From Maritimibacter sp. (GTDB lineage: Bacteria > Pseudomonadota > Alphaproteobacteria > Rhodobacterales > Rhodobacteraceae), in the NCBI GenBank assembly GCA_002701395.1, contig NZVC01000044.1, positions 1-64,000 of the forward strand: a stretch of DNA of 64,000 bases, given 5' to 3'. Under the pieces are notes generated by a model. That model was not told the DNA's origin. It saw only the letters and a list, made by a program, of their open reading frames with translations, and did not search any database. The first letter of the stretch is position 1; every line of letters starts with the position of its first letter. Positions 1 to 64,000 of this stretch are shown here, in pieces. The translations under genes and the position numbers were made by a program.

Positions 1-187
1 GCGCTCGCGCCCCTTTCTGCCCGCGATATTCTGCGGCAGCGAATGGGTGTTTTTCCACGGAATCGGCTCGAAGCGGTCGTTCGCTGCGCCGGGCCCGGAC
101 ATTCGATTTGCGGACGTTGCTGCCTTTGAAGAGACTACGATGAACGGCCACTTGCATTCTCAAACGGATCAAACCTCACCTGCTTAT

Positions 188-769
188 CTACTCAACTTCA
201 CAGGGTTTCACGGCTTGTTCGCCAGACCCAGCCGAAAAGAACTCCCCATCAGGCGAGAATGAAAAAGTATTGATCACAATACATCCACGCGGATTCCGAT
301 CTAATAACAGAAAGGACAAAATAACAACAGGCGGTATCGGCGATAGCTTATTGTCCAATTGATGAGTCCCAGCACCGATCAATTCGAATTTTCTTATCAG
401 GAAGTGTCGAAGCAGAACCGCTTGCTCACCTTCTCGCAAAGCATACTCTTCTTCGATCAGCCCTATATCGCAAAGGCGTCTTTCAGTACCGTCTTGAGAA
501 GTCCATTGCGTGAGCGAAACATACAATTTTGACTCCGGCAAAGCCCAAGCATCTTGTGTCGAAGACTTGCCCCAATCACGTGCATGACGTTTTGGAACGT
601 CCCGGCTTTCAAGACCTCTAATATTAAATGCCGAATTTGTTTCGATAGACAGACGACAACGTTCGAATAGGATTTCAAAATCTTGAATCAAGGTCTGAGC
701 GTGAATTGGCTCGCCCCACCCCCAGAGGTTCATCACCAACAGAACAAAGTATGTTCTTCTTAAAATCAC
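188..769 (-). CDS. Hypothetical exported protein, 193 aa
   Basis: I do not recognise this family. The GTG start at 769 is chosen because AAAGGA lies about 6 bases upstream and because the protein then begins with a signal-peptide-like segment (MILRRTYFVLLVMNLWGW, then cleavage near PIHAQ). The mature part is about 170 residues with four or five cysteines, so disulfides in the periplasm are possible. Base composition is visibly poorer in G+C than the ribosomal genes next door, with many A/T-ending codons, which suggests recent acquisition or relaxed selection. It lies beyond the rpoC terminator on the same strand as a second small exported protein (958-1323). Function unknown. Confidence 0.6.
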   Translation of the reverse strand: MILRRTYFVLLVMNLWGWGEPIHAQTLIQDFEILFERCRLSIETNSAFNIRGLESRDVPKRHARDWGKSSTQDAWALPESKLYVSLTQWTSQDGTERRLCDIGLIEEEYALREGEQAVLLRHFLIRKFELIGAGTHQLDNKLSPIPPVVILSFLLLDRNPRGCIVINTFSFSPDGEFFSAGSGEQAVKPCEVE

Positions 770-957
770 TGAAATCCTTTCATGCGCTGGAATTCGAAGC
801 CCACATTTGACGTTATGCAGAGTTCTTGCAGGATGGGCTCGGTGCCGACCTTCGCCGCGGTCGCATCTGCCCAAGGCCGATATGCGAGGCGAGAGCGACT
901 TTAGTTGCAGCGGCCCTCATTTCTTCTTTATACGACCACGCTGGTCGGCCGACGAGC

Positions 958-1323
958 TTAAAGCACTTCTCCACACTGTCCATCAGCGATCGCGTACCTT
1001 TCCAGAACGTATCGCCCTAGGAAACCACCAGAAATAACGCGTACTGCAATGAAATCTGGATCCTCAATTTGCATTTTGTTCCGAACGAACGGAAGGACTG
1101 TTGGCGCATAGTAATTGCAGAGGTCTAGCAGAATATCGCCAATATCCTCTTTATCGAAAAAGCCGTTGGGAACTGGGTCGGCCTGGATCCGCATCTCAAC
1201 GCCTTTGCCGTGAAGCGAGTGGGAGAGGACACCGGTATCAACCAACTGCCATTGCACCTCCTGCGCTGAGACCGATAGGGCAACCGACGTAAAGATGCTC
1301 GTAAGCACCGTTGTATGCTTCAT
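958..1323 (-). CDS. Hypothetical exported protein, 121 aa
   Basis: A small secreted protein with a clear signal peptide (MKHTTVLTSIFTSVALSVSA, cleavage near residue 20). The mature domain of about 100 residues has the segment LDLCNYYAPTVLPFV in the middle and a late Cys (DGQCGEVL), so one disulfide is possible. The pattern looks like a genuine folded domain, but I cannot name the family. It precedes the gene at 188-769 on the minus strand with a spacer of about 190 bases and follows the rpoC terminator, so it needs its own promoter. G+C is lower than in the surrounding genes. Confidence 0.65.
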   Translation of the reverse strand: MKHTTVLTSIFTSVALSVSAQEVQWQLVDTGVLSHSLHGKGVEMRIQADPVPNGFFDKEDIGDILLDLCNYYAPTVLPFVRNKMQIEDPDFIAVRVISGGFLGRYVLERYAIADGQCGEVL

Positions 1324-1493
1324 GATGAAACCTGTGCAGCGAAGACTTCTGAGGGTTTGGCTTTCCCTGAAGCAGACAATGGATCAGGCCGCGTCGGCGG
1401 TCAAATTGGGCTCAAACCCGATCTGCCCCGCGTGATGCCCGACATGCCATGGCGTACCCACCCGTGGACACCCTCCCGCTGACACCGGCAAAG

Positions 1494-1526
1494 AAAAACG
1501 CCCCGCTTGTTTCCAAGCGGGGCGTT
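1494..1526 (-). terminator. Rho-independent terminator of the rpoB-rpoC operon
   Basis: A perfect 12-bp inverted repeat (arms 1497-1508 and 1515-1526, six-base loop) is followed on the minus strand by a run of T (the A-run 1494-1498 on the plus strand). It starts about 25 bases after the rpoC stop codon and closes the RNA polymerase operon. No rpsL-rpsG-fusA genes follow directly. Confidence 0.9.
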
Positions 1527-1551
1527 CTGGTCATTCAGGATCGGTCAGCGA

Positions 1552-5793
<4,242 letters not shown>

Positions 5794-5828
5794 ATCGAAT
5801 TCCTAATCAGGGGCGTTGGGAGGGGGAC

Positions 5829-5868
5829 GGTGCGTGGAAGCCACGCACCCTACGGTTGGTAGGGTGCG
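5829..5868. repeat. Two overlapping inverted repeats in the rpoB-rpoC spacer
   Basis: Arms 5829-5837 and 5841-5849 form a perfect 9-bp hairpin with a three-base loop. Arms 5844-5853 and 5859-5868 form a perfect 10-bp hairpin (cgcaccctac / gtagggtgcg). The two share bases 5844-5849, so they cannot both form. The GTAGGGTGCGTG-type core resembles a widespread REP-like intergenic element. In the rpoBC mRNA it could act as an RNase target or a structural switch; that role is inference. Confidence 0.7.
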
Positions 5869-5884
5869 CGCTTGTCGCGCAGCG

Positions 5885-10021
<4,137 letters not shown>

Positions 10022-10095
10022 AAGGGAATACACCTCTCATCATAGCAAACGCGGCGCCGTCGGGGCTTCGGCAACGCGCCCTTGGGTCAGGTGGG

Positions 10096-10226
10096 ACCGA
10101 TCTATCCCTGGCAGCCGTCCCACCGGCTGCCGCCCGATCGGTTTCCGCACCTTAGGAAGGGCTCTGGGCTGCAAAGCCCTTCCTGAGACGCGGATGGCTG
10201 GACCCGGAAAATACCCGGATCCAGCC
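10096..10226 (-). promoter_or_regulatory. Three consecutive hairpins in the rplL-rpoB spacer
   Basis: The 247-base rplL-rpoB spacer folds into three stems. The first is a composite stem (10096-10102 with 10136-10142, enclosing the 8-bp pair 10110-10117 / 10124-10131). The second is a perfect 10-bp stem (10154-10163 / 10175-10184). The third is an 11-of-12 stem (10196-10207 / 10215-10226). None has a U-tract. In E. coli this spacer holds an attenuator and an RNase III processing site that set the L7/L12 to RNA polymerase ratio. The same job here is an inference from position and structure. Confidence 0.6.
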
Positions 10227-10268
10227 GCGTTCGAACTTCTCATCCGTTCCACATGGGAACGGCGGAAA

Positions 10269-10649
10269 TCACTTGACTTCGACCTCGGCGCCAGCTGCTT
10301 CCAGCTTGCCTTTGATCTCGTCGGCTTCGGCCTTGGCAACGCCTTCTTTGACGGCTTTGCCGCCGGCTTCGACCAGTTCCTTGGCTTCTTTGAGGCCCAG
10401 GCCAGTGATGGCGCGGACTTCTTTGATGACGTTGATTTTCGAAGCGCCAGCCGATTTCAGGATGACGTCGAATTCGGTCTTTTCTTCTTCGGCAGCGGCG
10501 TCGCCACCGGCAGCCGGACCGGCCATCATGACAGCGCCGCCAGCAGCGGGCTCGATGCCGTATTCGTCTTTCAGGATGGTTTTCAGTTCCTGAGCCTCGA
10601 GCAGGGTCAGGCCCACGATCTCTTCGGCGAGTTTCTTCAGATCAGCCAT
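10269..10649 (-). CDS. rplL: 50S ribosomal protein L7/L12
   Basis: A 126-residue protein with the standard L7/L12 layout: an N-terminal dimerisation helix ([20 protein letters not shown]), an Ala/Gly-rich hinge around residues 37-58, and the C-terminal factor-binding domain with the [12 protein letters not shown] segment. Several copies bind the L10 stalk and recruit translational GTPases. It follows rplJ after about 73 bases and is transcribed towards rpoB across a structured spacer. Confidence 0.97.
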
Positions 10650-10722
10650 TGTACTGTTTCCGTTTTCCTAGATGTGTTCCAACGCGAGAGGATACAACCC
10701 CACGCGGGATATCCCGTTTGCC

Positions 10723-11241
10723 TTAGGCCGCTTCGGCCTTTTCCTCGATAGTCGAGAGGATGCTTGCGATGTTCGAAGCAGGTGCGCCAATAGCACCGGC
10801 GATGTTCGAAGCGGGCGCACCGAGCATGCTTGCGATCTGAGCGATAAGCTCGTCGCGCGAAGGCATTTTCGACACGGCCTCGACACCGGCACGGTCCAGA
10901 GCGTCCTCGCCCATTGCACCGCCAAGGATCTCAAACTTCTTGTTATCCTTGGCGAAGTCCTCGGCCACCTTGGCTGCTGCCACGGGGTCCTCGGAATAGG
11001 CGATTACGGTCATGCCTGTCAGGTAATCAGCGATCGAAGCGTTCGGCTTACCTTCCAGGGCGATCTTGGCGAGCTTGTTCTTGGCAACGCGCACAGCCCC
11101 GCCCGCAACACGCATGCGTGCGCGCAGGTCTTGCATCTCGGCAACCGTGAGACCCGCGTAGTGTGCAACCACCACGACGCCAGAGCTTTCGAAGATCTGG
11201 CCGAGTTCCTCGACCACTTTCTCTTTCTGGGCTCTATCCAC
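10723..11241 (-). CDS. rplJ: 50S ribosomal protein L10
   Basis: The 172-residue stalk base protein that binds 23S rRNA and anchors L7/L12 dimers on its C-terminal helix. The N-terminal rRNA-binding domain is typical ([13 protein letters not shown], then [15 protein letters not shown]). Near the C-terminus the segment GAPASNIA occurs twice, 11 residues apart, just before the L12-binding tail, which looks like a small internal duplication. L10 usually represses its own mRNA through the leader. The upstream leader here is long, and the divergent ykgJ-like gene occupies the space between rplA and rplJ. Confidence 0.96.
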
Positions 11242-11700
11242 AGTTTTACTCCAAGTATGGAGGGCCTTGGCGACCCCCCGGCTCCTAGTTCACCGGGCAG
11301 TTGCCCGGCGTCGGGTCCTTACGGGTCCAGCCAATTCGCCCCGAAACAGCCCGGCGAAAGTTCGGGGGCCATCCGAAGAATTCTTGGTCTCTTCCCGTCT
11401 CGGGCAGGAATTATGGCTTCGAAGGAATTCGGGCCACCCACCGTCTCGGACGAATCATCCGGGCACCCAAGAGACTCGGGCACCGGACAAGCGGTGTGTC
11501 TAGACGCTGGCGTGAGGAATGTGAAGACCCGAACCACAGAAAAATCCGCCCAGACGCATTGCATCGCGGGTCAGCCTGTTTCAGGCGATGTTCGGCAGGC
11601 GCATCAACTTGCCCATCACGGAGGGCAGTGTGCGGGAACGGCCCGTCCAGATCAAGTGGTTGCGTAAAAATCGGGCGGTTCAAGGGCGGCTGGCGATCAA
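11242..11700 (-). promoter_or_regulatory. Long non-coding leader upstream of rplJ-rplL
   Basis: No credible gene lies in these 459 bases. The rplJL promoter and the L10-binding leader must be here or inside the divergent gene at 11767, because rplA ends far upstream. A perfect 7-bp hairpin (11293-11299 / 11302-11308) and the repeated GGGTCC at 11313 and 11324 are visible close to rplJ. I could not pick a convincing -35/-10 pair on the minus strand. Calling it an L10 autoregulatory leader is inference. Confidence 0.45.
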
Positions 11701-11730
11701 CTGGCAGCCCGCCCGACCGGATCGTATAGT
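11701..11730 (+). promoter_or_regulatory. Candidate sigma-70 promoter of the YkgJ-like gene
   Basis: CTGGCA (11701-11706, four of six to TTGACA) and TATAGT (11725-11730, five of six to TATAAT) are separated by 18 bases and lie 36 bases before the ATG at 11767. Sequence match only. Confidence 0.4.
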
Positions 11731-11766
11731 ACCGGCAGCATCGCGAAACAGGACACGCCAGCCACA

Positions 11767-12558
11767 ATGAATTCCCGCACCGACCGCCGCGCCGCTGGCA
11801 AGTCTCAGGGGAAGGCCAAGGGCCGCCCGACCACCGTCGCGGATCTGCGCGCCCGCCTTGACCGCGCCCGCGCCGCCGGGGCTGGCAAGGACGCCGAGGC
11901 GCGCGCCCGCCGCATGCTGGCCGCCTATCTGGATACGGCTGTCGCGCACGGCCTTTCCCTGCAACAGGCGGCAGGCGAACTGGCCCGTGGTCAGGCAGCG
12001 GTCCGGCTGGGCGACGTCTCGCGCGATGCGCTGATGCAAAATCCGCCCCGCGCCGTGACCGAAGCCGCCTGCGCCGAAGGCTGTGCGTTCTGCTGCATCC
12101 TGCAAGGCGGCGACGGCGGCACCATCACCGAGGCGGAAGCAATCCGCCTCCACTACGCCCTGTCCCCCCTTGCCGGTCAACCGGACGGGCGCGGCTGGCA
12201 CCCAGCCGCCTGCCCCGCCCTCGACCCCGACATCCGCGCCTGCCGCGCCTACGACGCGCGTCCGACGATCTGCCGCTCGTTCCTCTCCACCGATGCCGAG
12301 GCGTGCCGCGTCAACGCCGAGGGCGGCGCCGAAACGGGCGCGGGCCTGCTGGGCAGCCACCTTGACTATCTCGCGGTCCACGCACTGTCGCGGGATCTTC
12401 TGAAAGGGCTTGCACGGGTGCCCACCTACGCGATGGCCCGGATCGCACAGGGCGCGATCAACGGAGAAGACCGCGCCACCACGCTCGACGCCGCCCGCCA
12501 CAAGCCGCGCGCACTGGAAGATGCCTGCAGGGACGCCGCGAAGGCAGGGGGCCGCTGA
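11767..12558 (+). CDS. YkgJ-family cysteine cluster protein
   Basis: A 263-residue protein. Residues 1-60 are basic and low in complexity. The conserved part begins with the cysteine cluster CAEGCAFCC near residues 102-110, followed by CPAL and then CRAYDARPTICRSF, the pattern of the YkgJ (zinc- or iron-chelating, UPF0153) family. Members are thought to bind a metal or Fe-S cluster through these cysteines, and their biochemical role is not settled. It is the only plus-strand gene between rplA and rplJ and faces rplA convergently across a shared terminator, so it is not part of the ribosomal operons. Confidence 0.85.
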   Translation: MNSRTDRRAAGKSQGKAKGRPTTVADLRARLDRARAAGAGKDAEARARRMLAAYLDTAVAHGLSLQQAAGELARGQAAVRLGDVSRDALMQNPPRAVTEAACAEGCAFCCILQGGDGGTITEAEAIRLHYALSPLAGQPDGRGWHPAACPALDPDIRACRAYDARPTICRSFLSTDAEACRVNAEGGAETGAGLLGSHLDYLAVHALSRDLLKGLARVPTYAMARIAQGAINGEDRATTLDAARHKPRALEDACRDAAKAGGR

Positions 12559-12572
12559 CAGCCTCCAAAACA

Positions 12573-12602
12573 GAAAGGGCGGACCCGCAGGCCCGCCCTT
12601 TC
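12573..12602 (-). terminator. Terminator between the YkgJ-like gene and rplA
   Basis: A perfect 10-bp stem (12573-12582 / 12593-12602) with a 10-base loop. On the minus strand it is followed by TGTTTTGG, so it ends the rplK-rplA transcript. It can also slow transcription arriving from the convergent gene that stops at 12558. Confidence 0.8.
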
Positions 12603-12623
12603 GAATTCCGATGGTGAAGCGCC

Positions 12624-13343
12624 TTACTCGGCGGCTTCGGCCGGTGCGTTGCCGGTGGCCGACAGCACGTCGATCGACACGCCCGGGCCCATCGTCGAGC
12701 TGATCGAGACCTTTTTCATGTAGGTCCCTTTGGCGCCCGTCGGCTTCGCCTTGTTCACCGCGTCCACGAAGGCGCGCACGTTGTCAGCCAGCTGATCGGC
12801 CGAGAACGAGGCTTTGCCGACGCCAGCGTGCACGACGCCCGCTTTCTCGGCCTTGAACTGGACCTGACCGCCTTTGGCAGCCTCGACGGCTTCCTTGACG
12901 TCCATCGTCACCGTGCCGACCTTCGGGTTCGGCATCAGGTTCCGCGGGCCAAGCACCTTACCCAGACGGCCGACGATCGGCATCATGTCCGGGGTGGCGA
13001 TGCAGCGGTCGAAATCGATCGTGCCGCCCTGAATGGTTTCCATCAGGTCCTCGGCGCCAACGATGTCCGCACCAGCGGCGGTGGCTTCGTCAGCCTTCGC
13101 GCCACGGGCGAACACGGCGACGCGAACGGTCTTGCCGGTGCCGTTGGGCAGGGTCACGGTGCCACGGACCATCTGGTCGGCGTGCCGCGGGTCGACGCCC
13201 AGGTTCATCGCGATCTCGACCGACTCGTCGAATTTCGACTTGGCGTTCGATTTCACCAGTTCGACAGCTTCCTCGACCGACAGGTTTTCCTTGCCGGCGA
13301 AGGCTTCGCGCGCGGCGCGGGTGCGTTTTCCGAGCTTTGCCAT
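12624..13343 (-). CDS. rplA: 50S ribosomal protein L1
   Basis: A 239-residue L1 with the family's usual features: a basic N-terminus ([13 protein letters not shown]), the segment [16 protein letters not shown] around residues 119-134, and the second rRNA-binding stretch [16 protein letters not shown] near the end. L1 forms the mobile stalk at the E site and in E. coli represses translation of the rplKA mRNA. It starts two bases after the rplK stop codon, so the two are translationally coupled. Confidence 0.97.
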
Positions 13344-13344
13344 C

Positions 13345-13770
13345 TTACTTCACCTCGATGCCCATGGAGCGGGCGGAGCCCAGGATGATCTGCATCGCGG
13401 CGTCGATGTCGTTCGCGTTCAGATCTTTCATCTTCGCTTCGGCGATTTCTTTCACCTGGGCGACGGACACCGAACCCACGGTCTCGCGGCCGGGGTTGTT
13501 GGCGGCGGACTTCAGCTTGGCAGCCTTCTTCAGATAGTAAGACGCGGGCGGCGTCTTGATGTCCATCGTGAAGGACTTGTCCTGGTAGTAGGTGATCACG
13601 GTGGGGCACGGCGCACCGGCTTCCATTTCCTGCGTCTTGGCGTTGAACGCCTTGCAGAATTCCATGATGTTGATGCCGCGCTGACCCAGCGCCGGACCAA
13701 CCGGCGGAGAGGGGTTCGCTTGTCCGGCGGGCACCTGAAGCTTCATGGTGCCGGCAATTTTCTTGGCCAT
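13345..13770 (-). CDS. rplK: 50S ribosomal protein L11
   Basis: A 141-residue L11, exactly the usual length. The ATG at 13770 ([16 protein letters not shown]) is chosen by family length and by AAAGGA about ten bases upstream; longer open frame upstream is not coding. The Pro-rich N-domain motif [15 protein letters not shown], needed for factor-dependent GTPase control, is intact. L11 sits at the GTPase-associated centre of the 50S subunit with L10 and L12. It is the first gene of the rplK-rplA pair, which here is detached from nusG. Confidence 0.98.
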
Positions 13771-13791
13771 GTGCCAATTCCTTTGTTCAAC

Positions 13792-13815
13792 ACCCGCACG
13801 ACGCGTCCTGCGGGT
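13792..13815 (-). promoter_or_regulatory. Hairpin in the rplK leader
   Basis: A perfect 7-bp stem (acccgca 13792-13798 / tgcgggt 13809-13815) lies just upstream of the rplK ribosome-binding site. L1 represses the rplKA mRNA through a leader structure in other bacteria; this is a possible target here, on position alone. The rest of the spacer 13771-14028 shows nothing clear. Confidence 0.3.
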
Positions 13816-14028
13816 TTCGGTTGATGTGGTCTGGTCCGGACATCGCGATGCCCTCGCCTCCCACACGGGATGCCGTCTTTCGACAACAGACGCGGCCCAT
13901 ACACCCCCGAACGGGATTCGGCAAGCCTGACCCGCCCGCTTCCGCGCATCGCCGTTCGTGCCCGAGACGCTTGCCACAAGCGACCCGCTGACCCTACGGT
14001 CGCCGGACACTAGGTAACAGGACAACCG

Positions 14029-15246
14029 ATGAGTTTCGACTTCACTGCGCTGCTGCCCGAAGGCACGCCCGCCCCGGCCAACCGATGGTCCGGCTTCCCC
14101 GAGTTCAACTTCGTCGGGGGCCACATCGACAACGCCACCGTCCCTGTGGACGACCTGCGCGCGGCGATGGACCGGGCGCTGGCACGCGAGGGGACAGACA
14201 TCGCGACCTACAGCCTGCGGAGCGGGCCGCAGGGCTATCGCCCGTTGCGGGACTTCGTCGCCGAGAAGCTCAAGCGGTACGCGGGGATCGAGACCACCGG
14301 CGACGACATCCTGCTGACCTCGGGCTCGCTACAGGCGATGGACCTGGTCAACACGCTATTGCTGGAACCCGGCGACACCGTGATCGTCGAAGAAACCAAC
14401 TATGGCGGCACCTTCTCGAAGCTGCGCGCGATGGGCGTGAAGATGGTGCCTGTCGCTCTTGATGCCGACGGGATGCGGATGGACGCGCTTGAAACGGCGC
14501 TGAACGACCTTGCGGCGCAGGGCATCCAGCCGAAGTACATCTTCACAATCGCGACCGTCCACAATCCGACCGGGACCATCCTTCCGCTGGACCGCCGCCA
14601 CCGGATGCTTGAACTGGCGAAAGCGCATGGCGTGCCGATCTTCGAGGACGAATGCTATTCCGACATCGTCTGGACCAACGACCGCCCTCCCGCGCTGCGG
14701 GCGCTGGATGACAGCGGAATGGTCATCCACATTGGCACGTTTTCCAAGACGGTCGGCCCGGCGCTTCGGGTGGGCTACATCAACGCGGACTGGCCCGTTC
14801 TTGGTCGGCTTGTCGCGCTGAAGAAGGACGCCGGATCGCCCGCGCTGGAACAGATGATGCTGGCGGAATACGGCATCGACCGGTTCGACGCGCACGTCCG
14901 CCATTGCAACGCCGTGCTTGAAGGCAAGCTGGACGCGCTGATCGACGCGGTGAACGAACACTTCGGAACGACGGTGCAGTTCGCCAAACCGCCCGGCGGC
15001 ATCTTTCTTTGGATGAAACTGCCCGAGGGCGTCACCACACCCCGCCTTGCGGCGGTGGCCGGCGCACAGGGTGTCGCTGTGAACCCGGGGCCGGATTGGT
15101 CGCTGGAAGGCGACGCGGACCGCTGGATAAGGATCTGTTTCGCCAATCCGCCGATCGAAACGATCCGCGCCGGCGTGGCGAAGCTGGCGACGATCTGTCA
15201 GGCGGAATTCGGCGTGCCAGAAATCAGCGGCAACGTCCGGCGCTAG
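14029..15246 (+). CDS. PLP-dependent aminotransferase, fold type I
   Basis: A 405-residue class I/II aminotransferase of the 2-aminoadipate/MocR-like branch but without a DNA-binding domain. Visible landmarks are [18 protein letters not shown] (residues 61-78), the HNPTG motif (178-182), Asp207 and Tyr210 for the cofactor, the Schiff-base lysine in [15 protein letters not shown] (Lys240), and a C-terminal arginine region that would bind the substrate carboxylate. The exact amino donor cannot be read from sequence; LysN-like or aromatic/branched substrates are possible. It is followed after 56 bases by an SDR gene on the same strand, so they probably form a small catabolic operon inserted between nusG and rplK. 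Confidence 0.88.
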
Positions 15247-15302
15247 CACCACATGGCGTCGAGGAGGGACGCCTAGCTCAGACGCCGAAAAGGGAGGATA
15301 CC

Positions 15303-16100
15303 TTGGCTCAAGATCTTGATGGAATGACCGCTTGCGTCACCGGCGGCGCACGCGGGCTGGGCGCGGCCATCGTGCGGCGACTTGCCGAGGATGGTGCCGC
15401 CGTCGTCATCGCCGATGTTCTGGACCACGACGGCACGGCCCTTGCCGACGATCTGACCGCGGCGGGAAAGACGGTAAGCTTTCGGCACCACGATGTGACG
15501 TCCGAGGCCGACTGGTCCGCGCTTGTCGATGCCATCGACGCCACCTTCGGCAAGCTGGACATCCTCGTGAACAACGCCGCCATCATCATTCGTCAGCGGC
15601 TGTCGGACCAGACGCTGGACCAGTGGCGCCGCGCGTTCGATGTCAACGTCGCCGGGACCTTTCTGGCGATCCGGTCCTGCCGCGAACTACTGAAACGGTC
15701 TGGCGCGGCCTCGGTCGTGAACATCTCGTCGACCGCGGGGGTCGTGGCGCATCTCGACCCTTCCTACACCGCCAGCAAGTGGGCCGTGCGCGGACTTACC
15801 AAGTCGACGGCGCTGGAATTGGTCGGCGACGGCATCCGGGTCAACTCGGTCCACCCTTCGACCATCGCCACCCCGCTGACCGCCGCCGCGCCCGCCGGTC
15901 ATCTAGAGGCGAACCGCCACGCGATCCCGCTTGGCCGCGAGGCCCAGCCGGAAGAGATCGCCAACATCGTGGCCTTCCTCGCCTCGCCGCAGTCGTCCTA
16001 CATGACCGGCAGCGAGCTGGTGGCGGATGGCGGCATGACCACCGCCGGCGTGGCGCATATGCGCGACCAGTTCCAGCGGGCGTTCACCGAAGGCGGCTAA
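15303..16100 (+). CDS. Short-chain dehydrogenase/reductase
   Basis: A 265-residue classical SDR. The TTG at 15303 is chosen because GGGAGG lies five bases upstream and the protein then starts seven residues before the Rossmann fold. Seen are the cofactor loop TGGARGLG (residues 13-20), NNAA (90-93), the catalytic Ser near 143, and YTASK with Tyr155 and Lys159. Asp38 after the second strand favours NAD over NADP. It ends with a short extra tail (HMRDQFQRAFTEGG). It is cotranscribed with the upstream aminotransferase, and the two may act on the same amino or hydroxy acid; substrate unknown. Confidence 0.87.
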   Translation: MAQDLDGMTACVTGGARGLGAAIVRRLAEDGAAVVIADVLDHDGTALADDLTAAGKTVSFRHHDVTSEADWSALVDAIDATFGKLDILVNNAAIIIRQRLSDQTLDQWRRAFDVNVAGTFLAIRSCRELLKRSGAASVVNISSTAGVVAHLDPSYTASKWAVRGLTKSTALELVGDGIRVNSVHPSTIATPLTAAAPAGHLEANRHAIPLGREAQPEEIANIVAFLASPQSSYMTGSELVADGGMTTAGVAHMRDQFQRAFTEGG

Positions 16101-16110
16101 GGCATCGCCG

Positions 16111-16142
16111 CAAAAGAAAAGCCCCGACACTTGGCCGGGGCT
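16111..16142 (-). terminator. Terminator of nusG
   Basis: A 7-bp GC stem (16120-16126 / 16136-16142) is followed on the minus strand by TTTTCTTTTG. It separates nusG from the convergent SDR gene that ends at 16100. Confidence 0.85.
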
Positions 16143-16182
16143 CGTCGTCTTGTGACCCGCACGGGGAAGCTGCCAAGGGCGA

Positions 16183-16716
16183 TCAGCCCTGCTTGGACAC
16201 CTGAGTGTATTCCAGTTCCACCGGGGTCGCGCGGCCGAAGATCGACACGGACACCTTCAGGCGCTGGTTGTCGTCGTCCACTTCCTCGACCATGCCGTCG
16301 AAGCCCTCGAACGGGCCGTCGGTGACCGACACCTTCTCGCCCACGTCGAAGTGGATCAGGGTGCGCGGAGCTTCCTGCCCTTCCTCGACGCGGTTCAGAA
16401 TGCCGTTCACCTCGGCGTCGCGCATCGGCATCGGCTTGCCCTGCGGACCAAGGAAGCCGGTGACGCGGTTGATCGAGGTGACCAGGTGATAGCCCGCGTT
16501 GGTCATCTCCATCCGCACCAGCACGTAACCGGGCATGAAGCGGCGTTCGGCCGTGACCTTCTTGCCGCGCCGGACCTCGATGACCTCTTCGGTCGGGACC
16601 AGCACTTCTTCGATCTCGTCCTCGAGACCCGCGTCGGCGACGGCATGCCGGATCTGTTCCGCCACCCGCTTCTCGAAGTTCGAGAGCACGCTCACCGAAT
16701 ACCAACGCTTGGCCAT
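16183..16716 (-). CDS. nusG: Transcription termination/antitermination protein NusG
   Basis: A 177-residue NusG with the N-terminal NGN domain (MAKRWYSVSVLSNFEKRVAE, then FMPGYVLVRMEM) that binds the RNA polymerase clamp. The C-terminal KOW domain (VSVTDGPFEGFDGMVEEVD, then VSIFGRATPVELEY) contacts S10 or Rho. It links transcription to translation and supports Rho termination. It lies downstream of secE on the same strand, but a DUF2945 gene and a 213-base spacer separate the two, and its own terminator follows at once, so it is uncoupled from rplK. Confidence 0.97.
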   Translation of the reverse strand: MAKRWYSVSVLSNFEKRVAEQIRHAVADAGLEDEIEEVLVPTEEVIEVRRGKKVTAERRFMPGYVLVRMEMTNAGYHLVTSINRVTGFLGPQGKPMPMRDAEVNGILNRVEEGQEAPRTLIHFDVGEKVSVTDGPFEGFDGMVEEVDDDNQRLKVSVSIFGRATPVELEYTQVSKQG

Positions 16717-16929
16717 ACCGTCGTCCGTCCTGATCTACGCCCGAATTTCCGTCGGAAATCCGCGCCGTTGTTCCCATTGTTCCCGAACACACTAAGGCGA
16801 GGCTGTCGATTCGATGCTCGCGATGTCGGGGAAGTTCGGCCCCGATACAGCGCAATCACACGGAATTCAAGCCGATTGACCCGCAAAGGCGCAGCGGCGT
16901 TCGTTCTGACACGGAACCGCTGACCGGGG

Positions 16930-17145
16930 TCACGCCTTGCGCAACTCGCTTTCGGATTTCAGAACCTCGTCGCCGTCCGACTGCTCGATCCGGTAGGCGG
17001 GATTGTCTTCGTCGGCATTGCGGGTCACCTCGGACCCCTGCGCCTTGATCGTCGTCTTCTGGGTGTAGACCTTCTGGACGGTACCGGTCCCGGTGCCGTT
17101 GCCCCAGTCCCACTCGACTTTGTCGCCTTCGTCGTAACGTGCCAT
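16930..17145 (-). CDS. DUF2945 / hypervirulence-associated TUDOR-domain protein
   Basis: A 71-residue protein. The ATG at 17145 is preceded by AGGAGG at seven bases, a strong site. The sequence MARYDEGDKVEWDWGNGTGTG, followed by KTTIKAQGSEVTRNADEDNPAYRI, matches the small TUDOR-like DUF2945 family, whose members usually begin with KGDxVxWxxGxGxxxGxV. The fold is predicted to bind nucleic acid or peptide, and the function is not established. Its place between secE and nusG, all on one strand, is unusual. Confidence 0.8.
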   Translation of the reverse strand: MARYDEGDKVEWDWGNGTGTGTVQKVYTQKTTIKAQGSEVTRNADEDNPAYRIEQSDGDEVLKSESELRKA

Positions 17146-17258
17146 GCGCGGTCCTCCTTCATTGGCGGACCAGCTAGGCAGAAGCGCCCCCACGGCAAGG
17201 GCCGGGCGGTGCTTTCAGGTGTGATGTCAGGCAGGGTCCGCCAAGGCGGAGGCCGGGA

Positions 17259-17459
17259 TCAGCCGACGTAGGTCAGCAGGATCTGCAGGCCCGAGCGGAT
17301 GACCCAGTCAACAAGGAAGAAGAACACCGCCGTCAGCGATGCCATCACGAACACCATCACGGTGGTCAGCAGCACCTCGCGGCGGGTCGGCCAGACGACC
17401 TTCGCGATTTCGGCGCGGACCTGCTGGACGAACTGAAGCGGATTGGTACGGGTGGCCAT
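17259..17459 (-). CDS. secE: Preprotein translocase subunit SecE
   Basis: A 66-residue short-form SecE with one membrane span. The ATG at 17459 is preceded by AAAGGA six bases upstream and gives the normal N-terminus MATRTNPLQFVQQVRAE. The conserved cytosolic amphipathic helix and the V-W-P-T-R-E motif (VVWPTRREVLLTT) come just before the transmembrane helix. It clamps the two halves of SecY in the Sec channel. It lies 69 bases after hemC and upstream of the DUF2945 gene and nusG. Confidence 0.96.
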   Translation of the reverse strand: MATRTNPLQFVQQVRAEIAKVVWPTRREVLLTTVMVFVMASLTAVFFFLVDWVIRSGLQILLTYVG

Positions 17460-17528
17460 CGTCATTCCTTTGGATCGGATCGGGCGGCAGATACGGGTTT
17501 TCGGCGCGCATTTCAAGCGGCACCAGAG

Positions 17529-18479
17529 TCACTTCCAGTCGAAGAAGCCTTCGCCCGCCTGCGCAAGCAGTCCCGCAGCCATCACGCGCCCCATCTCGGG
17601 GCCGTCCTCGACCGCCCCGACAATGTCGTCAGCCAGTGCTTCGGACCCGTCGGTCCGCAGGATTTCACCACGCAGACGCAGACGGTTGCCGTCCAGTTCC
17701 GCCAGCCCGGCAATCGGGGTTTCACAGGACCCGTCAAGCGCCGCAAGAAAGGCCCGCTCGGCCGCAAGCCGCTTGCCGGTTTCCGTGTAGTGGATGGCCT
17801 CAAGCATTCCCGCCACGCGGCTGTCGTCGCCGCGCCGCTCGATCCCGATGGCGCCCTGTGCGATGGCGGGCAGCATGTCGTCGGGGTCGATGGGCCGGTG
17901 CGGCACCTCGAGGTCGGGCATCCGGTTCAGCCCCGCCTTCGCAAGGAAAGTCGCCTGCGCCACGCCGTCGGCCAGCTTGCGCAGCCGGGTCTGCACGTTG
18001 CCCCGGAACTCCACCACGACCAGATCGGGCCGCCGGTTCAGAAGCTGCGCCTTGCGCCGCAAGCTGGACGTCCCCACCACGGCGCCTTCGGACAGGTCCC
18101 CGATACCGCCCAGCGTCGGAGAGATGAACGCATCGCGCACGTCCTCGCGCGGCAGGTAGCAATCCAGCACCAGCCCGCCCGGTTGGTCCACCGGCATGTC
18201 CTTCATCGAATGCACCGCGATATCGATGCCGCCCGACAAAAGCTGTTCCTCGATCTCTTTGGTGAACAGCCCCTTGCCGCCAAGCTCTTTCAGCGGCTTG
18301 TCCTTCGCGATCAGCGCGGCGTCGTCGCCGGTGGTGCGGATCACGACGATCGAAAACGCCTCGGCCGGCAGGTCGAAGGCGGCGGCAAGCCGGTCGCGGG
18401 TCTCGTGCGCCTGCGCCAGCGCAAGCGGCGAGCCGCGGGTGCCGATCTTCAGCGGGTCGTTGGGTGTGGGCATGGTCAT
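17529..18479 (-). CDS. hemC: Hydroxymethylbilane synthase (porphobilinogen deaminase)
   Basis: A 316-residue enzyme that joins four porphobilinogen units into hydroxymethylbilane in heme synthesis. The N-terminal KIGTRGSPLALAQ is typical. The catalytic Asp lies in HSMKDMP (Asp94), and the dipyrromethane cofactor is attached at Cys252 in DGSCETPIAG. The start at 18479 (MTMPTPNDPLKIG) fits family length; ATGs at 18491 and 18473 are alternatives and none has a strong ribosome site. It is divergent from hemE over a 127-base spacer. Confidence 0.95.
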   Translation of the reverse strand: MTMPTPNDPLKIGTRGSPLALAQAHETRDRLAAAFDLPAEAFSIVVIRTTGDDAALIAKDKPLKELGGKGLFTKEIEEQLLSGGIDIAVHSMKDMPVDQPGGLVLDCYLPREDVRDAFISPTLGGIGDLSEGAVVGTSSLRRKAQLLNRRPDLVVVEFRGNVQTRLRKLADGVAQATFLAKAGLNRMPDLEVPHRPIDPDDMLPAIAQGAIGIERRGDDSRVAGMLEAIHYTETGKRLAAERAFLAALDGSCETPIAGLAELDGNRLRLRGEILRTDGSEALADDIVGAVEDGPEMGRVMAAGLLAQAGEGFFDWK

Positions 18480-18606
18480 GAACCCCGCCATAAACGAACC
18501 GCGCGGAAAGGAAAACGGGGCGCGGCATCCGGGCGCGCCGGACTCGATCCGCTTGACTCCGGTCGCTGCGCGCTAGACCTGTCACCGGAACGAACGGGAG
18601 TTTTGA

Positions 18607-19635
18607 ATGACCTCGAAGACGATCCTTCGCGCGCTGGCGGGCGAGACACAGGCGGTGCCGCCGGCATGGCTGATGCGGCAGGCGGGACGCTATCTGCCCG
18701 AGTACAAGGCGACGCGGGCGCAGGCGGGCGATTTCCTGTCGCTGTGCTACACCCCCGATCTGGCCGCCGAGGTCACGTTGCAGCCGATCCGGCGCTTCGG
18801 CTTCGATGCGGCGATCCTGTTCGCGGACATTCTGCTGGTGCCGCAAGCCCTTGGCGCCGACCTGTGGTTCGTGACCGGAGAGGGTCCGCGCCTGTCGACC
18901 ATCGACGATCAGGCCGACTTTGACGCGCTAAAGCCGGTCGGGGCGATCCACGACACCCTGTCGCCGGTCTACGAGACGGTGAAGATCCTGTCGCGGGAAC
19001 TGCCCTCGGACACCACGCTGATCGGTTTCGCCGGGGCACCGTGGACTGTCGCGACCTATATGATCGCCGGACGCGGCACGCCGGATCAGGCCCCCGCCCA
19101 CGCCCTGCGCACCGGCAACCCGGCCCTGTTCGACGCGCTGATGGACCGCATCACCGAGGCCACCATCGAATACCTGTCCGCACAGGTCGAGGCCGGGGCC
19201 GAAGTGGTGAAACTGTTCGACAGCTGGGCCGGTTCGCTGCCGGCGGATGCCTTCGAAACCTATGCCATAGCCCCTGCCCGCCGCATCATCACCGCGCTGA
19301 AAGACCGCCACCCCGGCCTTCCCGTCATCGCGTTCCCGCGCGAGGCCGGACCGGCCTACGAAGGTTTCGCGAAGGCGACCGGCGCGGATTGCGTGGCGCT
19401 GGACAACTCGGTCGACGCCGCATGGGCCGTGGCGCACGTCCAGAAGGACGGCTGCGTTCAGGGCAATCTTGACCCCAAGCTGATGGTCACCGGCGGCCAG
19501 CAACTGATCGACGAGGCGAAGCGGATCAAGGCCGCCTTCTCTGGCGGGCCGCACATCTTCAACCTCGGCCACGGCATCACCCCCGACGCGGACCCCGAGA
19601 ACGTGAACGTGCTGCTAGAGGCGATCCGCAGCTGA
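18607..19635 (+). CDS. hemE: Uroporphyrinogen decarboxylase
   Basis: A 342-residue decarboxylase converting uroporphyrinogen III to coproporphyrinogen III. The signature [16 protein letters not shown] near residues 18-33 and the [11 protein letters not shown] segment around 143-153 are characteristic. It is divergent from hemC, so the shared 18480-18606 spacer should carry both promoters. The downstream spacer to the halogenase gene contains a GC hairpin (19660-19666 / 19670-19676) without a T-run. Confidence 0.97.
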
Positions 19636-19786
19636 CGCGCCCCGGTCGCGGGTCAGGTTGGGCCGGACACCGGCCCGCCTGTGGCCCGCCGACCACCCCC
19701 ATGCATCCGATCCGAATGCACGGGTGACTTTGCCCCGCCCTGCCCCTTAAGCTTCCCTTGCGTCAGTCCGCAGGGGGAGCACCGAG

Positions 19787-21475
19787 ATGGCGAAACCGAT
19801 CCGCGAAATAACCATCGTCGGCGGCGGCACGGCGGGCTGGATGGCCGCGATGTTGCTTCAGACCGGGCTGCAACAAGGCCGCAAGCTGAAGATCACGCTG
19901 ATCGAGTCGCCCGACATCGCCACCGTCGGCGTCGGAGAGGCGACAGTCCCCAACATGCCGCGCACATTGCACCAGTGCGGGATCTCCGAACGGGACTTCT
20001 TTCGCACCTGCAACGCGTCGTTCAAACTTGGCGTCGATTTCACCGACTGGAACCGGGACCGGGCCGGCAAACCGATCTCGTACATCAACCCGTTCGCCCG
20101 CCCGCCCGCGCTGGGGCATCAGGAACTTGGGGTCTATTACAGCGACCTTGGCGCCGGTCCCTTGGATTTCGTCCAGACCTACACGCCCACCGTCGATTTC
20201 ATCCGCGCCTGCCGCGCGCCACGGATGTCCGGCGCGGGTGAGTTCGACCAGAAACTGAAAATCGGGTACGCCTACCACCTCGACGCCGGGAAGTTCGCCG
20301 GGCTTATGCAGAAGACCTGCACAGAGGCCGGTGTCAGGCACTTGCGCGACAATGTGCAGGACGTGGAACTTGACGACCAAGGCTATGTCGCCGCGTTGCA
20401 ACTGGAACGCTCGGGACGGCATCCGGTCGAGCTGGTGATCGACTGCACCGGCTTCCGAGGGCTGATCATCAACAAGGCGCTGAACGAACCGTTCGTCAGC
20501 TATTCCCGCTATCTGGCCAACGACCGGGCGATGGCGGTGCAGATCCCGCACCGCGACAAGCAAAAGCTAGAGCCCGTCACCCGTTCCACCGCGCTTGGCG
20601 CCGGGTGGTCATGGCGCGTGCCGCTCTATAACCGGATCGGCACCGGCTATGTGTTTTCCAGCGCGCACCGCACCGACGACGAAGCGCGCGACGAATTCCT
20701 TGCCCACCTCGGCCCAGATGCGAAGGACGCAGAGCCGCGCGTGATCCCCATGCGCATCGGCCGCAACCGCCGTGCGTGGGTGAAGAACTGTGTCGCGCTG
20801 GGGCTGGCCGGGGGCTTCATCGAGCCGCTGGAATCCACCGCGATCCACATGATCGACATGAGCGTCCGGTGGCTGACCACCTACTTCCCGGACAGCGATT
20901 TCGCGCCGCCGCTGCGGGATCACTTCAACCGGCTGACAGACCGCATGTACGACGAGGTCCGCGACTTCATCGTCCTGCACTATGCGCTTGGGAACCGGAC
21001 CGACAGCCAGTACTGGATCGACGCGCGCGAGACGCTCGAGGTGCCGGACCGGCTGGCCGAGCTGTTGGAAACCTGGCGCTATGCCCTTCCCGGCCCCTTG
21101 GACCTGCCCAAGGCCGTGCTGTTCGACCACTCGACCTATCAGGCCGTGCTGCTGGGCAAACGGGTGTATGAGACCGGCTATGGCCGGGGCAAGCTTGCGC
21201 GGGGCACGCGACTGGATGCGGCCCAGTGGAAGTCGTACCTCGGCCAGATGCGGGCGCAGGTTAAACAGAAGGTCGAGGTCGCCTGCGACCACCGCAGCTA
21301 CCTTGCCGAGATGCGGGGCGAGATCCGTCCCGGCGCCGCCGCGCGCCAGCCCGCGATGGGGGGCTTCGCGATGCCGCAGGCGACGGTCCCCCTGCCCGGC
21401 ACACCGCTGTCCCACCTGCCGAAGGCGCCGCCCGCACCGGATACGCTGGACGACGAAAGCGCCAGCCTGCTTTAG
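19787..21475 (+). CDS. Flavin-dependent tryptophan-halogenase-family protein
   Basis: A 562-residue protein of the FADH2-dependent halogenase family (PF04820). The FAD-binding GGGTAGW is at residues 12-18. The catalytic lysine that forms the chloramine or binds HOCl in PrnA corresponds to Lys80 in NASFKLGVDF. The halogenase signature WxWxIP appears as WSWRVP (274-279), and the catalytic Glu-Ser pair is Glu349-Ser350 in FIEPLESTAI. All catalytic landmarks are therefore intact. The last 45 residues are Pro/Ala-rich. No flavin reductase or biosynthetic cluster adjoins it, and it sits between hemE and hemF. The substrate is unknown; indoles or other aromatics are possible. Confidence 0.88.
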   Translation: MAKPIREITIVGGGTAGWMAAMLLQTGLQQGRKLKITLIESPDIATVGVGEATVPNMPRTLHQCGISERDFFRTCNASFKLGVDFTDWNRDRAGKPISYINPFARPPALGHQELGVYYSDLGAGPLDFVQTYTPTVDFIRACRAPRMSGAGEFDQKLKIGYAYHLDAGKFAGLMQKTCTEAGVRHLRDNVQDVELDDQGYVAALQLERSGRHPVELVIDCTGFRGLIINKALNEPFVSYSRYLANDRAMAVQIPHRDKQKLEPVTRSTALGAGWSWRVPLYNRIGTGYVFSSAHRTDDEARDEFLAHLGPDAKDAEPRVIPMRIGRNRRAWVKNCVALGLAGGFIEPLESTAIHMIDMSVRWLTTYFPDSDFAPPLRDHFNRLTDRMYDEVRDFIVLHYALGNRTDSQYWIDARETLEVPDRLAELLETWRYALPGPLDLPKAVLFDHSTYQAVLLGKRVYETGYGRGKLARGTRLDAAQWKSYLGQMRAQVKQKVEVACDHRSYLAEMRGEIRPGAAARQPAMGGFAMPQATVPLPGTPLSHLPKAPPAPDTLDDESASLL

Positions 21476-21482
21476 CGCCGCG

Positions 21483-22385
21483 TCACCGCCACTTTGCCAG
21501 CGGCGGCAGGCTCATCAGCACGGCGTCCGGGTCATGCCCGGTGGCCAGTCCGAACTTCGTGCCACGGTCGTAGACAAGGTTGTACTCGGCATACAGCCCG
21601 CGATGGACCAGCTGCGTGTCTTTGTCCGCGTCCGTCCACGGGGTGTCGCGGCGCCGCTCTGTCACCGGCAGGAACGCTGGCAGGAAGGCGCGGCCCACGT
21701 CCTGCGTGAAGGCGAAATCCGCCTCCCAGTCGCCGGTGTTCAGGTCGTCGTAGAAGATGCCGCCCACGCCCCGCGCCCGCTTGCGGTGCGGGATATAGAA
21801 ATACTCGTCCGCCCAAGCCTTGAAGCGATCGTAAAGATCAGCCCCGTGCGGATCGCATCCGGCTTTCAGCGCGGCGTGGAAACTGGCGGTATCCTCGTCA
21901 TATTCGATGCAGGGGTTCAGATCCGCGCCGCCGCCGAACCACCACGCGTTCGGCGTCCAGAACATCCGGGTGTTCATGTGGACGGCGGGCGTGTGCGGGT
22001 TCTGCATATGCGCGACAAGGCTGATGCCCGACGCCCAGAACCGCGGGTCGTCGGTGATCCCCGGCACACCGCGCGCCGCCATCGACACCTGCGCCGCGTC
22101 GCCCAGCGTGCCGTAAACGGTCGAGATATTGACGCCGACCTTCTCGAACACGCGGCCGCCACGCATGACGCTCATCAGGCCGCCGCCGGCATCCGCCTCG
22201 CCCTCGGCGGCGCGACGGGTCTCGGTGACCTCGAACCGGCCGGCGGGCTGTTCGGCGAAGGGGCCGGTGGACTGGCTGTCCTCCAGCGCCTCGAACGCCA
22301 CGACGATGCTGTCGCGCAGCTCGCGGAACCAGCCCGAGGCACGGGCCTTGCGGTCGTCGAACGACACGTCGCTGTCATCGGGCAT
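21483..22385 (-). CDS. hemF: Oxygen-dependent coproporphyrinogen III oxidase
   Basis: A 300-residue aerobic oxidase converting coproporphyrinogen III to protoporphyrinogen IX. The start at 22385 has AAGGAG seven bases upstream. Family motifs GGGRVFEKVGVN-like (MRGGRVFEKVGVNIS), FGGGADLNP and RGVGGIFYDDL are all present. It is convergent with the halogenase gene, with only seven bases between the stop codons and no visible terminator there. Confidence 0.96.
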   Translation of the reverse strand: MPDDSDVSFDDRKARASGWFRELRDSIVVAFEALEDSQSTGPFAEQPAGRFEVTETRRAAEGEADAGGGLMSVMRGGRVFEKVGVNISTVYGTLGDAAQVSMAARGVPGITDDPRFWASGISLVAHMQNPHTPAVHMNTRMFWTPNAWWFGGGADLNPCIEYDEDTASFHAALKAGCDPHGADLYDRFKAWADEYFYIPHRKRARGVGGIFYDDLNTGDWEADFAFTQDVGRAFLPAFLPVTERRRDTPWTDADKDTQLVHRGLYAEYNLVYDRGTKFGLATGHDPDAVLMSLPPLAKWR

Positions 22386-22485
22386 CGCGGGTCTCCTTCT
22401 GCGTCTTGCGGCGTAGATGCGCGGCCCGGCGTCCGGCGTCAACAGCCCTGCCCGGGCCGGATCGCCGCAATCGTGGCCACCAACG

Positions 22486-22511
22486 AAAAACCCCGGCGCA
22501 ATGGCCGGGGT
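22486..22511 (-). terminator. Terminator of the TrcR-like gene
   Basis: An 8-bp GC stem (22490-22497 / 22504-22511) with a six-base loop is followed on the minus strand by TTTTT. It ends the regulator gene that stops at 22547 and shields hemF. Confidence 0.88.
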
Positions 22512-22546
22512 CTGTCCGTGTCCGATGCCGTGTTCGTCAGCGACGC

Positions 22547-23317
22547 TTAGCGTTTGTCTTCGTCGTCCTCGTCGTCGACATCCGGCTGATCGTCGCCCGA
22601 CGGCAGGTTGAAGAAGCTGTCGGCGTCCGGCAGATCGTCTTCCTTGTCGTCGTCATCGCCGCGCGGATCGTCCGACAGCGAGAACGTCTCAAGCCCCGAG
22701 ATCGCCGTCGGGATCTTCGGATCGGTGTCCATTTCAAGGCTCTGCTCGGTCGAGACCAGCTTGCGCCGCTCGTCGTCGGTCATCACCGCATCCAGCTTCT
22801 TGGCCGCCTTGGCCACCGCCGCGTCCAGTTCCATCTGCTTACACAGGCCCAGCGCGACGGGGTCGATCGGCTGCATGTTCGCGATGTTCCAATGCGTGCG
22901 CTCGCGGATCGACTGGATCGTCGGCTTGGTGGTGCCCACCAGCTTCGAGATCTGGCCGTCGGTCAGCTCGGGGTGGAACTTCACCAGCCACAGGATCGCG
23001 TTCGGACGGTCCTGACGCTTGGACAGCGGCGTATACCGCGGGCCGCGCCGCTTTTCCTCGCCCACGGCGGCCGGGTTGTGCTTTAGCTTCAGCTTGTACA
23101 GCACGTCCTTCTCGGCCTTGTCGATTTCGTCTTGGGTCAGCTGGTTGTTGGCGATCGGATCGAAGCCCTTCACGCCGGCCGCGACGTCGCCGTCCGCGAT
23201 GCCCTGAACCTCCAGCTCGTGCAGTCCGCAGAAATCCGCGATCTGCTTGAAGCTCAGCGTCGTGTTATCCACCAGCCAGACAGCGGTGGCTTTCGCCATG
23301 ATCGGTTTCGCCATCAT
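22547..23317 (-). CDS. trcR: DUF1013 cell-cycle transcriptional regulator, TrcR-like
   Basis: A 256-residue protein. The start is one of two adjacent ATGs at 23317/23314, placed by AAGGAG seven bases upstream. The N-terminal KATAVWLVDNTTLSFKQIAD and the later GTTKPTIQSIRERTHW look like helix-turn-helix elements of the DUF1013 family, which includes the alphaproteobacterial regulator TrcR. The last 50 residues are strongly acidic, with runs of Asp/Glu, and look disordered. It is a single-gene unit with its own terminator. Assignment to TrcR rests on recalled family similarity. Confidence 0.82.
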   Translation of the reverse strand: MMAKPIMAKATAVWLVDNTTLSFKQIADFCGLHELEVQGIADGDVAAGVKGFDPIANNQLTQDEIDKAEKDVLYKLKLKHNPAAVGEEKRRGPRYTPLSKRQDRPNAILWLVKFHPELTDGQISKLVGTTKPTIQSIRERTHWNIANMQPIDPVALGLCKQMELDAAVAKAAKKLDAVMTDDERRKLVSTEQSLEMDTDPKIPTAISGLETFSLSDDPRGDDDDKEDDLPDADSFFNLPSGDDQPDVDDEDDEDKR

Positions 23318-23441
23318 CCTGCGTCTCCTTCGACAAATACCTTCTTCGCCGTGAAAACGGCTGGTCCGGCTGGACCCTATCCTCGTTTTCGGGGAAGTTG
23401 GCGGCCCATATAGCCTCAAATTGCCCAAAGGAAAAGCCCCC

Positions 23442-24071
23442 ATGCGCTGGATCGCAGCCTTGTTCCTGACCGCGAGCACCGCCTTTGCAGAGGGCGAAGC
23501 ACCGGGCGATTTCGACTATTACGTCCTGTCTTTGTCATGGTCGCCGACGTGGTGCGCATTGGAAGGCGAAGCGTCCGGCAGCGCGCAATGCGACGACGAG
23601 AAAGACTTTGGCTGGGTGATGCACGGGCTGTGGCCGCAGTACGAAGACGGCTGGCCAAGCTACTGCCGCAACAACACCCGCAACCCGTCTCGGTCAGAGA
23701 CCGCCGCGATGGCCGACATCATGGGGACCGGCGGGTCCGCGTGGCACCAGTGGAAGAAGCATGGCCGCTGCGCCGGCCTGACGTCGGACGACTATTTTGC
23801 GCTGGCCCGCGTCGCCTATGACCGCATCACCCGCCCCGAGGTGCTGCGCAGGCTGGAAGAACCCGTCACCCTGCCCGCGTCGGTCATCGAAGACGCTTTC
23901 GTCAAGGACAACCCCGGGCTCCAGCCGGACGGGATCACCATCGCCTGCCGGTCCGGCCGCATCCAAGAGGCGCGGATCTGCCTGACCCGCGAACTAGAGT
24001 TCCGCGAGTGCGGCGCCGATGTCCGGCGCGACTGCACGATGTCCGACGCGCTGCTGGACCCGATCGACTGA
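23442..24071 (+). CDS. Exported ribonuclease T2 family protein
   Basis: A 209-residue secreted RNase T2. The ATG at 23442 gives a clean signal peptide (MRWIAALFLTASTAFA), with AAAGGA upstream. CAS-I is present as WVMHGLWPQY with catalytic His61. CAS-II reads WHQWKKHGRC, with Lys106 and His107 in place, but the residue that is Glu in the HEWxKHG consensus is Gln103. Six or more cysteines fit periplasmic disulfides. The enzyme would cleave RNA through 2',3'-cyclic phosphates. The Gln could lower or alter activity. Confidence 0.88.
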   Translation: MRWIAALFLTASTAFAEGEAPGDFDYYVLSLSWSPTWCALEGEASGSAQCDDEKDFGWVMHGLWPQYEDGWPSYCRNNTRNPSRSETAAMADIMGTGGSAWHQWKKHGRCAGLTSDDYFALARVAYDRITRPEVLRRLEEPVTLPASVIEDAFVKDNPGLQPDGITIACRSGRIQEARICLTRELEFRECGADVRRDCTMSDALLDPID

Positions 24072-24077
24072 GCGGGT

Positions 24078-24881
24078 TCAGTACGTGTCCCATTTGGGCG
24101 CCCAGTCGGGATCGACCACGCGGTCCTGCCGGTCCAGCCGGTCGATCTGATCGATGTGGGCATCGGTCAGTTCAAGGTCCTTCGCGGCGAAATTCTCGGC
24201 GATCCGCTCGGGCTTCGACGACGTCGGGATCACCACGTATCCCTTGAACATCAGGTAGGCGAGCGCCACCTGCCCCTCGGTCGCGCCAAGCTCGTCGCCC
24301 AGCCCCTTCAGGATCGGATCGTCCTTGATGCGTCCACGCGCCAGCGGGCAATAGGCGGTCAGGCCGATCCCAAGCTCGCGGCAGTGCTGCACGATCGGAG
24401 TGTTCGCCAGATACGGCGATAGCTCGATCTGGTTCATGAAGATCCGCTCGGGCCCGCCAAGGATCTGTGCGGCTTCGTCGACCAGCGCCTTGTTGAAGTT
24501 CGACACGCCGATGTGCCGGACAAGCCCCTCGTCCTGCACGCGCGCCAGCGGGGTCAGATAGTCTTTCAGCGGCATGTCCTGCGACGGCCAGTGCAGGTAC
24601 ATCAGGTCGACCTGATCCAGTTTCAGCCGCATCAGGCTGTCTTCGGTGGCCTTCCGGATGTCGCCGTATTTGGACACCGGGATCTTCGTGGTGATCCACA
24701 GGTCGTCCCGCGCGATGCCGCTTGCGGCGACGGCGTTTCCGACTTCGGTTTCGTTGTCATAGGCGTCTGCGGTGTCGAGGTGCCGATAACCGGCCTCTAG
24801 GGCGGCAGCGACCAGCTGTTCGCCTTCGCCCCCTTTCTGTGTCCACGTCCCAAATCCAATCTGGGGAATATCAGTCAGCAA
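24078..24881 (-). CDS. Aldo/keto reductase
   Basis: A 267-residue NADPH-dependent reductase of the AKR (dkgA/dkgB-like) superfamily. The catalytic tetrad is Asp36, Tyr41, Lys66 and His97. The cofactor region is recognisable as VIPTSSKPERIAENF near the C-terminus, and GVSNFNKALVDE is typical. It may reduce methylglyoxal, 2,5-diketogluconate or similar carbonyls; the substrate cannot be fixed. It is convergent with the RNase gene, with six bases between the stop codons. Confidence 0.9.
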   Translation of the reverse strand: MLTDIPQIGFGTWTQKGGEGEQLVAAALEAGYRHLDTADAYDNETEVGNAVAASGIARDDLWITTKIPVSKYGDIRKATEDSLMRLKLDQVDLMYLHWPSQDMPLKDYLTPLARVQDEGLVRHIGVSNFNKALVDEAAQILGGPERIFMNQIELSPYLANTPIVQHCRELGIGLTAYCPLARGRIKDDPILKGLGDELGATEGQVALAYLMFKGYVVIPTSSKPERIAENFAAKDLELTDAHIDQIDRLDRQDRVVDPDWAPKWDTY

Positions 24882-25043
24882 TCTCTTTTCCTTCCGATCC
24901 TCACGATAAGAAGAACGGTGAAGCCGGCAAAAAGTTCAATCTTGCAGGGATTGCACGTTAGAAAAGGCGCCTTTCGCACCTTATGGGAGAATTAAGTTTT
25001 AAGCTTGCACCAATTCCGTGCACTTTGATGGCGGTTGCGCCAG

Positions 25044-26030
25044 TCAGCCCGCAACCTGAAGGACGATCTTCCCGATATGGGCAGAGCTTTCCATCCGGGC
25101 ATGGGCTTTCGCCGCCTCGGCCAGAGGGAAGGTGGAATCCATCACAGGCGCCACGCGGCCCGCTTCCAGCAGCGGCCAGACATGGGCCCGCAGGCCGTCG
25201 GCGATCTTCGCCTTCGCCGCGTCGCTTTGCGGGCGCAGGGTCGACCCCGTGACGGTCAGCCGCCGCGCCATGATCTGGGCGAAGTTCAGCTCGACCTTCG
25301 GGCCGGACAGGAAAGCGATCTGTACCAGCCGTCCGTCGTCCGCCAGCGCGCCCACGTTGCGCGGGATATACTCGCCGCCGACCATGTCTAGGATCAGCTG
25401 CGCGCCACCCTCTTCCTTCAGGATCTCGACGAAATCGTCGTCGCGATAGTTGATGGCCCGTTCGGCGCCCAGCTTCTCGCACGCCGCACATTTCTCGGCA
25501 CTGCCGGCGGTCGCGAAGACACGGGCGCCGAAATGCGCGCCCAGCTGGATCGCGGTCGTGCCGATGCCCGACGATCCGCCGTGCACCAGAAACCGTTCGC
25601 CCGCAGCCAGCCCGCCGCGCATGAACACGTTGGTCCAGACGGTGAAGTACGTTTCCGGCAGGCAGGCCGCGGCGGCCATGTCCAGAACCTTGGGCACCGG
25701 CAGCGCGTGGGCGGCAGGCGTCACGACGTATTCCGCGTATCCGCCGCCCGGCAGCAGCGCGCAGACGGCGTCGCCCTCTTTCCACTGTGTCACGCCCGGG
25801 CCGACGGCTGCGACCGTGCCGCTGGCTTCCAGCCCGGGAAGATCGGACGCACCGGGGGGCGGCGCATAGTTCCCCGCCCGCTGCAACGCATCGGGGCGGT
25901 TCACGCCGGCAAAGGCCACGCGGATCAGGATCTGACCGTGTCCCGGCTGCGGAACCGAGCGTTCGGTCGGGCGCAGGACCTCCGGGCCGCCGGGCTCGGA
26001 AATCTCGATCACGGTCATCGTGTCGGGCAT
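25044..26030 (-). CDS. NAD(P)H-quinone oxidoreductase, PIG3/QOR type
   Basis: A 328-residue zinc-free medium-chain reductase. The N-terminal substrate domain is typical (GVNRPDALQRAGNYAPPPG). The Rossmann nucleotide site is VHGGSSGIGTTAIQLG, and an INYRDDDF segment follows as in PIG3-type enzymes. It would reduce quinones or enones with NADPH. It starts six bases after COQ9 ends and is almost certainly cotranscribed with it, which suggests a role linked to quinone metabolism. Confidence 0.9.
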   Translation of the reverse strand: MPDTMTVIEISEPGGPEVLRPTERSVPQPGHGQILIRVAFAGVNRPDALQRAGNYAPPPGASDLPGLEASGTVAAVGPGVTQWKEGDAVCALLPGGGYAEYVVTPAAHALPVPKVLDMAAAACLPETYFTVWTNVFMRGGLAAGERFLVHGGSSGIGTTAIQLGAHFGARVFATAGSAEKCAACEKLGAERAINYRDDDFVEILKEEGGAQLILDMVGGEYIPRNVGALADDGRLVQIAFLSGPKVELNFAQIMARRLTVTGSTLRPQSDAAKAKIADGLRAHVWPLLEAGRVAPVMDSTFPLAEAAKAHARMESSAHIGKIVLQVAG

Positions 26031-26036
26031 CGGCGT

Positions 26037-26771
26037 CTACCCCTCGCCCCGCGCGTGTCCGGGCAGGCCGGACGGATCGCGGTGCTTTGGCGCCTTCACC
26101 CGCGACATCAGCCAGTTCGGCCCGGCCATCAGCCCGTTCAGAACCGGGTTCTTGCGCACCTGCGCCTTCATCTTTTCGATCCGCATCACGTCCTCGATCC
26201 GGCGATCAAGGAAGGCCCAGGTATCGGCCCGGCCCTCGCTGTCGTCGCCCAGCCAGAACAGCACGGACGACCCGTAAACCCCGGCCAGCGTCGCGCGCTT
26301 GGTGTACCAGTTGATGTCGTCCGACGGATCGCCAAGGGCGGTCCAGATCGCATCGCAGGTTTCCCAAATCAGGCGCGCGCCTTCGGGTGCATTCTGCGGC
26401 AACGCGAAGAAGGCAGACCCCCGGCGCACCGCCTCGCGGTCGTCGATCGCTTCGATCCGGGCGCGCACCGCGAAGGTGATGCGTTCGCGGATCTTCATGG
26501 TCGAAAGGTCGGCCTGTTCTAGCCGCGCCAGCATCGCGGCGTCGCCGCGCCGGTGAAACGCCGCCGCAAGGTCCAGCGCCCCGCGCGGCGCGATGGCGCG
26601 CGCCTCAACAACGGTCATGCCAAGGTCATGGGCGGCGGCGCGGAAGCTGGCGTCGGACCAGCCGTCGAAGGCCACATGCGGCAGCATCGCGTCCAGCAGG
26701 CGCGCACGGTCCGGCGCGGTCGTCCCGTCGGCCCCGGTTTCGGGACCCGGTTCGGTGGATGGATCGGTCAT
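26037..26771 (-). CDS. COQ9 family protein (ubiquinone biosynthesis)
   Basis: A 244-residue COQ9 protein. In mitochondria and alphaproteobacteria COQ9 binds lipid and presents quinone intermediates to the COQ7-type hydroxylase. It has a TetR-like helical fold without an HTH role. Characteristic segments are MLPHVAFDGWSDASFRAAA and DINWYTKRATLAGVYGSSVLFW. The ATG at 26771 has GGAGGA four bases upstream; an ATG five codons earlier is less well placed. It is divergent from rpsU and heads a two-gene operon with the quinone oxidoreductase. Confidence 0.9.
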   Translation of the reverse strand: MTDPSTEPGPETGADGTTAPDRARLLDAMLPHVAFDGWSDASFRAAAHDLGMTVVEARAIAPRGALDLAAAFHRRGDAAMLARLEQADLSTMKIRERITFAVRARIEAIDDREAVRRGSAFFALPQNAPEGARLIWETCDAIWTALGDPSDDINWYTKRATLAGVYGSSVLFWLGDDSEGRADTWAFLDRRIEDVMRIEKMKAQVRKNPVLNGLMAGPNWLMSRVKAPKHRDPSGLPGHARGEG

Positions 26772-26815
26772 CGGCTCCTCCGTCATTGCCCGCCTGGATG
26801 CGGGCCGGCTTTAGG

Positions 26816-26844
26816 TGGACAAGGTAGCTTGCCTTTGCTATACG
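26816..26844 (+). promoter_or_regulatory. Candidate promoter of rpsU
   Basis: TGGACA (five of six) and TATACG (four of six) are separated by exactly 17 bases and end 52 bases before the rpsU ATG, a normal distance for a ribosomal protein gene. Confidence 0.5.
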
Positions 26845-26896
26845 GCCACCTCCTGCAATTTCCGCAACCCTAACTTAGAAAGGTGGTGACAACCAC

Positions 26897-27103
26897 ATGC
26901 AGGTCAGCGTTCGCGACAACAATGTCGATCAGGCCCTTCGGGCTCTGAAAAAGAAGCTGCAGCGTGAGGGCGTCTTCCGTGAGATGAAGCTTCGGCAACA
27001 TTTCGAGAAGCCCTCCGAGAAGCGCGCACGCGAGAAGGCCGAGGCCATCCGCCGCGCCCGCAAACTCGCACGCAAAAAAGCCCAGCGCGAAGGTCTTCTC
27101 TAA
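26897..27103 (+). CDS. rpsU: 30S ribosomal protein S21
   Basis: A 68-residue S21 with the standard start [20 protein letters not shown] and a highly basic C-terminal half (Arg/Lys-rich, ending KKAQREGLL). S21 helps initiation-site pairing on the 30S platform. AGGTGG precedes the start. It is monocistronic between a good promoter and a terminator. Confidence 0.97.
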
Positions 27104-27146
27104 GACCGACAAGGCTTGGCTGGCGGGGCAACCCGCCATTCAGACG

Positions 27147-27172
27147 ACCCCCGCGGCATCGCCCGGGGGTTT
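27147..27172 (+). terminator. Terminator of rpsU
   Basis: A 7-bp stem (27147-27153 / 27164-27170) is followed by TTTGTC. A second perfect 7-bp hairpin with a GCAA tetraloop (27121-27127 / 27132-27138) lies just before it, right after the rpsU stop codon. Confidence 0.8.
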
Positions 27173-27845
27173 GTCATTTCCGGGGGCAGGATGCGTACCC
27201 GCGTCCTGCCCCCGCCCTTTCGTCATGACCTCGGCCACAATCCGGCCCAGAGGAACGGCGCCCCACGCACGTCGTGGCGGGCGCTCCAGATCCTTTGGGT
27301 AGCGGCCGGGACCGCGCCGTCCGACATGACAATGTGCGAAAGGCGTGGGTCCGCTCAGGGCCGTCTCTCTATGGCGGCGCGGGGCCACAAGTTGCACATC
27401 AAAGATGTGTCTGACCTTGCCGGACCATGAGCCGCGAGCGTTGCACACCGCTTTGCGGGGACTGCTACGGTTCGCGCGGACTCGCAGGTGCTCGCGTGGC
27501 GGGCACCGTCGTTCGACAGGCATTGCCGAAGGCGGGAAGCGTCACCGGGCGGGCATGGACATGTTGCGACTTATTGCGACCGCTCGCGGATGCGCATCAG
27601 CGTGGTGCGCGCATGGGGCGGTTGTGCAGCCGGTTCATGAGCGCGCGCGGGCCTGGCCCAAGACGGGGCGGCTTCCGGATTCGCCGCCCGGTTTTCGGTT
27701 TCGACCCCTTGGCGTGAAGCGACGTGGGTCCCGACCGTTTTGCGCGGACCGCCAGTTCGCCGGCCCGGGCACCCCCTCCCCCAATCCGGGACTCGGCGGA
27801 GCAACGGGACCCGACCTCACTGCCCCGACGCCAGGCATTCGCGCA
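27173..27845. other. Gene-free spacer between rpsU and the chemoreceptor gene
   Basis: About 670 bases with no protein that looks real on either strand; the open frames present are Arg/Pro/Gly-rich and lack start signals. Near the left end is a strong 14-bp hairpin (27182-27195 / 27200-27213, one G-U pair, loop TACC) followed by a short T-run. It could be a second rpsU terminator or the end of a small RNA. No tRNA fold was seen. Confidence 0.5.
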
Positions 27846-29579
27846 TCAGGCCGATCTGCGCGCCGCGTCCCAAGCCTGCTGCTCGTCTTCTGCCGAGTCG
27901 TCGTCACCGAAACGGAACGCCGCCACCGCGCCGGCCAGCCCTTCGGCGCCGGCGTTCATCGAGCCGACGGCCGCGGTCGTTTCTTCGAACATCGCGGCGT
28001 TCTGCTGGGTGACCTTGTCCAGTTCGTTGGCGGCGCTGGTGATCTCGGACAGGCTGCCGGACTGGGCGCGGGTCTCGGTCGCGATGCGGCCGATACGCTC
28101 GGCGGTTTCGCGAACCGCTGTCACGATCCCCTCAAGCGCCTCTCCCGTCCGTCCGACCAGTTGCACGCCTTCCTGCACCTGCTCGCCACTGGACGAAATC
28201 AGCTGGCTGATCTCGCGCGCGGCCTCGGACGACCTCTGGGCGAGCGCCCGCACTTCCGAGGCGACGACAGCGAAACCTCGGCCCGCGTCACCGGCGCGCG
28301 CCGCCTCGACCCCCGCATTCAGCGCCAAAAGGTTGGTCTGGAAGGCGATGTCGTCGATGAATTTGGTGATGCGGGCGATCTTGCCTGACGAGGATTCGAT
28401 CAGGCTCATCGCGGCCACCGTCCGCTCGACGATCTCGCCACCCGCGCTGGCTTTGTCCTGCGCCTCGCCCGCATAAGACGACGCATCTTCTGCCATCGAC
28501 GCAGCCTCGTCGACCGACGCGGTCAATGCGGTCAGTGCCGCCGCCGTTTCCTGAAGGGTCGCCGCCTGCCGCTCGGTCCGGATCGAAAGCTCTTCGGACG
28601 AGCTGTTGATCTGCGACGCGTCGTTGCGGATGCGGTCGGTGAAGTCCGCGACATCCCGCAAAGCTTCCGAAAGCTGGGTCAGCGCCTCGTTGAAATCCGC
28701 GCGCAGCGGTTCGTATTCTTCTGCGAATGCCGTGCCGATGCGCGTGTTCAGGTCGCCGTTGGACAGCCCGCGCAGGGCGATCTTCAACTTGTCCAGCACT
28801 TCGCCCAGTTGCTCTGTCATCTTGCGGCGCGACTCGGCTTCGCGTTCTTCTGCCTCGCGCATCCGCTGCTGGGCGGCCTCGGCCTCGGCCTGCTGGGCCT
28901 GCACGGTCGCGGTCGCAGCCTCTGCCCGAGAGCGCGCGGCTTCCGCCTCTGCCCTGTCGGCCTCGGCCTCTGACTGCGCGGCGCGCGCCTTTTCAAGCGC
29001 CTCGTCCGTTGTTTGCTTCGCCTCTGCCAGCGCGGCATTCCGGGCCTGGCTTTCGGCGTCCATCTTCAGGCGGACGCGCACCGCGATGACCAGCGCGGCC
29101 GTTTCCACCAGAACGATGGCGCCGTGGAACAAGGATCGCTCGATATTCGCGAGGATGTCGGACGACGGATAAACCAGAGACGGAAGCAGGATGCTAAGCG
29201 AGACGTGGTGCAGCACGATGGTTCCCGCCGCGAACAGGATCGCCCGAACCCCGACCAATGCGACCATCGCCGCAAGCACCGCGAAGAAGGACATATGCGC
29301 GTCAAGCTGCCACGGATGGCCCGCAAAGGCCGCCGTCAGGCCGATTGCCTGTCCGACCATGCCCTGCCCGACCGCGATGCGCCCAAGCCGCCCGCCCGTC
29401 CGCATTCCGACCTGACCCAGCCCCGCGAAGGCGGCCGAGATCCCGACAGCCACCCAGCTTTGCGAGCCGGTCAGCAGGACAACCAGCGCAACCACGGGCA
29501 CGCCCGCCCATGCGCACATCATCAGCCGCCGCGTTGCGGTGTCGCGGCTTTTTTCCAGTTCACTGTTGCCGTTTTCCAT
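27846..29579 (-). CDS. Methyl-accepting chemotaxis protein
   Basis: A 577-residue chemoreceptor. The N-terminal 170 residues hold several hydrophobic spans with very short loops, so it has no large periplasmic sensor and may sense within the membrane or cytosol. A long Ala/Glu coiled coil follows (about 175-255), then a HAMP-like segment, then the signalling domain with the highly conserved tip [20 protein letters not shown] and [18 protein letters not shown]. No CheR-binding pentapeptide is evident at the C-terminus. It starts three bases after the small exported-protein gene upstream. No other che genes are in the window. Confidence 0.93.
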
Positions 29580-29582
29580 TGC

Positions 29583-29897
29583 TCAACCCACTCCACATAT
29601 CGCTGCCAGCGCCGTGCCATCGCTAACCCACCACGCACCTTCGTTCCTGACGCGGCGCACAAACCCTTCGGTGGCGTCCGGTGCGGTCGTGTCGGTCGCC
29701 GCCGCGAAGACCGCCATTGGCGCGCGGATCGGCCCGACCAAGCGTCCGCCCGCACGCGCGACGATCTCACCGGCATTTGCCCAAGGCGGCACGATCACCA
29801 GCATCGGTCCGTCGACGCGGGGATCGCCGCCGACGACGGCGGCCACCGGCCCCGACAGCACGGCCAGAACCGGAAACGCGAACAGGGTCAGACGCAC
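29583..29897 (-). CDS. Hypothetical exported protein, 104 aa
   Basis: A small protein with a signal peptide (VRLTLFAFPVLAVLSG). The GTG at 29897 is chosen because GAGAGG lies about eight bases upstream and the peptide begins at once. The rest carries MLVIVPPWANAGEIVARAGG and then GPIRAPMAVFAA, which looks like a compact alpha/beta domain. I do not recognise the family. It ends three bases before the chemoreceptor start, so the two are translationally coupled. A role as its periplasmic partner is a guess. Confidence 0.65.
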   Translation of the reverse strand: MRLTLFAFPVLAVLSGPVAAVVGGDPRVDGPMLVIVPPWANAGEIVARAGGRLVGPIRAPMAVFAAATDTTAPDATEGFVRRVRNEGAWWVSDGTALAAICGVG

Positions 29898-29967
29898 CTT
29901 GGCACCTCTCTCAAGTCGCGAGGGGTATAAGCACCGAATGCTTAAGTCGGTCTGAACGGCAGCACAC

Positions 29968-29995
29968 AAAAAAGGGCGGCCCGAAAAGGCCGCCC
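29968..29995 (-). terminator. Terminator of the SpoIIAA-like gene
   Basis: A perfect 8-bp GC stem (29974-29981 / 29988-29995, loop cgaaaa) is followed on the minus strand by six T. It lies 33 bases after the stop codon at 30028. Confidence 0.9.
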
Positions 29996-30027
29996 CAAGC
30001 CGGACAGTGGCTGTGACAATGAAAGCG

Positions 30028-30753
30028 TCAGGACTTCAGCCAGTCGCGCGCCGCGGCGTGATCTTCCGCCGGAAAGTACCGGGCTTCCTTGCCCAGAAGG
30101 CGCTTGCCCAGACCCACGGCCATCTTCTGCCAGCCGGCATCCCCGACGATGGCGGCGCGGTCCAGCATCGGCGCGTGATCGCGGACCAGCTTGAAATGCT
30201 CGCCCAGCGCCCCGAAGCCCTGCCAGCCGTCGAAGTCGCGGATGTCCAGCAGCAGCCGGAACCGCGTGTTGGCCCGGATGAAGGCGTTCAATTGCTCGAC
30301 CTCGGCGTCATAGACTGCGCTGTCCAGCTTCCCCAGAAGCTGGATTTCCAGCGCCCCGTCGCCCAAATCGGTCTGGTGGATCGCGCCCAGGGATTCCGTC
30401 AGCCAGCGTTTCGCCTCGTCCACTTGGCCGGGCTGGAACACCATCACCGGACACGGCAGGATCACCGAGAATGCCTTGATCGCAGTTGCGATGCCCTTCG
30501 ACCCGGTCACCACCGCGATCCGGTCGAACCCGCGCCAGTGCTTCAGCCCCGTGCGGGCATCGTCCCACAGTGCCCCCAACGTAAAATCGCTGACGTTCGA
30601 GTCCATCTCCAACAGCAGGCGCACGCGCACGTCGCCCTCGGTGGCGGCGTCGATCGCGGGCATCAGAACGTCGCGATAGTCTGCGTCCGTCACGCTGCCC
30701 GAGACGTGGACGTGCAGCATGTCAGCGCGTTGCGTTTCCTTCAGTTCCATCAT
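30028..30753 (-). CDS. Tandem SpoIIAA-like (STAS-fold) protein
   Basis: A 241-residue protein made of two similar domains of the SpoIIAA-like family (PF11964), residues about 1-120 and 125-241. Each half has the pattern of a starting strand, LLL(E/D)-type central strands (RVRLLLEMDS and RFRLLLDIRDFDGW), and a final segment with W/L before the end. Such domains are usually single and are thought to act as small lipid- or partner-binding modules in stress responses. The duplication is the notable point. It forms a single-gene unit with a strong terminator. Confidence 0.8.
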   Translation of the reverse strand: MMELKETQRADMLHVHVSGSVTDADYRDVLMPAIDAATEGDVRVRLLLEMDSNVSDFTLGALWDDARTGLKHWRGFDRIAVVTGSKGIATAIKAFSVILPCPVMVFQPGQVDEAKRWLTESLGAIHQTDLGDGALEIQLLGKLDSAVYDAEVEQLNAFIRANTRFRLLLDIRDFDGWQGFGALGEHFKLVRDHAPMLDRAAIVGDAGWQKMAVGLGKRLLGKEARYFPAEDHAAARDWLKS

Positions 30754-30829
30754 GACGGGTCCCTCCGACAGTCTTCCTTACGTCATATAGGAACGCGGCG
30801 ACCCGCCTCACAGGCGGTCCGGCAAGATG

Positions 30830-31291
30830 TCACACTGGCAGGGCGGTGGTCTGGAACACCGTGCGCAGCGCGAAGGACGAATGCATCTGCGCCACGCCGG
30901 GCAGCCGTGCAAGATACCGGCGGTGGATGCGCGCGAAATCGTCGGTATCCTCGGCGGACAGCTTCAGAAGATAATCTGCCGTTCCCGCCATCAGGTGGCA
31001 TTCCAGCAGGTCGGGGATGCGCGCGACCTCGCGCTCGAAGGCGTCCAGCACTTCCTCTGCCTGACCGGACAGGGTGATCTCGACGAACACCGTGGTGGGC
31101 CGGTTCAGCTTGCGGGGGTCCAGCAGAGCCACATACCGGGCGATGATCCCCTCGGCCTCCAGCCGCTGCACCCGCCGGTGACAGGCCGAGGGCGACAGGT
31201 TCACCGCCTCTGACAATTCGGCATTCGAGATGCGCCCGCGTTTCTGCAACGCACGCAGGATTCGGCGATCGGTATCGTCAAGTTCGGTCAT
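30830..31291 (-). CDS. Lrp/AsnC family transcriptional regulator
   Basis: A 153-residue regulator. The ATG at 31291 has GGGAGGA nine bases upstream. The N-terminal winged helix (MTELDDTDRRILRALQKRGR, with NLSPSACHRRVQRLEAEG as the recognition part) is followed by the RAM ligand-binding domain. It is divergent from ald and so is very likely an AldR-type activator of alanine dehydrogenase that responds to alanine. The 130-base spacer holds an imperfect dyad around the TTTTGCGC and ACGCCAAA half-sites near 31322-31343, a possible operator. Confidence 0.92.
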   Translation of the reverse strand: MTELDDTDRRILRALQKRGRISNAELSEAVNLSPSACHRRVQRLEAEGIIARYVALLDPRKLNRPTTVFVEITLSGQAEEVLDAFEREVARIPDLLECHLMAGTADYLLKLSAEDTDDFARIHRRYLARLPGVAQMHSSFALRTVFQTTALPV

Positions 31292-31421
31292 GGCGCAGAT
31301 TCCTCCCGCGTATCCGCCGATTTTGCGCATGATCTACGCCAAACCGGAACGGCTGGCACCAAAATTCCGATGAGATTGCGCGGCGCGCGCGACAAGCTGA
31401 CTGGAAACGAGGAGGAACGCC

Positions 31422-32540
31422 ATGAAGATCGGTTGCCCAAAGGAAATCAAGCCGCAGGAATTTCGCGTCGGCGTCACGCCCAGCGCCGCGCACGAAGCGG
31501 TCACGCACGGACATGCCGTGCTGGTCGAAACCGGCGCGGGCATGGGGTCCGGGTTCACCGACGCGGATTACATCGCGGCGGGCGCGACCATCGCGGGCAG
31601 CGCGGCGGATGTCTTCGCCGAGGCCGACATGATCGTGAAGGTCAAAGAACCGCAGGCGACGGAACGGAAGATGCTGCGCGAGGGGCAAATCCTGTTCACC
31701 TACCTGCACCTTGCGCCGGACCCGGCCCAGACGGCGGATCTGCTGGCCTCTGGCGCCACCTGCATCGCCTACGAAACGGTGACCGACGCCAATGGCGGGC
31801 TGCCGCTTTTGGCGCCGATGTCCGAGGTGGCGGGAAAGCTGGCGCCGCAGGTCGGCGCATGGACGCTGCAAAAGGCCAACGGCGGTCGCGGCGTGCTTTT
31901 GGGCGGCGTGCCCGGTGTGGGACCGGCGCAGGTGGTTGTGTTCGGGGGCGGTGTCGTCGGCACCAACGCGGCGCGCGTCGCGGCGGGCATGGGGGCCGAT
32001 GTGACCGTGCTTGACCGCTCGTTGCCGCGGATGCGCTATCTGGACGACGTGTTCGGCGGTCAGTTCCGCACCCGGCTGGCGTCCGCCGCGAACACGGCAG
32101 AGCTGGTGGCGCAGGCCGACATGGTCATCGGCGCGGTGCTGATCCCCGGGGCGGCGGCGCCGAAGCTGGTGTCGCGCGCGCAGCTTTCCACGATGAAGCC
32201 CGGTGCGGCGATCGTCGATGTCGCCATCGACCAAGGCGGCTGTTTCGAGACATCGAAACCCACCACGCACGAGGATCCGATCTACGAAGTCGACGGCATC
32301 ATGCACTATTGCGTGGCGAACATGCCCGGCGCCGTGGCGCGTACGTCGACCATCGCGCTGGGGAACGCGACGATGCCATTCCTTCTGGCGTTGGCCGACA
32401 AGGGCTGGCGCCAAGCCTGCGAAGACGACCCCCACCTGCTGCAAGGGCTGAACGTCCACGCCGGTAAGCTGACCAGCTATCCGGTTGGCAAGGCGCTTGG
32501 CATCGACGTTTTGTCGCCCGCGCTGGCGTTGAAGGCCTAG
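31422..32540 (+). CDS. ald: Alanine dehydrogenase
   Basis: A 372-residue NAD-dependent enzyme interconverting L-alanine and pyruvate plus ammonium. The N-terminal MKIGCPKEIKPQEFRVGVTP is characteristic, with Lys and Arg for substrate binding. Segments LAPDPAQTADLL and the Rossmann motif VVFGGGVVGTNAARVAAGMG follow, and the NMPGAVARTST segment near residues 299-309 is diagnostic. GAGGAGG precedes the ATG. It is controlled, by inference, from the divergent Lrp-type gene. Its last four bases overlap the end of the convergent SH3b gene. Confidence 0.96.
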   Translation: MKIGCPKEIKPQEFRVGVTPSAAHEAVTHGHAVLVETGAGMGSGFTDADYIAAGATIAGSAADVFAEADMIVKVKEPQATERKMLREGQILFTYLHLAPDPAQTADLLASGATCIAYETVTDANGGLPLLAPMSEVAGKLAPQVGAWTLQKANGGRGVLLGGVPGVGPAQVVVFGGGVVGTNAARVAAGMGADVTVLDRSLPRMRYLDDVFGGQFRTRLASAANTAELVAQADMVIGAVLIPGAAAPKLVSRAQLSTMKPGAAIVDVAIDQGGCFETSKPTTHEDPIYEVDGIMHYCVANMPGAVARTSTIALGNATMPFLLALADKGWRQACEDDPHLLQGLNVHAGKLTSYPVGKALGIDVLSPALALKA

Positions 32541-33160
32541 CGGGTCAGCCCCGCGCTCAGGGTCCAGCCTGTCACGCCGGACTCGTGCTCGACCATGACC
32601 CACGGGCCGCTTTTTTCGATGACCGCGACCCAGTCGCCGCGGTCCATTCCGCGCAGCACGGCGAAATCCTCGCCGGGGCCGGAATGGAGGTCAAGCTTGC
32701 CAAGGTCGGGCCACACGACCGAGGTATAGCGCGCAGCGGAGTCAGACGTGGCGGCGGGCGGCGCGGCGACCGGAGCAACGGCGGTCACGACCGCCTCGGA
32801 CGCGGGGCGCGGGATCGGGGCGGGTTCAGCGATGGCCGCTACCGGCGCGGCCAACGGTGCCGCAAGTGCTGCGTTGCGCACCCAGCCCTTGGCGCCCGAC
32901 GGAAGGCGCACCAGCGTCCAGCCTGATACATGCTCGATTGTCGCGATGTGCGATCCGCTTCGGGCGAACGTCACGCTGCCGTCGATCGTCTGGACGCGTG
33001 TCCCGGCCGGGGCCGTCGCAACCACGCCGTACAGCATGTCCGGCCCGGCCCGAAGCCCCGTCGCACCCCCCAGCATCGCCTGACCGGCCTGCGCGCCCTC
33101 CGGGGCAAACCCGACAGCGCAAACGGCCGCGAGCGAAAGAAAAGCCTTTCCGATCATCAT
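32537..33160 (-). CDS. Exported protein with two bacterial SH3 domains
   Basis: A 207-residue protein with a signal peptide (MMIGKAFLSLAAVCAVGFA). Two SH3b domains are seen, about residues 30-95 (LRAGPDMLYGVV, then GWTLVRLPSGAKGWV) and 142-207 (LHSGPGEDFAVLRGM, then PWVMVEHESGVTGWTLS). An Ala/Pro-rich linker joins them. SH3b domains of this kind usually bind peptidoglycan or cell-wall enzymes. GGAGG precedes the start. It overlaps the ald stop region by four bases on the opposite strand. Confidence 0.85.
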   Translation of the reverse strand: MMIGKAFLSLAAVCAVGFAPEGAQAGQAMLGGATGLRAGPDMLYGVVATAPAGTRVQTIDGSVTFARSGSHIATIEHVSGWTLVRLPSGAKGWVRNAALAAPLAAPVAAIAEPAPIPRPASEAVVTAVAPVAAPPAATSDSAARYTSVVWPDLGKLDLHSGPGEDFAVLRGMDRGDWVAVIEKSGPWVMVEHESGVTGWTLSAGLTR

Positions 33161-33407
33161 CAAGTCCTCCGTCAAACAATTCGTGTCTTCAAATCCGGCG
33201 GCCGACCTGTGCCAGCCTAGCAGCCGCCCGTGCGAAACCGGACCACCACCCTGCGCCCGAACCCGATGCTGCCATACCGCTAATGATTCGGTCGCAACGC
33301 AATCTGCGGACGTAGTCTAGCATGGCTTGCGGAAATTGCCGCCATGTCGGGGAAACGGTCCGCGCCGTCAGACGTCGCGGGCCGCTTCAGCGTTTGTCAC
33401 GGCGTTA

Positions 33408-33842
33408 TCAGACCGGCTTCTTCAGCGAGTCGCGAATTTCCAGCAGGACATCCAGCTCGGTCGGCCCGGCGGGCGCGGCCTCGGCCGGTTCGTCCTCTTT
33501 GCGCACCGCCATGTCGCGAATGCGGTTCACGTAGCGGACCAGCATGAACACCACGAACGCGATGATGAGGAAGTTGATGACCGCCATTATGAAAGCGCCA
33601 TAGGCGAACACCGCCGCCCCGGCTTCGCGCGCGGCTTCAAGCGAGGCATAGTCGCCCTCGCCGCTGAGCAGCAGGAAATTATTGGTGAAATCGAGCCCGC
33701 CGGTGAACAGGCCGATGATCGGGTTGATCAGGTCGTTCACCATCGAAGTGACGATTGCCGTGAACGCCGCACCGATGATGATGCCAACGGCCATGTCCAT
33801 GACATTGCCCTTGGCGATGAAAGCCTTGAATTCATTGAGCAT
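33408..33842 (-). CDS. mscL: Large-conductance mechanosensitive channel
   Basis: A 144-residue MscL. It has the amphipathic N-terminal helix ([20 protein letters not shown]), TM1 with the pore-lining Gly/Ala pattern ([20 protein letters not shown]), a periplasmic loop, TM2 ([20 protein letters not shown]) and a charged cytoplasmic helix. It opens under hypo-osmotic shock. It is a single gene preceded by an A/T-rich promoter region with a direct repeat. Confidence 0.96.
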
Positions 33843-33896
33843 AATTCGTTCCTTCGCTCGCAGGTTGCAGCGACAGGATACCGGCAGCGCCGGGAA

Positions 33897-33916
33897 ATCT
33901 TAACTATTATCTTAAC
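33897..33916. repeat. Direct repeat in the mscL promoter region
   Basis: ATCTTAAC occurs twice with a 12-base period (33897-33904 and 33909-33916), 55 bases upstream of mscL in otherwise GC-rich DNA. On the minus strand it includes GATAAT, a possible -10 box. It may be a regulator site. Confidence 0.4.
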
Positions 33917-34036
33917 AGCGCCTCAGGATTGCCGGGATTGTCACCCGTCAGACGCATAGGCGCCGCCCCCGAACAGCCCGAACGGGGGCGGCGCCTTTCG
34001 GTGCCGTGCGCAGGCGAGTCCCCTTCGCCGTGTATT

Positions 34037-34285
34037 TCAGCGCGCCAGCACCTCCAGTTGCTCGCCGTTCAGGCAATAGCCCGGCGCCCTCCGGGCCCCT
34101 GCCGCGTTCTCGACAAGCCAAAGGATACAGTCGTCGGATCGGGTGCAGGACCGGCACGTTGTGACCATCTCCTGCAACCGCTCGCCGCCCAGTGTCCCCT
34201 CGACCTGGTCGGCGCTGGTTCCCAGCACCTGCGACATGCCCTGCATCAGACAGGCCGTGTTGGCGTCTTCCATCCGATTGCTCAT
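34037..34285 (-). CDS. DUF6455-like small cysteine protein
   Basis: An 82-residue protein. The ATG at 34285 has GGAGG eight bases upstream. The central TCRSCTRSDDCILWL motif (CxxC, five residues, C, then hydrophobic) and the later PGYCLNGEQLEVL match small Rhodobacteraceae proteins I recall as DUF6455. The four cysteines suggest metal or Fe-S binding. Function unknown. It is monocistronic by spacing. Confidence 0.7.
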   Translation of the reverse strand: MSNRMEDANTACLMQGMSQVLGTSADQVEGTLGGERLQEMVTTCRSCTRSDDCILWLVENAAGARRAPGYCLNGEQLEVLAR

Positions 34286-34378
34286 GACAGTGACCTCCGT
34301 TGCGTATGCGTCGCGACCTGCCGACAAGACGCAAGTTAACGGAGCACGCAGAGCCGCGCCTTGATCAGGATCAAGGTG

Positions 34379-35089
34379 TCAGAGACCGGCTGCGACCCGA
34401 CGCACGACATCGATCCGCTCGCTGTTGGGCGGATGGGTGCCAAGGAAGACGTTGCCGGGGTCGTCGATGCGATCGAAGTACAGGACCCCCGTCAGCGGAT
34501 CATAGCCCGACCGCGCGGCGATCACGGTGCCCAGCGCGTCGGCTTCCAACTCGAAGGTCTTCGCGAAGCCGCGCACCCCCAGTTCCGCACCGATCGACTG
34601 GACCGCGACAAGATCCTCGCCCTGCAGCCCGGACATTTCCGCAAGCACGGCGGCCAGCACGGCGCCGCGCGCGGCGCTTTCCCGCGCCTTCGGGATATGC
34701 CCGAGGATGTGATGCGCCGCTTCATGGCCCAACACGAAGGCAAGCTCGTGCTCGTTCCGCATCTCGGCCAGCAGGGCCGCGGTGACGATCAGCACGGCCT
34801 CGCCGTTCGGGCCTTCGGTCTGGAACGCGTTGGGCGGCGCTGACGGATCGGCGTCGAGCAACACGACGAAATCGCAGTTCCGCACGATGCGTTCCGCGCG
34901 GCAGACCTGCTCTGCCACCGGCAGCGTGCGCGCCACAACGGCGCCCAGTTGCGCGTCGCCCGCCGCAGGGGACAGCGCCCCGTTGCCGTCGGCGAACACA
35001 CCGCCCGATGGCCCGTCGATCCCCGCCGGCGGGGCAAGGGTGCAGGCGGACAGCAGAACGCAGAACAGCGGAAGGACGATACGGAACAT
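34379..35089 (-). CDS. M48-family metallopeptidase lipoprotein
   Basis: A 236-residue protein with a lipoprotein signal (LPLFCVLLSAC, lipidated Cys16). The zinc-protease motif HEAAH is at 122-126, and the third ligand lies in the ELEAD segment (Glu180 or 182, Asp184). It resembles short BepA/LoiP-type M48 peptidases that check outer-membrane proteins in the periplasm. Unlike BepA it has no TPR domain. The start at 35089 is set by the signal peptide and a weak AGAGG. A small plus-strand gene is divergent from it. Confidence 0.87.
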   Translation of the reverse strand: MFRIVLPLFCVLLSACTLAPPAGIDGPSGGVFADGNGALSPAAGDAQLGAVVARTLPVAEQVCRAERIVRNCDFVVLLDADPSAPPNAFQTEGPNGEAVLIVTAALLAEMRNEHELAFVLGHEAAHHILGHIPKARESAARGAVLAAVLAEMSGLQGEDLVAVQSIGAELGVRGFAKTFELEADALGTVIAARSGYDPLTGVLYFDRIDDPGNVFLGTHPPNSERIDVVRRVAAGL

Positions 35090-35251
35090 GGTGGCCTCTG
35101 ACGATGAAGTGCCCAGCATAACTGCCGTATAGGCAGACGCCAGCGGTCAACGATCACGATTCCCGCAACCCCTCGCCGCTTCCGCGATGTCGCCCCGGCG
35201 TTCCCCGGAATGCCGCTGGGCAAACACCGGCGGCACGGCTACGGTCGGGGT

Positions 35252-35491
35252 ATGTTTACCATCGAACACGACTTCGACGCGACCGTCGTCACCCTCGTCG
35301 ACGAGGGCAGCGTCCACCTTCAGGAGGACGTCATCATCAACGCCTTCGAAGACTGCGTAACGGTCGAGCAACTGGACCCGCACACCGACAGGCTGCAGAA
35401 GATCACCCTGTCGATGGCGCAGCTGCGCGACCTGTCCGCCGCGCTGAACCTGCCGGAAGGCGTCTATCGTCTTCGGCGAACCGAAGACTGA
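35252..35491 (+). CDS. Hypothetical small protein, 79 aa
   Basis: A short acidic protein beginning MFTIEHDFDATVVTLVDEG and ending LNLPEGVYRLRRTED. It has no membrane segment or recognised motif. The composition and strand pattern look like a real small domain, and the family is unknown to me. The ribosome site is weak. It is convergent with the DUF1523 gene, with 15 bases between the stop codons. Confidence 0.6.
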   Translation: MFTIEHDFDATVVTLVDEGSVHLQEDVIINAFEDCVTVEQLDPHTDRLQKITLSMAQLRDLSAALNLPEGVYRLRRTED

Positions 35492-35506
35492 CGCCGCGCC
35501 CCGCGC

Positions 35507-36196
35507 TTAGTAACGCCGCTTCTTGCTTTTCCAGCTGTCCAGCCATTTGCGGACGCGGCCCCGCCGTTCGTCGATACGCGCGTCGGCGGCATCCCATGCA
35601 TCGCCCGCGCGTTCCATCGCCGGGTCGACGGACCGCTCGCGGAACTGGCGCCACATCGCCCGGATGAACAACGCCGCCACCCCGATGAAGACGAAGAAGA
35701 AGACGTTGAACCACGGGAACGGGCTGTCGTCCGGGCTGTCGACCGGCCGGATCGCGATGGCGTTCGGATAGATCGTGAAGAACCGGTTGCGCCAGCCGTA
35801 TTGCGTGATCACCACCCACTGCGGGTCCGCCGCCGTCGACTGCAGGTTCGACGCTTCGGCCTGCAGGTCCGAGCTGTCGAACTTGAAATACGGCGGCCAG
35901 ATCCAGCCCGTGTCCTCGTTCCGGTAGACCATCACGCCATAGCTGTCGCGCGGGATGAAGCCGAACAGCCACGTCTTGCGCTTCTGCGTGTTGATCAGAC
36001 GCACGTCGCGAGTCTCACCCTCGACGTTGCCGCTGTCGGACTGGGCATAGAACGTCCGGTTGAAGGACGAGAAATCCATCCGGATGACCTCGGTCCCTGT
36101 GATGCGCGCGACATCGTGGCGCGGCAGCACGTAGCTCAGCGTGCCGAACACCAGCACGAAAGCCACGATGCGGAAGAACCATTTCACATAGACCAT
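35507..36196 (-). CDS. DUF1523 family membrane protein
   Basis: A 229-residue protein with two membrane spans (about 5-23 and 163-182) enclosing a periplasmic domain of 140 residues, and a basic cytosolic tail (RRGRVRKWLDSWKSKKRRY). The domain contains NTQKRKTWLFGFIPRDSYGVMVYRN-type sequence that I associate with DUF1523; the function is unknown. It is the last gene of the eight-gene AAA+ cluster, starting ten bases after the 91-residue membrane protein, so it is likely the periplasm-facing part of that system. Confidence 0.8.
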   Translation of the reverse strand: MVYVKWFFRIVAFVLVFGTLSYVLPRHDVARITGTEVIRMDFSSFNRTFYAQSDSGNVEGETRDVRLINTQKRKTWLFGFIPRDSYGVMVYRNEDTGWIWPPYFKFDSSDLQAEASNLQSTAADPQWVVITQYGWRNRFFTIYPNAIAIRPVDSPDDSPFPWFNVFFFVFIGVAALFIRAMWRQFRERSVDPAMERAGDAWDAADARIDERRGRVRKWLDSWKSKKRRY

Positions 36197-36206
36197 GCGT
36201 CTCGCC

Positions 36207-36482
36207 TTAATTCCAGTTCGTCAGGATCAACACCGCGACGACCATCGCGGCGGGGATGATATAGACCAGCAGGATCAGCTTCGGCCTGATCGATGCGTGG
36301 TAGTCCTTCATCCCCTCTTCGACATAGTGCGCCCGGGCCTCGGAATCACCACCTTCGGGGTTGTCCGCGTCCCACGCCTTTTCCAGCTTCTCGCGCCGGA
36401 CGGACCGGGAATATAGCCAGACCAGCCCGTAGACGATGCTGAGCCCGATGAACCCGAAGACGATCAGCCGCACAAGGTTCAT
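36207..36482 (-). CDS. Small membrane protein of the AAA+ cluster, 91 aa
   Basis: A 91-residue protein with one span at each end (about 3-23 and 69-88) and a charged cytosolic or periplasmic middle segment (RREKLEKAWDADNPEGG, then YVEEGMKDYHASIRPKL). I know no named family. It starts three bases after the 459-residue gene and ends ten bases before the DUF1523 gene. Confidence 0.75.
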   Translation of the reverse strand: MNLVRLIVFGFIGLSIVYGLVWLYSRSVRREKLEKAWDADNPEGGDSEARAHYVEEGMKDYHASIRPKLILLVYIIPAAMVVAVLILTNWN

Positions 36483-36485
36483 GGT

Positions 36486-37865
36486 TCAGTTCCTCCGCAC
36501 CGCGCCCCACGGGCCAACGACGTCCACGATGTCCCGGCCCCGCGTCCACGGCCCGCCGCGCCGCGCGGGCTCGGGCTGCGTGTCCGGTTCCTGCATATCC
36601 GGCTCGGGACCGAACAGCGCCTCTCGGGCGCCAGCCTTGTCGACCTGATACTCGGCGGCAAGAAACTCGGCCACGAATTCCTTCTTCATCTCGCTCCAGC
36701 CACGGTACAGCGTGTAGAACAGTTCCTTGTGGCAGATGAACAGCTGCCGCACGTCCAGCGGCGTCAGCTCGGCCAGAAGCTGGTTCACAAGATTCCGCTG
36801 CGGCCCGGCCGTGGCGCGGAGCGTGTAGAAATACGCGGGATGGTCGCTGGCGATCCGGGGCCAGTCGCCACCGCCCTCGGCCCAGCGCAAAAGCGCGTGC
36901 AGCCCGTGATAGGCCTCGGGCAGCGCGCTGCCCAGTTGCCGCGCCAGCATCCGAAGATCGCGCCGCGTCGCGCCGGTCAGATCGTGCCCAAGGGTCGATG
37001 CCACGTCCACAAGGATGAAATCCATCTTCTGCCGCAGGATCGCCGCCGCATCCACGCCGCGCGCCTTCACGATCGGTTCGGCCAATCCGTTCAGATCGAG
37101 AAACTTCGCGATCCGGTTCGGTTCGTTCAGACCAAGCACGAACTTGATCGGCAGCTCCCCCACCGACGCCCCGCCGCCGGTGACGATGGCCGCCGGATGC
37201 TCGACACCCCGGAAGATGTAGATGCCGCCAAAATGCGCCGTCCAGTAATCCTGCACGTCCTCCGTGAACGTGGTCAGATCCACCGGGTTGCGTGTGACGT
37301 CGCCGGTCTGCTTGGCCAGCCCGATCATCTCGGCGATCAGAACGTCGTCCCACCACGCGTCGTCGTCGTTGCGGAAATGCTCGATCTTCTCCTGAAGCTT
37401 GCGCGCGTTCCGAACGTCGCCCGCCGTGGTATCGGCCTCGACCACGATGCGGCTGATGTCGAACAACCGCTGCGGCGTCGACAGGTCGAGAACCGAGTTC
37501 ATCAACTCGCCAGCCACCGCATCGCGGGTGGTCAGCGCGAACAGCTTGGTCTCGTTCTGCTCGATGAAATCCTTCAGGATCGTGCGCGAGAACGAGAACT
37601 TCAGGTTCAGCAACGGCGCCGATTTCTGTTCGGTCGTCAGCAGGATGAACTGCCGGTTGCAGCCGTTCGGGTTCAGGTACAGGTGATCGCCCAACTCGTC
37701 GCCGATCTCCGGCGAATAGCCCGAGACGTCGACGTGGAAATCCTCAAGAGCGGTGGTTTTGCCCGTCAGATGCGTCAGCGCCCGGCGATAACGATCCACC
37801 AGCGCGGGCGAGGACACCTCGACGAGATTGCCGAACATCAGGCCCTTTTCGATCAGGCGTCTCAT
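36486..37865 (-). CDS. Unknown 459-aa protein of the AAA+ cluster (DUF6638-like)
   Basis: A 459-residue soluble protein. The ATG at 37865 (MRRLIEKGLMFGNLVEVSSP) has GGAGG upstream and overlaps the preceding stop codon by four bases. No P-loop or metal motif is seen. The middle part (TRNPVDLTTFTEDVQDYW, then HFGGIYIFRGVEHPAAIVTG) and the segment GELPIKFVLGLNEPNRIAKF look strongly structured. I recall such proteins in Rhodobacterales as DUF6638, with moderate certainty. The C-terminus is Pro/Arg-rich. Context ties it to the AAA+ ATPase. Confidence 0.75.
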   Translation of the reverse strand: MRRLIEKGLMFGNLVEVSSPALVDRYRRALTHLTGKTTALEDFHVDVSGYSPEIGDELGDHLYLNPNGCNRQFILLTTEQKSAPLLNLKFSFSRTILKDFIEQNETKLFALTTRDAVAGELMNSVLDLSTPQRLFDISRIVVEADTTAGDVRNARKLQEKIEHFRNDDDAWWDDVLIAEMIGLAKQTGDVTRNPVDLTTFTEDVQDYWTAHFGGIYIFRGVEHPAAIVTGGGASVGELPIKFVLGLNEPNRIAKFLDLNGLAEPIVKARGVDAAAILRQKMDFILVDVASTLGHDLTGATRRDLRMLARQLGSALPEAYHGLHALLRWAEGGGDWPRIASDHPAYFYTLRATAGPQRNLVNQLLAELTPLDVRQLFICHKELFYTLYRGWSEMKKEFVAEFLAAEYQVDKAGAREALFGPEPDMQEPDTQPEPARRGGPWTRGRDIVDVVGPWGAVRRN

Positions 37866-38242
37866 CCCCGTCCCTCCTGCGCCTTGTCGCGCCCTTTGCG
37901 CTTCTCGACCAGCTGCGCCAGCCCCAGCCATGTCAGCAGCAGCACCGGCACCCACGCCACCGCCGCTGTGCCGGACAGCCTAAGGAAGAACAACCCGGTC
38001 GCGAACGGCGCGTCGCCAAAGGCCTCAGCCACCCCGATGCCGCCCAGCGCGTAGATCACCGCGAAAACAACCGCGCCGGCCAGCAGCACCATCCCGGCCG
38101 AGGCCCAGATCGCCACCGCGACTTCCCACTGGCGGCGCGTTCCCCGCGGCACCATCACCAGCGGCACCACGATTGCCAGCGCGGCCAGCACGATCAGCGG
38201 CAGCCCGGTGTTGAAGAACGTGATCGGCGCTGTGTGCATCAT
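37862..38242 (-). CDS. Membrane protein of the AAA+ cluster, 126 aa
   Basis: A 126-residue protein with three predicted spans (about 12-30, 43-66 and 84-110) and a basic C-terminal tail (VEKRKGRDKAQEGRG). It overlaps both neighbours by four bases, with an ATGATG start, which indicates translational coupling. No named family is known to me. Confidence 0.75.
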   Translation of the reverse strand: MMHTAPITFFNTGLPLIVLAALAIVVPLVMVPRGTRRQWEVAVAIWASAGMVLLAGAVVFAVIYALGGIGVAEAFGDAPFATGLFFLRLSGTAAVAWVPVLLLTWLGLAQLVEKRKGRDKAQEGRG

Positions 38243-38559
38243 GTCTTCCGCCCCGCGACCCAGGCCACGACCAGCGCCGCGACCACCAGCACCGCCGCGG
38301 CGGTCCCCGCGATCCGGATCCAGACCATCGCCGTCATGTCCATCATGACGCCGCCGACCTCTCCCATGTGCCCCGCGAACCCGGTCAGCCGAACCGCCAG
38401 AACCAGCACGAAGGCCAGCAGGCCGAAGGCGATGCCGCCGGCGACGGCCAGCACCCCAACCCCGACGCCACCCGCCCCGCGTGCCTGCGCGATCCGGGAG
38501 CTGAACAGCGCGCCGGCGATCACGAAGCCCAGAAGCAGCAGGAACACGATCGGGCCCAT
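38239..38559 (-). CDS. Membrane protein of the AAA+ cluster, 106 aa
   Basis: A 106-residue protein with three predicted spans (about 2-19, 30-55 and 75-100). The ATG at 38559 (MGPIVFLLLLGFVIAG) is chosen because it lies four bases after the ATPase stop codon and begins the first span. Gly-rich helices (GAGGVGVGVLAVAGG) suggest tight packing or oligomerisation. Family unknown. Confidence 0.72.
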   Translation of the reverse strand: MGPIVFLLLLGFVIAGALFSSRIAQARGAGGVGVGVLAVAGGIAFGLLAFVLVLAVRLTGFAGHMGEVGGVMMDMTAMVWIRIAGTAAAVLVVAALVVAWVAGRKT

Positions 38560-38563
38560 TGGC

Positions 38564-40498
38564 TTAGCCTTTCCCCTCGGCATAGCGCCGCCGGGCTTCT
38601 TCCTGCCGGCCAAAGTCGCGGACCATCGCATCGATCGCGACCTCGTCCGACTTGTCGGCATAGCGGAATTCGCTGTCGGCGTAGCGGTTCACCTCTTGGA
38701 TCACCATGTCGACGGTGATCGGCTGCCGCATGTCTTCCAGCATTTTGAGTTTCTCGTCGTAAGGCTTGAACAGGAACAGGTCCGGCTGTTCCATCCATTC
38801 GTCGGGCAGCTCGAAATCCATTGCCCGCACCTTCACCGCGTCGGTGATGTTCTTGATCGCCCGCCCGGTGAACCGCTCGTCCGCCTCTTGAATGCCCTTC
38901 AGGTAGGTGCCGATCTTCGCGATGGTGTCCAGCTTGCCCAGCTTCGCCTCGGTGGCGTCCCACACGCGCATCAGCCCGTCTTCCTGCGGCCGCCCATGCT
39001 GTTCGAAGGACCGCGCGACGGCCTTCTTGATCTCTTGCGCGGCATACAACTCGTGGTCGCCCAGCGGGATGTCGTGCCGCTTGCCCAGCAGCAGCGCAAG
39101 GATGTCGACATAGTCGTCCCGCGTCTGCGGCCCATCCACAAGGAACCGCGCCCCGGCCCGCTGGCGCAGCGCGTCGTCCACGTTCTCGGGATAGTTCGAG
39201 AACATGCCGAAGGTGCAGTTGCCGCGCACCACGGTGTTGGCGCCCGCGAAGGCCTCCATCAGCACCGCCGTGACCTCTTGCTGACCGGCCGAGGATTGAC
39301 GGTCGCCGCGCTTGCCGGCGATCTGGTCGATGTCATCGACGGTGCCGAAGCCGATCACGTTCGGATCCAGCACGTTGTCGATGAAGGCGCGGGCGTTCTG
39401 CCCCGACTTGCCCTGATAGCTGTCGATGTTGTCGATGCCGAAGTTCTGATAGCGGAACGGGTAGCCCGCGTTCAGGCAGTACTCGTTGATCAGCCCCGCC
39501 ATCATCTGGATCAGGGTGGTCTTGCCGGTGCCGGGCTTGCCGTCGCCCATGAAGGTGAAAATGAACCCGCCCATCTCGGCGAAGGGGTTCAGCTTGCGCT
39601 CGAAGTCGTAGGCCATCAGCATCTTGGCCAGCTTCATCGCCTGATACTTGGCGATGTGGTTGCCCACCACCTCGTTCGGCTTCTTGAACTGCATGGTCAG
39701 GGCAGTGCCCTTCGCCTTCCGCGCCGGGCTGAAGCCTTGAATGGTGAAATCGTCCGCCTCGACCCGCCAGCTGGCGCCGGTGAAGGCGCCCAGCCGCGGC
39801 GCGGTCTGCGCCCGCAGGCCCACCTTCTCCATCAGCTGCTCGGCAAAGGCCAGCACGACCGCGACGATCTTCGCCTCGCCGTCCGCGAAACGCTCCAGAT
39901 CCTGATCCAGCTCCCACAGGGCGCCGTGCAGGGCAAGCTGCGCGTTGTCGGTCAGCATCTCGTCGATGCCGCCCAACTCGACGGTGACCTCCGAGGCCGA
40001 GGACGCCAGAAGAAACGCCACGCCGTTTGCGAAGGTGTACAACACCGCAAGCGCCTCGGCCTGCAGCAGCTCGGCGAACTCGGCAGAGCGCGCCTGCGGC
40101 AACCGCCCCTCAAGGTTTTCCTTCTTCAGCGCCGTCAGGCCGGTGGCCTCGGAAAACCCGTCACCCACGGCCAGTGCGATGGCGATGGCGCGGCGCAGCG
40201 ACTGCATCACCGTCGCCTGCACCGGCGACACCAGCGCATCGCCGCCGTCCGAGCTTTCGATCCGCTCCAGCAGACGCACCCCCTCGGGCCGTGCGGTCGA
40301 CCGCGTCACCAGCCCCGGCGTGGTCGACCGGAACCGCCGCCGCGTGCCGATCCCGCTGGACCGCTCCGGCTGCGGCGCCTCGCCCGGTTTCGCGATCCGC
40401 GGCGTGTGGTCGAAACCTTCCAGCATCGCCACGGCGGCATCGTAATGCGCGCGGATCTCCTCCTCGCGCAGTTCCATCTGATCGCCCGAAACGCTCAT
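38564..40498 (-). CDS. AAA+ ATPase
   Basis: A 644-residue protein. Residues 1-280 form a helical N-terminal region without a known motif. The AAA+ core follows: Walker A GKPGTGKT (320-327), Walker B IGFGTVDDID (Asp388, Asp389), a sensor-1 Asn in MFSNYPE (Asn435), and arginine-finger candidates at Arg445/Arg447. The lid and a C-terminal helical region end at 644. It lacks the zinc finger of FtsH and the second ATPase of Clp proteins, and it looks like a MoxR/AFG1-like or Vps4-like single-ring remodeller. It is the fixed centre of the cluster: two soluble genes lie upstream and five mostly membrane genes downstream. Substrate unknown. Confidence 0.88.
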   Translation of the reverse strand: MSVSGDQMELREEEIRAHYDAAVAMLEGFDHTPRIAKPGEAPQPERSSGIGTRRRFRSTTPGLVTRSTARPEGVRLLERIESSDGGDALVSPVQATVMQSLRRAIAIALAVGDGFSEATGLTALKKENLEGRLPQARSAEFAELLQAEALAVLYTFANGVAFLLASSASEVTVELGGIDEMLTDNAQLALHGALWELDQDLERFADGEAKIVAVVLAFAEQLMEKVGLRAQTAPRLGAFTGASWRVEADDFTIQGFSPARKAKGTALTMQFKKPNEVVGNHIAKYQAMKLAKMLMAYDFERKLNPFAEMGGFIFTFMGDGKPGTGKTTLIQMMAGLINEYCLNAGYPFRYQNFGIDNIDSYQGKSGQNARAFIDNVLDPNVIGFGTVDDIDQIAGKRGDRQSSAGQQEVTAVLMEAFAGANTVVRGNCTFGMFSNYPENVDDALRQRAGARFLVDGPQTRDDYVDILALLLGKRHDIPLGDHELYAAQEIKKAVARSFEQHGRPQEDGLMRVWDATEAKLGKLDTIAKIGTYLKGIQEADERFTGRAIKNITDAVKVRAMDFELPDEWMEQPDLFLFKPYDEKLKMLEDMRQPITVDMVIQEVNRYADSEFRYADKSDEVAIDAMVRDFGRQEEARRRYAEGKG

Positions 40499-40520
40499 CT
40501 CGAAATCCGTTCTTCTTCTG

Positions 40521-40570
40521 TCTTCAAATATCCTGGGGGAGGCGCCGCAGGCGCCGGGGGCAAAGCCCCC
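40521..40570 (-). repeat. REP-like element between two genes of the AAA+ cluster
   Basis: On the minus strand a 6-bp hairpin (40556-40561 / 40565-40570) and a second one (40541-40546 / 40550-40555) are followed by CCCCCAGGATATTTGAAGACA. The GGATATTT core recurs beside gspE (58069-58103). I associate this form with abundant Rhodobacteraceae intergenic repeats. It sits in the only wide gap of the cluster's 3' part. Confidence 0.65.
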
Positions 40571-40631
40571 TCTTCGCGAACGACAGGCCCAATCGTCGGC
40601 GCCGGCGGCGCGCAGTATCGCCGCCCGCCGC

Positions 40632-41771
40632 TCATCGGTAGCTCACAACCTGCCCGCTGCGCGACACCACGAACTTGCGCACGTCGCGAAAGCCGGGCGG
40701 GTTCTTCTCGGCCAGCACCTGAAAGGGACGCGCCGGCATGATGATCGACCGTTCGGTCGCGGTCGCCCCGGTGTCGACGCCCCGGCCCGCGAACGGATCC
40801 AGCGCGAAGATCTCGCGCTCCACTGTCCCGAACCAGCCCGACCGCTCGCGTTCGACCCGCTCGCTTTCCAGCCGTTCCTCGGTCCAGGCCAGCGCCCAGT
40901 CCTGCCCTTCCGGCGCGCGGGCCTCTTCCAGCACATCGTGGATCGGCCCGGTCTGCAGCGTGTAGGCGGCCGAGTACATCGGGCCGATGTGGAACCGTCT
41001 CAGCCGCTTGGGGTGCAGGTCGTCGAAATCGCGATCAAAACCCTGCGCGATGGTCAAAAGCTTCAGCCCGTTCAGCGACTGCGCCATCAGGTGCGCCTGC
41101 GCCTCGGGCCAGCGGCGGTCGTCCACCGGCAGCCCGCGCGCGCCGCTGTCCTCGACCTCCAGCAGGTAGACCGCGGGCAGGTTCACCTGACTGTCGTAGA
41201 CCGCCCAATGCAGCAGATAGCTGCGCCGCTGCGGCCCGATGTCGCCCAGCCACTGCGCTTGCGGGTGGTTCTGCGCCCAGAACATCCCGTCGCGTTCCAG
41301 CGCCTCGTAGTACAGCCGCTGCGACATCGCGAATTGCAGCTTGGTCGGGATCGTCAGGTCGCCCACGATCTGCCGGATCATCTCGTCCTTCAGGGTCGCG
41401 GTGCTCATGGTGCCGGCCAGATGCCGCGACGCCTGCTGGGCATCGTTCGCCATCGTCAGCAGTTCGCGGAACACCGGGAACCCGCTTTCCGTCCGGTCGA
41501 TGGCGATAGAACCGAAGAACGTGCCCGTGTCGCGGCCCGTCATCAGGTACTTCAGGCTCAGCGCCTCGAACGTCGCCGCCAGCGCCTGAACGTAGCCGCC
41601 CAGCACCTTGACGTCGTACTTCGTCAGGCCGCGTTCCTGCTCCATCACCGCCGCGACGCGGGCCAGATGGCCGGTGATCGCCTCGAACTTCTGGAAATAC
41701 CGACGTGCCGCGAAAGTGTCGGTCAACCCGGCATGGTCGCGGGTAAGGTCTTCCTTGATCGTGTCAGACAT
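40632..41771 (-). CDS. Unknown 379-aa soluble protein of the AAA+ cluster
   Basis: A 379-residue protein without signal peptide or membrane span. The N-terminal half is helical (KFEAITGHLARVAAVMEQER, then LGGYVQALAATFEALSLKYL). The middle carries NHPQAQWLGDIGPQRRSYLL and VYLLEVEDSGARGLP, and the end is VRKFVVSRSGQVVSYR. No family is recognised. It starts 51 bases after the coiled-coil gene and precedes the ATPase by 133 bases. Confidence 0.75.
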   Translation of the reverse strand: MSDTIKEDLTRDHAGLTDTFAARRYFQKFEAITGHLARVAAVMEQERGLTKYDVKVLGGYVQALAATFEALSLKYLMTGRDTGTFFGSIAIDRTESGFPVFRELLTMANDAQQASRHLAGTMSTATLKDEMIRQIVGDLTIPTKLQFAMSQRLYYEALERDGMFWAQNHPQAQWLGDIGPQRRSYLLHWAVYDSQVNLPAVYLLEVEDSGARGLPVDDRRWPEAQAHLMAQSLNGLKLLTIAQGFDRDFDDLHPKRLRRFHIGPMYSAAYTLQTGPIHDVLEEARAPEGQDWALAWTEERLESERVERERSGWFGTVEREIFALDPFAGRGVDTGATATERSIIMPARPFQVLAEKNPPGFRDVRKFVVSRSGQVVSYR

Positions 41772-41822
41772 GCGGAGCCTGCGTCATGGCCGTGCAGCCG
41801 TTCCGGGGTCCGTCGGGGCGCA

Positions 41823-42899
41823 TCACGCCCCGTACAGGTTCTTGTCGTGCTTCTCGACAATTTGTTGGAAGCGGCGGGCGAAGCGTTCGTCCGCCTTGGC
41901 CTTTTGCTCCAGCACTTTGCGGGCGAAGACCATGTGATCCTCGTGAGCCTCCATCATGTCGGCCATACGCTGGTTCGTCGCGGTGCCGATGGCGGCCATC
42001 GCGGCCTGCGCTTCCTTGTCCGTCTCGACTCCGATCTCGTTGATCCGGTGCGCGACGTCCTGCTGCTGCGCGGTCTTCAGCGACTTGGTCAGGGCATCGT
42101 ACAGCACGACGCGCTGCTTCGTGTCCGTTTGCAACTTGTTGATCAGCACCATCTGCGTCGCCGCCTGGTTCTGCAGGCTGTCGACCCAGGTTTTGCCCTT
42201 CTCGATGTAGCGTTCCAGCGTCTGGCTTTTCGCCAGCTTCACCTGCTCTTGCTGCACCATCTCGTTGTACTTGGCGTTCATCGCCGCCAGTTCGCCTTCC
42301 AGCTTCGTGCGGGCGGCGGCGTCCTGTTCGACGCTGATCTTGTTCTCAAGCTCGATGATCTTCGGATCCATCGACGCGATCTCGACGCGCAGCGCCTCAA
42401 GCTCGCTGACCACCGCCTCGCGCTCGTCCAGCGTGCCGGTCAGGTTGGTTTCCACCCGGCCCTTGTGGTCGTTCAGCACGTCCAGCTGGTTTTCCAGCAG
42501 CTTCACGATGGTGTCGGACTTGCCGATCAGGTCCTGCAGCTTGTCGTCGATATTGGCGGTGCGGATGCGTTCCTGCCGCATCGAGTCCGCCTTGCCCTTG
42601 GCGAAGATGCCGACGAAGCTTTCCCAGCCCGTCTTGTTGCGCATCTCGTCAAAGTCCTGACTGAACCCGGCGGTCACGTCGTCGAGGCCCATGATCAGCT
42701 CGGCGATGTTCGCGTTCATCAGCTCGGTGTGGGAATGCACGTCGTCCAGCGTCGCGTTCTCGATGTCGATCGAGATGTCGTCGCCCGACTTGGCCTTGGC
42801 CCCCATCGTCTCGACCCGGCTGGTCAGTTCGGAAATCTTTGCCTGCGCCTCGGCCACCTCGGCCTGGCTTTTGCGCACCTGGGCGTCAAAATCGCTCAT
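41823..42899 (-). CDS. Long coiled-coil protein of the AAA+ cluster
   Basis: A 358-residue, almost wholly helical acidic protein. Heptad-like Glu/Lys/Ala patterns run through residues 5-50, 115-270 and 290-350. It resembles TelA/PspA/ESCRT-III-like coiled-coil proteins in general appearance, with segments such as TLERYIEKGKTWVDSLQNQ and NKLQTDTKQRVVLYDAL, but I cannot claim homology. It is the first gene of the cluster and a natural partner or substrate of the AAA+ ATPase. Its promoter should lie in 42900-43083, where I saw no convincing box. Confidence 0.8.
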   Translation of the reverse strand: MSDFDAQVRKSQAEVAEAQAKISELTSRVETMGAKAKSGDDISIDIENATLDDVHSHTELMNANIAELIMGLDDVTAGFSQDFDEMRNKTGWESFVGIFAKGKADSMRQERIRTANIDDKLQDLIGKSDTIVKLLENQLDVLNDHKGRVETNLTGTLDEREAVVSELEALRVEIASMDPKIIELENKISVEQDAAARTKLEGELAAMNAKYNEMVQQEQVKLAKSQTLERYIEKGKTWVDSLQNQAATQMVLINKLQTDTKQRVVLYDALTKSLKTAQQQDVAHRINEIGVETDKEAQAAMAAIGTATNQRMADMMEAHEDHMVFARKVLEQKAKADERFARRFQQIVEKHDKNLYGA

Positions 42900-42997
42900 C
42901 GCTGTCCTCGCGTCGCAAATGAAGTCTTCTATCTGCGGGATGTTTACCCCGCTTTGTTTATCAGGTCATCCCGTTTCCGCCCGGTTTCAAGGGGGCA

Positions 42998-43023
42998 CAA
43001 GGGTCGGGATTTCCCGACCCTTG
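42998..43023. repeat. 12-bp perfect inverted repeat between creatinase and the AAA+ cluster
   Basis: Arms 42998-43009 and 43012-43023 (caagggtcggga / tcccgacccttg) are separated by two bases. The element lies 60 bases after the creatinase stop codon on the minus strand. No T-run follows on either strand, so it is a weak terminator or an operator for the cluster downstream. Confidence 0.6.
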
Positions 43024-43083
43024 ACAGCAGGCTGTGTCCGAAATCAGGCACTTGACCGGCGTTTTACGGGGTTCCGGCAGGCT

Positions 43084-44301
43084 TCAGCCGACGCAGTTGA
43101 AGCCCGGACCATAGGGGTAGCCCGTGATATTTTCGGCCCCGTCTTCCGTAACGACAAGGATGTCGTGTTCGCGATAGCCGCCCGCGCCGGGCTGGCCGTC
43201 GGGGATTGTCAGCATCGGCTCCATCGACACGACCATGCCCGGCTGAAGCACGGTGTCGATGTCTTCGCGCAGTTCCAGCCCGGCCTCGCGCCCGTAATAG
43301 TGGGACAAGATGCCGAAGGAATGGCCGTAACCGAAGCTTCTGTATTGCAGCAGGTCGCGCTCGGCGAAGAACGCGTTGATTTGCGCCGTGATGCCCGAAC
43401 AGGTGGCACCCGGCCGGATCAGCGACAGCCCAAGTTCATGAGCCCCGACATTGGCGTTCCACATCTCAAGCGAAGCGTCGTCGGGCTCGCCCACGAACAG
43501 CGTGCGTTCCAGCGCGGTGTAATAGCCCGAGATCATCGGGAAGGCGTTCAGCGACAGGATATCGCCTCGCTGCAACCGGCGCGCGGTGACCGGGTTGTGG
43601 GCGCCATCGGTGTTCAGCCCCGACTGGAACCAGACCCATGTGTCGCGATACTCGGCATCGGGGAAGCGGCTGGCGATCTCCAGTTCCATCGCGTCCCGCC
43701 CCGCCATTGCCACGTCGATCTCGCGCGTGCCTTCTCGGATCGCATCGCGGATGGCATAGCCGCCCACGTCCGCCACGGCGGCCCCGGCGCGGATCAGGTC
43801 GATCTCGGCGGGCGATTTCATCATCCGCTGGCGCATCGTTGCCGGGGCGATGTCGACCATCTCGGACGGCGACAGGAAGGCGGTCATCGCCGTTTGCGCG
43901 GCAAGCGTCATGTGATCGCCTTCGATCCCGACGCGCCGCCCTTCGCCCGCAACGCTGCGGATCGCGCGCCAGTAATTGTCGCGTGCCCAGTCGGTGTAGG
44001 TTATGTTGTCGCCGTGGCACCTCCGCCACGGCTGCCCCGCGTCGATCCCCGCCGAGATGGTCACGGACTCGGTCGCGGTCACCACGAGGCCGTAGGGCCG
44101 GCCGAAGCTGCAATACAGAAAGCCCGAGTAATAGGCGATGTTCTGCATCGAGGTCAGCACGGCAACCTCGACACCGGCCTCGGCCATCGCGGCCCGCAAC
44201 CCGGTCAGCCGGGCGTCGTACTCGTCGGACGAAAACGGCAGCGGAACCTTGTCGCCGCCATTGTGAAAACGGAAGAATTCCGGACGTTCGGTCATTGTCA
44301 T
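43084..44301 (-). CDS. Creatinase (creatine amidinohydrolase)
   Basis: A 405-residue enzyme hydrolysing creatine to sarcosine and urea. The match to the known Pseudomonas creatinase is strong along the whole length, with shared blocks YYSGFLYCSFGRPYGLVV, INTDGAHNPVT-type (228-238), ERTLFVG and YGREAGLELREDIDTVL. The catalytic base corresponds to His235. Glu265, Glu361 and the substrate arginines Arg68 and Arg338 are kept, so it is creatinase rather than a metal-dependent prolidase of the same fold. The start at 44301 (MTMTERP) has AGGAGA upstream. No creatininase or sarcosine oxidase lies nearby. Confidence 0.92.
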   Translation of the reverse strand: MTMTERPEFFRFHNGGDKVPLPFSSDEYDARLTGLRAAMAEAGVEVAVLTSMQNIAYYSGFLYCSFGRPYGLVVTATESVTISAGIDAGQPWRRCHGDNITYTDWARDNYWRAIRSVAGEGRRVGIEGDHMTLAAQTAMTAFLSPSEMVDIAPATMRQRMMKSPAEIDLIRAGAAVADVGGYAIRDAIREGTREIDVAMAGRDAMELEIASRFPDAEYRDTWVWFQSGLNTDGAHNPVTARRLQRGDILSLNAFPMISGYYTALERTLFVGEPDDASLEMWNANVGAHELGLSLIRPGATCSGITAQINAFFAERDLLQYRSFGYGHSFGILSHYYGREAGLELREDIDTVLQPGMVVSMEPMLTIPDGQPGAGGYREHDILVVTEDGAENITGYPYGPGFNCVG

Positions 44302-44500
44302 TCGATCTCCTGAACAAGCCCCGACCGCCAAGCCGGGGATCATCGGGTTCCCGGCGTACAGGACACTGCTGTGGAAGATCGCCGAAGACGCCATCTTCGG
44401 GATGCGCGGATCTTGCCCCCGGGCATGACAAGGGGCAAGCCCCCTTGCGCGCAGGCGCGGCCCGCCCCAGTCTGACCGCCAGCGAAACGGGAGAACAGGC

Positions 44501-45241
44501 ATGCGACTGGACGGCAAGACGGCGATCGTCACCGGCGGCGGTTCCGGCTTTGGCGCGGGGATCGTGCGCAAGTTCAAGGCCGAGGGCGCGCAGGTCATGG
44601 TGGCGGACATCGACACCGAGGCGGCACAGGGCATGGCGGCCGAGGTCGGCGGCGTTGCCTGCACCGTCGACGTGGCGGACGGCGCAAGCGTCGCCGCGAT
44701 GGCACGCGTGGCGCTTCAGGTTTGGGGCCACGTCGACATTCTGGTCAACAACGCGGGCATCACACACTTGCCGACCCCGATGGAGGCCGTCCCCGAGGAC
44801 CTGTTCGACCGCGTGTTGGCGGTGAATGCGAAATCCGTCTACCTCACCGCGCGCGAACTGGTGCCGCATATGAAATCGCGCGGCGCCGGGGCCATTCTCA
44901 ACCTTGCCTCCACCGCCGGGCTGTCGCCCCGCCCGAACCTCAGCTGGTACAACGCGTCGAAGGGCTGGATGATCACCGCCACCAAATCGATGGCCGTGGA
45001 ACTGGCGCCCGCCGGGGTGCGGGTCAACGCGCTGTGCCCCGTCGCCGGAGAGACGCCGCTGCTGAAAAGCTTCATGGGGCAGGACACCCCGGAAATGCGG
45101 GCGAAGTTCCTGTCGACCATCCCGATTGGCCGCTTCTCGACCCCGGAAGACATGGGCAACGCCGCCTGCTTCTTGTGCTCGGACGAGGCGTCGATGGTTA
45201 CCGGCGTCGCGATGGAAGTCGACGGCGGACGCTGTATCTGA
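44501..45241 (+). CDS. Short-chain dehydrogenase/reductase
   Basis: A 246-residue SDR. Cofactor loop TGGGSGFG (11-18), NNAG (83-86), catalytic Ser137, Tyr150 and Lys154 (YNASK) are in place. Asp36-Ile-Asp after the second strand indicates NAD preference. It resembles 3-oxoacyl reductase/glucose dehydrogenase-type SDRs with a VDGGRCI end. It is divergent from creatinase and 72 bases upstream of the P1 hydrolase gene, and may be cotranscribed with it. Substrate unknown. Confidence 0.88.
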   Translation: MRLDGKTAIVTGGGSGFGAGIVRKFKAEGAQVMVADIDTEAAQGMAAEVGGVACTVDVADGASVAAMARVALQVWGHVDILVNNAGITHLPTPMEAVPEDLFDRVLAVNAKSVYLTARELVPHMKSRGAGAILNLASTAGLSPRPNLSWYNASKGWMITATKSMAVELAPAGVRVNALCPVAGETPLLKSFMGQDTPEMRAKFLSTIPIGRFSTPEDMGNAACFLCSDEASMVTGVAMEVDGGRCI

Positions 45242-45313
45242 CCCCGGCGGCACGCTTTCCCCTGCTGGGGGTTTGCGCATAGGCCATACAAGACAAGCTG
45301 CGGAGACTGCTGC

Positions 45314-46303
45314 ATGAAACCCGGCCCCCTTAACCTGATCACCGACGTCGCGGGCCTTGTGGTCGGCAACGCCGAGGATCATGCGGTCAAGACCGGAACC
45401 ACCGTTCTGACGTCCAAGCAGCCCTTCACGGCGGCGGTTCATGTCATGGGCGGGGCGCCCGGCACGCGCGAGACGGATCTTCTGGCCCCGGACCGAACGG
45501 TGCAGCAGGTCCATGCGCTGGTTCTGTCGGGCGGGTCCGCGCTGGGACTGTCGGCGGCGTCCGGCGTGGCCGACGCGATGCGATCGCGCGGCCAAGGGCT
45601 TGATGTCGCCGGGCAAATCGTGCCGATCGTCCCGGCGGCCATCGTGTTTGATCTTGTGAACGGCGGCGACAAGGACTGGTCCGTGAACCCCTATCCCGCG
45701 CTTGGCGAGGCCGCGCTGTCCGCAGCTTCTGACACCTTCGACCTTGGGACGGCGGGGGCCGGGACCGGCGCCACCACCGCGGGGCTGAAGGGCGGGCTTG
45801 GCTCGGCCTCGGTCGTGCTGCCGTCCGGTGTGACGGTCGGGGCGCTTGTGGTGGTCAATGCCCTTGGCAGCGCCACGGTGGACGACGGTCCGCATTTCTG
45901 GGCCGCCCCGTTCGAACTGGGCGACGAATTCGGCGGACGGGGGCCGGCCGCCGCATACGATCCGCTGCCGTTCGCCACCAAGCACGGGCTGCGCAACGCT
46001 GCCACGACCATCGCCATCGTCGCCACCGACGCCGCGCTGGATCAGGCGCAGGCGACCCGGGTGGCCACCGCCGCGCATGACGGCATAGCCCGGGCGCTGG
46101 TGCCAAGCCACACCCCGTCGGACGGCGATCTGGTGTTCGCGGCGGCGACCGGCGCACGCGCGCTTGCCGACCCGGCGAGCGACCTGCTGGAGATCGGGCA
46201 CGCGGCCGCGCTGTGCCTGTCCCGCGCCATCGCGCGCGGCGTCTTTCACGCGACCGGCGCAAAGGCCGACCCCTTCCCAACGTGGCAGGACCGCTTCGCT
46301 TGA
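45314..46303 (+). CDS. P1 (DmpA/NylC) family N-terminal-nucleophile hydrolase
   Basis: A 329-residue member of peptidase family P1, which includes aminopeptidase DmpA and the nylon-oligomer hydrolase NylC. These proteins cleave themselves and use the new N-terminal Ser/Thr as nucleophile. Here the candidate is Thr231 or Thr232 in RNAATTIAIVATDA. Supporting motifs are ITDVAGLVVGNAED at the N-terminus, ETDLLAPDRTVQQVHALVLSGGSALGL (53-79) and GAGTGATTAGLKGGLGSAS. It probably hydrolyses an N-terminal amide, a beta-peptide or an omega-amino-acid oligomer. Confidence 0.88.
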   Translation: MKPGPLNLITDVAGLVVGNAEDHAVKTGTTVLTSKQPFTAAVHVMGGAPGTRETDLLAPDRTVQQVHALVLSGGSALGLSAASGVADAMRSRGQGLDVAGQIVPIVPAAIVFDLVNGGDKDWSVNPYPALGEAALSAASDTFDLGTAGAGTGATTAGLKGGLGSASVVLPSGVTVGALVVVNALGSATVDDGPHFWAAPFELGDEFGGRGPAAAYDPLPFATKHGLRNAATTIAIVATDAALDQAQATRVATAAHDGIARALVPSHTPSDGDLVFAAATGARALADPASDLLEIGHAAALCLSRAIARGVFHATGAKADPFPTWQDRFA

Positions 46304-46327
46304 CGGATCCGGCCTTGCCGAGCCGGG

Positions 46328-47122
46328 CTAGCCCCCGACCACCGCGCGGGTCAGGGCGCTGTCCTTCTTGGCCAGACCGTCGATCACGTCGAAATGGTGC
46401 CGACCCTCGTCGATGTACAGCGCGCTTCCCGGCCACGCGTCGGCCAGCCAGCGCGCCTGATCCAGGAACGCAGGCCGCTCGGCACCGCCGACCCAGATGA
46501 TCGTTTCCGTATCCCGCAGCGTGTGGATCAGCGCCGGGCTTTCCGACGCCGCCTCTTCCCGGCGCAGCCGCAGGTCCCGGTTCATCTCGGTCTGCATCAG
46601 CGGGCGCAGGTCGGACAGCGGCGAGATCGGCACCACCCGTTCCAGACGCCGGCCAACCGCGTCCGGCAGCGCCACGTCCCGGCAGCGCATCCGCGCAGAC
46701 AGGTGTCCGCCGGCAGAGTGCCCCGTTACCACGATTGGCCCGTTCACTCGCGCCGCCGCTGCCGCGACCGCCGTCGCGATCTCGACCGTGATCTCGGAAA
46801 TCCACGCGTCGGGCGCCAGCGTGTAGGACGGCATCGCCACCGCCCATCCTTGCGCCAGCGGCCCCCCGGCAAGGTGCGACCACAAGGTCCGGTCGAACCG
46901 GCGCCAATATCCACCGTGAACGAAGACCACCAATCCTTTCGGTGTGCCCTCTGGGTGGAACAGGTCGAAAGCTTGCCGCGTCCCCGGCCCATAGCTGATG
47001 TCGCATTCCGCGCTGTCCCCCATCGTCTCGCGGAAGGCGCTGGCAAGTGCCGTCCACCGCGGAGGGTATTGCGCGGACCCGGGAATATAGGCCCCGTTCT
47101 CGTAGGCGTCTGTAAGGTTCAT
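46328..47122 (-). CDS. Alpha/beta hydrolase, arylformamidase-like
   Basis: A 264-residue serine hydrolase. The oxyanion-hole motif HGGYWRRFD (69-77) and nucleophile elbow GHSAGGHL, with the later GRHHFDVIDGL supplying the histidine, match the kynurenine formamidase (AFMID) and carboxylesterase group. It could open N-formylkynurenine or a similar amide or ester. It is convergent with the P1 hydrolase gene (24 bases apart) and divergent from the gabD-like gene. Confidence 0.85.
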   Translation of the reverse strand: MNLTDAYENGAYIPGSAQYPPRWTALASAFRETMGDSAECDISYGPGTRQAFDLFHPEGTPKGLVVFVHGGYWRRFDRTLWSHLAGGPLAQGWAVAMPSYTLAPDAWISEITVEIATAVAAAAARVNGPIVVTGHSAGGHLSARMRCRDVALPDAVGRRLERVVPISPLSDLRPLMQTEMNRDLRLRREEAASESPALIHTLRDTETIIWVGGAERPAFLDQARWLADAWPGSALYIDEGRHHFDVIDGLAKKDSALTRAVVGG

Positions 47123-47126
47123 GCTC

Positions 47127-47156
47127 TTGCCCCTCTTGTTAACTGCACTCTATAGC
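47127..47156 (+). promoter_or_regulatory. Candidate promoter of the gabD-like gene
   Basis: TTGCCC (four of six) and TATAGC (four of six) are separated by 18 bases and lie 45 bases before the ATG at 47202. It overlaps the start region of the divergent hydrolase. Confidence 0.35.
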
Positions 47157-47201
47157 CTTGGGAAAGCGTCACGCTAGCCAGACCTTCGAAAGGATCCCTT
47201 G

Positions 47202-48680
47202 ATGCTAGATTCAACCACCGATCTCTCCGGCCTGCTGAAGGATTCCTCTTTGCTGACCGGCAAGGCTTATGTCGCGGGCGAGTGGATCGACGCGGACGAT
47301 GGCAAGACCTTCGACGTGACCAACCCCGCCCGCGGGGACGTTCTGATCAAGGTCGCAGACCTGTCCCGCGCCGAGACCGCCCGCGCCATCGCGGCCGCCG
47401 AGACCGCGCAGAAGGAATGGGCGAAGCGCACCGCAAAGGATCGTTCGAACCTGATGCGCGCATGGTTCGACCTGATCGTCGAGAATGCCGATGACCTTGG
47501 CACCATCCTGACCGCCGAACAGGGCAAGCCCCTGCCCGAGGCGAAGGGAGAAATCATGTACGGCGCGTCCTTCATCGAGTGGTTCTCGGAAGAAGCACGC
47601 CGCGTCTATGGCGAGACGATTCCCGGCCACCAGCCCGACAAGCGGCTGACGGTCATCAAGCAGCCGATCGGCGTCTGCGCCGCCATCACCCCGTGGAACT
47701 TCCCGAACGCGATGATCACCCGCAAGGTCGGCCCGGCGCTGGCGGCGGGCTGTGCCATGGTCGTTCGCCCGCCGTCGCAAACGCCGCTGTCGGCACTGGC
47801 GCTGGCGGTGCTGGCGGAACGTGCCGGGCTGCCGAAGGGCCTGCTGTCGGTGATCCCGTCCGAAGCGGCGTCCGACATCGGCAAGGAGTTCTGCGAGAAC
47901 CCCGTCGTGCGCAAGCTGTCCTTCACCGGCTCGACCGAGGTCGGGCGCATCCTGCTGCGGCAGGCTGCCGATCAGGTCATGAAGTGCTCGATGGAGCTGG
48001 GCGGCAACGCGCCCTTTATCGTGTTCGACGACGCCGACATCGACGCGGCGGTCGAGGGCGCGATGATGTGCAAGTTCCGCAACAACGGCCAGACCTGCGT
48101 CTGCGCCAACCGGATCTATGTGCAGGACGGCGTCTATGACACATTCGCGGAAAAGCTGGTCGAAGCGCTGAAACAGCGCAAAACCGGCGACGGGCTTGTC
48201 GAGGGCACCGATTTCGGGCCGTTGATCGACGAGAAAGCCGTCGCGAAGGTGAAAGAACACGTCGTCGATGCGTCGGAAAAGGGCGCGCGCGTGATCTACG
48301 GCGGCGCGCCGCATGACGCGGGCCCGCTGTTCTACGAACCCACCGTCATCACCGGCGCGGACACGTCGATGAAGTTCGCGACCGAGGAAACCTTCGGCCC
48401 CCTCGCCCCGCTGTTCCGTTTCAAGGACGAGGACGAGGTGATCGACATGGTGAACGACACGATCTTCGGGCTCGCGTCGTACTTCTACGCCAAGGACCTG
48501 TCCCGCGTGTACAAGGTGGCCGAGGCGCTGGAATACGGCATCGTCGGCGTGAACACCGGCATCATCTCGACCGAGGTCGCACCGTTCGGCGGCGTCAAGC
48601 AATCGGGACTTGGCCGCGAAGGGTCCAGCCACGGGATCGAGGACTATCTCGAGATGAAATACATCTGCATGAGCGTCTGA
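47202..48680 (+). CDS. gabD: NAD(P)-dependent succinate-semialdehyde dehydrogenase-type ALDH
   Basis: A 492-residue aldehyde dehydrogenase of the GabD group, oxidising succinate semialdehyde or a similar omega-aldehyde acid. Seen are ITPWNFPNAMITRK (cofactor), the catalytic Glu in ELGGNAPFIVFDDAD, the catalytic Cys in NNGQTCVCANR (two Cys, as in GabD) and TEETFGPLAPLF. One oddity is that the usual VxKPxxxTP block reads VVRPPSQTP, so the cofactor-binding Lys is Arg. The ATG at 47202 has AAAGGA seven bases upstream. It is monocistronic with a strong terminator. Confidence 0.92.
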   Translation: MLDSTTDLSGLLKDSSLLTGKAYVAGEWIDADDGKTFDVTNPARGDVLIKVADLSRAETARAIAAAETAQKEWAKRTAKDRSNLMRAWFDLIVENADDLGTILTAEQGKPLPEAKGEIMYGASFIEWFSEEARRVYGETIPGHQPDKRLTVIKQPIGVCAAITPWNFPNAMITRKVGPALAAGCAMVVRPPSQTPLSALALAVLAERAGLPKGLLSVIPSEAASDIGKEFCENPVVRKLSFTGSTEVGRILLRQAADQVMKCSMELGGNAPFIVFDDADIDAAVEGAMMCKFRNNGQTCVCANRIYVQDGVYDTFAEKLVEALKQRKTGDGLVEGTDFGPLIDEKAVAKVKEHVVDASEKGARVIYGGAPHDAGPLFYEPTVITGADTSMKFATEETFGPLAPLFRFKDEDEVIDMVNDTIFGLASYFYAKDLSRVYKVAEALEYGIVGVNTGIISTEVAPFGGVKQSGLGREGSSHGIEDYLEMKYICMSV

Positions 48681-48690
48681 CGCCCAAACC

Positions 48691-48720
48691 GGAAAAGCGG
48701 CTTAGTGCAGCCGCTTTTCC
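48691..48720. terminator. Bidirectional terminator between the gabD-like and sulfotransferase-like genes
   Basis: A perfect 11-bp stem (48691-48701 / 48710-48720) is followed by TTTTC on the plus strand and flanked by its own A/T bases on the other side. The stop codon of the convergent gene (48702-48704) lies in the loop, so one arm of the terminator is coding sequence. Confidence 0.88.
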
Positions 48721-49835
48721 TTTTCTGCGTCACCGGCACGAATGCGGCCCGTAAGACGCTGCAGCCGCGAGGTGAAGCGACGGTGCTGCTGGTCGAGTTC
48801 GACGAACTTCGCCATCCGTTCAAGCAGCGTCTGCACACGGTCCAGTTCGTCCTGCGCCTGCACGGGCTGGTCCCGGTCCAGCATCATCCGCGCTTTCAGC
48901 AGCGCGACCTCTGTCCGAAGGACAAGGTTCGCCCGCTGCGTGTCCCCGATAGCGCGGCCCAGAACTTCACCGGCCACGGCGATCTGTTCGGCGTCGAGTT
49001 CCTGCACCGGCCAGCGGCGAGGCCGCTTCACGTAGTTGATGCGGTACGCCTCTTCCACCGGGATCAGCGCATTCACCGCATCTATGTCGGCCCGCAGGCG
49101 TTCGATCATCGCTTCCTGCACCTCGACGGTCGGAAAATGCCGGTCGGGGGTCACTTCGGGCAGTCGGTCGGCCAGCGCCTCTCCAAGCGCGGCCGCGCCG
49201 CCTCGTACCTTGCCGTTGACCGCGCGCAAAAGCGCCAGTTCGCCCCGCGTCATCGCCCGGTTCACCACCCCGCGTCCGGGGTCCGTGAAGAAACCCGGCT
49301 TCTTGCCAAGAAACCGGGCCAGCCTGCCGCGCAGGCTGTCCCGGTGGCGGTCGTAGTTCAGCACCGTCCACTCGACATCGGGCAGCCCAAGATCGGTTTC
49401 CAGCAACTGCCGCGCCAGCGCCGGTTGCCGGAACCGCCGAAAGCCTTCGGCCGGATCATAGCTGGCGCCGCGCCGGCGGATCTCTTGCTGGTACATCGCC
49501 TCGGCATGGGCGACGGGGTCGCGGATGAACATCAGGATCTTGACGGCGCCGATGTCGTTTTTCTCGCAGATGCGGTGCAACCGAGAGCGGAACGCGACGT
49601 CCTGCATCAGGCCGGACAATCCGACATGGCTGAACAGGACCTTGTCGGCGTCGAAACGGTGGCCCGCTTCGCTGATCTTGGCCAGCCGCATCCCGTTGCC
49701 GACCACGGCGCTTTCGTCGCCGCCGGGATATTCGATCCCACCGGCCGCCAGAACGTCGGCAGAGCGGGCAAGAACCGACTGCAGGAAACCAGACCCTGTG
49801 CGCTCTTGTCCGATGTGCAGAAACAATTGCCGCAT
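48702..49835 (-). CDS. Sulfotransferase-like protein
   Basis: A 377-residue protein. The ATG at 49835 has GGGAG five bases upstream and gives MRQLFLHIGQERTGSGFLQS, a nucleotide-binding loop like the 5'-phosphosulfate site of sulfotransferases (HIGxxKTGTT, here with Gln-Glu-Arg). A second conserved element, ILMFIRDPVAHAEAMYQQEI, matches the 3'-phosphate-binding RDP(V)xxxxSxY region, though the usual Ser is Ala/Glu. The last 80 residues form a coiled coil. It probably acts on a surface polysaccharide or protein. It is divergent from the type II secretion operon. Confidence 0.72.
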   Translation of the reverse strand: MRQLFLHIGQERTGSGFLQSVLARSADVLAAGGIEYPGGDESAVVGNGMRLAKISEAGHRFDADKVLFSHVGLSGLMQDVAFRSRLHRICEKNDIGAVKILMFIRDPVAHAEAMYQQEIRRRGASYDPAEGFRRFRQPALARQLLETDLGLPDVEWTVLNYDRHRDSLRGRLARFLGKKPGFFTDPGRGVVNRAMTRGELALLRAVNGKVRGGAAALGEALADRLPEVTPDRHFPTVEVQEAMIERLRADIDAVNALIPVEEAYRINYVKRPRRWPVQELDAEQIAVAGEVLGRAIGDTQRANLVLRTEVALLKARMMLDRDQPVQAQDELDRVQTLLERMAKFVELDQQHRRFTSRLQRLTGRIRAGDAEKEKRLH

Positions 49836-50004
49836 GAATACTCCCTGTTCGGTCACCCTAGCCGCAGATTGCCCGATGCCAAACGAAATTGTCAGGTCGG
49901 GCATCCCTGACCTTTTTGGGCGTTCGGGGGGCGCCTTGGTCGTTGAGGCCCCGTACCTTACTTGCTAGGTCTCGAAGACAATACTGTTTCCGGGACGCTG
50001 CAAC

Positions 50005-50460
50005 ATGGACCACCCCGCCACTGCACCTGACGCGGACCGCGAGGACGCGGGATTCTCGCTGCTTGAACTGATGGTGGTCGTGGTGATCCTGTCGATCCTT
50101 GCGCTGGTGATCGTGCCCCGGGTGATCAACCGCCCGGATCAGGCCCGCGTCGTGCGGGTCCAGACGGACCTTGCGGCGCTGGAAAGCGCGGTGAACCTCT
50201 ACAAGCTGGACAACTTCCGCTACCCCACCACCGAACAGGGCCTAGAGGCTCTGGTGACGCGCCCCTCTGGCGAACCGGCCCCGGCCAATTGGTCCGACGG
50301 CGGTTATATCGAGCGTCTGCCGAAAGACCCGTGGGGCAACGACTATCAGTACCTGTCGCCGGGCGTGCATGGAGAATTCGACATCTTCACCTTCGGTGCG
50401 GACGGCACGCAGGGGGGCGACGGGCCGGATGCGGACATCGGGACATGGAACCGCGAGTGA
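50005..50460 (+). CDS. gspG: Type II secretion major pseudopilin GspG
   Basis: The 151-residue major pseudopilin. The prepilin peptidase site is Gly16/Phe17 in DAGFSLLELMVVVVIL, with the +5 Glu kept. The signature LYKLDNFRYPTTEQGLEALV and the C-terminal PWGNDYQYLSPG with the calcium-binding loop follow. It polymerises into the periplasmic pseudopilus. It is the first gene of the operon, preceded by a 169-base spacer shared with the divergent sulfotransferase-like gene. Confidence 0.96.
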   Translation: MDHPATAPDADREDAGFSLLELMVVVVILSILALVIVPRVINRPDQARVVRVQTDLAALESAVNLYKLDNFRYPTTEQGLEALVTRPSGEPAPANWSDGGYIERLPKDPWGNDYQYLSPGVHGEFDIFTFGADGTQGGDGPDADIGTWNRE

Positions 50461-50885
50461 CGCCCGGCGACCGGGGCTTTACCCTGGTCGAACTGGTCGT
50501 CGTGGTGGCGATCCTGTCCGTGCTGACCCTGACCGTCACCCTTGGCACCAACCGCCCCCGCATGGCGCGCGGCCAAGACTGGAGCCGTTTCGCCACGCTG
50601 CATGACAGCCTGCGCGAACAGGCGGTGCTGGGTCGGCAGGTGCTGGGGCTGGAACTGAACGACAGCGGCTTTCGCCGGATGCGCCGCGTCGATGGCGTCT
50701 GGCAGGCGGACGGAACCGGTGGCGACTGGCAAGGCCCGGTGCGCATTCAGCGCCCCTTCGAACCCGGCGCCGTCGTCACCTTCCTTCCCGATGGCCGTAG
50801 CACTCCCGTCTCTGTGCGGTTCGGCAGTGCCGACGGGATGCGCAGTTGCGAGGCCGACGGCTGGAGCGCGCTGGAATGCGGCTGA
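50457..50885 (+). CDS. gspH: Type II secretion minor pseudopilin GspH
   Basis: A 142-residue minor pseudopilin. The GTG at 50457 overlaps the gspG stop codon (GTGA); an ATG four codons upstream is the alternative. The leader is very short before the cleavage site Gly/Phe in GDRGFTLVELVVVVAILSV, with the +5 Glu present. The rest is a typical GspH beta domain ending in a Cys pair (SCEADGWSALECG) that could form a disulfide. Confidence 0.88.
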   Translation: MTPGDRGFTLVELVVVVAILSVLTLTVTLGTNRPRMARGQDWSRFATLHDSLREQAVLGRQVLGLELNDSGFRRMRRVDGVWQADGTGGDWQGPVRIQRPFEPGAVVTFLPDGRSTPVSVRFGSADGMRSCEADGWSALECG

Positions 50886-51259
50886 GACGCGAAGATCACG
50901 ATACGGGCCTTAGCCTGATCGAGGTGGCGATCGCCGTGCTGATCCTGTCGATCGGCGTCGCCGCGGGCTTTCGCGGGCTGGGGCAGGCCAGCCGGGTGAT
51001 CGGCGAGGAGACCCCGCGCCTGATGGCCCGGCACGCCGCCCTGAACCGCGCCGAAGAACTTCGGCTGCTGGGCATGGCGGCGGGCAGCGCATTGCCGGAC
51101 GTGGTAGCGATGGGCCCGTGGGACTGGCGGATCGAAGTGACTGGAACCGCCACCGCCGGCGGCTTCGTCGAGGCGACGGTCACCGCCAGCGCGGACGGGC
51201 TTCCCGGCGCTTCGGTGGTCACCTACGTGCTGCCCGAGACGCCAGAGGCCAAGCAATGA
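50876..51259 (+). CDS. gspI: Type II secretion minor pseudopilin GspI
   Basis: A 127-residue minor pseudopilin that forms the pilus tip with GspJ and GspK. The ATG at 50876 overlaps the end of gspH by ten bases. The cleavage site is Gly/Leu in DTGLSLIEVAIAVLILSIG, with Glu at +5. The WDWRIEVTGTA segment is typical of the GspI C-terminal domain. Confidence 0.9.
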   Translation: MRLRREDHDTGLSLIEVAIAVLILSIGVAAGFRGLGQASRVIGEETPRLMARHAALNRAEELRLLGMAAGSALPDVVAMGPWDWRIEVTGTATAGGFVEATVTASADGLPGASVVTYVLPETPEAKQ

Positions 51260-51852
51260 GCGGGCGGGACAGAGGTCTCACGCTGCTGGAGCTTGTCGTC
51301 GTCATGGCGATCTTCGCGGTGATTGCTCTGATCGGGGCGCAGGTCATCGCGCAGGCGGTCCGGTCCGACGCGCGTATGGCCGAAACAAGCGCGGCAAGTG
51401 CCGACCTTGCCTATGGCCTTGCGCTTTTGCGCAACGACCTTGGCGCCGCCATCGCCCTGCCCTTCTACCCGCCCGGCAACCTGCCGCTGCCCGCCTTCGA
51501 CGCACCCGCCCGGCAATCGCGGTTCGCGCTTAGCCTTGGCGGCCAGCCGGGTTTCGACGGCGCAAGCCCCGGTCAAGCCCGCGTGACATGGGCGCTGAAC
51601 CCGGCGACAGGCGTCGTCACACGCCAACACTGGCCCGCCCTGATCCCCGGCGACATCCGGCTGGAAAGCCCGCAGGTCACGGTGTTCGAAGACGTCACGT
51701 CGCTGACCGTGGAAGGCTATGACGCGGCAGATGGCTGGACCGTCGGCTATCCGAAACCCGACGCGGACACCGACACGCTGCCCGACGCCATCCGCGTCAC
51801 GCTCGATCACCGCACGCTGGGCACGATCGCCACGGTGGTGGCCCTGCGATGA
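51256..51852 (+). CDS. gspJ: Type II secretion minor pseudopilin GspJ
   Basis: A 198-residue minor pseudopilin whose ATG overlaps the gspI stop codon (ATGA). The cleavage site is Gly/Leu in GRDRGLTLLELVVVMAIFAV, with Glu at +5. A long C-terminal beta domain follows, with VTVFEDVTSLTVEGYDAADG near the end, as in GspJ. Confidence 0.92.
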   Translation: MSGRDRGLTLLELVVVMAIFAVIALIGAQVIAQAVRSDARMAETSAASADLAYGLALLRNDLGAAIALPFYPPGNLPLPAFDAPARQSRFALSLGGQPGFDGASPGQARVTWALNPATGVVTRQHWPALIPGDIRLESPQVTVFEDVTSLTVEGYDAADGWTVGYPKPDADTDTLPDAIRVTLDHRTLGTIATVVALR

Positions 51853-52766
51853 GGAATGATCGCGGCATCGTCCTGCTGAACGCCCTGATCGTCGTGTTGG
51901 TGCTGGCGCTGGTCTCGGCCGCGCTGCTGACCCGGTCCGGCGCGGCGATGATGCGCGCCGTGTCGGTGCAGGACGCGGAACGGCTGGACCACCATTTGGA
52001 CGCGGCCGAGAACCTTGTGCAGATGCTGCTGGCCGAGGCTGGCCGCGACGGGCAGATCGTCCACCCCGGGCAGGACTGGGCAGCCGAGACCCACGTTTAC
52101 CGCATCGGCGACGGGCAAGTGCGGATCCGGATCACCGATCTTCAGGGCCGCATGAATGTCAATTGGCTGGCCGGGTCCGAGGACGAGATGGTTAAGGACG
52201 CCTTCACGCGGCTGTTTCAGCAGATCGAACTGCCGTTGCCCTTGCTGGACGAACTGCGTGACTACCTCGCGCCGGGCGGGCCGCGCAGCCTGCCTACCTA
52301 TCTGCGGCGCAGTTTCCCCGTGCAGCCGCGCGGCGGCCCCGCGCCGACGCTCGAGGCGCTGCGCATCGTCACCGGCTTCGACGCCGCGTCCTTCGCCACC
52401 CTGTCCGATTACGCCGCCGCCCTGCCGTGGGACAGCCGCGTCAACCTGAACACCGCGCCGCCCGCCGTGCTGGCGGCGCTGTTGGCCCCCTTTCCCGCAG
52501 ACGTCCGGACAGAGTTTCTGCGCCCCGACCGCGACGGGCCCATCGAGCACCTGAAAGAACTGCGCGACCTGACCATCGAAGTGCTGGAAACCGAAGACCT
52601 GTCGGGCCTGCCGCTGGACCGCATGACCGTCACCAGCCGCTGGTTCGCCGCCGACATTCACGCCGACCACGAGGGCCGCACCGCGTCGCGCCGCGTAATC
52701 CTGCACCGGGTCGACCTGGACGACGCACAGCCACGGGTCGTCCTTCGCTGGGCGCTGCCCGATTGA
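51849..52766 (+). CDS. gspK: Type II secretion tip pseudopilin GspK
   Basis: A 305-residue protein, larger than the other pseudopilins because of the inserted helical domain. The cleavage site is Gly/Ile in NDRGIVLLNALIVVLVLALV. Residue +5 is Asn rather than Glu, as expected since GspK caps the pilus tip. The conserved ITDLQGRMNVNWLAG and VNLNTAPPAVLAALL motifs are present. It overlaps gspJ by four bases. Confidence 0.94.
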   Translation: MRNDRGIVLLNALIVVLVLALVSAALLTRSGAAMMRAVSVQDAERLDHHLDAAENLVQMLLAEAGRDGQIVHPGQDWAAETHVYRIGDGQVRIRITDLQGRMNVNWLAGSEDEMVKDAFTRLFQQIELPLPLLDELRDYLAPGGPRSLPTYLRRSFPVQPRGGPAPTLEALRIVTGFDAASFATLSDYAAALPWDSRVNLNTAPPAVLAALLAPFPADVRTEFLRPDRDGPIEHLKELRDLTIEVLETEDLSGLPLDRMTVTSRWFAADIHADHEGRTASRRVILHRVDLDDAQPRVVLRWALPD

Positions 52767-52839
52767 AGCCGCCGCGCCTTGCGCCCATAGTGCGGCCTGC
52801 GGACAGGCAGCCGCAACCGCAGGCAGACGGAGAACACGC

Positions 52840-53970
52840 GTGAAACGGGGACAGGGACAGCCCGCGTTGTGGCGACTGGACGACGGAGAGGCGCCGCGCG
52901 GGCCGCACGTCGCGCTTGTGCCCGGCGCCGACACGCCGTTGCTGCCCGTCGATCTGCCCGACACGCTGAAAGGCATCGCGCGCGAGCGCGTGGGCCGTCG
53001 GCTGCTGGCCGAGGCGCTGGGGCTGCCCTCTGAGACGGTCGAAATCCGGCCCTGCCTGCGCACCGGCGCTGGCTGGGACCGCGCCGTGGTCGCGGATGCC
53101 GGCCAGCTTGCGGACTGGCGGTCGCGGCTGATGCCCGGCTGCACCGCGCTGTTGCCCGACTTCGCCGCCCTGCCCTGCCACGCCCGCGTCTGGACCGTCA
53201 TGGTCGAGGACGGCATGGTCCGCGCCCGGCTGGGCGAAACGGACGGCTTCAGCGCGGAACCCGACCTTGCCGCGTTGCTGCTGGCGGATGCCGCGCCGCC
53301 CGACGCGGTGCTTCGCCTTGGCGCCCCGGATGCCGCCGTCGACGCCGCCATTGCCGCAATCGGCGTGCCGGTCCACCTCGACGCCGCCGCGCTGCAGGCT
53401 GCGGGCAACGCCGCACCCTTGGGCTGGGCGCAGGCGACGGCCGGGCTGGACCTGATGACCCCACCGCAGGCCGGTTTCGACCGGATCCGCACCCGCCTGC
53501 GCAGGTGGGCCGCCCCCGCCGTGGCGGCGGCGCTGGCGCTTGCGGTCTGGCTGGGCGGCATCGCGTGGGAAACCGCAGACCTTGCCGCCCGCGCCCGCGC
53601 CGCGCAGGACGATACGATGGCGATGGTGCGCACGCATTTCGTGCCCAGCGGCCCGATCCTCGACATCCGCGCGCAGATCGAGCGCGCATTGGCCGAGGCC
53701 GCCGCACCCGATGCGCCGGACCCCGACGCGCTTTTGCTGTTCCAGACCGCCGCTCCGTGGCTGACCGGTGATGGCATCGAGTTGCAGTCAATCGCGTGGC
53801 AACCCGAAACCGGACTGGTCGCGTCCATCGCCCTTCGTGATTTCGCCACGCTGGAACAGATCGTGGCCGACCTGCAATCCGCCGGGTTCGAGGTCGATCA
53901 GCAGGACACCGGCGTGCGGTCCGGCGGCGGCGTCTCGGCCCGACTGCGGCTGGGCCCGGCGGGGGCATGA
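52840..53970 (+). CDS. gspL: Type II secretion assembly platform protein GspL
   Basis: A 376-residue protein. The actin-like cytosolic domain (1-210) would bind the ATPase GspE, one membrane span lies at about 224-242, and a ferredoxin-like periplasmic domain follows. The GTG at 52840 is chosen because ACGGAG precedes it and the gene follows gspK by 73 bases. The sequence is divergent, as is usual for GspL, and the assignment is supported by position and topology. Confidence 0.85.
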   Translation: MKRGQGQPALWRLDDGEAPRGPHVALVPGADTPLLPVDLPDTLKGIARERVGRRLLAEALGLPSETVEIRPCLRTGAGWDRAVVADAGQLADWRSRLMPGCTALLPDFAALPCHARVWTVMVEDGMVRARLGETDGFSAEPDLAALLLADAAPPDAVLRLGAPDAAVDAAIAAIGVPVHLDAAALQAAGNAAPLGWAQATAGLDLMTPPQAGFDRIRTRLRRWAAPAVAAALALAVWLGGIAWETADLAARARAAQDDTMAMVRTHFVPSGPILDIRAQIERALAEAAAPDAPDPDALLLFQTAAPWLTGDGIELQSIAWQPETGLVASIALRDFATLEQIVADLQSAGFEVDQQDTGVRSGGGVSARLRLGPAGA

Positions 53971-54464
53971 CGATGGACCGTCTCAGCTATCGCCTGTCGC
54001 AGCTGTCGGATCGCGAACGCATCCTGCTTGCCCTACTTGCGGCGGTGATCGTGCCGCTGGCCGTGCTGTTCCTTGTCGCGATGCCCCTGCTTGGCGCCCG
54101 GACCGAGGCCCGCGCCGACGTGGCCGAAGCCGAGACGCTGCGCGACTGGGTCGCCGCCCGCGTGACCGACCTGCCTCCGTCCGGCCTAAGCGATCCGGGC
54201 CTGCCCCACACCGCCCCCCCGATGGGTCTGAGCGCGCTGGAACAAAGCCTTGTCGCCGCCGGGCTGCGCGACAGCGTCACGGAACTTGCCAACCGCGATG
54301 GCGGCGGCATCGAACTTGGCTTCGGCCCGGTGCCTTTCACCGATCTCATCGCGTGGCTCGCCAACGTCGCACCCGGCTGGGGCTATGACGTGGCGGCGTT
54401 CCGGCTAGAGCGCGAGACACCCGGCCTTGCCCGCGCCGCGTTTTCGCTGGAGCCCACGGAATGA
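53967..54464 (+). CDS. gspM: Type II secretion assembly platform protein GspM
   Basis: A 165-residue inner-membrane protein with a short cytosolic N-terminus (LSQLSDRERILLALLAAV), one span at about 20-42 and a periplasmic ferredoxin-like domain. It pairs with GspL. ATGA overlap with gspL. Identity rests on topology, length and position. Confidence 0.85.
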   Translation: MTMDRLSYRLSQLSDRERILLALLAAVIVPLAVLFLVAMPLLGARTEARADVAEAETLRDWVAARVTDLPPSGLSDPGLPHTAPPMGLSALEQSLVAAGLRDSVTELANRDGGGIELGFGPVPFTDLIAWLANVAPGWGYDVAAFRLERETPGLARAAFSLEPTE

Positions 54465-55195
54465 GGACGCTTGTCCTTCTGGTCATTTTCGTCGTGGGCC
54501 TGCTCGCGGCGCTGGCGTGGCAAGGGCGGATGCATCACCTGCGGTCGGTCACGGCGCTTCCCGGATGGACCGACGCGATCACGCCGGACTCGACCGTTCG
54601 CCGAGGCACCGCGATCCTTCCCGACGGATTGCCGGTCGCCGGTCTCAGGCTGTCATGGACCGCGCGGCTGCCCGATAGCGGCGGGTGGCAATGGGACGTC
54701 CGGCTGCACGGAAACGACGTCGACGCGTCGGCGCGGGTGTCGGTGCCGTTCTGGCCCGCGCCGCTGCGCGCCCGGATCACCGACGGCCATATGCCGGTCG
54801 CCGCGCTGGCCCCCGGTGTCATCGGCCCGACCGGCGAGATATCCGGCGCGAACGGCGCGGTCGACCTCGGCGGGACGGCGGACGCCCCTGTGGCGACGGG
54901 CGAGATCACCGCACAAGCGGTTGGCATCAGCATCGCGGGGACCGATCTTGGTGACGGCCCGCTGCGCGCCACGCTTGCCGAAGACGGCAGTTGGACCGCC
55001 GAACTTGCCCTTCCCGACGGCGCAGCCCCCGTCGAGGCGGAAGCCGAAGGTACGATAGACAGCGATATCGTGACCTATGTCGTGCGGATCGCGGACACCG
55101 GCGCGCTTCCCTCGGAACTGGTCGCGATCCTCGACCGGTTCGGTCGCCCAGAGGGCAGCGGCTGGGTGATCGAGGGATCGCAAGCCACACGCTGA
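54461..55195 (+). CDS. gspN: Type II secretion protein GspN
   Basis: A 244-residue protein with one N-terminal span (MRTLVLLVIFVVGLLAALAW) and a beta-rich periplasmic domain with many Gly-Asp turns. GspN is a non-essential T2SS component of unknown exact role. It overlaps gspM by four bases. Confidence 0.82.
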   Translation: MRTLVLLVIFVVGLLAALAWQGRMHHLRSVTALPGWTDAITPDSTVRRGTAILPDGLPVAGLRLSWTARLPDSGGWQWDVRLHGNDVDASARVSVPFWPAPLRARITDGHMPVAALAPGVIGPTGEISGANGAVDLGGTADAPVATGEITAQAVGISIAGTDLGDGPLRATLAEDGSWTAELALPDGAAPVEAEAEGTIDSDIVTYVVRIADTGALPSELVAILDRFGRPEGSGWVIEGSQATR

Positions 55196-55282
55196 GCGGG
55201 AATGGCCCCAAGCCAAAAACGATGATAGACATGAAATCGCCGGTTTCCTAATGCATTGGCGGACCCCGGAGCCGTTTCAGAC

Positions 55283-56149
55283 ATGACCGTCCTGTCGAAC
55301 ATCGCACTGTATGCCTCTGTCGCCGCGCTTGGCGTGACGGCGGGCGGCGTCGCGCTGACCGCGACAGCCCCGGAACCAACCAATTTCGTAGCGCCTGAAC
55401 CGGCGGGCGTTGCGGTCGAACTGGCGGCGGCGCCGACCCTGTCGCCGCAGTGGCCCGAGGTGTTCGGCACGGTGCCGCCCCCGGCGCCGGACCCCGAGCC
55501 TGCCCCGGAACCCGTCGCCGCGCCGGCGCCTGAACCCGCGCCTCAGCCAGCCTCCGAACCCGAACCGGAAATCCGCTATGACTATGTCCTGGCCGGCATC
55601 GTCGCGGGCGACCGCGAAGGCTGGGCGCTTGTGTCGGCCGGCGGCCTGCAACAGCTGATCCGGGTGGGTGACGAACTGGACGGCGGCGAGATCGTCGAAC
55701 GGATCGACGACAAGGGTGTCTGGATCACATGGCGCGGACTGCCGCAGCTGATCCCGGTGTACCGGACCGACAGCAGCCTCTTCATGACGATCACGCCCAT
55801 CGAACCCGCAGCACCCCCCGAGACGCTGGGAGAGGTCGACGTGACCATCGAACGGATGGATCGCCGGTTTCTGCAGCGCACCTTCGAGGCCGCCGGACGC
55901 CTTGTGATGACCGACGAAGACGATGGAACCAGCGCGCTGGATGTTGTCTGGATACGACAGGGCGAGCTTTATGAGCGCATCGGACTGCGCACAGGCGATA
56001 AAATCTTGCGCATCAATGGGTCGATGGTGGAGAATCCAGACCTGCTGGCACATCTGCCAGACGCCATAACGCAAGGCGGGACCATCGACCTTGAAATCCT
56101 TCGCGATGGAACCCGCCAGATCATAAAGGTCAACCTTGGGCAAGGTTAG
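55283..56149 (+). CDS. gspC: Type II secretion protein GspC
   Basis: A 288-residue protein linking the inner platform to the secretin. It has a membrane span (about 5-24), a Pro/Glu/Ala-rich linker (about 60-98), a homology region (YDYVLAGIVAGDREGWALVS, then VWITWRGLPQLI) and a C-terminal PDZ domain (GLRTGDKILRINGSMVENPD). The ATG at 55283 has GGAG upstream; a TTG at 55256 would lengthen it by nine residues. It sits mid-operon rather than first. Confidence 0.9.
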   Translation: MTVLSNIALYASVAALGVTAGGVALTATAPEPTNFVAPEPAGVAVELAAAPTLSPQWPEVFGTVPPPAPDPEPAPEPVAAPAPEPAPQPASEPEPEIRYDYVLAGIVAGDREGWALVSAGGLQQLIRVGDELDGGEIVERIDDKGVWITWRGLPQLIPVYRTDSSLFMTITPIEPAAPPETLGEVDVTIERMDRRFLQRTFEAAGRLVMTDEDDGTSALDVVWIRQGELYERIGLRTGDKILRINGSMVENPDLLAHLPDAITQGGTIDLEILRDGTRQIIKVNLGQG

Positions 56150-58067
56150 CAGAGCAGTCCTTGTCGCCCTCGCGCTGATATGCGCAACGCTTTCGACCGC
56201 ACGTGCCCAGATCGCTCTCGACCTTCGGGACGCCGATCTGCGCAGCTTCGTCGAGATCGTAGCAGAGGCGACCAACAGGAACTTCACCCTGGACGCGCGC
56301 GTGCAGGGCACCGTGACCGTGATCGCACCGGGCACGGTGGATTCCGCCGCGCTGTACGAGGTTTTCCTCAACGTGCTGGAACTGAACCGGCTGACCATCA
56401 TCGAGGGTCAGCAGGTCGACCGCATCGTGCCGCTGGACCTTGCCCGCGAACTGGCGCCGGGCGAACGGGTCCGGACCGCTGGCGGCGCGTTCGAGACGCG
56501 GGTCTTCGCGATCCGCAATATCCCGCTGCCGCAGGTGGTCGACGTCATCCGCCCGCTGCTTCCGGCAGAGGCGGTGGTGTCCACCATCGACCAGTCCAGC
56601 CTTCTGGTCATCTCGGACCGGCGCGAAAACATCGACCGCATCGACCGGCTGATCAACCAGCTTGACCGACCGGCAGGCCAGACGATCGAAACGATCCGGC
56701 TTAGCCATTCCATCGCGACCGAGATCCTTGCCACGCTGCAATCGCTGGACATCGTGCCGCCCGGCGGCAGCCTGTCCGCCGACCAGCGGTCGAACGCCAT
56801 CGTGGTGTCCGGCAACGACGAATTCCGCAGCCGCATCCGGCAGGTGGTGACCCAGCTCGACACGCCGCAACGGTCCGTCTCGACCGCGGTCGTCTCGTTG
56901 AACTACGCCGACGCGGTGGAACTGGAATCGGTCATCGCCCGGTCGGTTCTGGCCGGCGCGCAGGATCAGCCGGGCGAGGTGACCATCGTCGCCGAGCCGC
57001 AGACCAACTCGCTGCTGATCACCGCCCCCGCCGACCGCATCGGCACCATCACCGCCGCGATCCGCCGACTGGACCAGCGTCCCAGCCAGGTGCTGGTCGA
57101 AGCGGTCATCTTCGAGCTTTCGGTGCAGACCCTGTCTGACCTGTCGGCCCAGTTCGGCGCGCTTTTGAACAACGCGCTGTTTGGCGGGGCCGAGTTTTCG
57201 ATCGGCGGTCGCCCGTCGCTGACCTCGCTGGTGTCCGCCGCCATCAACGGCAACGTGCTTAGCCCCGGTCAGGGCGGTGTGCTTGGCGTCGGACGGCAGA
57301 ACGGCGACGACGGCTTCCTCGGGTTCATCACCGCGCTGACGGGATCGACCTCGGCCCGGCTGCTGTCGACCCCCTCGGTGCTGACCCTGAACAACACAGA
57401 GGCCGAGATCGTCGTGGCGCAGTCGGTGCCCTTCGTCACCGGCAGCTATTCCACTGTCGGCGACAGCGCCCTGCCCGACCAGCCGTTCCAGACCATCGAA
57501 CGCGAGGACGTCGGCCTGACCCTGCGCGTCACCCCGCAGATCACCGGCGATGCGACGGTGCGGATGTCGATCGAACAAGAGGTGTCGAACCTCACCAATT
57601 CGACCTCTGCAGCGGGGGGCGAGATCACCTCGAAGCGGACGCTGAACACCAACGTGCTTGTCGGCGACGGCCGCGTCATCATGCTGGGCGGTCTGCTGGA
57701 AAACGGCTCTGGCGCCCAGAACCAGGGCGTGCCGGGCCTGAAGGACCTGCCACTGTTCGGCAAGCTGTTCCGGGGCCGTTCGGTGAACCGCGATCAGCGC
57801 GTGCTGCTTTTGCTGCTGCGCCCCCGCGTCGTGCACAACGACGAGGACGCACACCGCCTGACCGCCGAACTGGCGCTGGACGCCCGGCGCGCTTCGGACG
57901 CGATCAAGCCGAACCCGGACGACCGCTATCCGAACATGCCGCCCTCCAGCTTTCCGTTCGACGGCGCCAACCTGAACCAGCCGTTCGACGCAGGCTTCAT
58001 CGATCCCTATGCGCGCACCCGCACCTTCCCGCCGCTGCCGTCGCGGCTGGAATTCAACGCGCCGTAA
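56136..58067 (+). CDS. gspD: Type II secretion secretin GspD
   Basis: A 643-residue outer-membrane secretin. The TTG at 56136 overlaps the end of gspC by 14 bases and has AAAGG five bases upstream. A signal peptide (1-24) is followed by N0 (FVEIVAEATNRNFTLDARVQ) and then three N-domains up to about 330. The secretin core has LLSTPSVLTLNNTEAEI and VPFVTGSYSTVG, ending in the conserved VPGLKDLPLFGKLFRG. The C-terminal 60 residues are Pro-rich. It forms the exit pore. Confidence 0.95.
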   Translation: MGKVSRAVLVALALICATLSTARAQIALDLRDADLRSFVEIVAEATNRNFTLDARVQGTVTVIAPGTVDSAALYEVFLNVLELNRLTIIEGQQVDRIVPLDLARELAPGERVRTAGGAFETRVFAIRNIPLPQVVDVIRPLLPAEAVVSTIDQSSLLVISDRRENIDRIDRLINQLDRPAGQTIETIRLSHSIATEILATLQSLDIVPPGGSLSADQRSNAIVVSGNDEFRSRIRQVVTQLDTPQRSVSTAVVSLNYADAVELESVIARSVLAGAQDQPGEVTIVAEPQTNSLLITAPADRIGTITAAIRRLDQRPSQVLVEAVIFELSVQTLSDLSAQFGALLNNALFGGAEFSIGGRPSLTSLVSAAINGNVLSPGQGGVLGVGRQNGDDGFLGFITALTGSTSARLLSTPSVLTLNNTEAEIVVAQSVPFVTGSYSTVGDSALPDQPFQTIEREDVGLTLRVTPQITGDATVRMSIEQEVSNLTNSTSAAGGEITSKRTLNTNVLVGDGRVIMLGGLLENGSGAQNQGVPGLKDLPLFGKLFRGRSVNRDQRVLLLLLRPRVVHNDEDAHRLTAELALDARRASDAIKPNPDDRYPNMPPSSFPFDGANLNQPFDAGFIDPYARTRTFPPLPSRLEFNAP

Positions 58068-58068
58068 G

Positions 58069-58103
58069 CATCTTTGGTCTGAAAATATCCCCGCCGGAGG
58101 CAC
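58069..58103 (-). repeat. REP-like element in the gspD-gspE spacer
   Basis: The minus strand reads GCCTCCGGCGGGGATATTT and continues TTCAGACCAAAGATG. It shares the GCCTCC, GGATATTT and GA-rich order with the element at 40521-40570. I recall close relatives in many Rhodobacteraceae intergenic regions. Confidence 0.6.
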
Positions 58104-58125
58104 CAGAATTTTCGCGAAAATTCTG
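58104..58125. repeat. 22-bp perfect palindrome in the gspD-gspE spacer
   Basis: CAGAATTTTCG followed directly by its reverse complement, A/T-rich in a GC-rich setting, 43 bases before the gspE ATG. It could be a protein-binding site or a transcript hairpin that lowers gspE-gspF expression. Confidence 0.6.
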
Positions 58126-58168
58126 TTCCCCCTCGCCTAGCGCGCCGCCCCTGCGGTAAAGTCCCGAC

Positions 58169-59599
58169 ATGGCCGACCTGCCCTTCGTCTTTGCCCGCGA
58201 CCAGCAGCTTGTACTGCAAGGCGACCGCCTGATGTGCGGCCCCGTCGCCACCGCGTTCGGCCTGCGCGAGGCCCGCCGCCGGATGCGCCGCCCGCTTGCC
58301 GTCGAAACGCTGGACGCCGCCGCCTTCGATGCGCTGCTGAACGCGCACTACCGGCAGGGCGCCGAGGATGGCGAAGCCGACCTGTCCTTCGACCTTGAAA
58401 CCCGCGACGGCCCCGGGCTGCGCGACCTGCTGGAAGACGCGACCGAGGCGCCGGTGATCGAACTGGTGAACCAGCTGTTGCGCCGCACCGTCCGCGCCAC
58501 GGCATCGGACCTGCATGTCGAACCGCACGAAGGCGGCCTGCGGGCGCGGGTCCGTGTCGACGGCATGCTGCGCAGCGTCATGGACCGCGACGACGTGCCG
58601 GTGAAACGCGTGGTGTCGCGGCTAAAGGTGATGGCCGGGCTCGACACCTCGGAAACCCGCCTGCCGCAGGACGGACGCATCGGCCTGCGCTATGGCGGGC
58701 GCGACATCGACGTGCGCATCTCTACCCTGCCCGGCCAGTTCGGGGAACGCGTGGTGCTGCGGATGCTGGACCGGCACTCGGGCCTGTTGCCGCTGGACGC
58801 GCTGGGGCTGAAACCGGCGCAAGAGGCCGTGCTGCGCCGCCTTGCCGACCGCCCCGACGGGATCGTGCTGGCGACCGGGCCGACCGGATCGGGCAAGACC
58901 ACCACGTTGTACTCGCTGTTGCAGCTTGCGGACCACGGGCGGCGCAACATCGTCACAGTCGAGGACCCGATCGAGTATCACCTGCCCGGCATCAGCCAGA
59001 CGCAGACAAATGCCGAGATCGGCATGACCTTCGCCGCCGGGCTGCGCGCCACGCTGCGGCAGGACCCCGACGTGATCCTTGTCGGAGAGATCCGCGACGG
59101 CGAGACGGCGCAGGTCGCCGCACAGGCGTCGCTGACCGGGCATCTTGTCTTCTCGTCGCTGCACGCAAACAACTCGGTCGCCGCCGTAACCCGGCTGCGC
59201 GACCTTGGGCTGGACAACTACCTGATCGCCGCGACCCTGCGCGGCATCCTCGCGCAGCGCCTTCTGAGGCGGCTGTGCACCTGCGCCACGACGGCGTCAA
59301 CGACCCCCGACGAAGCCGCCCTGTTCCGCGCCGCCGGGCTGGAGCCGCCCGAAACCCTGAGCCACGCCGGTGGCTGCGACACCTGCGGCGGCACTGGCTA
59401 TGCCGGGCGGCAAGGCGTGTTCGAGATCGTCGAGGTCGACGAGACGCTTTCGGCCCGGATCGGCGAGAACGCCAGCGAACTGGAGCTGCGCAAGATGGCG
59501 ATCCCGAAGGACGGTTCGCTTCTGGCGCAGGGCCTTTCGCTGGCGGCGGAAGGCGCGACCAGCCTTGCCGAGGTCCGCCGCGTTCTGGGCGACCTCTAG
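58169..59599 (+). CDS. gspE: Type II secretion ATPase GspE
   Basis: A 476-residue cytosolic hexameric ATPase that powers pseudopilus assembly. Seen are the SDLHVEPHE block (113-121), Walker A GPTGSGKT (237-244), the Asp box IVTVEDPIEY (261-270), Walker B ILVGEIRD (303-310), the His box GHLVFSSLHA (324-333), and a zinc cluster of Cys370, Cys372, Cys403 and Cys406. It is shorter at the N-terminus than many GspE proteins. It overlaps gspF by one base. Confidence 0.95.
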   Translation: MADLPFVFARDQQLVLQGDRLMCGPVATAFGLREARRRMRRPLAVETLDAAAFDALLNAHYRQGAEDGEADLSFDLETRDGPGLRDLLEDATEAPVIELVNQLLRRTVRATASDLHVEPHEGGLRARVRVDGMLRSVMDRDDVPVKRVVSRLKVMAGLDTSETRLPQDGRIGLRYGGRDIDVRISTLPGQFGERVVLRMLDRHSGLLPLDALGLKPAQEAVLRRLADRPDGIVLATGPTGSGKTTTLYSLLQLADHGRRNIVTVEDPIEYHLPGISQTQTNAEIGMTFAAGLRATLRQDPDVILVGEIRDGETAQVAAQASLTGHLVFSSLHANNSVAAVTRLRDLGLDNYLIAATLRGILAQRLLRRLCTCATTASTTPDEAALFRAAGLEPPETLSHAGGCDTCGGTGYAGRQGVFEIVEVDETLSARIGENASELELRKMAIPKDGSLLAQGLSLAAEGATSLAEVRRVLGDL

Positions 59600-60810
59600 T
59601 GCAGCCCTTCGCCTACGTCGCCTATACCGCGAAAGGCCAGCGCCGGACCGGGACGTTGGTCGCGGATTCCGAGAAGGCGGCCTTCGACGCGTTGAAGGCA
59701 CAGGGCCTGATGGCCTCGGAAATCGAAGCGCGGGCCGACTCTGGCCCCAACCGGACAGCCCGCCGCGGGGCACGGCTGGATGCCGACGAACGCGCGCTTT
59801 TCACCCGCCAGATGGCGGTGTTGCTGGCCGCCGACCTGCCGGTCGAGAAGGCGCTGGACGCCGTCATAGAAAGTGACGGGTCGAAGGCGATGCAGGCCTT
59901 CGCCGCGCAACTGAAGGCGGCCACGCTGGAAGGCTACCCGCTGTCGGACGCCATCGAATCCAGCCGCGCCGGGTTCGCGCCCTACTACGCGTCCAGCCTA
60001 CGGGCGGGCGAAGGATCGGGCGAACTGGCGGCGGTGTTCGGCGGGCTGGCCGACTATCTGGAAGCGCAGGGCGCGAACCGCGCGGAAATCGCGACGGCGC
60101 TGGTTTATCCCGGCTTCGTCGCCGCCGTGTCGCTGGTGGTCTGCGCCATTCTCGTGACGACGGTCGCGCCTGAATTGGTCGGGATGTTCGAAGTCACCGG
60201 CCAGCCGCTGCCCGGCATTACGCGAACGGTGCTGGCCGTGTCAGGCTGGATCGAAACGCACTGGATCGGCCTGTCCGCCGCGTTGGTCGCCACGGTGCTG
60301 GCCGTGACGGCCGCATGGCGCGTCCCGTCCAGCCGCGACCGTATGCGGCGCGCCGGGCTGAAGGTGCCGGTGTTCGGTCGGCTGAAGCGGATGGCCATCG
60401 CAGCACAGTACCTGCGGACCCTGTCGGTCGTGCTGGGCAGCCGCCAGACCGCGCTGAACGCGGCCACGGGGGCGGCAGAGGTCGTCGACGTGTCGACCCA
60501 CCGCGCCGAGGCCGACGCGGTCGTCACCGCCGTCCGGCAGGGCGAAAGCCTTGGCGCGGCGCTGCGCCGGCTTCCGATCCTGCCGCCGGTCGCGCTGCAA
60601 CTGATCCGTGTCGGAGAGGACTCGGCCCGGCTGGCACCGATGGCCGAACGCGCCGCGATCCTTGTCGAGACGTGGCTGGCGAACGACCGCAAGCGGCTGG
60701 CCGCGATCCTTGACCCGGTGCTGATGATGGTGGTCGGCGGCTTCGTCCTGATCGTCGTGCTGGCGGTGCTGTTGCCGATCTTCGACCTGCAATCGGCGGT
60801 GATGCAGTAG
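59599..60810 (+). CDS. gspF: Type II secretion inner-membrane protein GspF
   Basis: A 403-residue polytopic platform protein with two GspF repeats. The first cytosolic domain includes DERALFTRQMAVLLAADLPV, and the first span pair lies near 170-240. The second cytosolic domain precedes the final span (LMMVVGGFVLIVVLAVLLPI). The GTG at 59599 overlaps the last base of the gspE stop codon. It is the last gene of the operon and convergent with the DUF1989 gene, four bases from its stop codon. Confidence 0.94.
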   Translation: MQPFAYVAYTAKGQRRTGTLVADSEKAAFDALKAQGLMASEIEARADSGPNRTARRGARLDADERALFTRQMAVLLAADLPVEKALDAVIESDGSKAMQAFAAQLKAATLEGYPLSDAIESSRAGFAPYYASSLRAGEGSGELAAVFGGLADYLEAQGANRAEIATALVYPGFVAAVSLVVCAILVTTVAPELVGMFEVTGQPLPGITRTVLAVSGWIETHWIGLSAALVATVLAVTAAWRVPSSRDRMRRAGLKVPVFGRLKRMAIAAQYLRTLSVVLGSRQTALNAATGAAEVVDVSTHRAEADAVVTAVRQGESLGAALRRLPILPPVALQLIRVGEDSARLAPMAERAAILVETWLANDRKRLAAILDPVLMMVVGGFVLIVVLAVLLPIFDLQSAVMQ

Positions 60811-60813
60811 CGG

Positions 60814-61671
60814 TCAAAGACCGTGGCTGCGGTCGTAGGCATTCACCGTCGCGGGCGTCCAACCCTGCAGCGCGCCGGCCGCAGGCGCATATACTTGGAT
60901 CAACAGGGGATGGCAGGCGGCGGTGTCGCTGGAATGTTCGGCGGAACAGTCGCCGCCGGGACAAGCCGACAGCGCGCCCAACAGATCGATCTCGGCAAAA
61001 AACTCAAGGTAATCGCCGGGCCGCACCGGGCTGGCCTTCATGAAGTATTGCCCCGTGTCGGCAGTGAATCCGGTGCACATGAAGACGTTCAGCACGTCGT
61101 GAACCAGCAGCTCGGCCTTTGTCACAGGCATCCCGATCTCGGCCGCCAGCGCGCGGGACAGGTTGGAATGGCAGCAGTGGTGATAGTCGTCCCCGGCCAG
61201 CAGGCGGTGCGTATACGGGTCGCACCGGGTCCCGATGACGTCGTGCACGCGCCCGCCGTGCGGGTCGGTGCCGTACCACGCCAGCGTATCCTCGGTGATC
61301 GTCGCCATCGGGCGGAGATAGGGAAAGCAGCTCCACAACCTGTCGCCGGTGGTGACATGCGTGCCGTGCAGGGCGCGGGTCTTGCCCGAGAAGAAGCGTT
61401 CCGACAGATCGTCCGCCGCCCACAGGTTCAGGTCCCCGACCTGCGGCCCCTCGACCGAGGTGATCCGAAAGAAATGCCCCGCCGGCACCCGGAAGGTTGC
61501 GGCCTCGCGGGGGGCAGCAACCGTTTCGGACACCAGCGTGGCGCCTTCGCGGGCGCGGGTGTACAGCGCAAGATCCGGCTGCGGCAGCGATGTATCGGGA
61601 TATGCCACAACAGGTGCGATCGCGCGGCGCGCCTCGGCGTCGGCGGGCGGGTGGCTGTGTCTGTCGGTCAT
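60814..61671 (-). CDS. DUF1989 (urea carboxylase-associated) family protein
   Basis: A 285-residue protein of the DUF1989 family (PF09347), often encoded next to urea carboxylase. Typical segments are FRVPAGHFFRITSVEGPQVG, the metal-type GTRCDPYTHRLL, YHHCCHSNLSRAL and VLNVFMCTGFTADTGQYF. The clustered Cys and His (Cys149-type, then HHCCH) suggest a zinc site. Urea amidolyase genes are absent here. The enzymatic role is uncertain. It is divergent in strand from the secretion operon and not related by sequence. Confidence 0.85.
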   Translation of the reverse strand: MTDRHSHPPADAEARRAIAPVVAYPDTSLPQPDLALYTRAREGATLVSETVAAPREAATFRVPAGHFFRITSVEGPQVGDLNLWAADDLSERFFSGKTRALHGTHVTTGDRLWSCFPYLRPMATITEDTLAWYGTDPHGGRVHDVIGTRCDPYTHRLLAGDDYHHCCHSNLSRALAAEIGMPVTKAELLVHDVLNVFMCTGFTADTGQYFMKASPVRPGDYLEFFAEIDLLGALSACPGGDCSAEHSSDTAACHPLLIQVYAPAAGALQGWTPATVNAYDRSHGL

Positions 61672-61760
61672 CGCGGTGCCCCTACTGTCCCAAGATCCGG
61701 TGTACGGCGCGACAGGACATCCGGCACCGCGTGTTGCGAGGCCGATCTAGGACGATCCGC

Positions 61761-61781
61761 CCCGGCGCGTAAAGCGCCGGG
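61761..61781. other. GC hairpin after the 127-aa hypothetical gene
   Basis: A perfect 8-bp stem (61761-61768 / 61774-61781, loop gtaaa) lies 17 bases past the stop codon of the minus-strand gene at 61798. No T-run follows, so termination would need Rho. Confidence 0.5.
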
Positions 61782-61797
61782 CCGATACAAAGGCCGG

Positions 61798-62181
61798 TTA
61801 GCCGTCCGCGCGGGACGTCAGCAGGGCAAGCCGGGCATCGACCAGCTCGGTGCGGATCCGGTTGATGCGCTTGGCGCGCTTCTCGGTCGTCTCGCAGTCG
61901 CGCATCGCCGCCCGCTCGCGCTGAAGCCGGTTCAATTCCAGCTCCAGTTCGTCCTGCGTGCAGAAGGCGTAGATCGTCTGCCACTGCTCGCGGACAAGGT
62001 CGCCGTCGAAGCCTGAAGTCTTTGCCACGGTCCGGGGGTTCGGAACCAAGGCTGCGCGGCGCGGCAAGAACCGGAACGCGCGAGAGGTTTCTCTGATTGC
62101 AATCATTAAGATCACCGTTTGTTTTTGTTTGTTCTGCTCTTTCCTCCAAGTAGCCACGGCTTGTGATTCCGGCAAAGTCAC
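61798..62181 (-). CDS. Hypothetical protein, 127 aa
   Basis: A basic helical protein whose C-terminal half (REQWQTIYAFCTQDELELEL, then RLQRERAAMRDCETTEKRAK) looks like a short coiled coil. The GTG at 62181 has AAGGA four bases upstream; an ATG at 62106 (MIAIRETSRAFRFLPRR) is a shorter alternative with a weak site. Family not recognised. Confidence 0.55.
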   Translation of the reverse strand: MTLPESQAVATWRKEQNKQKQTVILMIAIRETSRAFRFLPRRAALVPNPRTVAKTSGFDGDLVREQWQTIYAFCTQDELELELNRLQRERAAMRDCETTEKRAKRINRIRTELVDARLALLTSRADG

Positions 62182-62283
62182 AAAATCCTTACCCCCCGGC
62201 GGCAGGCTGAAATCCGGTCAGAGTCAGGCGCGAACCCGCCGAACCTGTGGCAAGGCTGTAACAATCAGGTCAGCAAGACGGGA

Positions 62284-62484
62284 TCAGCCGGTGCGATCCG
62301 GGCGCAAGCAGTGCCGCGGCGACTGGTTCGGGGGCGGAACGGTGCGCGCACCGCAGGCAACGCAGTGCCAGTCGCCCGCCGGTTTGTCCTGCCGCCACCG
62401 GCAATCGCGACTCAGCGTCGTGTAGGTCCGCTTCCACCACAGATAGAAGACAACGCCGATGGCGAGAAAGAAGAAGAAGATCAC
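62284..62484 (-). CDS. Small membrane protein with a CxxC motif, 66 aa
   Basis: A GTG-started protein with one membrane span (MIFFFFLAIGVVFYLWWKR) and a soluble part containing CRWRQDKPAGDWHCVACG and a later Cys. The four cysteines could bind zinc or a metal centre. I know no name for it. It lies after the sdhB terminator on the same strand. Confidence 0.6.
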   Translation of the reverse strand: MIFFFFLAIGVVFYLWWKRTYTTLSRDCRWRQDKPAGDWHCVACGARTVPPPNQSPRHCLRPDRTG

Positions 62485-62527
62485 GGCGACACCTGCAGCA
62501 TCCCGGACAACGGGATCGGAAAGACAA

Positions 62528-62559
62528 AGGGCCGCCCCGGTACTTCGGAACGGCCCTTG
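62528..62559 (-). terminator. Terminator of sdhB
   Basis: An 8-bp stem (62528-62535 / 62552-62559) with a further short inner pairing, followed on the minus strand by TTTGTCTTT. It lies 19 bases after the sdhB stop codon. Confidence 0.8.
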
Positions 62560-62577
62560 GATGTCGTGTCAGCTAGC

Positions 62578-63360
62578 TCAGACGATCCGGTTGACCATCA
62601 TGCGCTTGATCTCGGCGATCGCCGCCGCCGGGTTCAGACCCTTGGGGCAAGTCTTGGCGCAGTTCATGATCGTATGGCAGCGGTACAGCTTGAACGGATC
62701 TTCCAGATCGTCCAGACGCTCGCCCGTCGCCTCGTCGCGGCTGTCGATGATCCAGCGATATGCGTGCAGCAGGGCAGCCGGGCCAAGATAGCGGTCCGAG
62801 TTCCACCAGTAGGACGGGCAGGACGTCGAGCAAGACGCGCACATGACGCATTCGTACAGGCCGTCCAGCTTCTTGCGGTCCTCGATGGACTGCTTCCATT
62901 CCTTCTGCGGCCGGTTCGTCTTGGTCTCTAGCCACGGCATGATGCTGGCGTGCTGCGCGTAGAAGTGCGTCAGGTCGGGGATCAGGTCCTTGATCACCGA
63001 CATGTGCGGCAGCGGGTAGATCTTGACCACCGGGGTCTTGATGTCCTCCATCCCGTAGATGCAGGCCAGCGTGTTGATCCCGTCGATGTTCATCGCGCAG
63101 GACCCGCAGATGCCTTCACGGCAGGACCGGCGGAAGGTCAGGGTCGGGTCGATCTCGTTCTTGATCTTGATCAGCGCGTCCAGAACCATCGGACCGCACT
63201 TGTCCATGTCCAGAAAGTACGTGTCGACGCGCGGGTTCTCACCGTCATCGGGGTTCCAGCGATAGATCTTGAACTCGCGGACGTTCGTGGCGCCCTCGGG
63301 TTTCGGCCAGGTCTTGCCGGTACGGATACGGGAGTTCTTGGGGAGAGTGAGTTGGACCAT
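62578..63360 (-). CDS. sdhB: Succinate dehydrogenase iron-sulfur subunit
   Basis: A 260-residue complex II subunit carrying electrons from the flavoprotein to quinone. The ATG at 63360 ([18 protein letters not shown]) fits the family. The 2Fe-2S ligands are in [16 protein letters not shown] plus a later Cys, the 4Fe-4S ligands in [16 protein letters not shown], and the last cluster in [17 protein letters not shown]. It follows a pyruvyl-transferase-like gene by four bases instead of following sdhA directly. Confidence 0.97.
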
Positions 63361-63364
63361 GAGA

Positions 63365-64000
63365 TCAGACCCCTTTCGGTTGACTGGTCGCGCTGAGGGC
63401 GGCGCGGGTGTTTTCGGGCGCGGCGACATCGGGATCGCCGAACTGTTCTAGGTAGGACCGCACCGCATCGCGCGGCAGAGAGATGTTCGTTTCGAACGCG
63501 CCCGCGACAAGCGCGGGCAGGCGTTCGGCAAGCTCGGACCGCGCAACGGTCGGCAGGCCGGTTTCGGCACCGATTTCGCGGGCACGGTTGTCGATGGCAA
63601 CCACGATGATACGGCGCCCGTGGGAAAGGCCCCGGATCGATCCGTGCAGCCGGGTTCCCACGACGTCGCAGGGCCCCGCCGCCAGCGCGGCATCGTAGGC
63701 GGCCAGCGAGGGCGCAAGACGTTCGATCCCGTGATCGCCCAGCTTAGTCAGATAGTCGCCGTCGCGTGGCTGCTGCGGCCAGAACAGCAGGCGGTCGTAC
63801 TGCGCGCGCAGGATGTCCAGCATCGCGGCGTCCGCCGGATCGGCCTTGTGTGCGGTCAGCGTGAAGATCACCGTGTCCGACTTGCCCTGCGGCACTTTCG
63901 GACCCTGATCGGCATAGCGCCACAGCGTCGGGCAAGAGGTGTTCAGCCCGCGCAGGCCAAGTGTCTCGACGATCTTCAGGCCAAGCCCGTCACGCAGCGA
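63365..64000 (-). CDS. Polysaccharide pyruvyl transferase-like protein (partial, 5' end outside window)
   Basis: The visible 211 residues are the C-terminal part of a PF04230-type protein. The frame stays open to the window edge, reading [16 protein letters not shown] and then [12 protein letters not shown], the S-x-RD and CPTLW landmarks of this family. The later [18 protein letters not shown] with AIDNRAREI supplies the conserved GTRLHG and (D)NR elements. It would move pyruvate or act in surface polysaccharide synthesis. Its stop codon lies four bases from the sdhB start, so the two are probably cotranscribed. Confidence 0.8.

Follow-up and report, generated by a model that had tools for sequence, protein, structure and literature searches.

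An accessory AAA ATPase module of Rhodobacteraceae with a hypervariable gene slot and a possible role in biological conflict

Genes at the locus

Eight adjoining minus-strand genes, designated A to H, occupy part of the window, the whole 64,000-nucleotide stretch of Maritimibacter sp. DNA analyzed here. All eight are present as real open reading frames (ORFs) of the sizes given in the initial annotation. The first two encode a coiled-coil protein of 358 aa (A, 41823..42899) and a soluble protein of 379 aa without a Pfam family (B, 40632..41771), followed by an AAA ATPase of 644 aa (C, 38564..40498; PF00004, 1e-11, with the AAA match at 320-453). Two proteins with three transmembrane segments (3-TM) come next, D (38239..38559, 106 aa from ATG 38559) and E (37862..38242, 126 aa), which we refer to as slot cargo; E represents the commonest slot family. 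The 459-aa protein F (36486..37865), previously listed as an unknown, belongs to Pfam family DUF6638 (PF20343, 9.8e-225) and is a member of the core defined below. The run ends with two membrane proteins that form a resident locus of their own, G (36207..36482, 91 aa) and H (35507..36196, 229 aa), and the DUF1523 label first given to H is borne out by Pfam (PF07509, 3.1e-63).

The tight spacing noted earlier from the ATPase onward holds: D overlaps E and E overlaps F by 4 nt, and gaps of 3 nt and 10 nt separate F from G and G from H. The start of D is ambiguous, with a size range of ∼106 to 114 aa. From ATG 38559, which is preceded by purine-rich sequence, D lies 4 nt from C; from the alternative ATG 38583 it would comprise 114 aa and overlap C by 20 nt. 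Spacing is looser upstream of the ATPase (51 nt between A and B, 133 nt between B and C). A promoter scan found none, with 1.1 expected.

Protein C scores 45.8 bits against a Pfam AAA cut-off of 21.2 and carries a single AAA domain, preceded by an N-terminal region of ∼310 residues without a known family. Its nucleotide-binding motifs had been described as complete, and this stands for Walker A (GTGKT in 100 of 101 distinct loci, GTAKT in the single exception), sensor 1 (SN, 101/101), and the arginine region (ALRQRAG, 101/101). It does not stand for Walker B, which in the alignment register reads Asp-Asp in all 101 loci, with Asp replacing the hydrolytic Glu. This Glu is usual in Walker B, and membership of the AAA family does not require it. 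We take the stretch SYQGKS to be an aromatic pore-loop-like element.

Conservation within the set is highest for A (mean column identity of 83% over 25 loci). B combines a helical N-terminal half with a beta domain, and its residues 179-309 gave weak fold matches (best Z of 5.7, below 8, at an rmsd of 3.8 over 92 aligned residues; best Foldseek E of 0.24), the top ten of which are presumably T-fold enzymes. For DUF6638, Foldseek and VIA-align structure searches returned nothing useful (best Z, 4.6), and no paper naming the family appeared in the literature searched. Sequence profiles of A, B, and F against the PDB gave no credible match. The structure alignments were built from close relatives only.

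A four-gene core beside a resident locus

Across 149 Rhodobacteraceae genomes, A, C, and F were found together in 63, were all absent from 79, and were present in part in 7. A accompanied C in every one of the 63 genomes with the ATPase; wherever the locus was read, B was located between these two genes. The order A-B-C-F was kept in 19/19 further loci read, including those of rhizobia and Vibrio, and it recurs in loci of other families at 25 to 55% identity, which argues that the arrangement is not due to chance. All 41 loci picked for having the ATPase hold A, B, C, F, G, and H, with E-like genes in 14; the 24 apparent matches to D among them all begin inside C and were discarded as overlap artefacts. 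Of 80 named loci, 71 have B through H (one of these without A, at a contig end) and 7 stop at contig ends; the exceptions are L092, without F, G, and H within 5.5 kb, and L132, without C within 8 kb. From the f174 genomes, loci were taken in 5 of the 8 with a match to B.

The G-H pair is an older resident locus at which the core stands. DUF1523 is encoded in 130 of the 149 Rhodobacteraceae genomes, including 62 of the 79 coreless ones. In 11 of 30 coreless loci, the flanking genes on both sides are common to core-bearing loci, and one G-H locus (L286) has a relic of the last 59 DUF6638 positions just before G-H. In 7/8 loci of family f174 and Rhizobiaceae, the gene after F encodes a DUF2333 protein, at the place where Rhodobacteraceae have DUF1523. 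Relatives of E adjoin H in genomes without C, and of the 36 genomes with the commonest cargo family, 13 lack the ATPase (loci were taken from 10 of 13 coreless genomes matching E). A single machine of eight genes is not supported, as G, H, and E are also encountered where the core is missing. We therefore rejected the eight-gene unit of the initial annotation, G-H and E-H being found without the rest; what recurs together is A-B-C-F, with A, C, and F, accompanied by B, as the all-or-none set.

Distances of the core proteins track those of rpoB in Rhodobacteraceae (rank correlations of 0.61 to 0.86 for A, B, C, and F), suggesting that the core is mostly vertically inherited within the family. 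The ATPase was in no phage record searched, and a scan of viral contigs matched none with the ATPase and one with the coiled coil. A plasmid collection gave 10 matches, on rhizobial replicons and Vibrio replicons of 0.88 to 0.94 Mb. As far as phage, viral-contig, and plasmid searches extend, A-B-C-F is not phage-borne.

The slot between the ATPase and the DUF6638 protein

D and E occupy a hypervariable slot that turns over far more rapidly than the core. The distance between C and F is at least 210 nt in 87 of 101 distinct loci, and no locus has such a distance at F-G or G-H (0/101 each). Among 53 pairs of ATPases at least 95% identical, cargo was related in 28 and unrelated in 25. The start of the slot overlaps C by 4 or 1 nt in 52 of the 87 loci and its end overlaps F in the same way in 69, with both overlaps in 41, compared to 26 and 6 of 696 in offset controls. 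Overlapping starts are a sign of co-translated genes. In the remaining 14 of 101 loci, C and F lie less than 210 nt apart, and the slots of Vibrio and of several rhizobial cores are empty or almost so, which shows that a core does not need cargo to exist.

Other junctions also vary. The A-B distance is at least 210 nt in 52/101 loci and the B-C distance in 13/101, some with small variable ORFs; A-B gaps hold small membrane ORFs too. By eye, we take genes in the A-B and B-C junctions of L039 and L074 to be a toxin-antitoxin-like pair. Mechanical ORF calling in the slots of 112 loci, with some genomes included twice, gave 133 ORFs, some of them surely spurious.

Most cargo consists of small membrane proteins, the two 3-TM proteins of the window included; BLAST linked D to none of the other slot ORFs. 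We scanned 107 ORFs, namely, an S. meliloti endonuclease and, after removal of duplicates and unlikely frames, 106 of the 131 ORFs from slots other than that of the window; D and E were scanned separately against Pfam. Eight of the 107 exceeded the Pfam cut-off in conflict families: three putAbiC proteins (L045, L109, and L110), three AbiJ_NTD4 proteins (L050, L051, and L135), one Mrr, and one DUF559. The AbiJ proteins, all 340 aa long and mutual relatives, may represent one recruitment. Matches to HNH, DUF5677, and DUF4145 fell below the cut-off and are left out of the eight, and HEPN-like cargo was assigned by motif only. Abi and restriction models of PADLOC match some cargo, and the first 107 of 117 flanking control ORFs had no Abi or restriction-nuclease model among all 16 PADLOC models that they matched. 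The control flanks do match PADLOC models of generic kinds. Among the 25 of 115 flank Pfam families listed, which makes this control partial, the families are those of ordinary metabolism, not of a defence island. Five of nine matches to the putAbiC-type family lie outside slots (loci L263 to L266 were left out of the locus analysis).

Possible roles and known systems

At slightly less than even odds, we tentatively read A-B-C-F as an accessory conflict module that runs on ATP and takes its effectors in a plug-in slot, with phages or other elements as the most likely targets. In this scheme, coiled coil A would assemble on or near the inner membrane as substrate or scaffold, and the AAA ring of C would work on it through the pore loop. 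B and F may serve as adaptors; F, translated right after the cargo, would probably link it to the core. Signals of infection or stress would then lead the ATPase to shift the assembly state of the complex, and the cargo would be released or activated to harm the membrane (3-TM and putAbiC-type 2-TM proteins) or nucleic acids (Mrr, DUF559, and HEPN-like proteins), so that the infected cell stops. The reading is supported by the all-or-none set of A, C, and F, its recurrent order and shared G-H site, the turnover of the slot, overlaps far over control, Abi and nuclease cargo with flanks clean of such PADLOC models, and a parallel in logic in a published account (PMC7159879). More speculatively still, the core might be an immune chassis not described before, in which a classical AAA ATPase, a coiled-coil scaffold, and two further proteins hold a co-translated effector socket; roseobacters might swap membrane toxins, HEPN RNases, and nucleases on a chassis long inherited beside the DUF1523 locus. 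Several observations argue against a conflict module. Within Rhodobacteraceae the core passes mostly by vertical descent, as many defence systems do not, and its flanks, in the families listed, are no defence island; no PADLOC system model fits the core, whose only hits, weak and generic, were those of the AAA domain and the coiled coil; and the ATPase is in no phage record. Just 8/107 cargo ORFs fall in conflict families, most being small membrane proteins, cores without cargo exist, insertions also occur at A-B and B-C, cargo families are found outside the slot, and control flanks have generic PADLOC matches too.

The main rival, possible but in our judgment doubtful, is an envelope-maintenance machine in which C remodels an assembly of A at the inner membrane with B and F as adaptors, the small membrane proteins serve as quickly evolving adaptors or substrates, and the defence-like slot genes are passengers. 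The earlier idea that the ATPase remodels a helical polymer survives to this extent: action of C on the coiled-coil protein is reasonable because the very conserved A and C, with its pore-loop-like stretch, travel together. Its tie to PspA, ESCRT, or TelA does not, as we found no sequence or profile relationship; A has no PspA/IM30, Snf7, or TelA Pfam match at E ≤ 1. Conservation of A, mostly vertical inheritance, the membrane nature of most cargo and of G and H, the small membrane ORFs in A-B gaps, and the DUF2333 protein at the DUF1523 place all agree with an envelope role, whereas the missing homologies, the 79/149 Rhodobacteraceae genomes without A, C, and F, and several Abi and nuclease families in an overlapping position, unexpected for an adaptor slot, speak against it.

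It is unlikely that the C-F junction is just a hot spot tolerating small genes, with cargo lacking any working link to the core. The varied cargo, the extra ORFs accepted at A-B and B-C (including the toxin-antitoxin-like pair), and the occurrence of cargo families elsewhere would fit such tolerance, but both-side overlaps far exceed the control, and F-G and G-H never open to 210 nt. That A is a divergent TelA, serving in a stress system of the toxic-anion or tellurite type, is very improbable. Both proteins are long and helical, and a local stretch aligns, but profile comparison (hhalign) gave a probability of 9.7%, and the only TelA match of the Maritimibacter sp. genome (PF05816) is a genuine TelA on another contig (contig 39); together with the absent Pfam match, this led us to reject A as a TelA.

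If the conflict module is real, each natural slot is a ready list of candidate effectors, including small membrane proteins missed by family searches, the chassis lets one ask how a single ATPase controls unrelated toxins, and DUF6638 gains its first functional lead. Should the defence reading fail, an all-or-none ATPase module of Rhodobacteraceae, rhizobia, and vibrios still wants explaining.

Among known systems, C shares with classical-clade AAA proteins (FtsH, CDC48/VCP, proteasome Rpt, and katanin) the Pfam AAA domain, Walker A, pore-loop-like aromatic, sensor 1, and arginines, and differs in its Asp for the hydrolytic Glu, long N-terminal region, and one AAA domain only. Like TelA, PspA, and ESCRT-III systems, the core sets a long helical protein next to membrane proteins; in the case of ESCRT, an AAA ATPase is a further likeness. 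A weak PADLOC hit in the AAA domain (1.6e-4) relates C to the TRIP13-type ATPase of CBASS, which also embodies the broad concept of an immune switch built on an AAA protein. Scans of the core proteins gave neither a cyclase nor a HORMA family.

Conflict systems that are switched by an NTPase and have hypervariable effectors were described by Kaur et al. 2020 (PMC7159879) as MoxR-vWA ternary systems. They and our locus have in common an AAA-type ATPase core, accessory proteins, and rapidly exchanged genes, some of nuclease or toxic families. In contrast to them, C matches classical AAA (PF00004 is the sole family over cut-off, with no MoxR or chelatase match to E 1), the eight window proteins have no vWA match at E ≤ 1, and a single fixed, overlapping slot carries the cargo, most of it small membrane proteins. 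Hypervariable linked genes are present here as well, with effector families a minority among them and their effector role putative.

The eight-gene stretch and its parts

Eight minus-strand genes (A to H, in gene order) occupy positions 35507-42899, as the initial annotation gave them and our ORF reading confirmed, and the tight packing noted there was borne out: from the ATPase gene C onward, neighbors are no more than 10 nt apart or overlap. Pfam matches identified C as an AAA ATPase (1e-11), the 459-aa F as DUF6638 (PF20343; 9.8e-225), for which we found no mention in the literature searched, and the 229-aa H as DUF1523 (3.1e-63), which four papers there mention. The coiled-coil protein A, the 379-aa B, the 3-TM proteins D and E, and the 91-aa G had no Pfam match over the cutoff. 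All eight genes are indeed present on the minus strand, but the single unit originally proposed is better drawn as A-B-C-slot-F, the slot being the stretch between C and F (here filled by D and E), beside an older G-H pair. Since rpoB lies within the same window (6134-7810), the region is core chromosome. The B-C gap contains a GC-rich inverted-repeat stretch (40525-40541) with the end CTCCCCCAGGATATTTG, found once in the window; inverted repeats resembling it are known from Rhodobacteraceae genomes.

The slot between C and F and its cargo

The C-F distance, measured in 101 complete and distinct loci, spans -4 to 2685 nt with a median of 692 and is at least 210 nt in 87, a length reached by no F-G or G-H junction (0/101). 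The A-B and B-C junctions, at least 210 nt in 52/101 and 13/101 loci, are variable, but less than C-F, and some of these gaps contain small membrane or lipoprotein-like ORFs. In the A-B gap of two fetched loci, L039 and L074, we identified by eye an ORF resembling Phd/YefM antitoxins and, after it, a PemK/MazF-like ORF. Among the 87 filled slots, an ORF start overlaps the C stop by 4 or 1 nt in 52, an ORF end overlaps the F start by 4 or 1 nt in 69, and both occur in 41; a control with displaced test positions within those slots gave 26/696 for starts and 6/696 for ends. One cargo-free locus has a 4-nt overlap of C with F. The largest BLAST clusters of the 133 slot ORFs have 28, 15, and 6 members and the remainder one to three. 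Even where ATPases are ≥95% identical, cargo was related in 28 of 53 locus pairs and unrelated in 25. Cargo is thus hypervariable.

Most cargo proteins are small and, by a simple hydropathy count, contain membrane spans. The 15-member family combines a conserved 2-TM start with a variable tail, which matches putAbiC in three members (L045, L109, and L110; best, 1.7e-18). Three mutually related 340-aa proteins (L050, L051, and L135) matched AbiJ_NTD4, one ORF (L072) matched Mrr (5.4e-32), and one from S. meliloti matched DUF559, so that conflict-type families above the Pfam cutoff account for 8 of the 107 cargo ORFs scanned. Matches below the cutoff were to HNH (L055), DUF5677 (L091), DUF4145 (L120), and a histidine-kinase-type ATPase (L036); judged by motif alone, RN...H sequences in L120 and some of the six-member family resemble those of HEPN RNases. 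PADLOC added further AbiP, AbiC, and restriction-enzyme models. For 107 operon-flanking control genes, the 16 models that PADLOC returned were generic, methyltransferase, regulator, and CARF-like ones included, and the Pfam matches listed included methyltransferases, dehydrogenases, and a flagellar gene; neither the PADLOC scan nor the Pfam matches listed contained Abi or restriction nucleases. Of 149 genomes from the host's family, 36 carry E-type genes, and 13 of these 36 lack C. The putAbiC-type family occurs in 9/149, with four strong matches inside slots and five weaker ones elsewhere, three of these five in genomes without C.

Distribution of the core and the common site

Searching the 149 genomes of the family, we found C in 63, F in 69, and A in 65. 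A and F accompany C in 63/63 genomes; 79 genomes lack all three, and the other 7 carry parts of the set, several of them fragmentary. Co-occurrence of the eight genes holds for A, C, and F, but not for DUF1523, present in 130/149 genomes overall, in 62/63 with C, and in 62/79 without A, C, and F. A, B, C, F, G, and H were each detected in all 41 loci comprising the window and 40 chosen because C was present. More widely, DUF6638 was detected in 8/385 genomes of the class (7 above the cutoff; 5 of the 8 from the family) and B relatives in 20/299 genomes of the phylum (10 from the family and 1 from another class); among 239 genomes of that other class, the only one with DUF6638 was that on which the search was centered. 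Gene order A-B-C-F was kept in 14/14 loci fetched from these class- and phylum-wide matches and in three rhizobial and two Vibrio replicons (19/19 in total). L184, from a genome of another class, reads A-B-C-F-G-H with a 4-nt C-F overlap and no cargo, likely reflecting transfer of a whole cargo-free operon. L092 lacks F-G-H and L132 lacks C at the expected distance, though the contig continues; large insertion, breakage, or assembly error are options.

Across 30 genomes, core protein distances track rpoB, with rank correlations of 0.86 (B), 0.75 (C), 0.68 (F), and 0.61 (A), each reached by 0/999 permutations; old presence with repeated loss fits this pattern inside the family better than frequent transfer does. 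Thirty loci from genomes without C (10 picked for an E-like gene and 20 for DUF1523) contained H in every case, a G match in 18, and E adjoining H in 10, with A, B, and C in 0/30. Directly ahead of G-H, L286 retains the last 59 positions of DUF6638 as a relic, and in 11 of the 30 loci both left and right neighbors are shared with core-bearing loci. Of the 31 pairs so formed, L269 (without C) and core-bearing L048 are the closest. Shared flanks, the relic, and G-H without the core indicate that A-B-C-slot-F is gained and lost at one site, beside the older G-H pair. In another family (f174) and Rhizobiaceae, DUF2333, a family mentioned by one paper in the literature searched, follows F in 7/8 core loci (L185, L186, L188, L189, L190, L219, and L220), occupying the place of G and DUF1523. 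G and H had no match in the two Vibrio loci; in L217 (Vibrio), 90-aa and 279-aa proteins without Pfam match lie directly ahead of A (5010-6210) and may represent either a second slot or the local equivalents of G and H.

Core proteins and a possible conflict module

The ATPase motifs reported for C were largely upheld: Walker A, SYQGKS, sensor 1, and ALRQRAG are each kept in at least 100 of 101 loci. The Walker B described as complete, however, is Asp-Asp in 101/101, so ATP hydrolysis by C may fall short of the normal rate. SYQGKS occupies the pore-loop position, where a VCP-like ATPase has SKYYGQS in the alignment. B was modeled well (pLDDT, 85.9), and its residues 179-309 resemble T-fold enzymes, though too weakly (best Z, 5.7) to assign that fold; for the F model (pLDDT, 80.1), comparison with solved structures gave no credible match. 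The best conserved member of the set is A, as would be expected of a self-assembling or multi-partner protein.

The initial annotation envisaged a membrane-anchored machine whose ATPase remodels a helical polymer, with PspA/ESCRT/TelA-like logic. The core is all-or-none and occupies a common site, and its slot combines fast exchange and tight overlap with a minority of conflict-type families. In place of the envelope polymer machine, the leading reading is now a conflict module whose slot takes plug-in effectors; we put it ahead of each single rival, at slightly less than an even chance. In such a module, C would act on A, with B and F as the link between C and the cargo, and a signal would then enable the cargo to target membrane or nucleic acid. 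The main arguments against it are the vertical core inside the family, the ordinary neighborhood of the operon, loci without cargo, the additional ORFs at junctions besides C-F, and cargo that for the most part has no known activity. Systems described in PMC7159879 use MoxR and vWA proteins, neither found by Pfam scan in the eight proteins; the likeness lies in the logic published there for other systems, an NTPase switch with hypervariable effectors.
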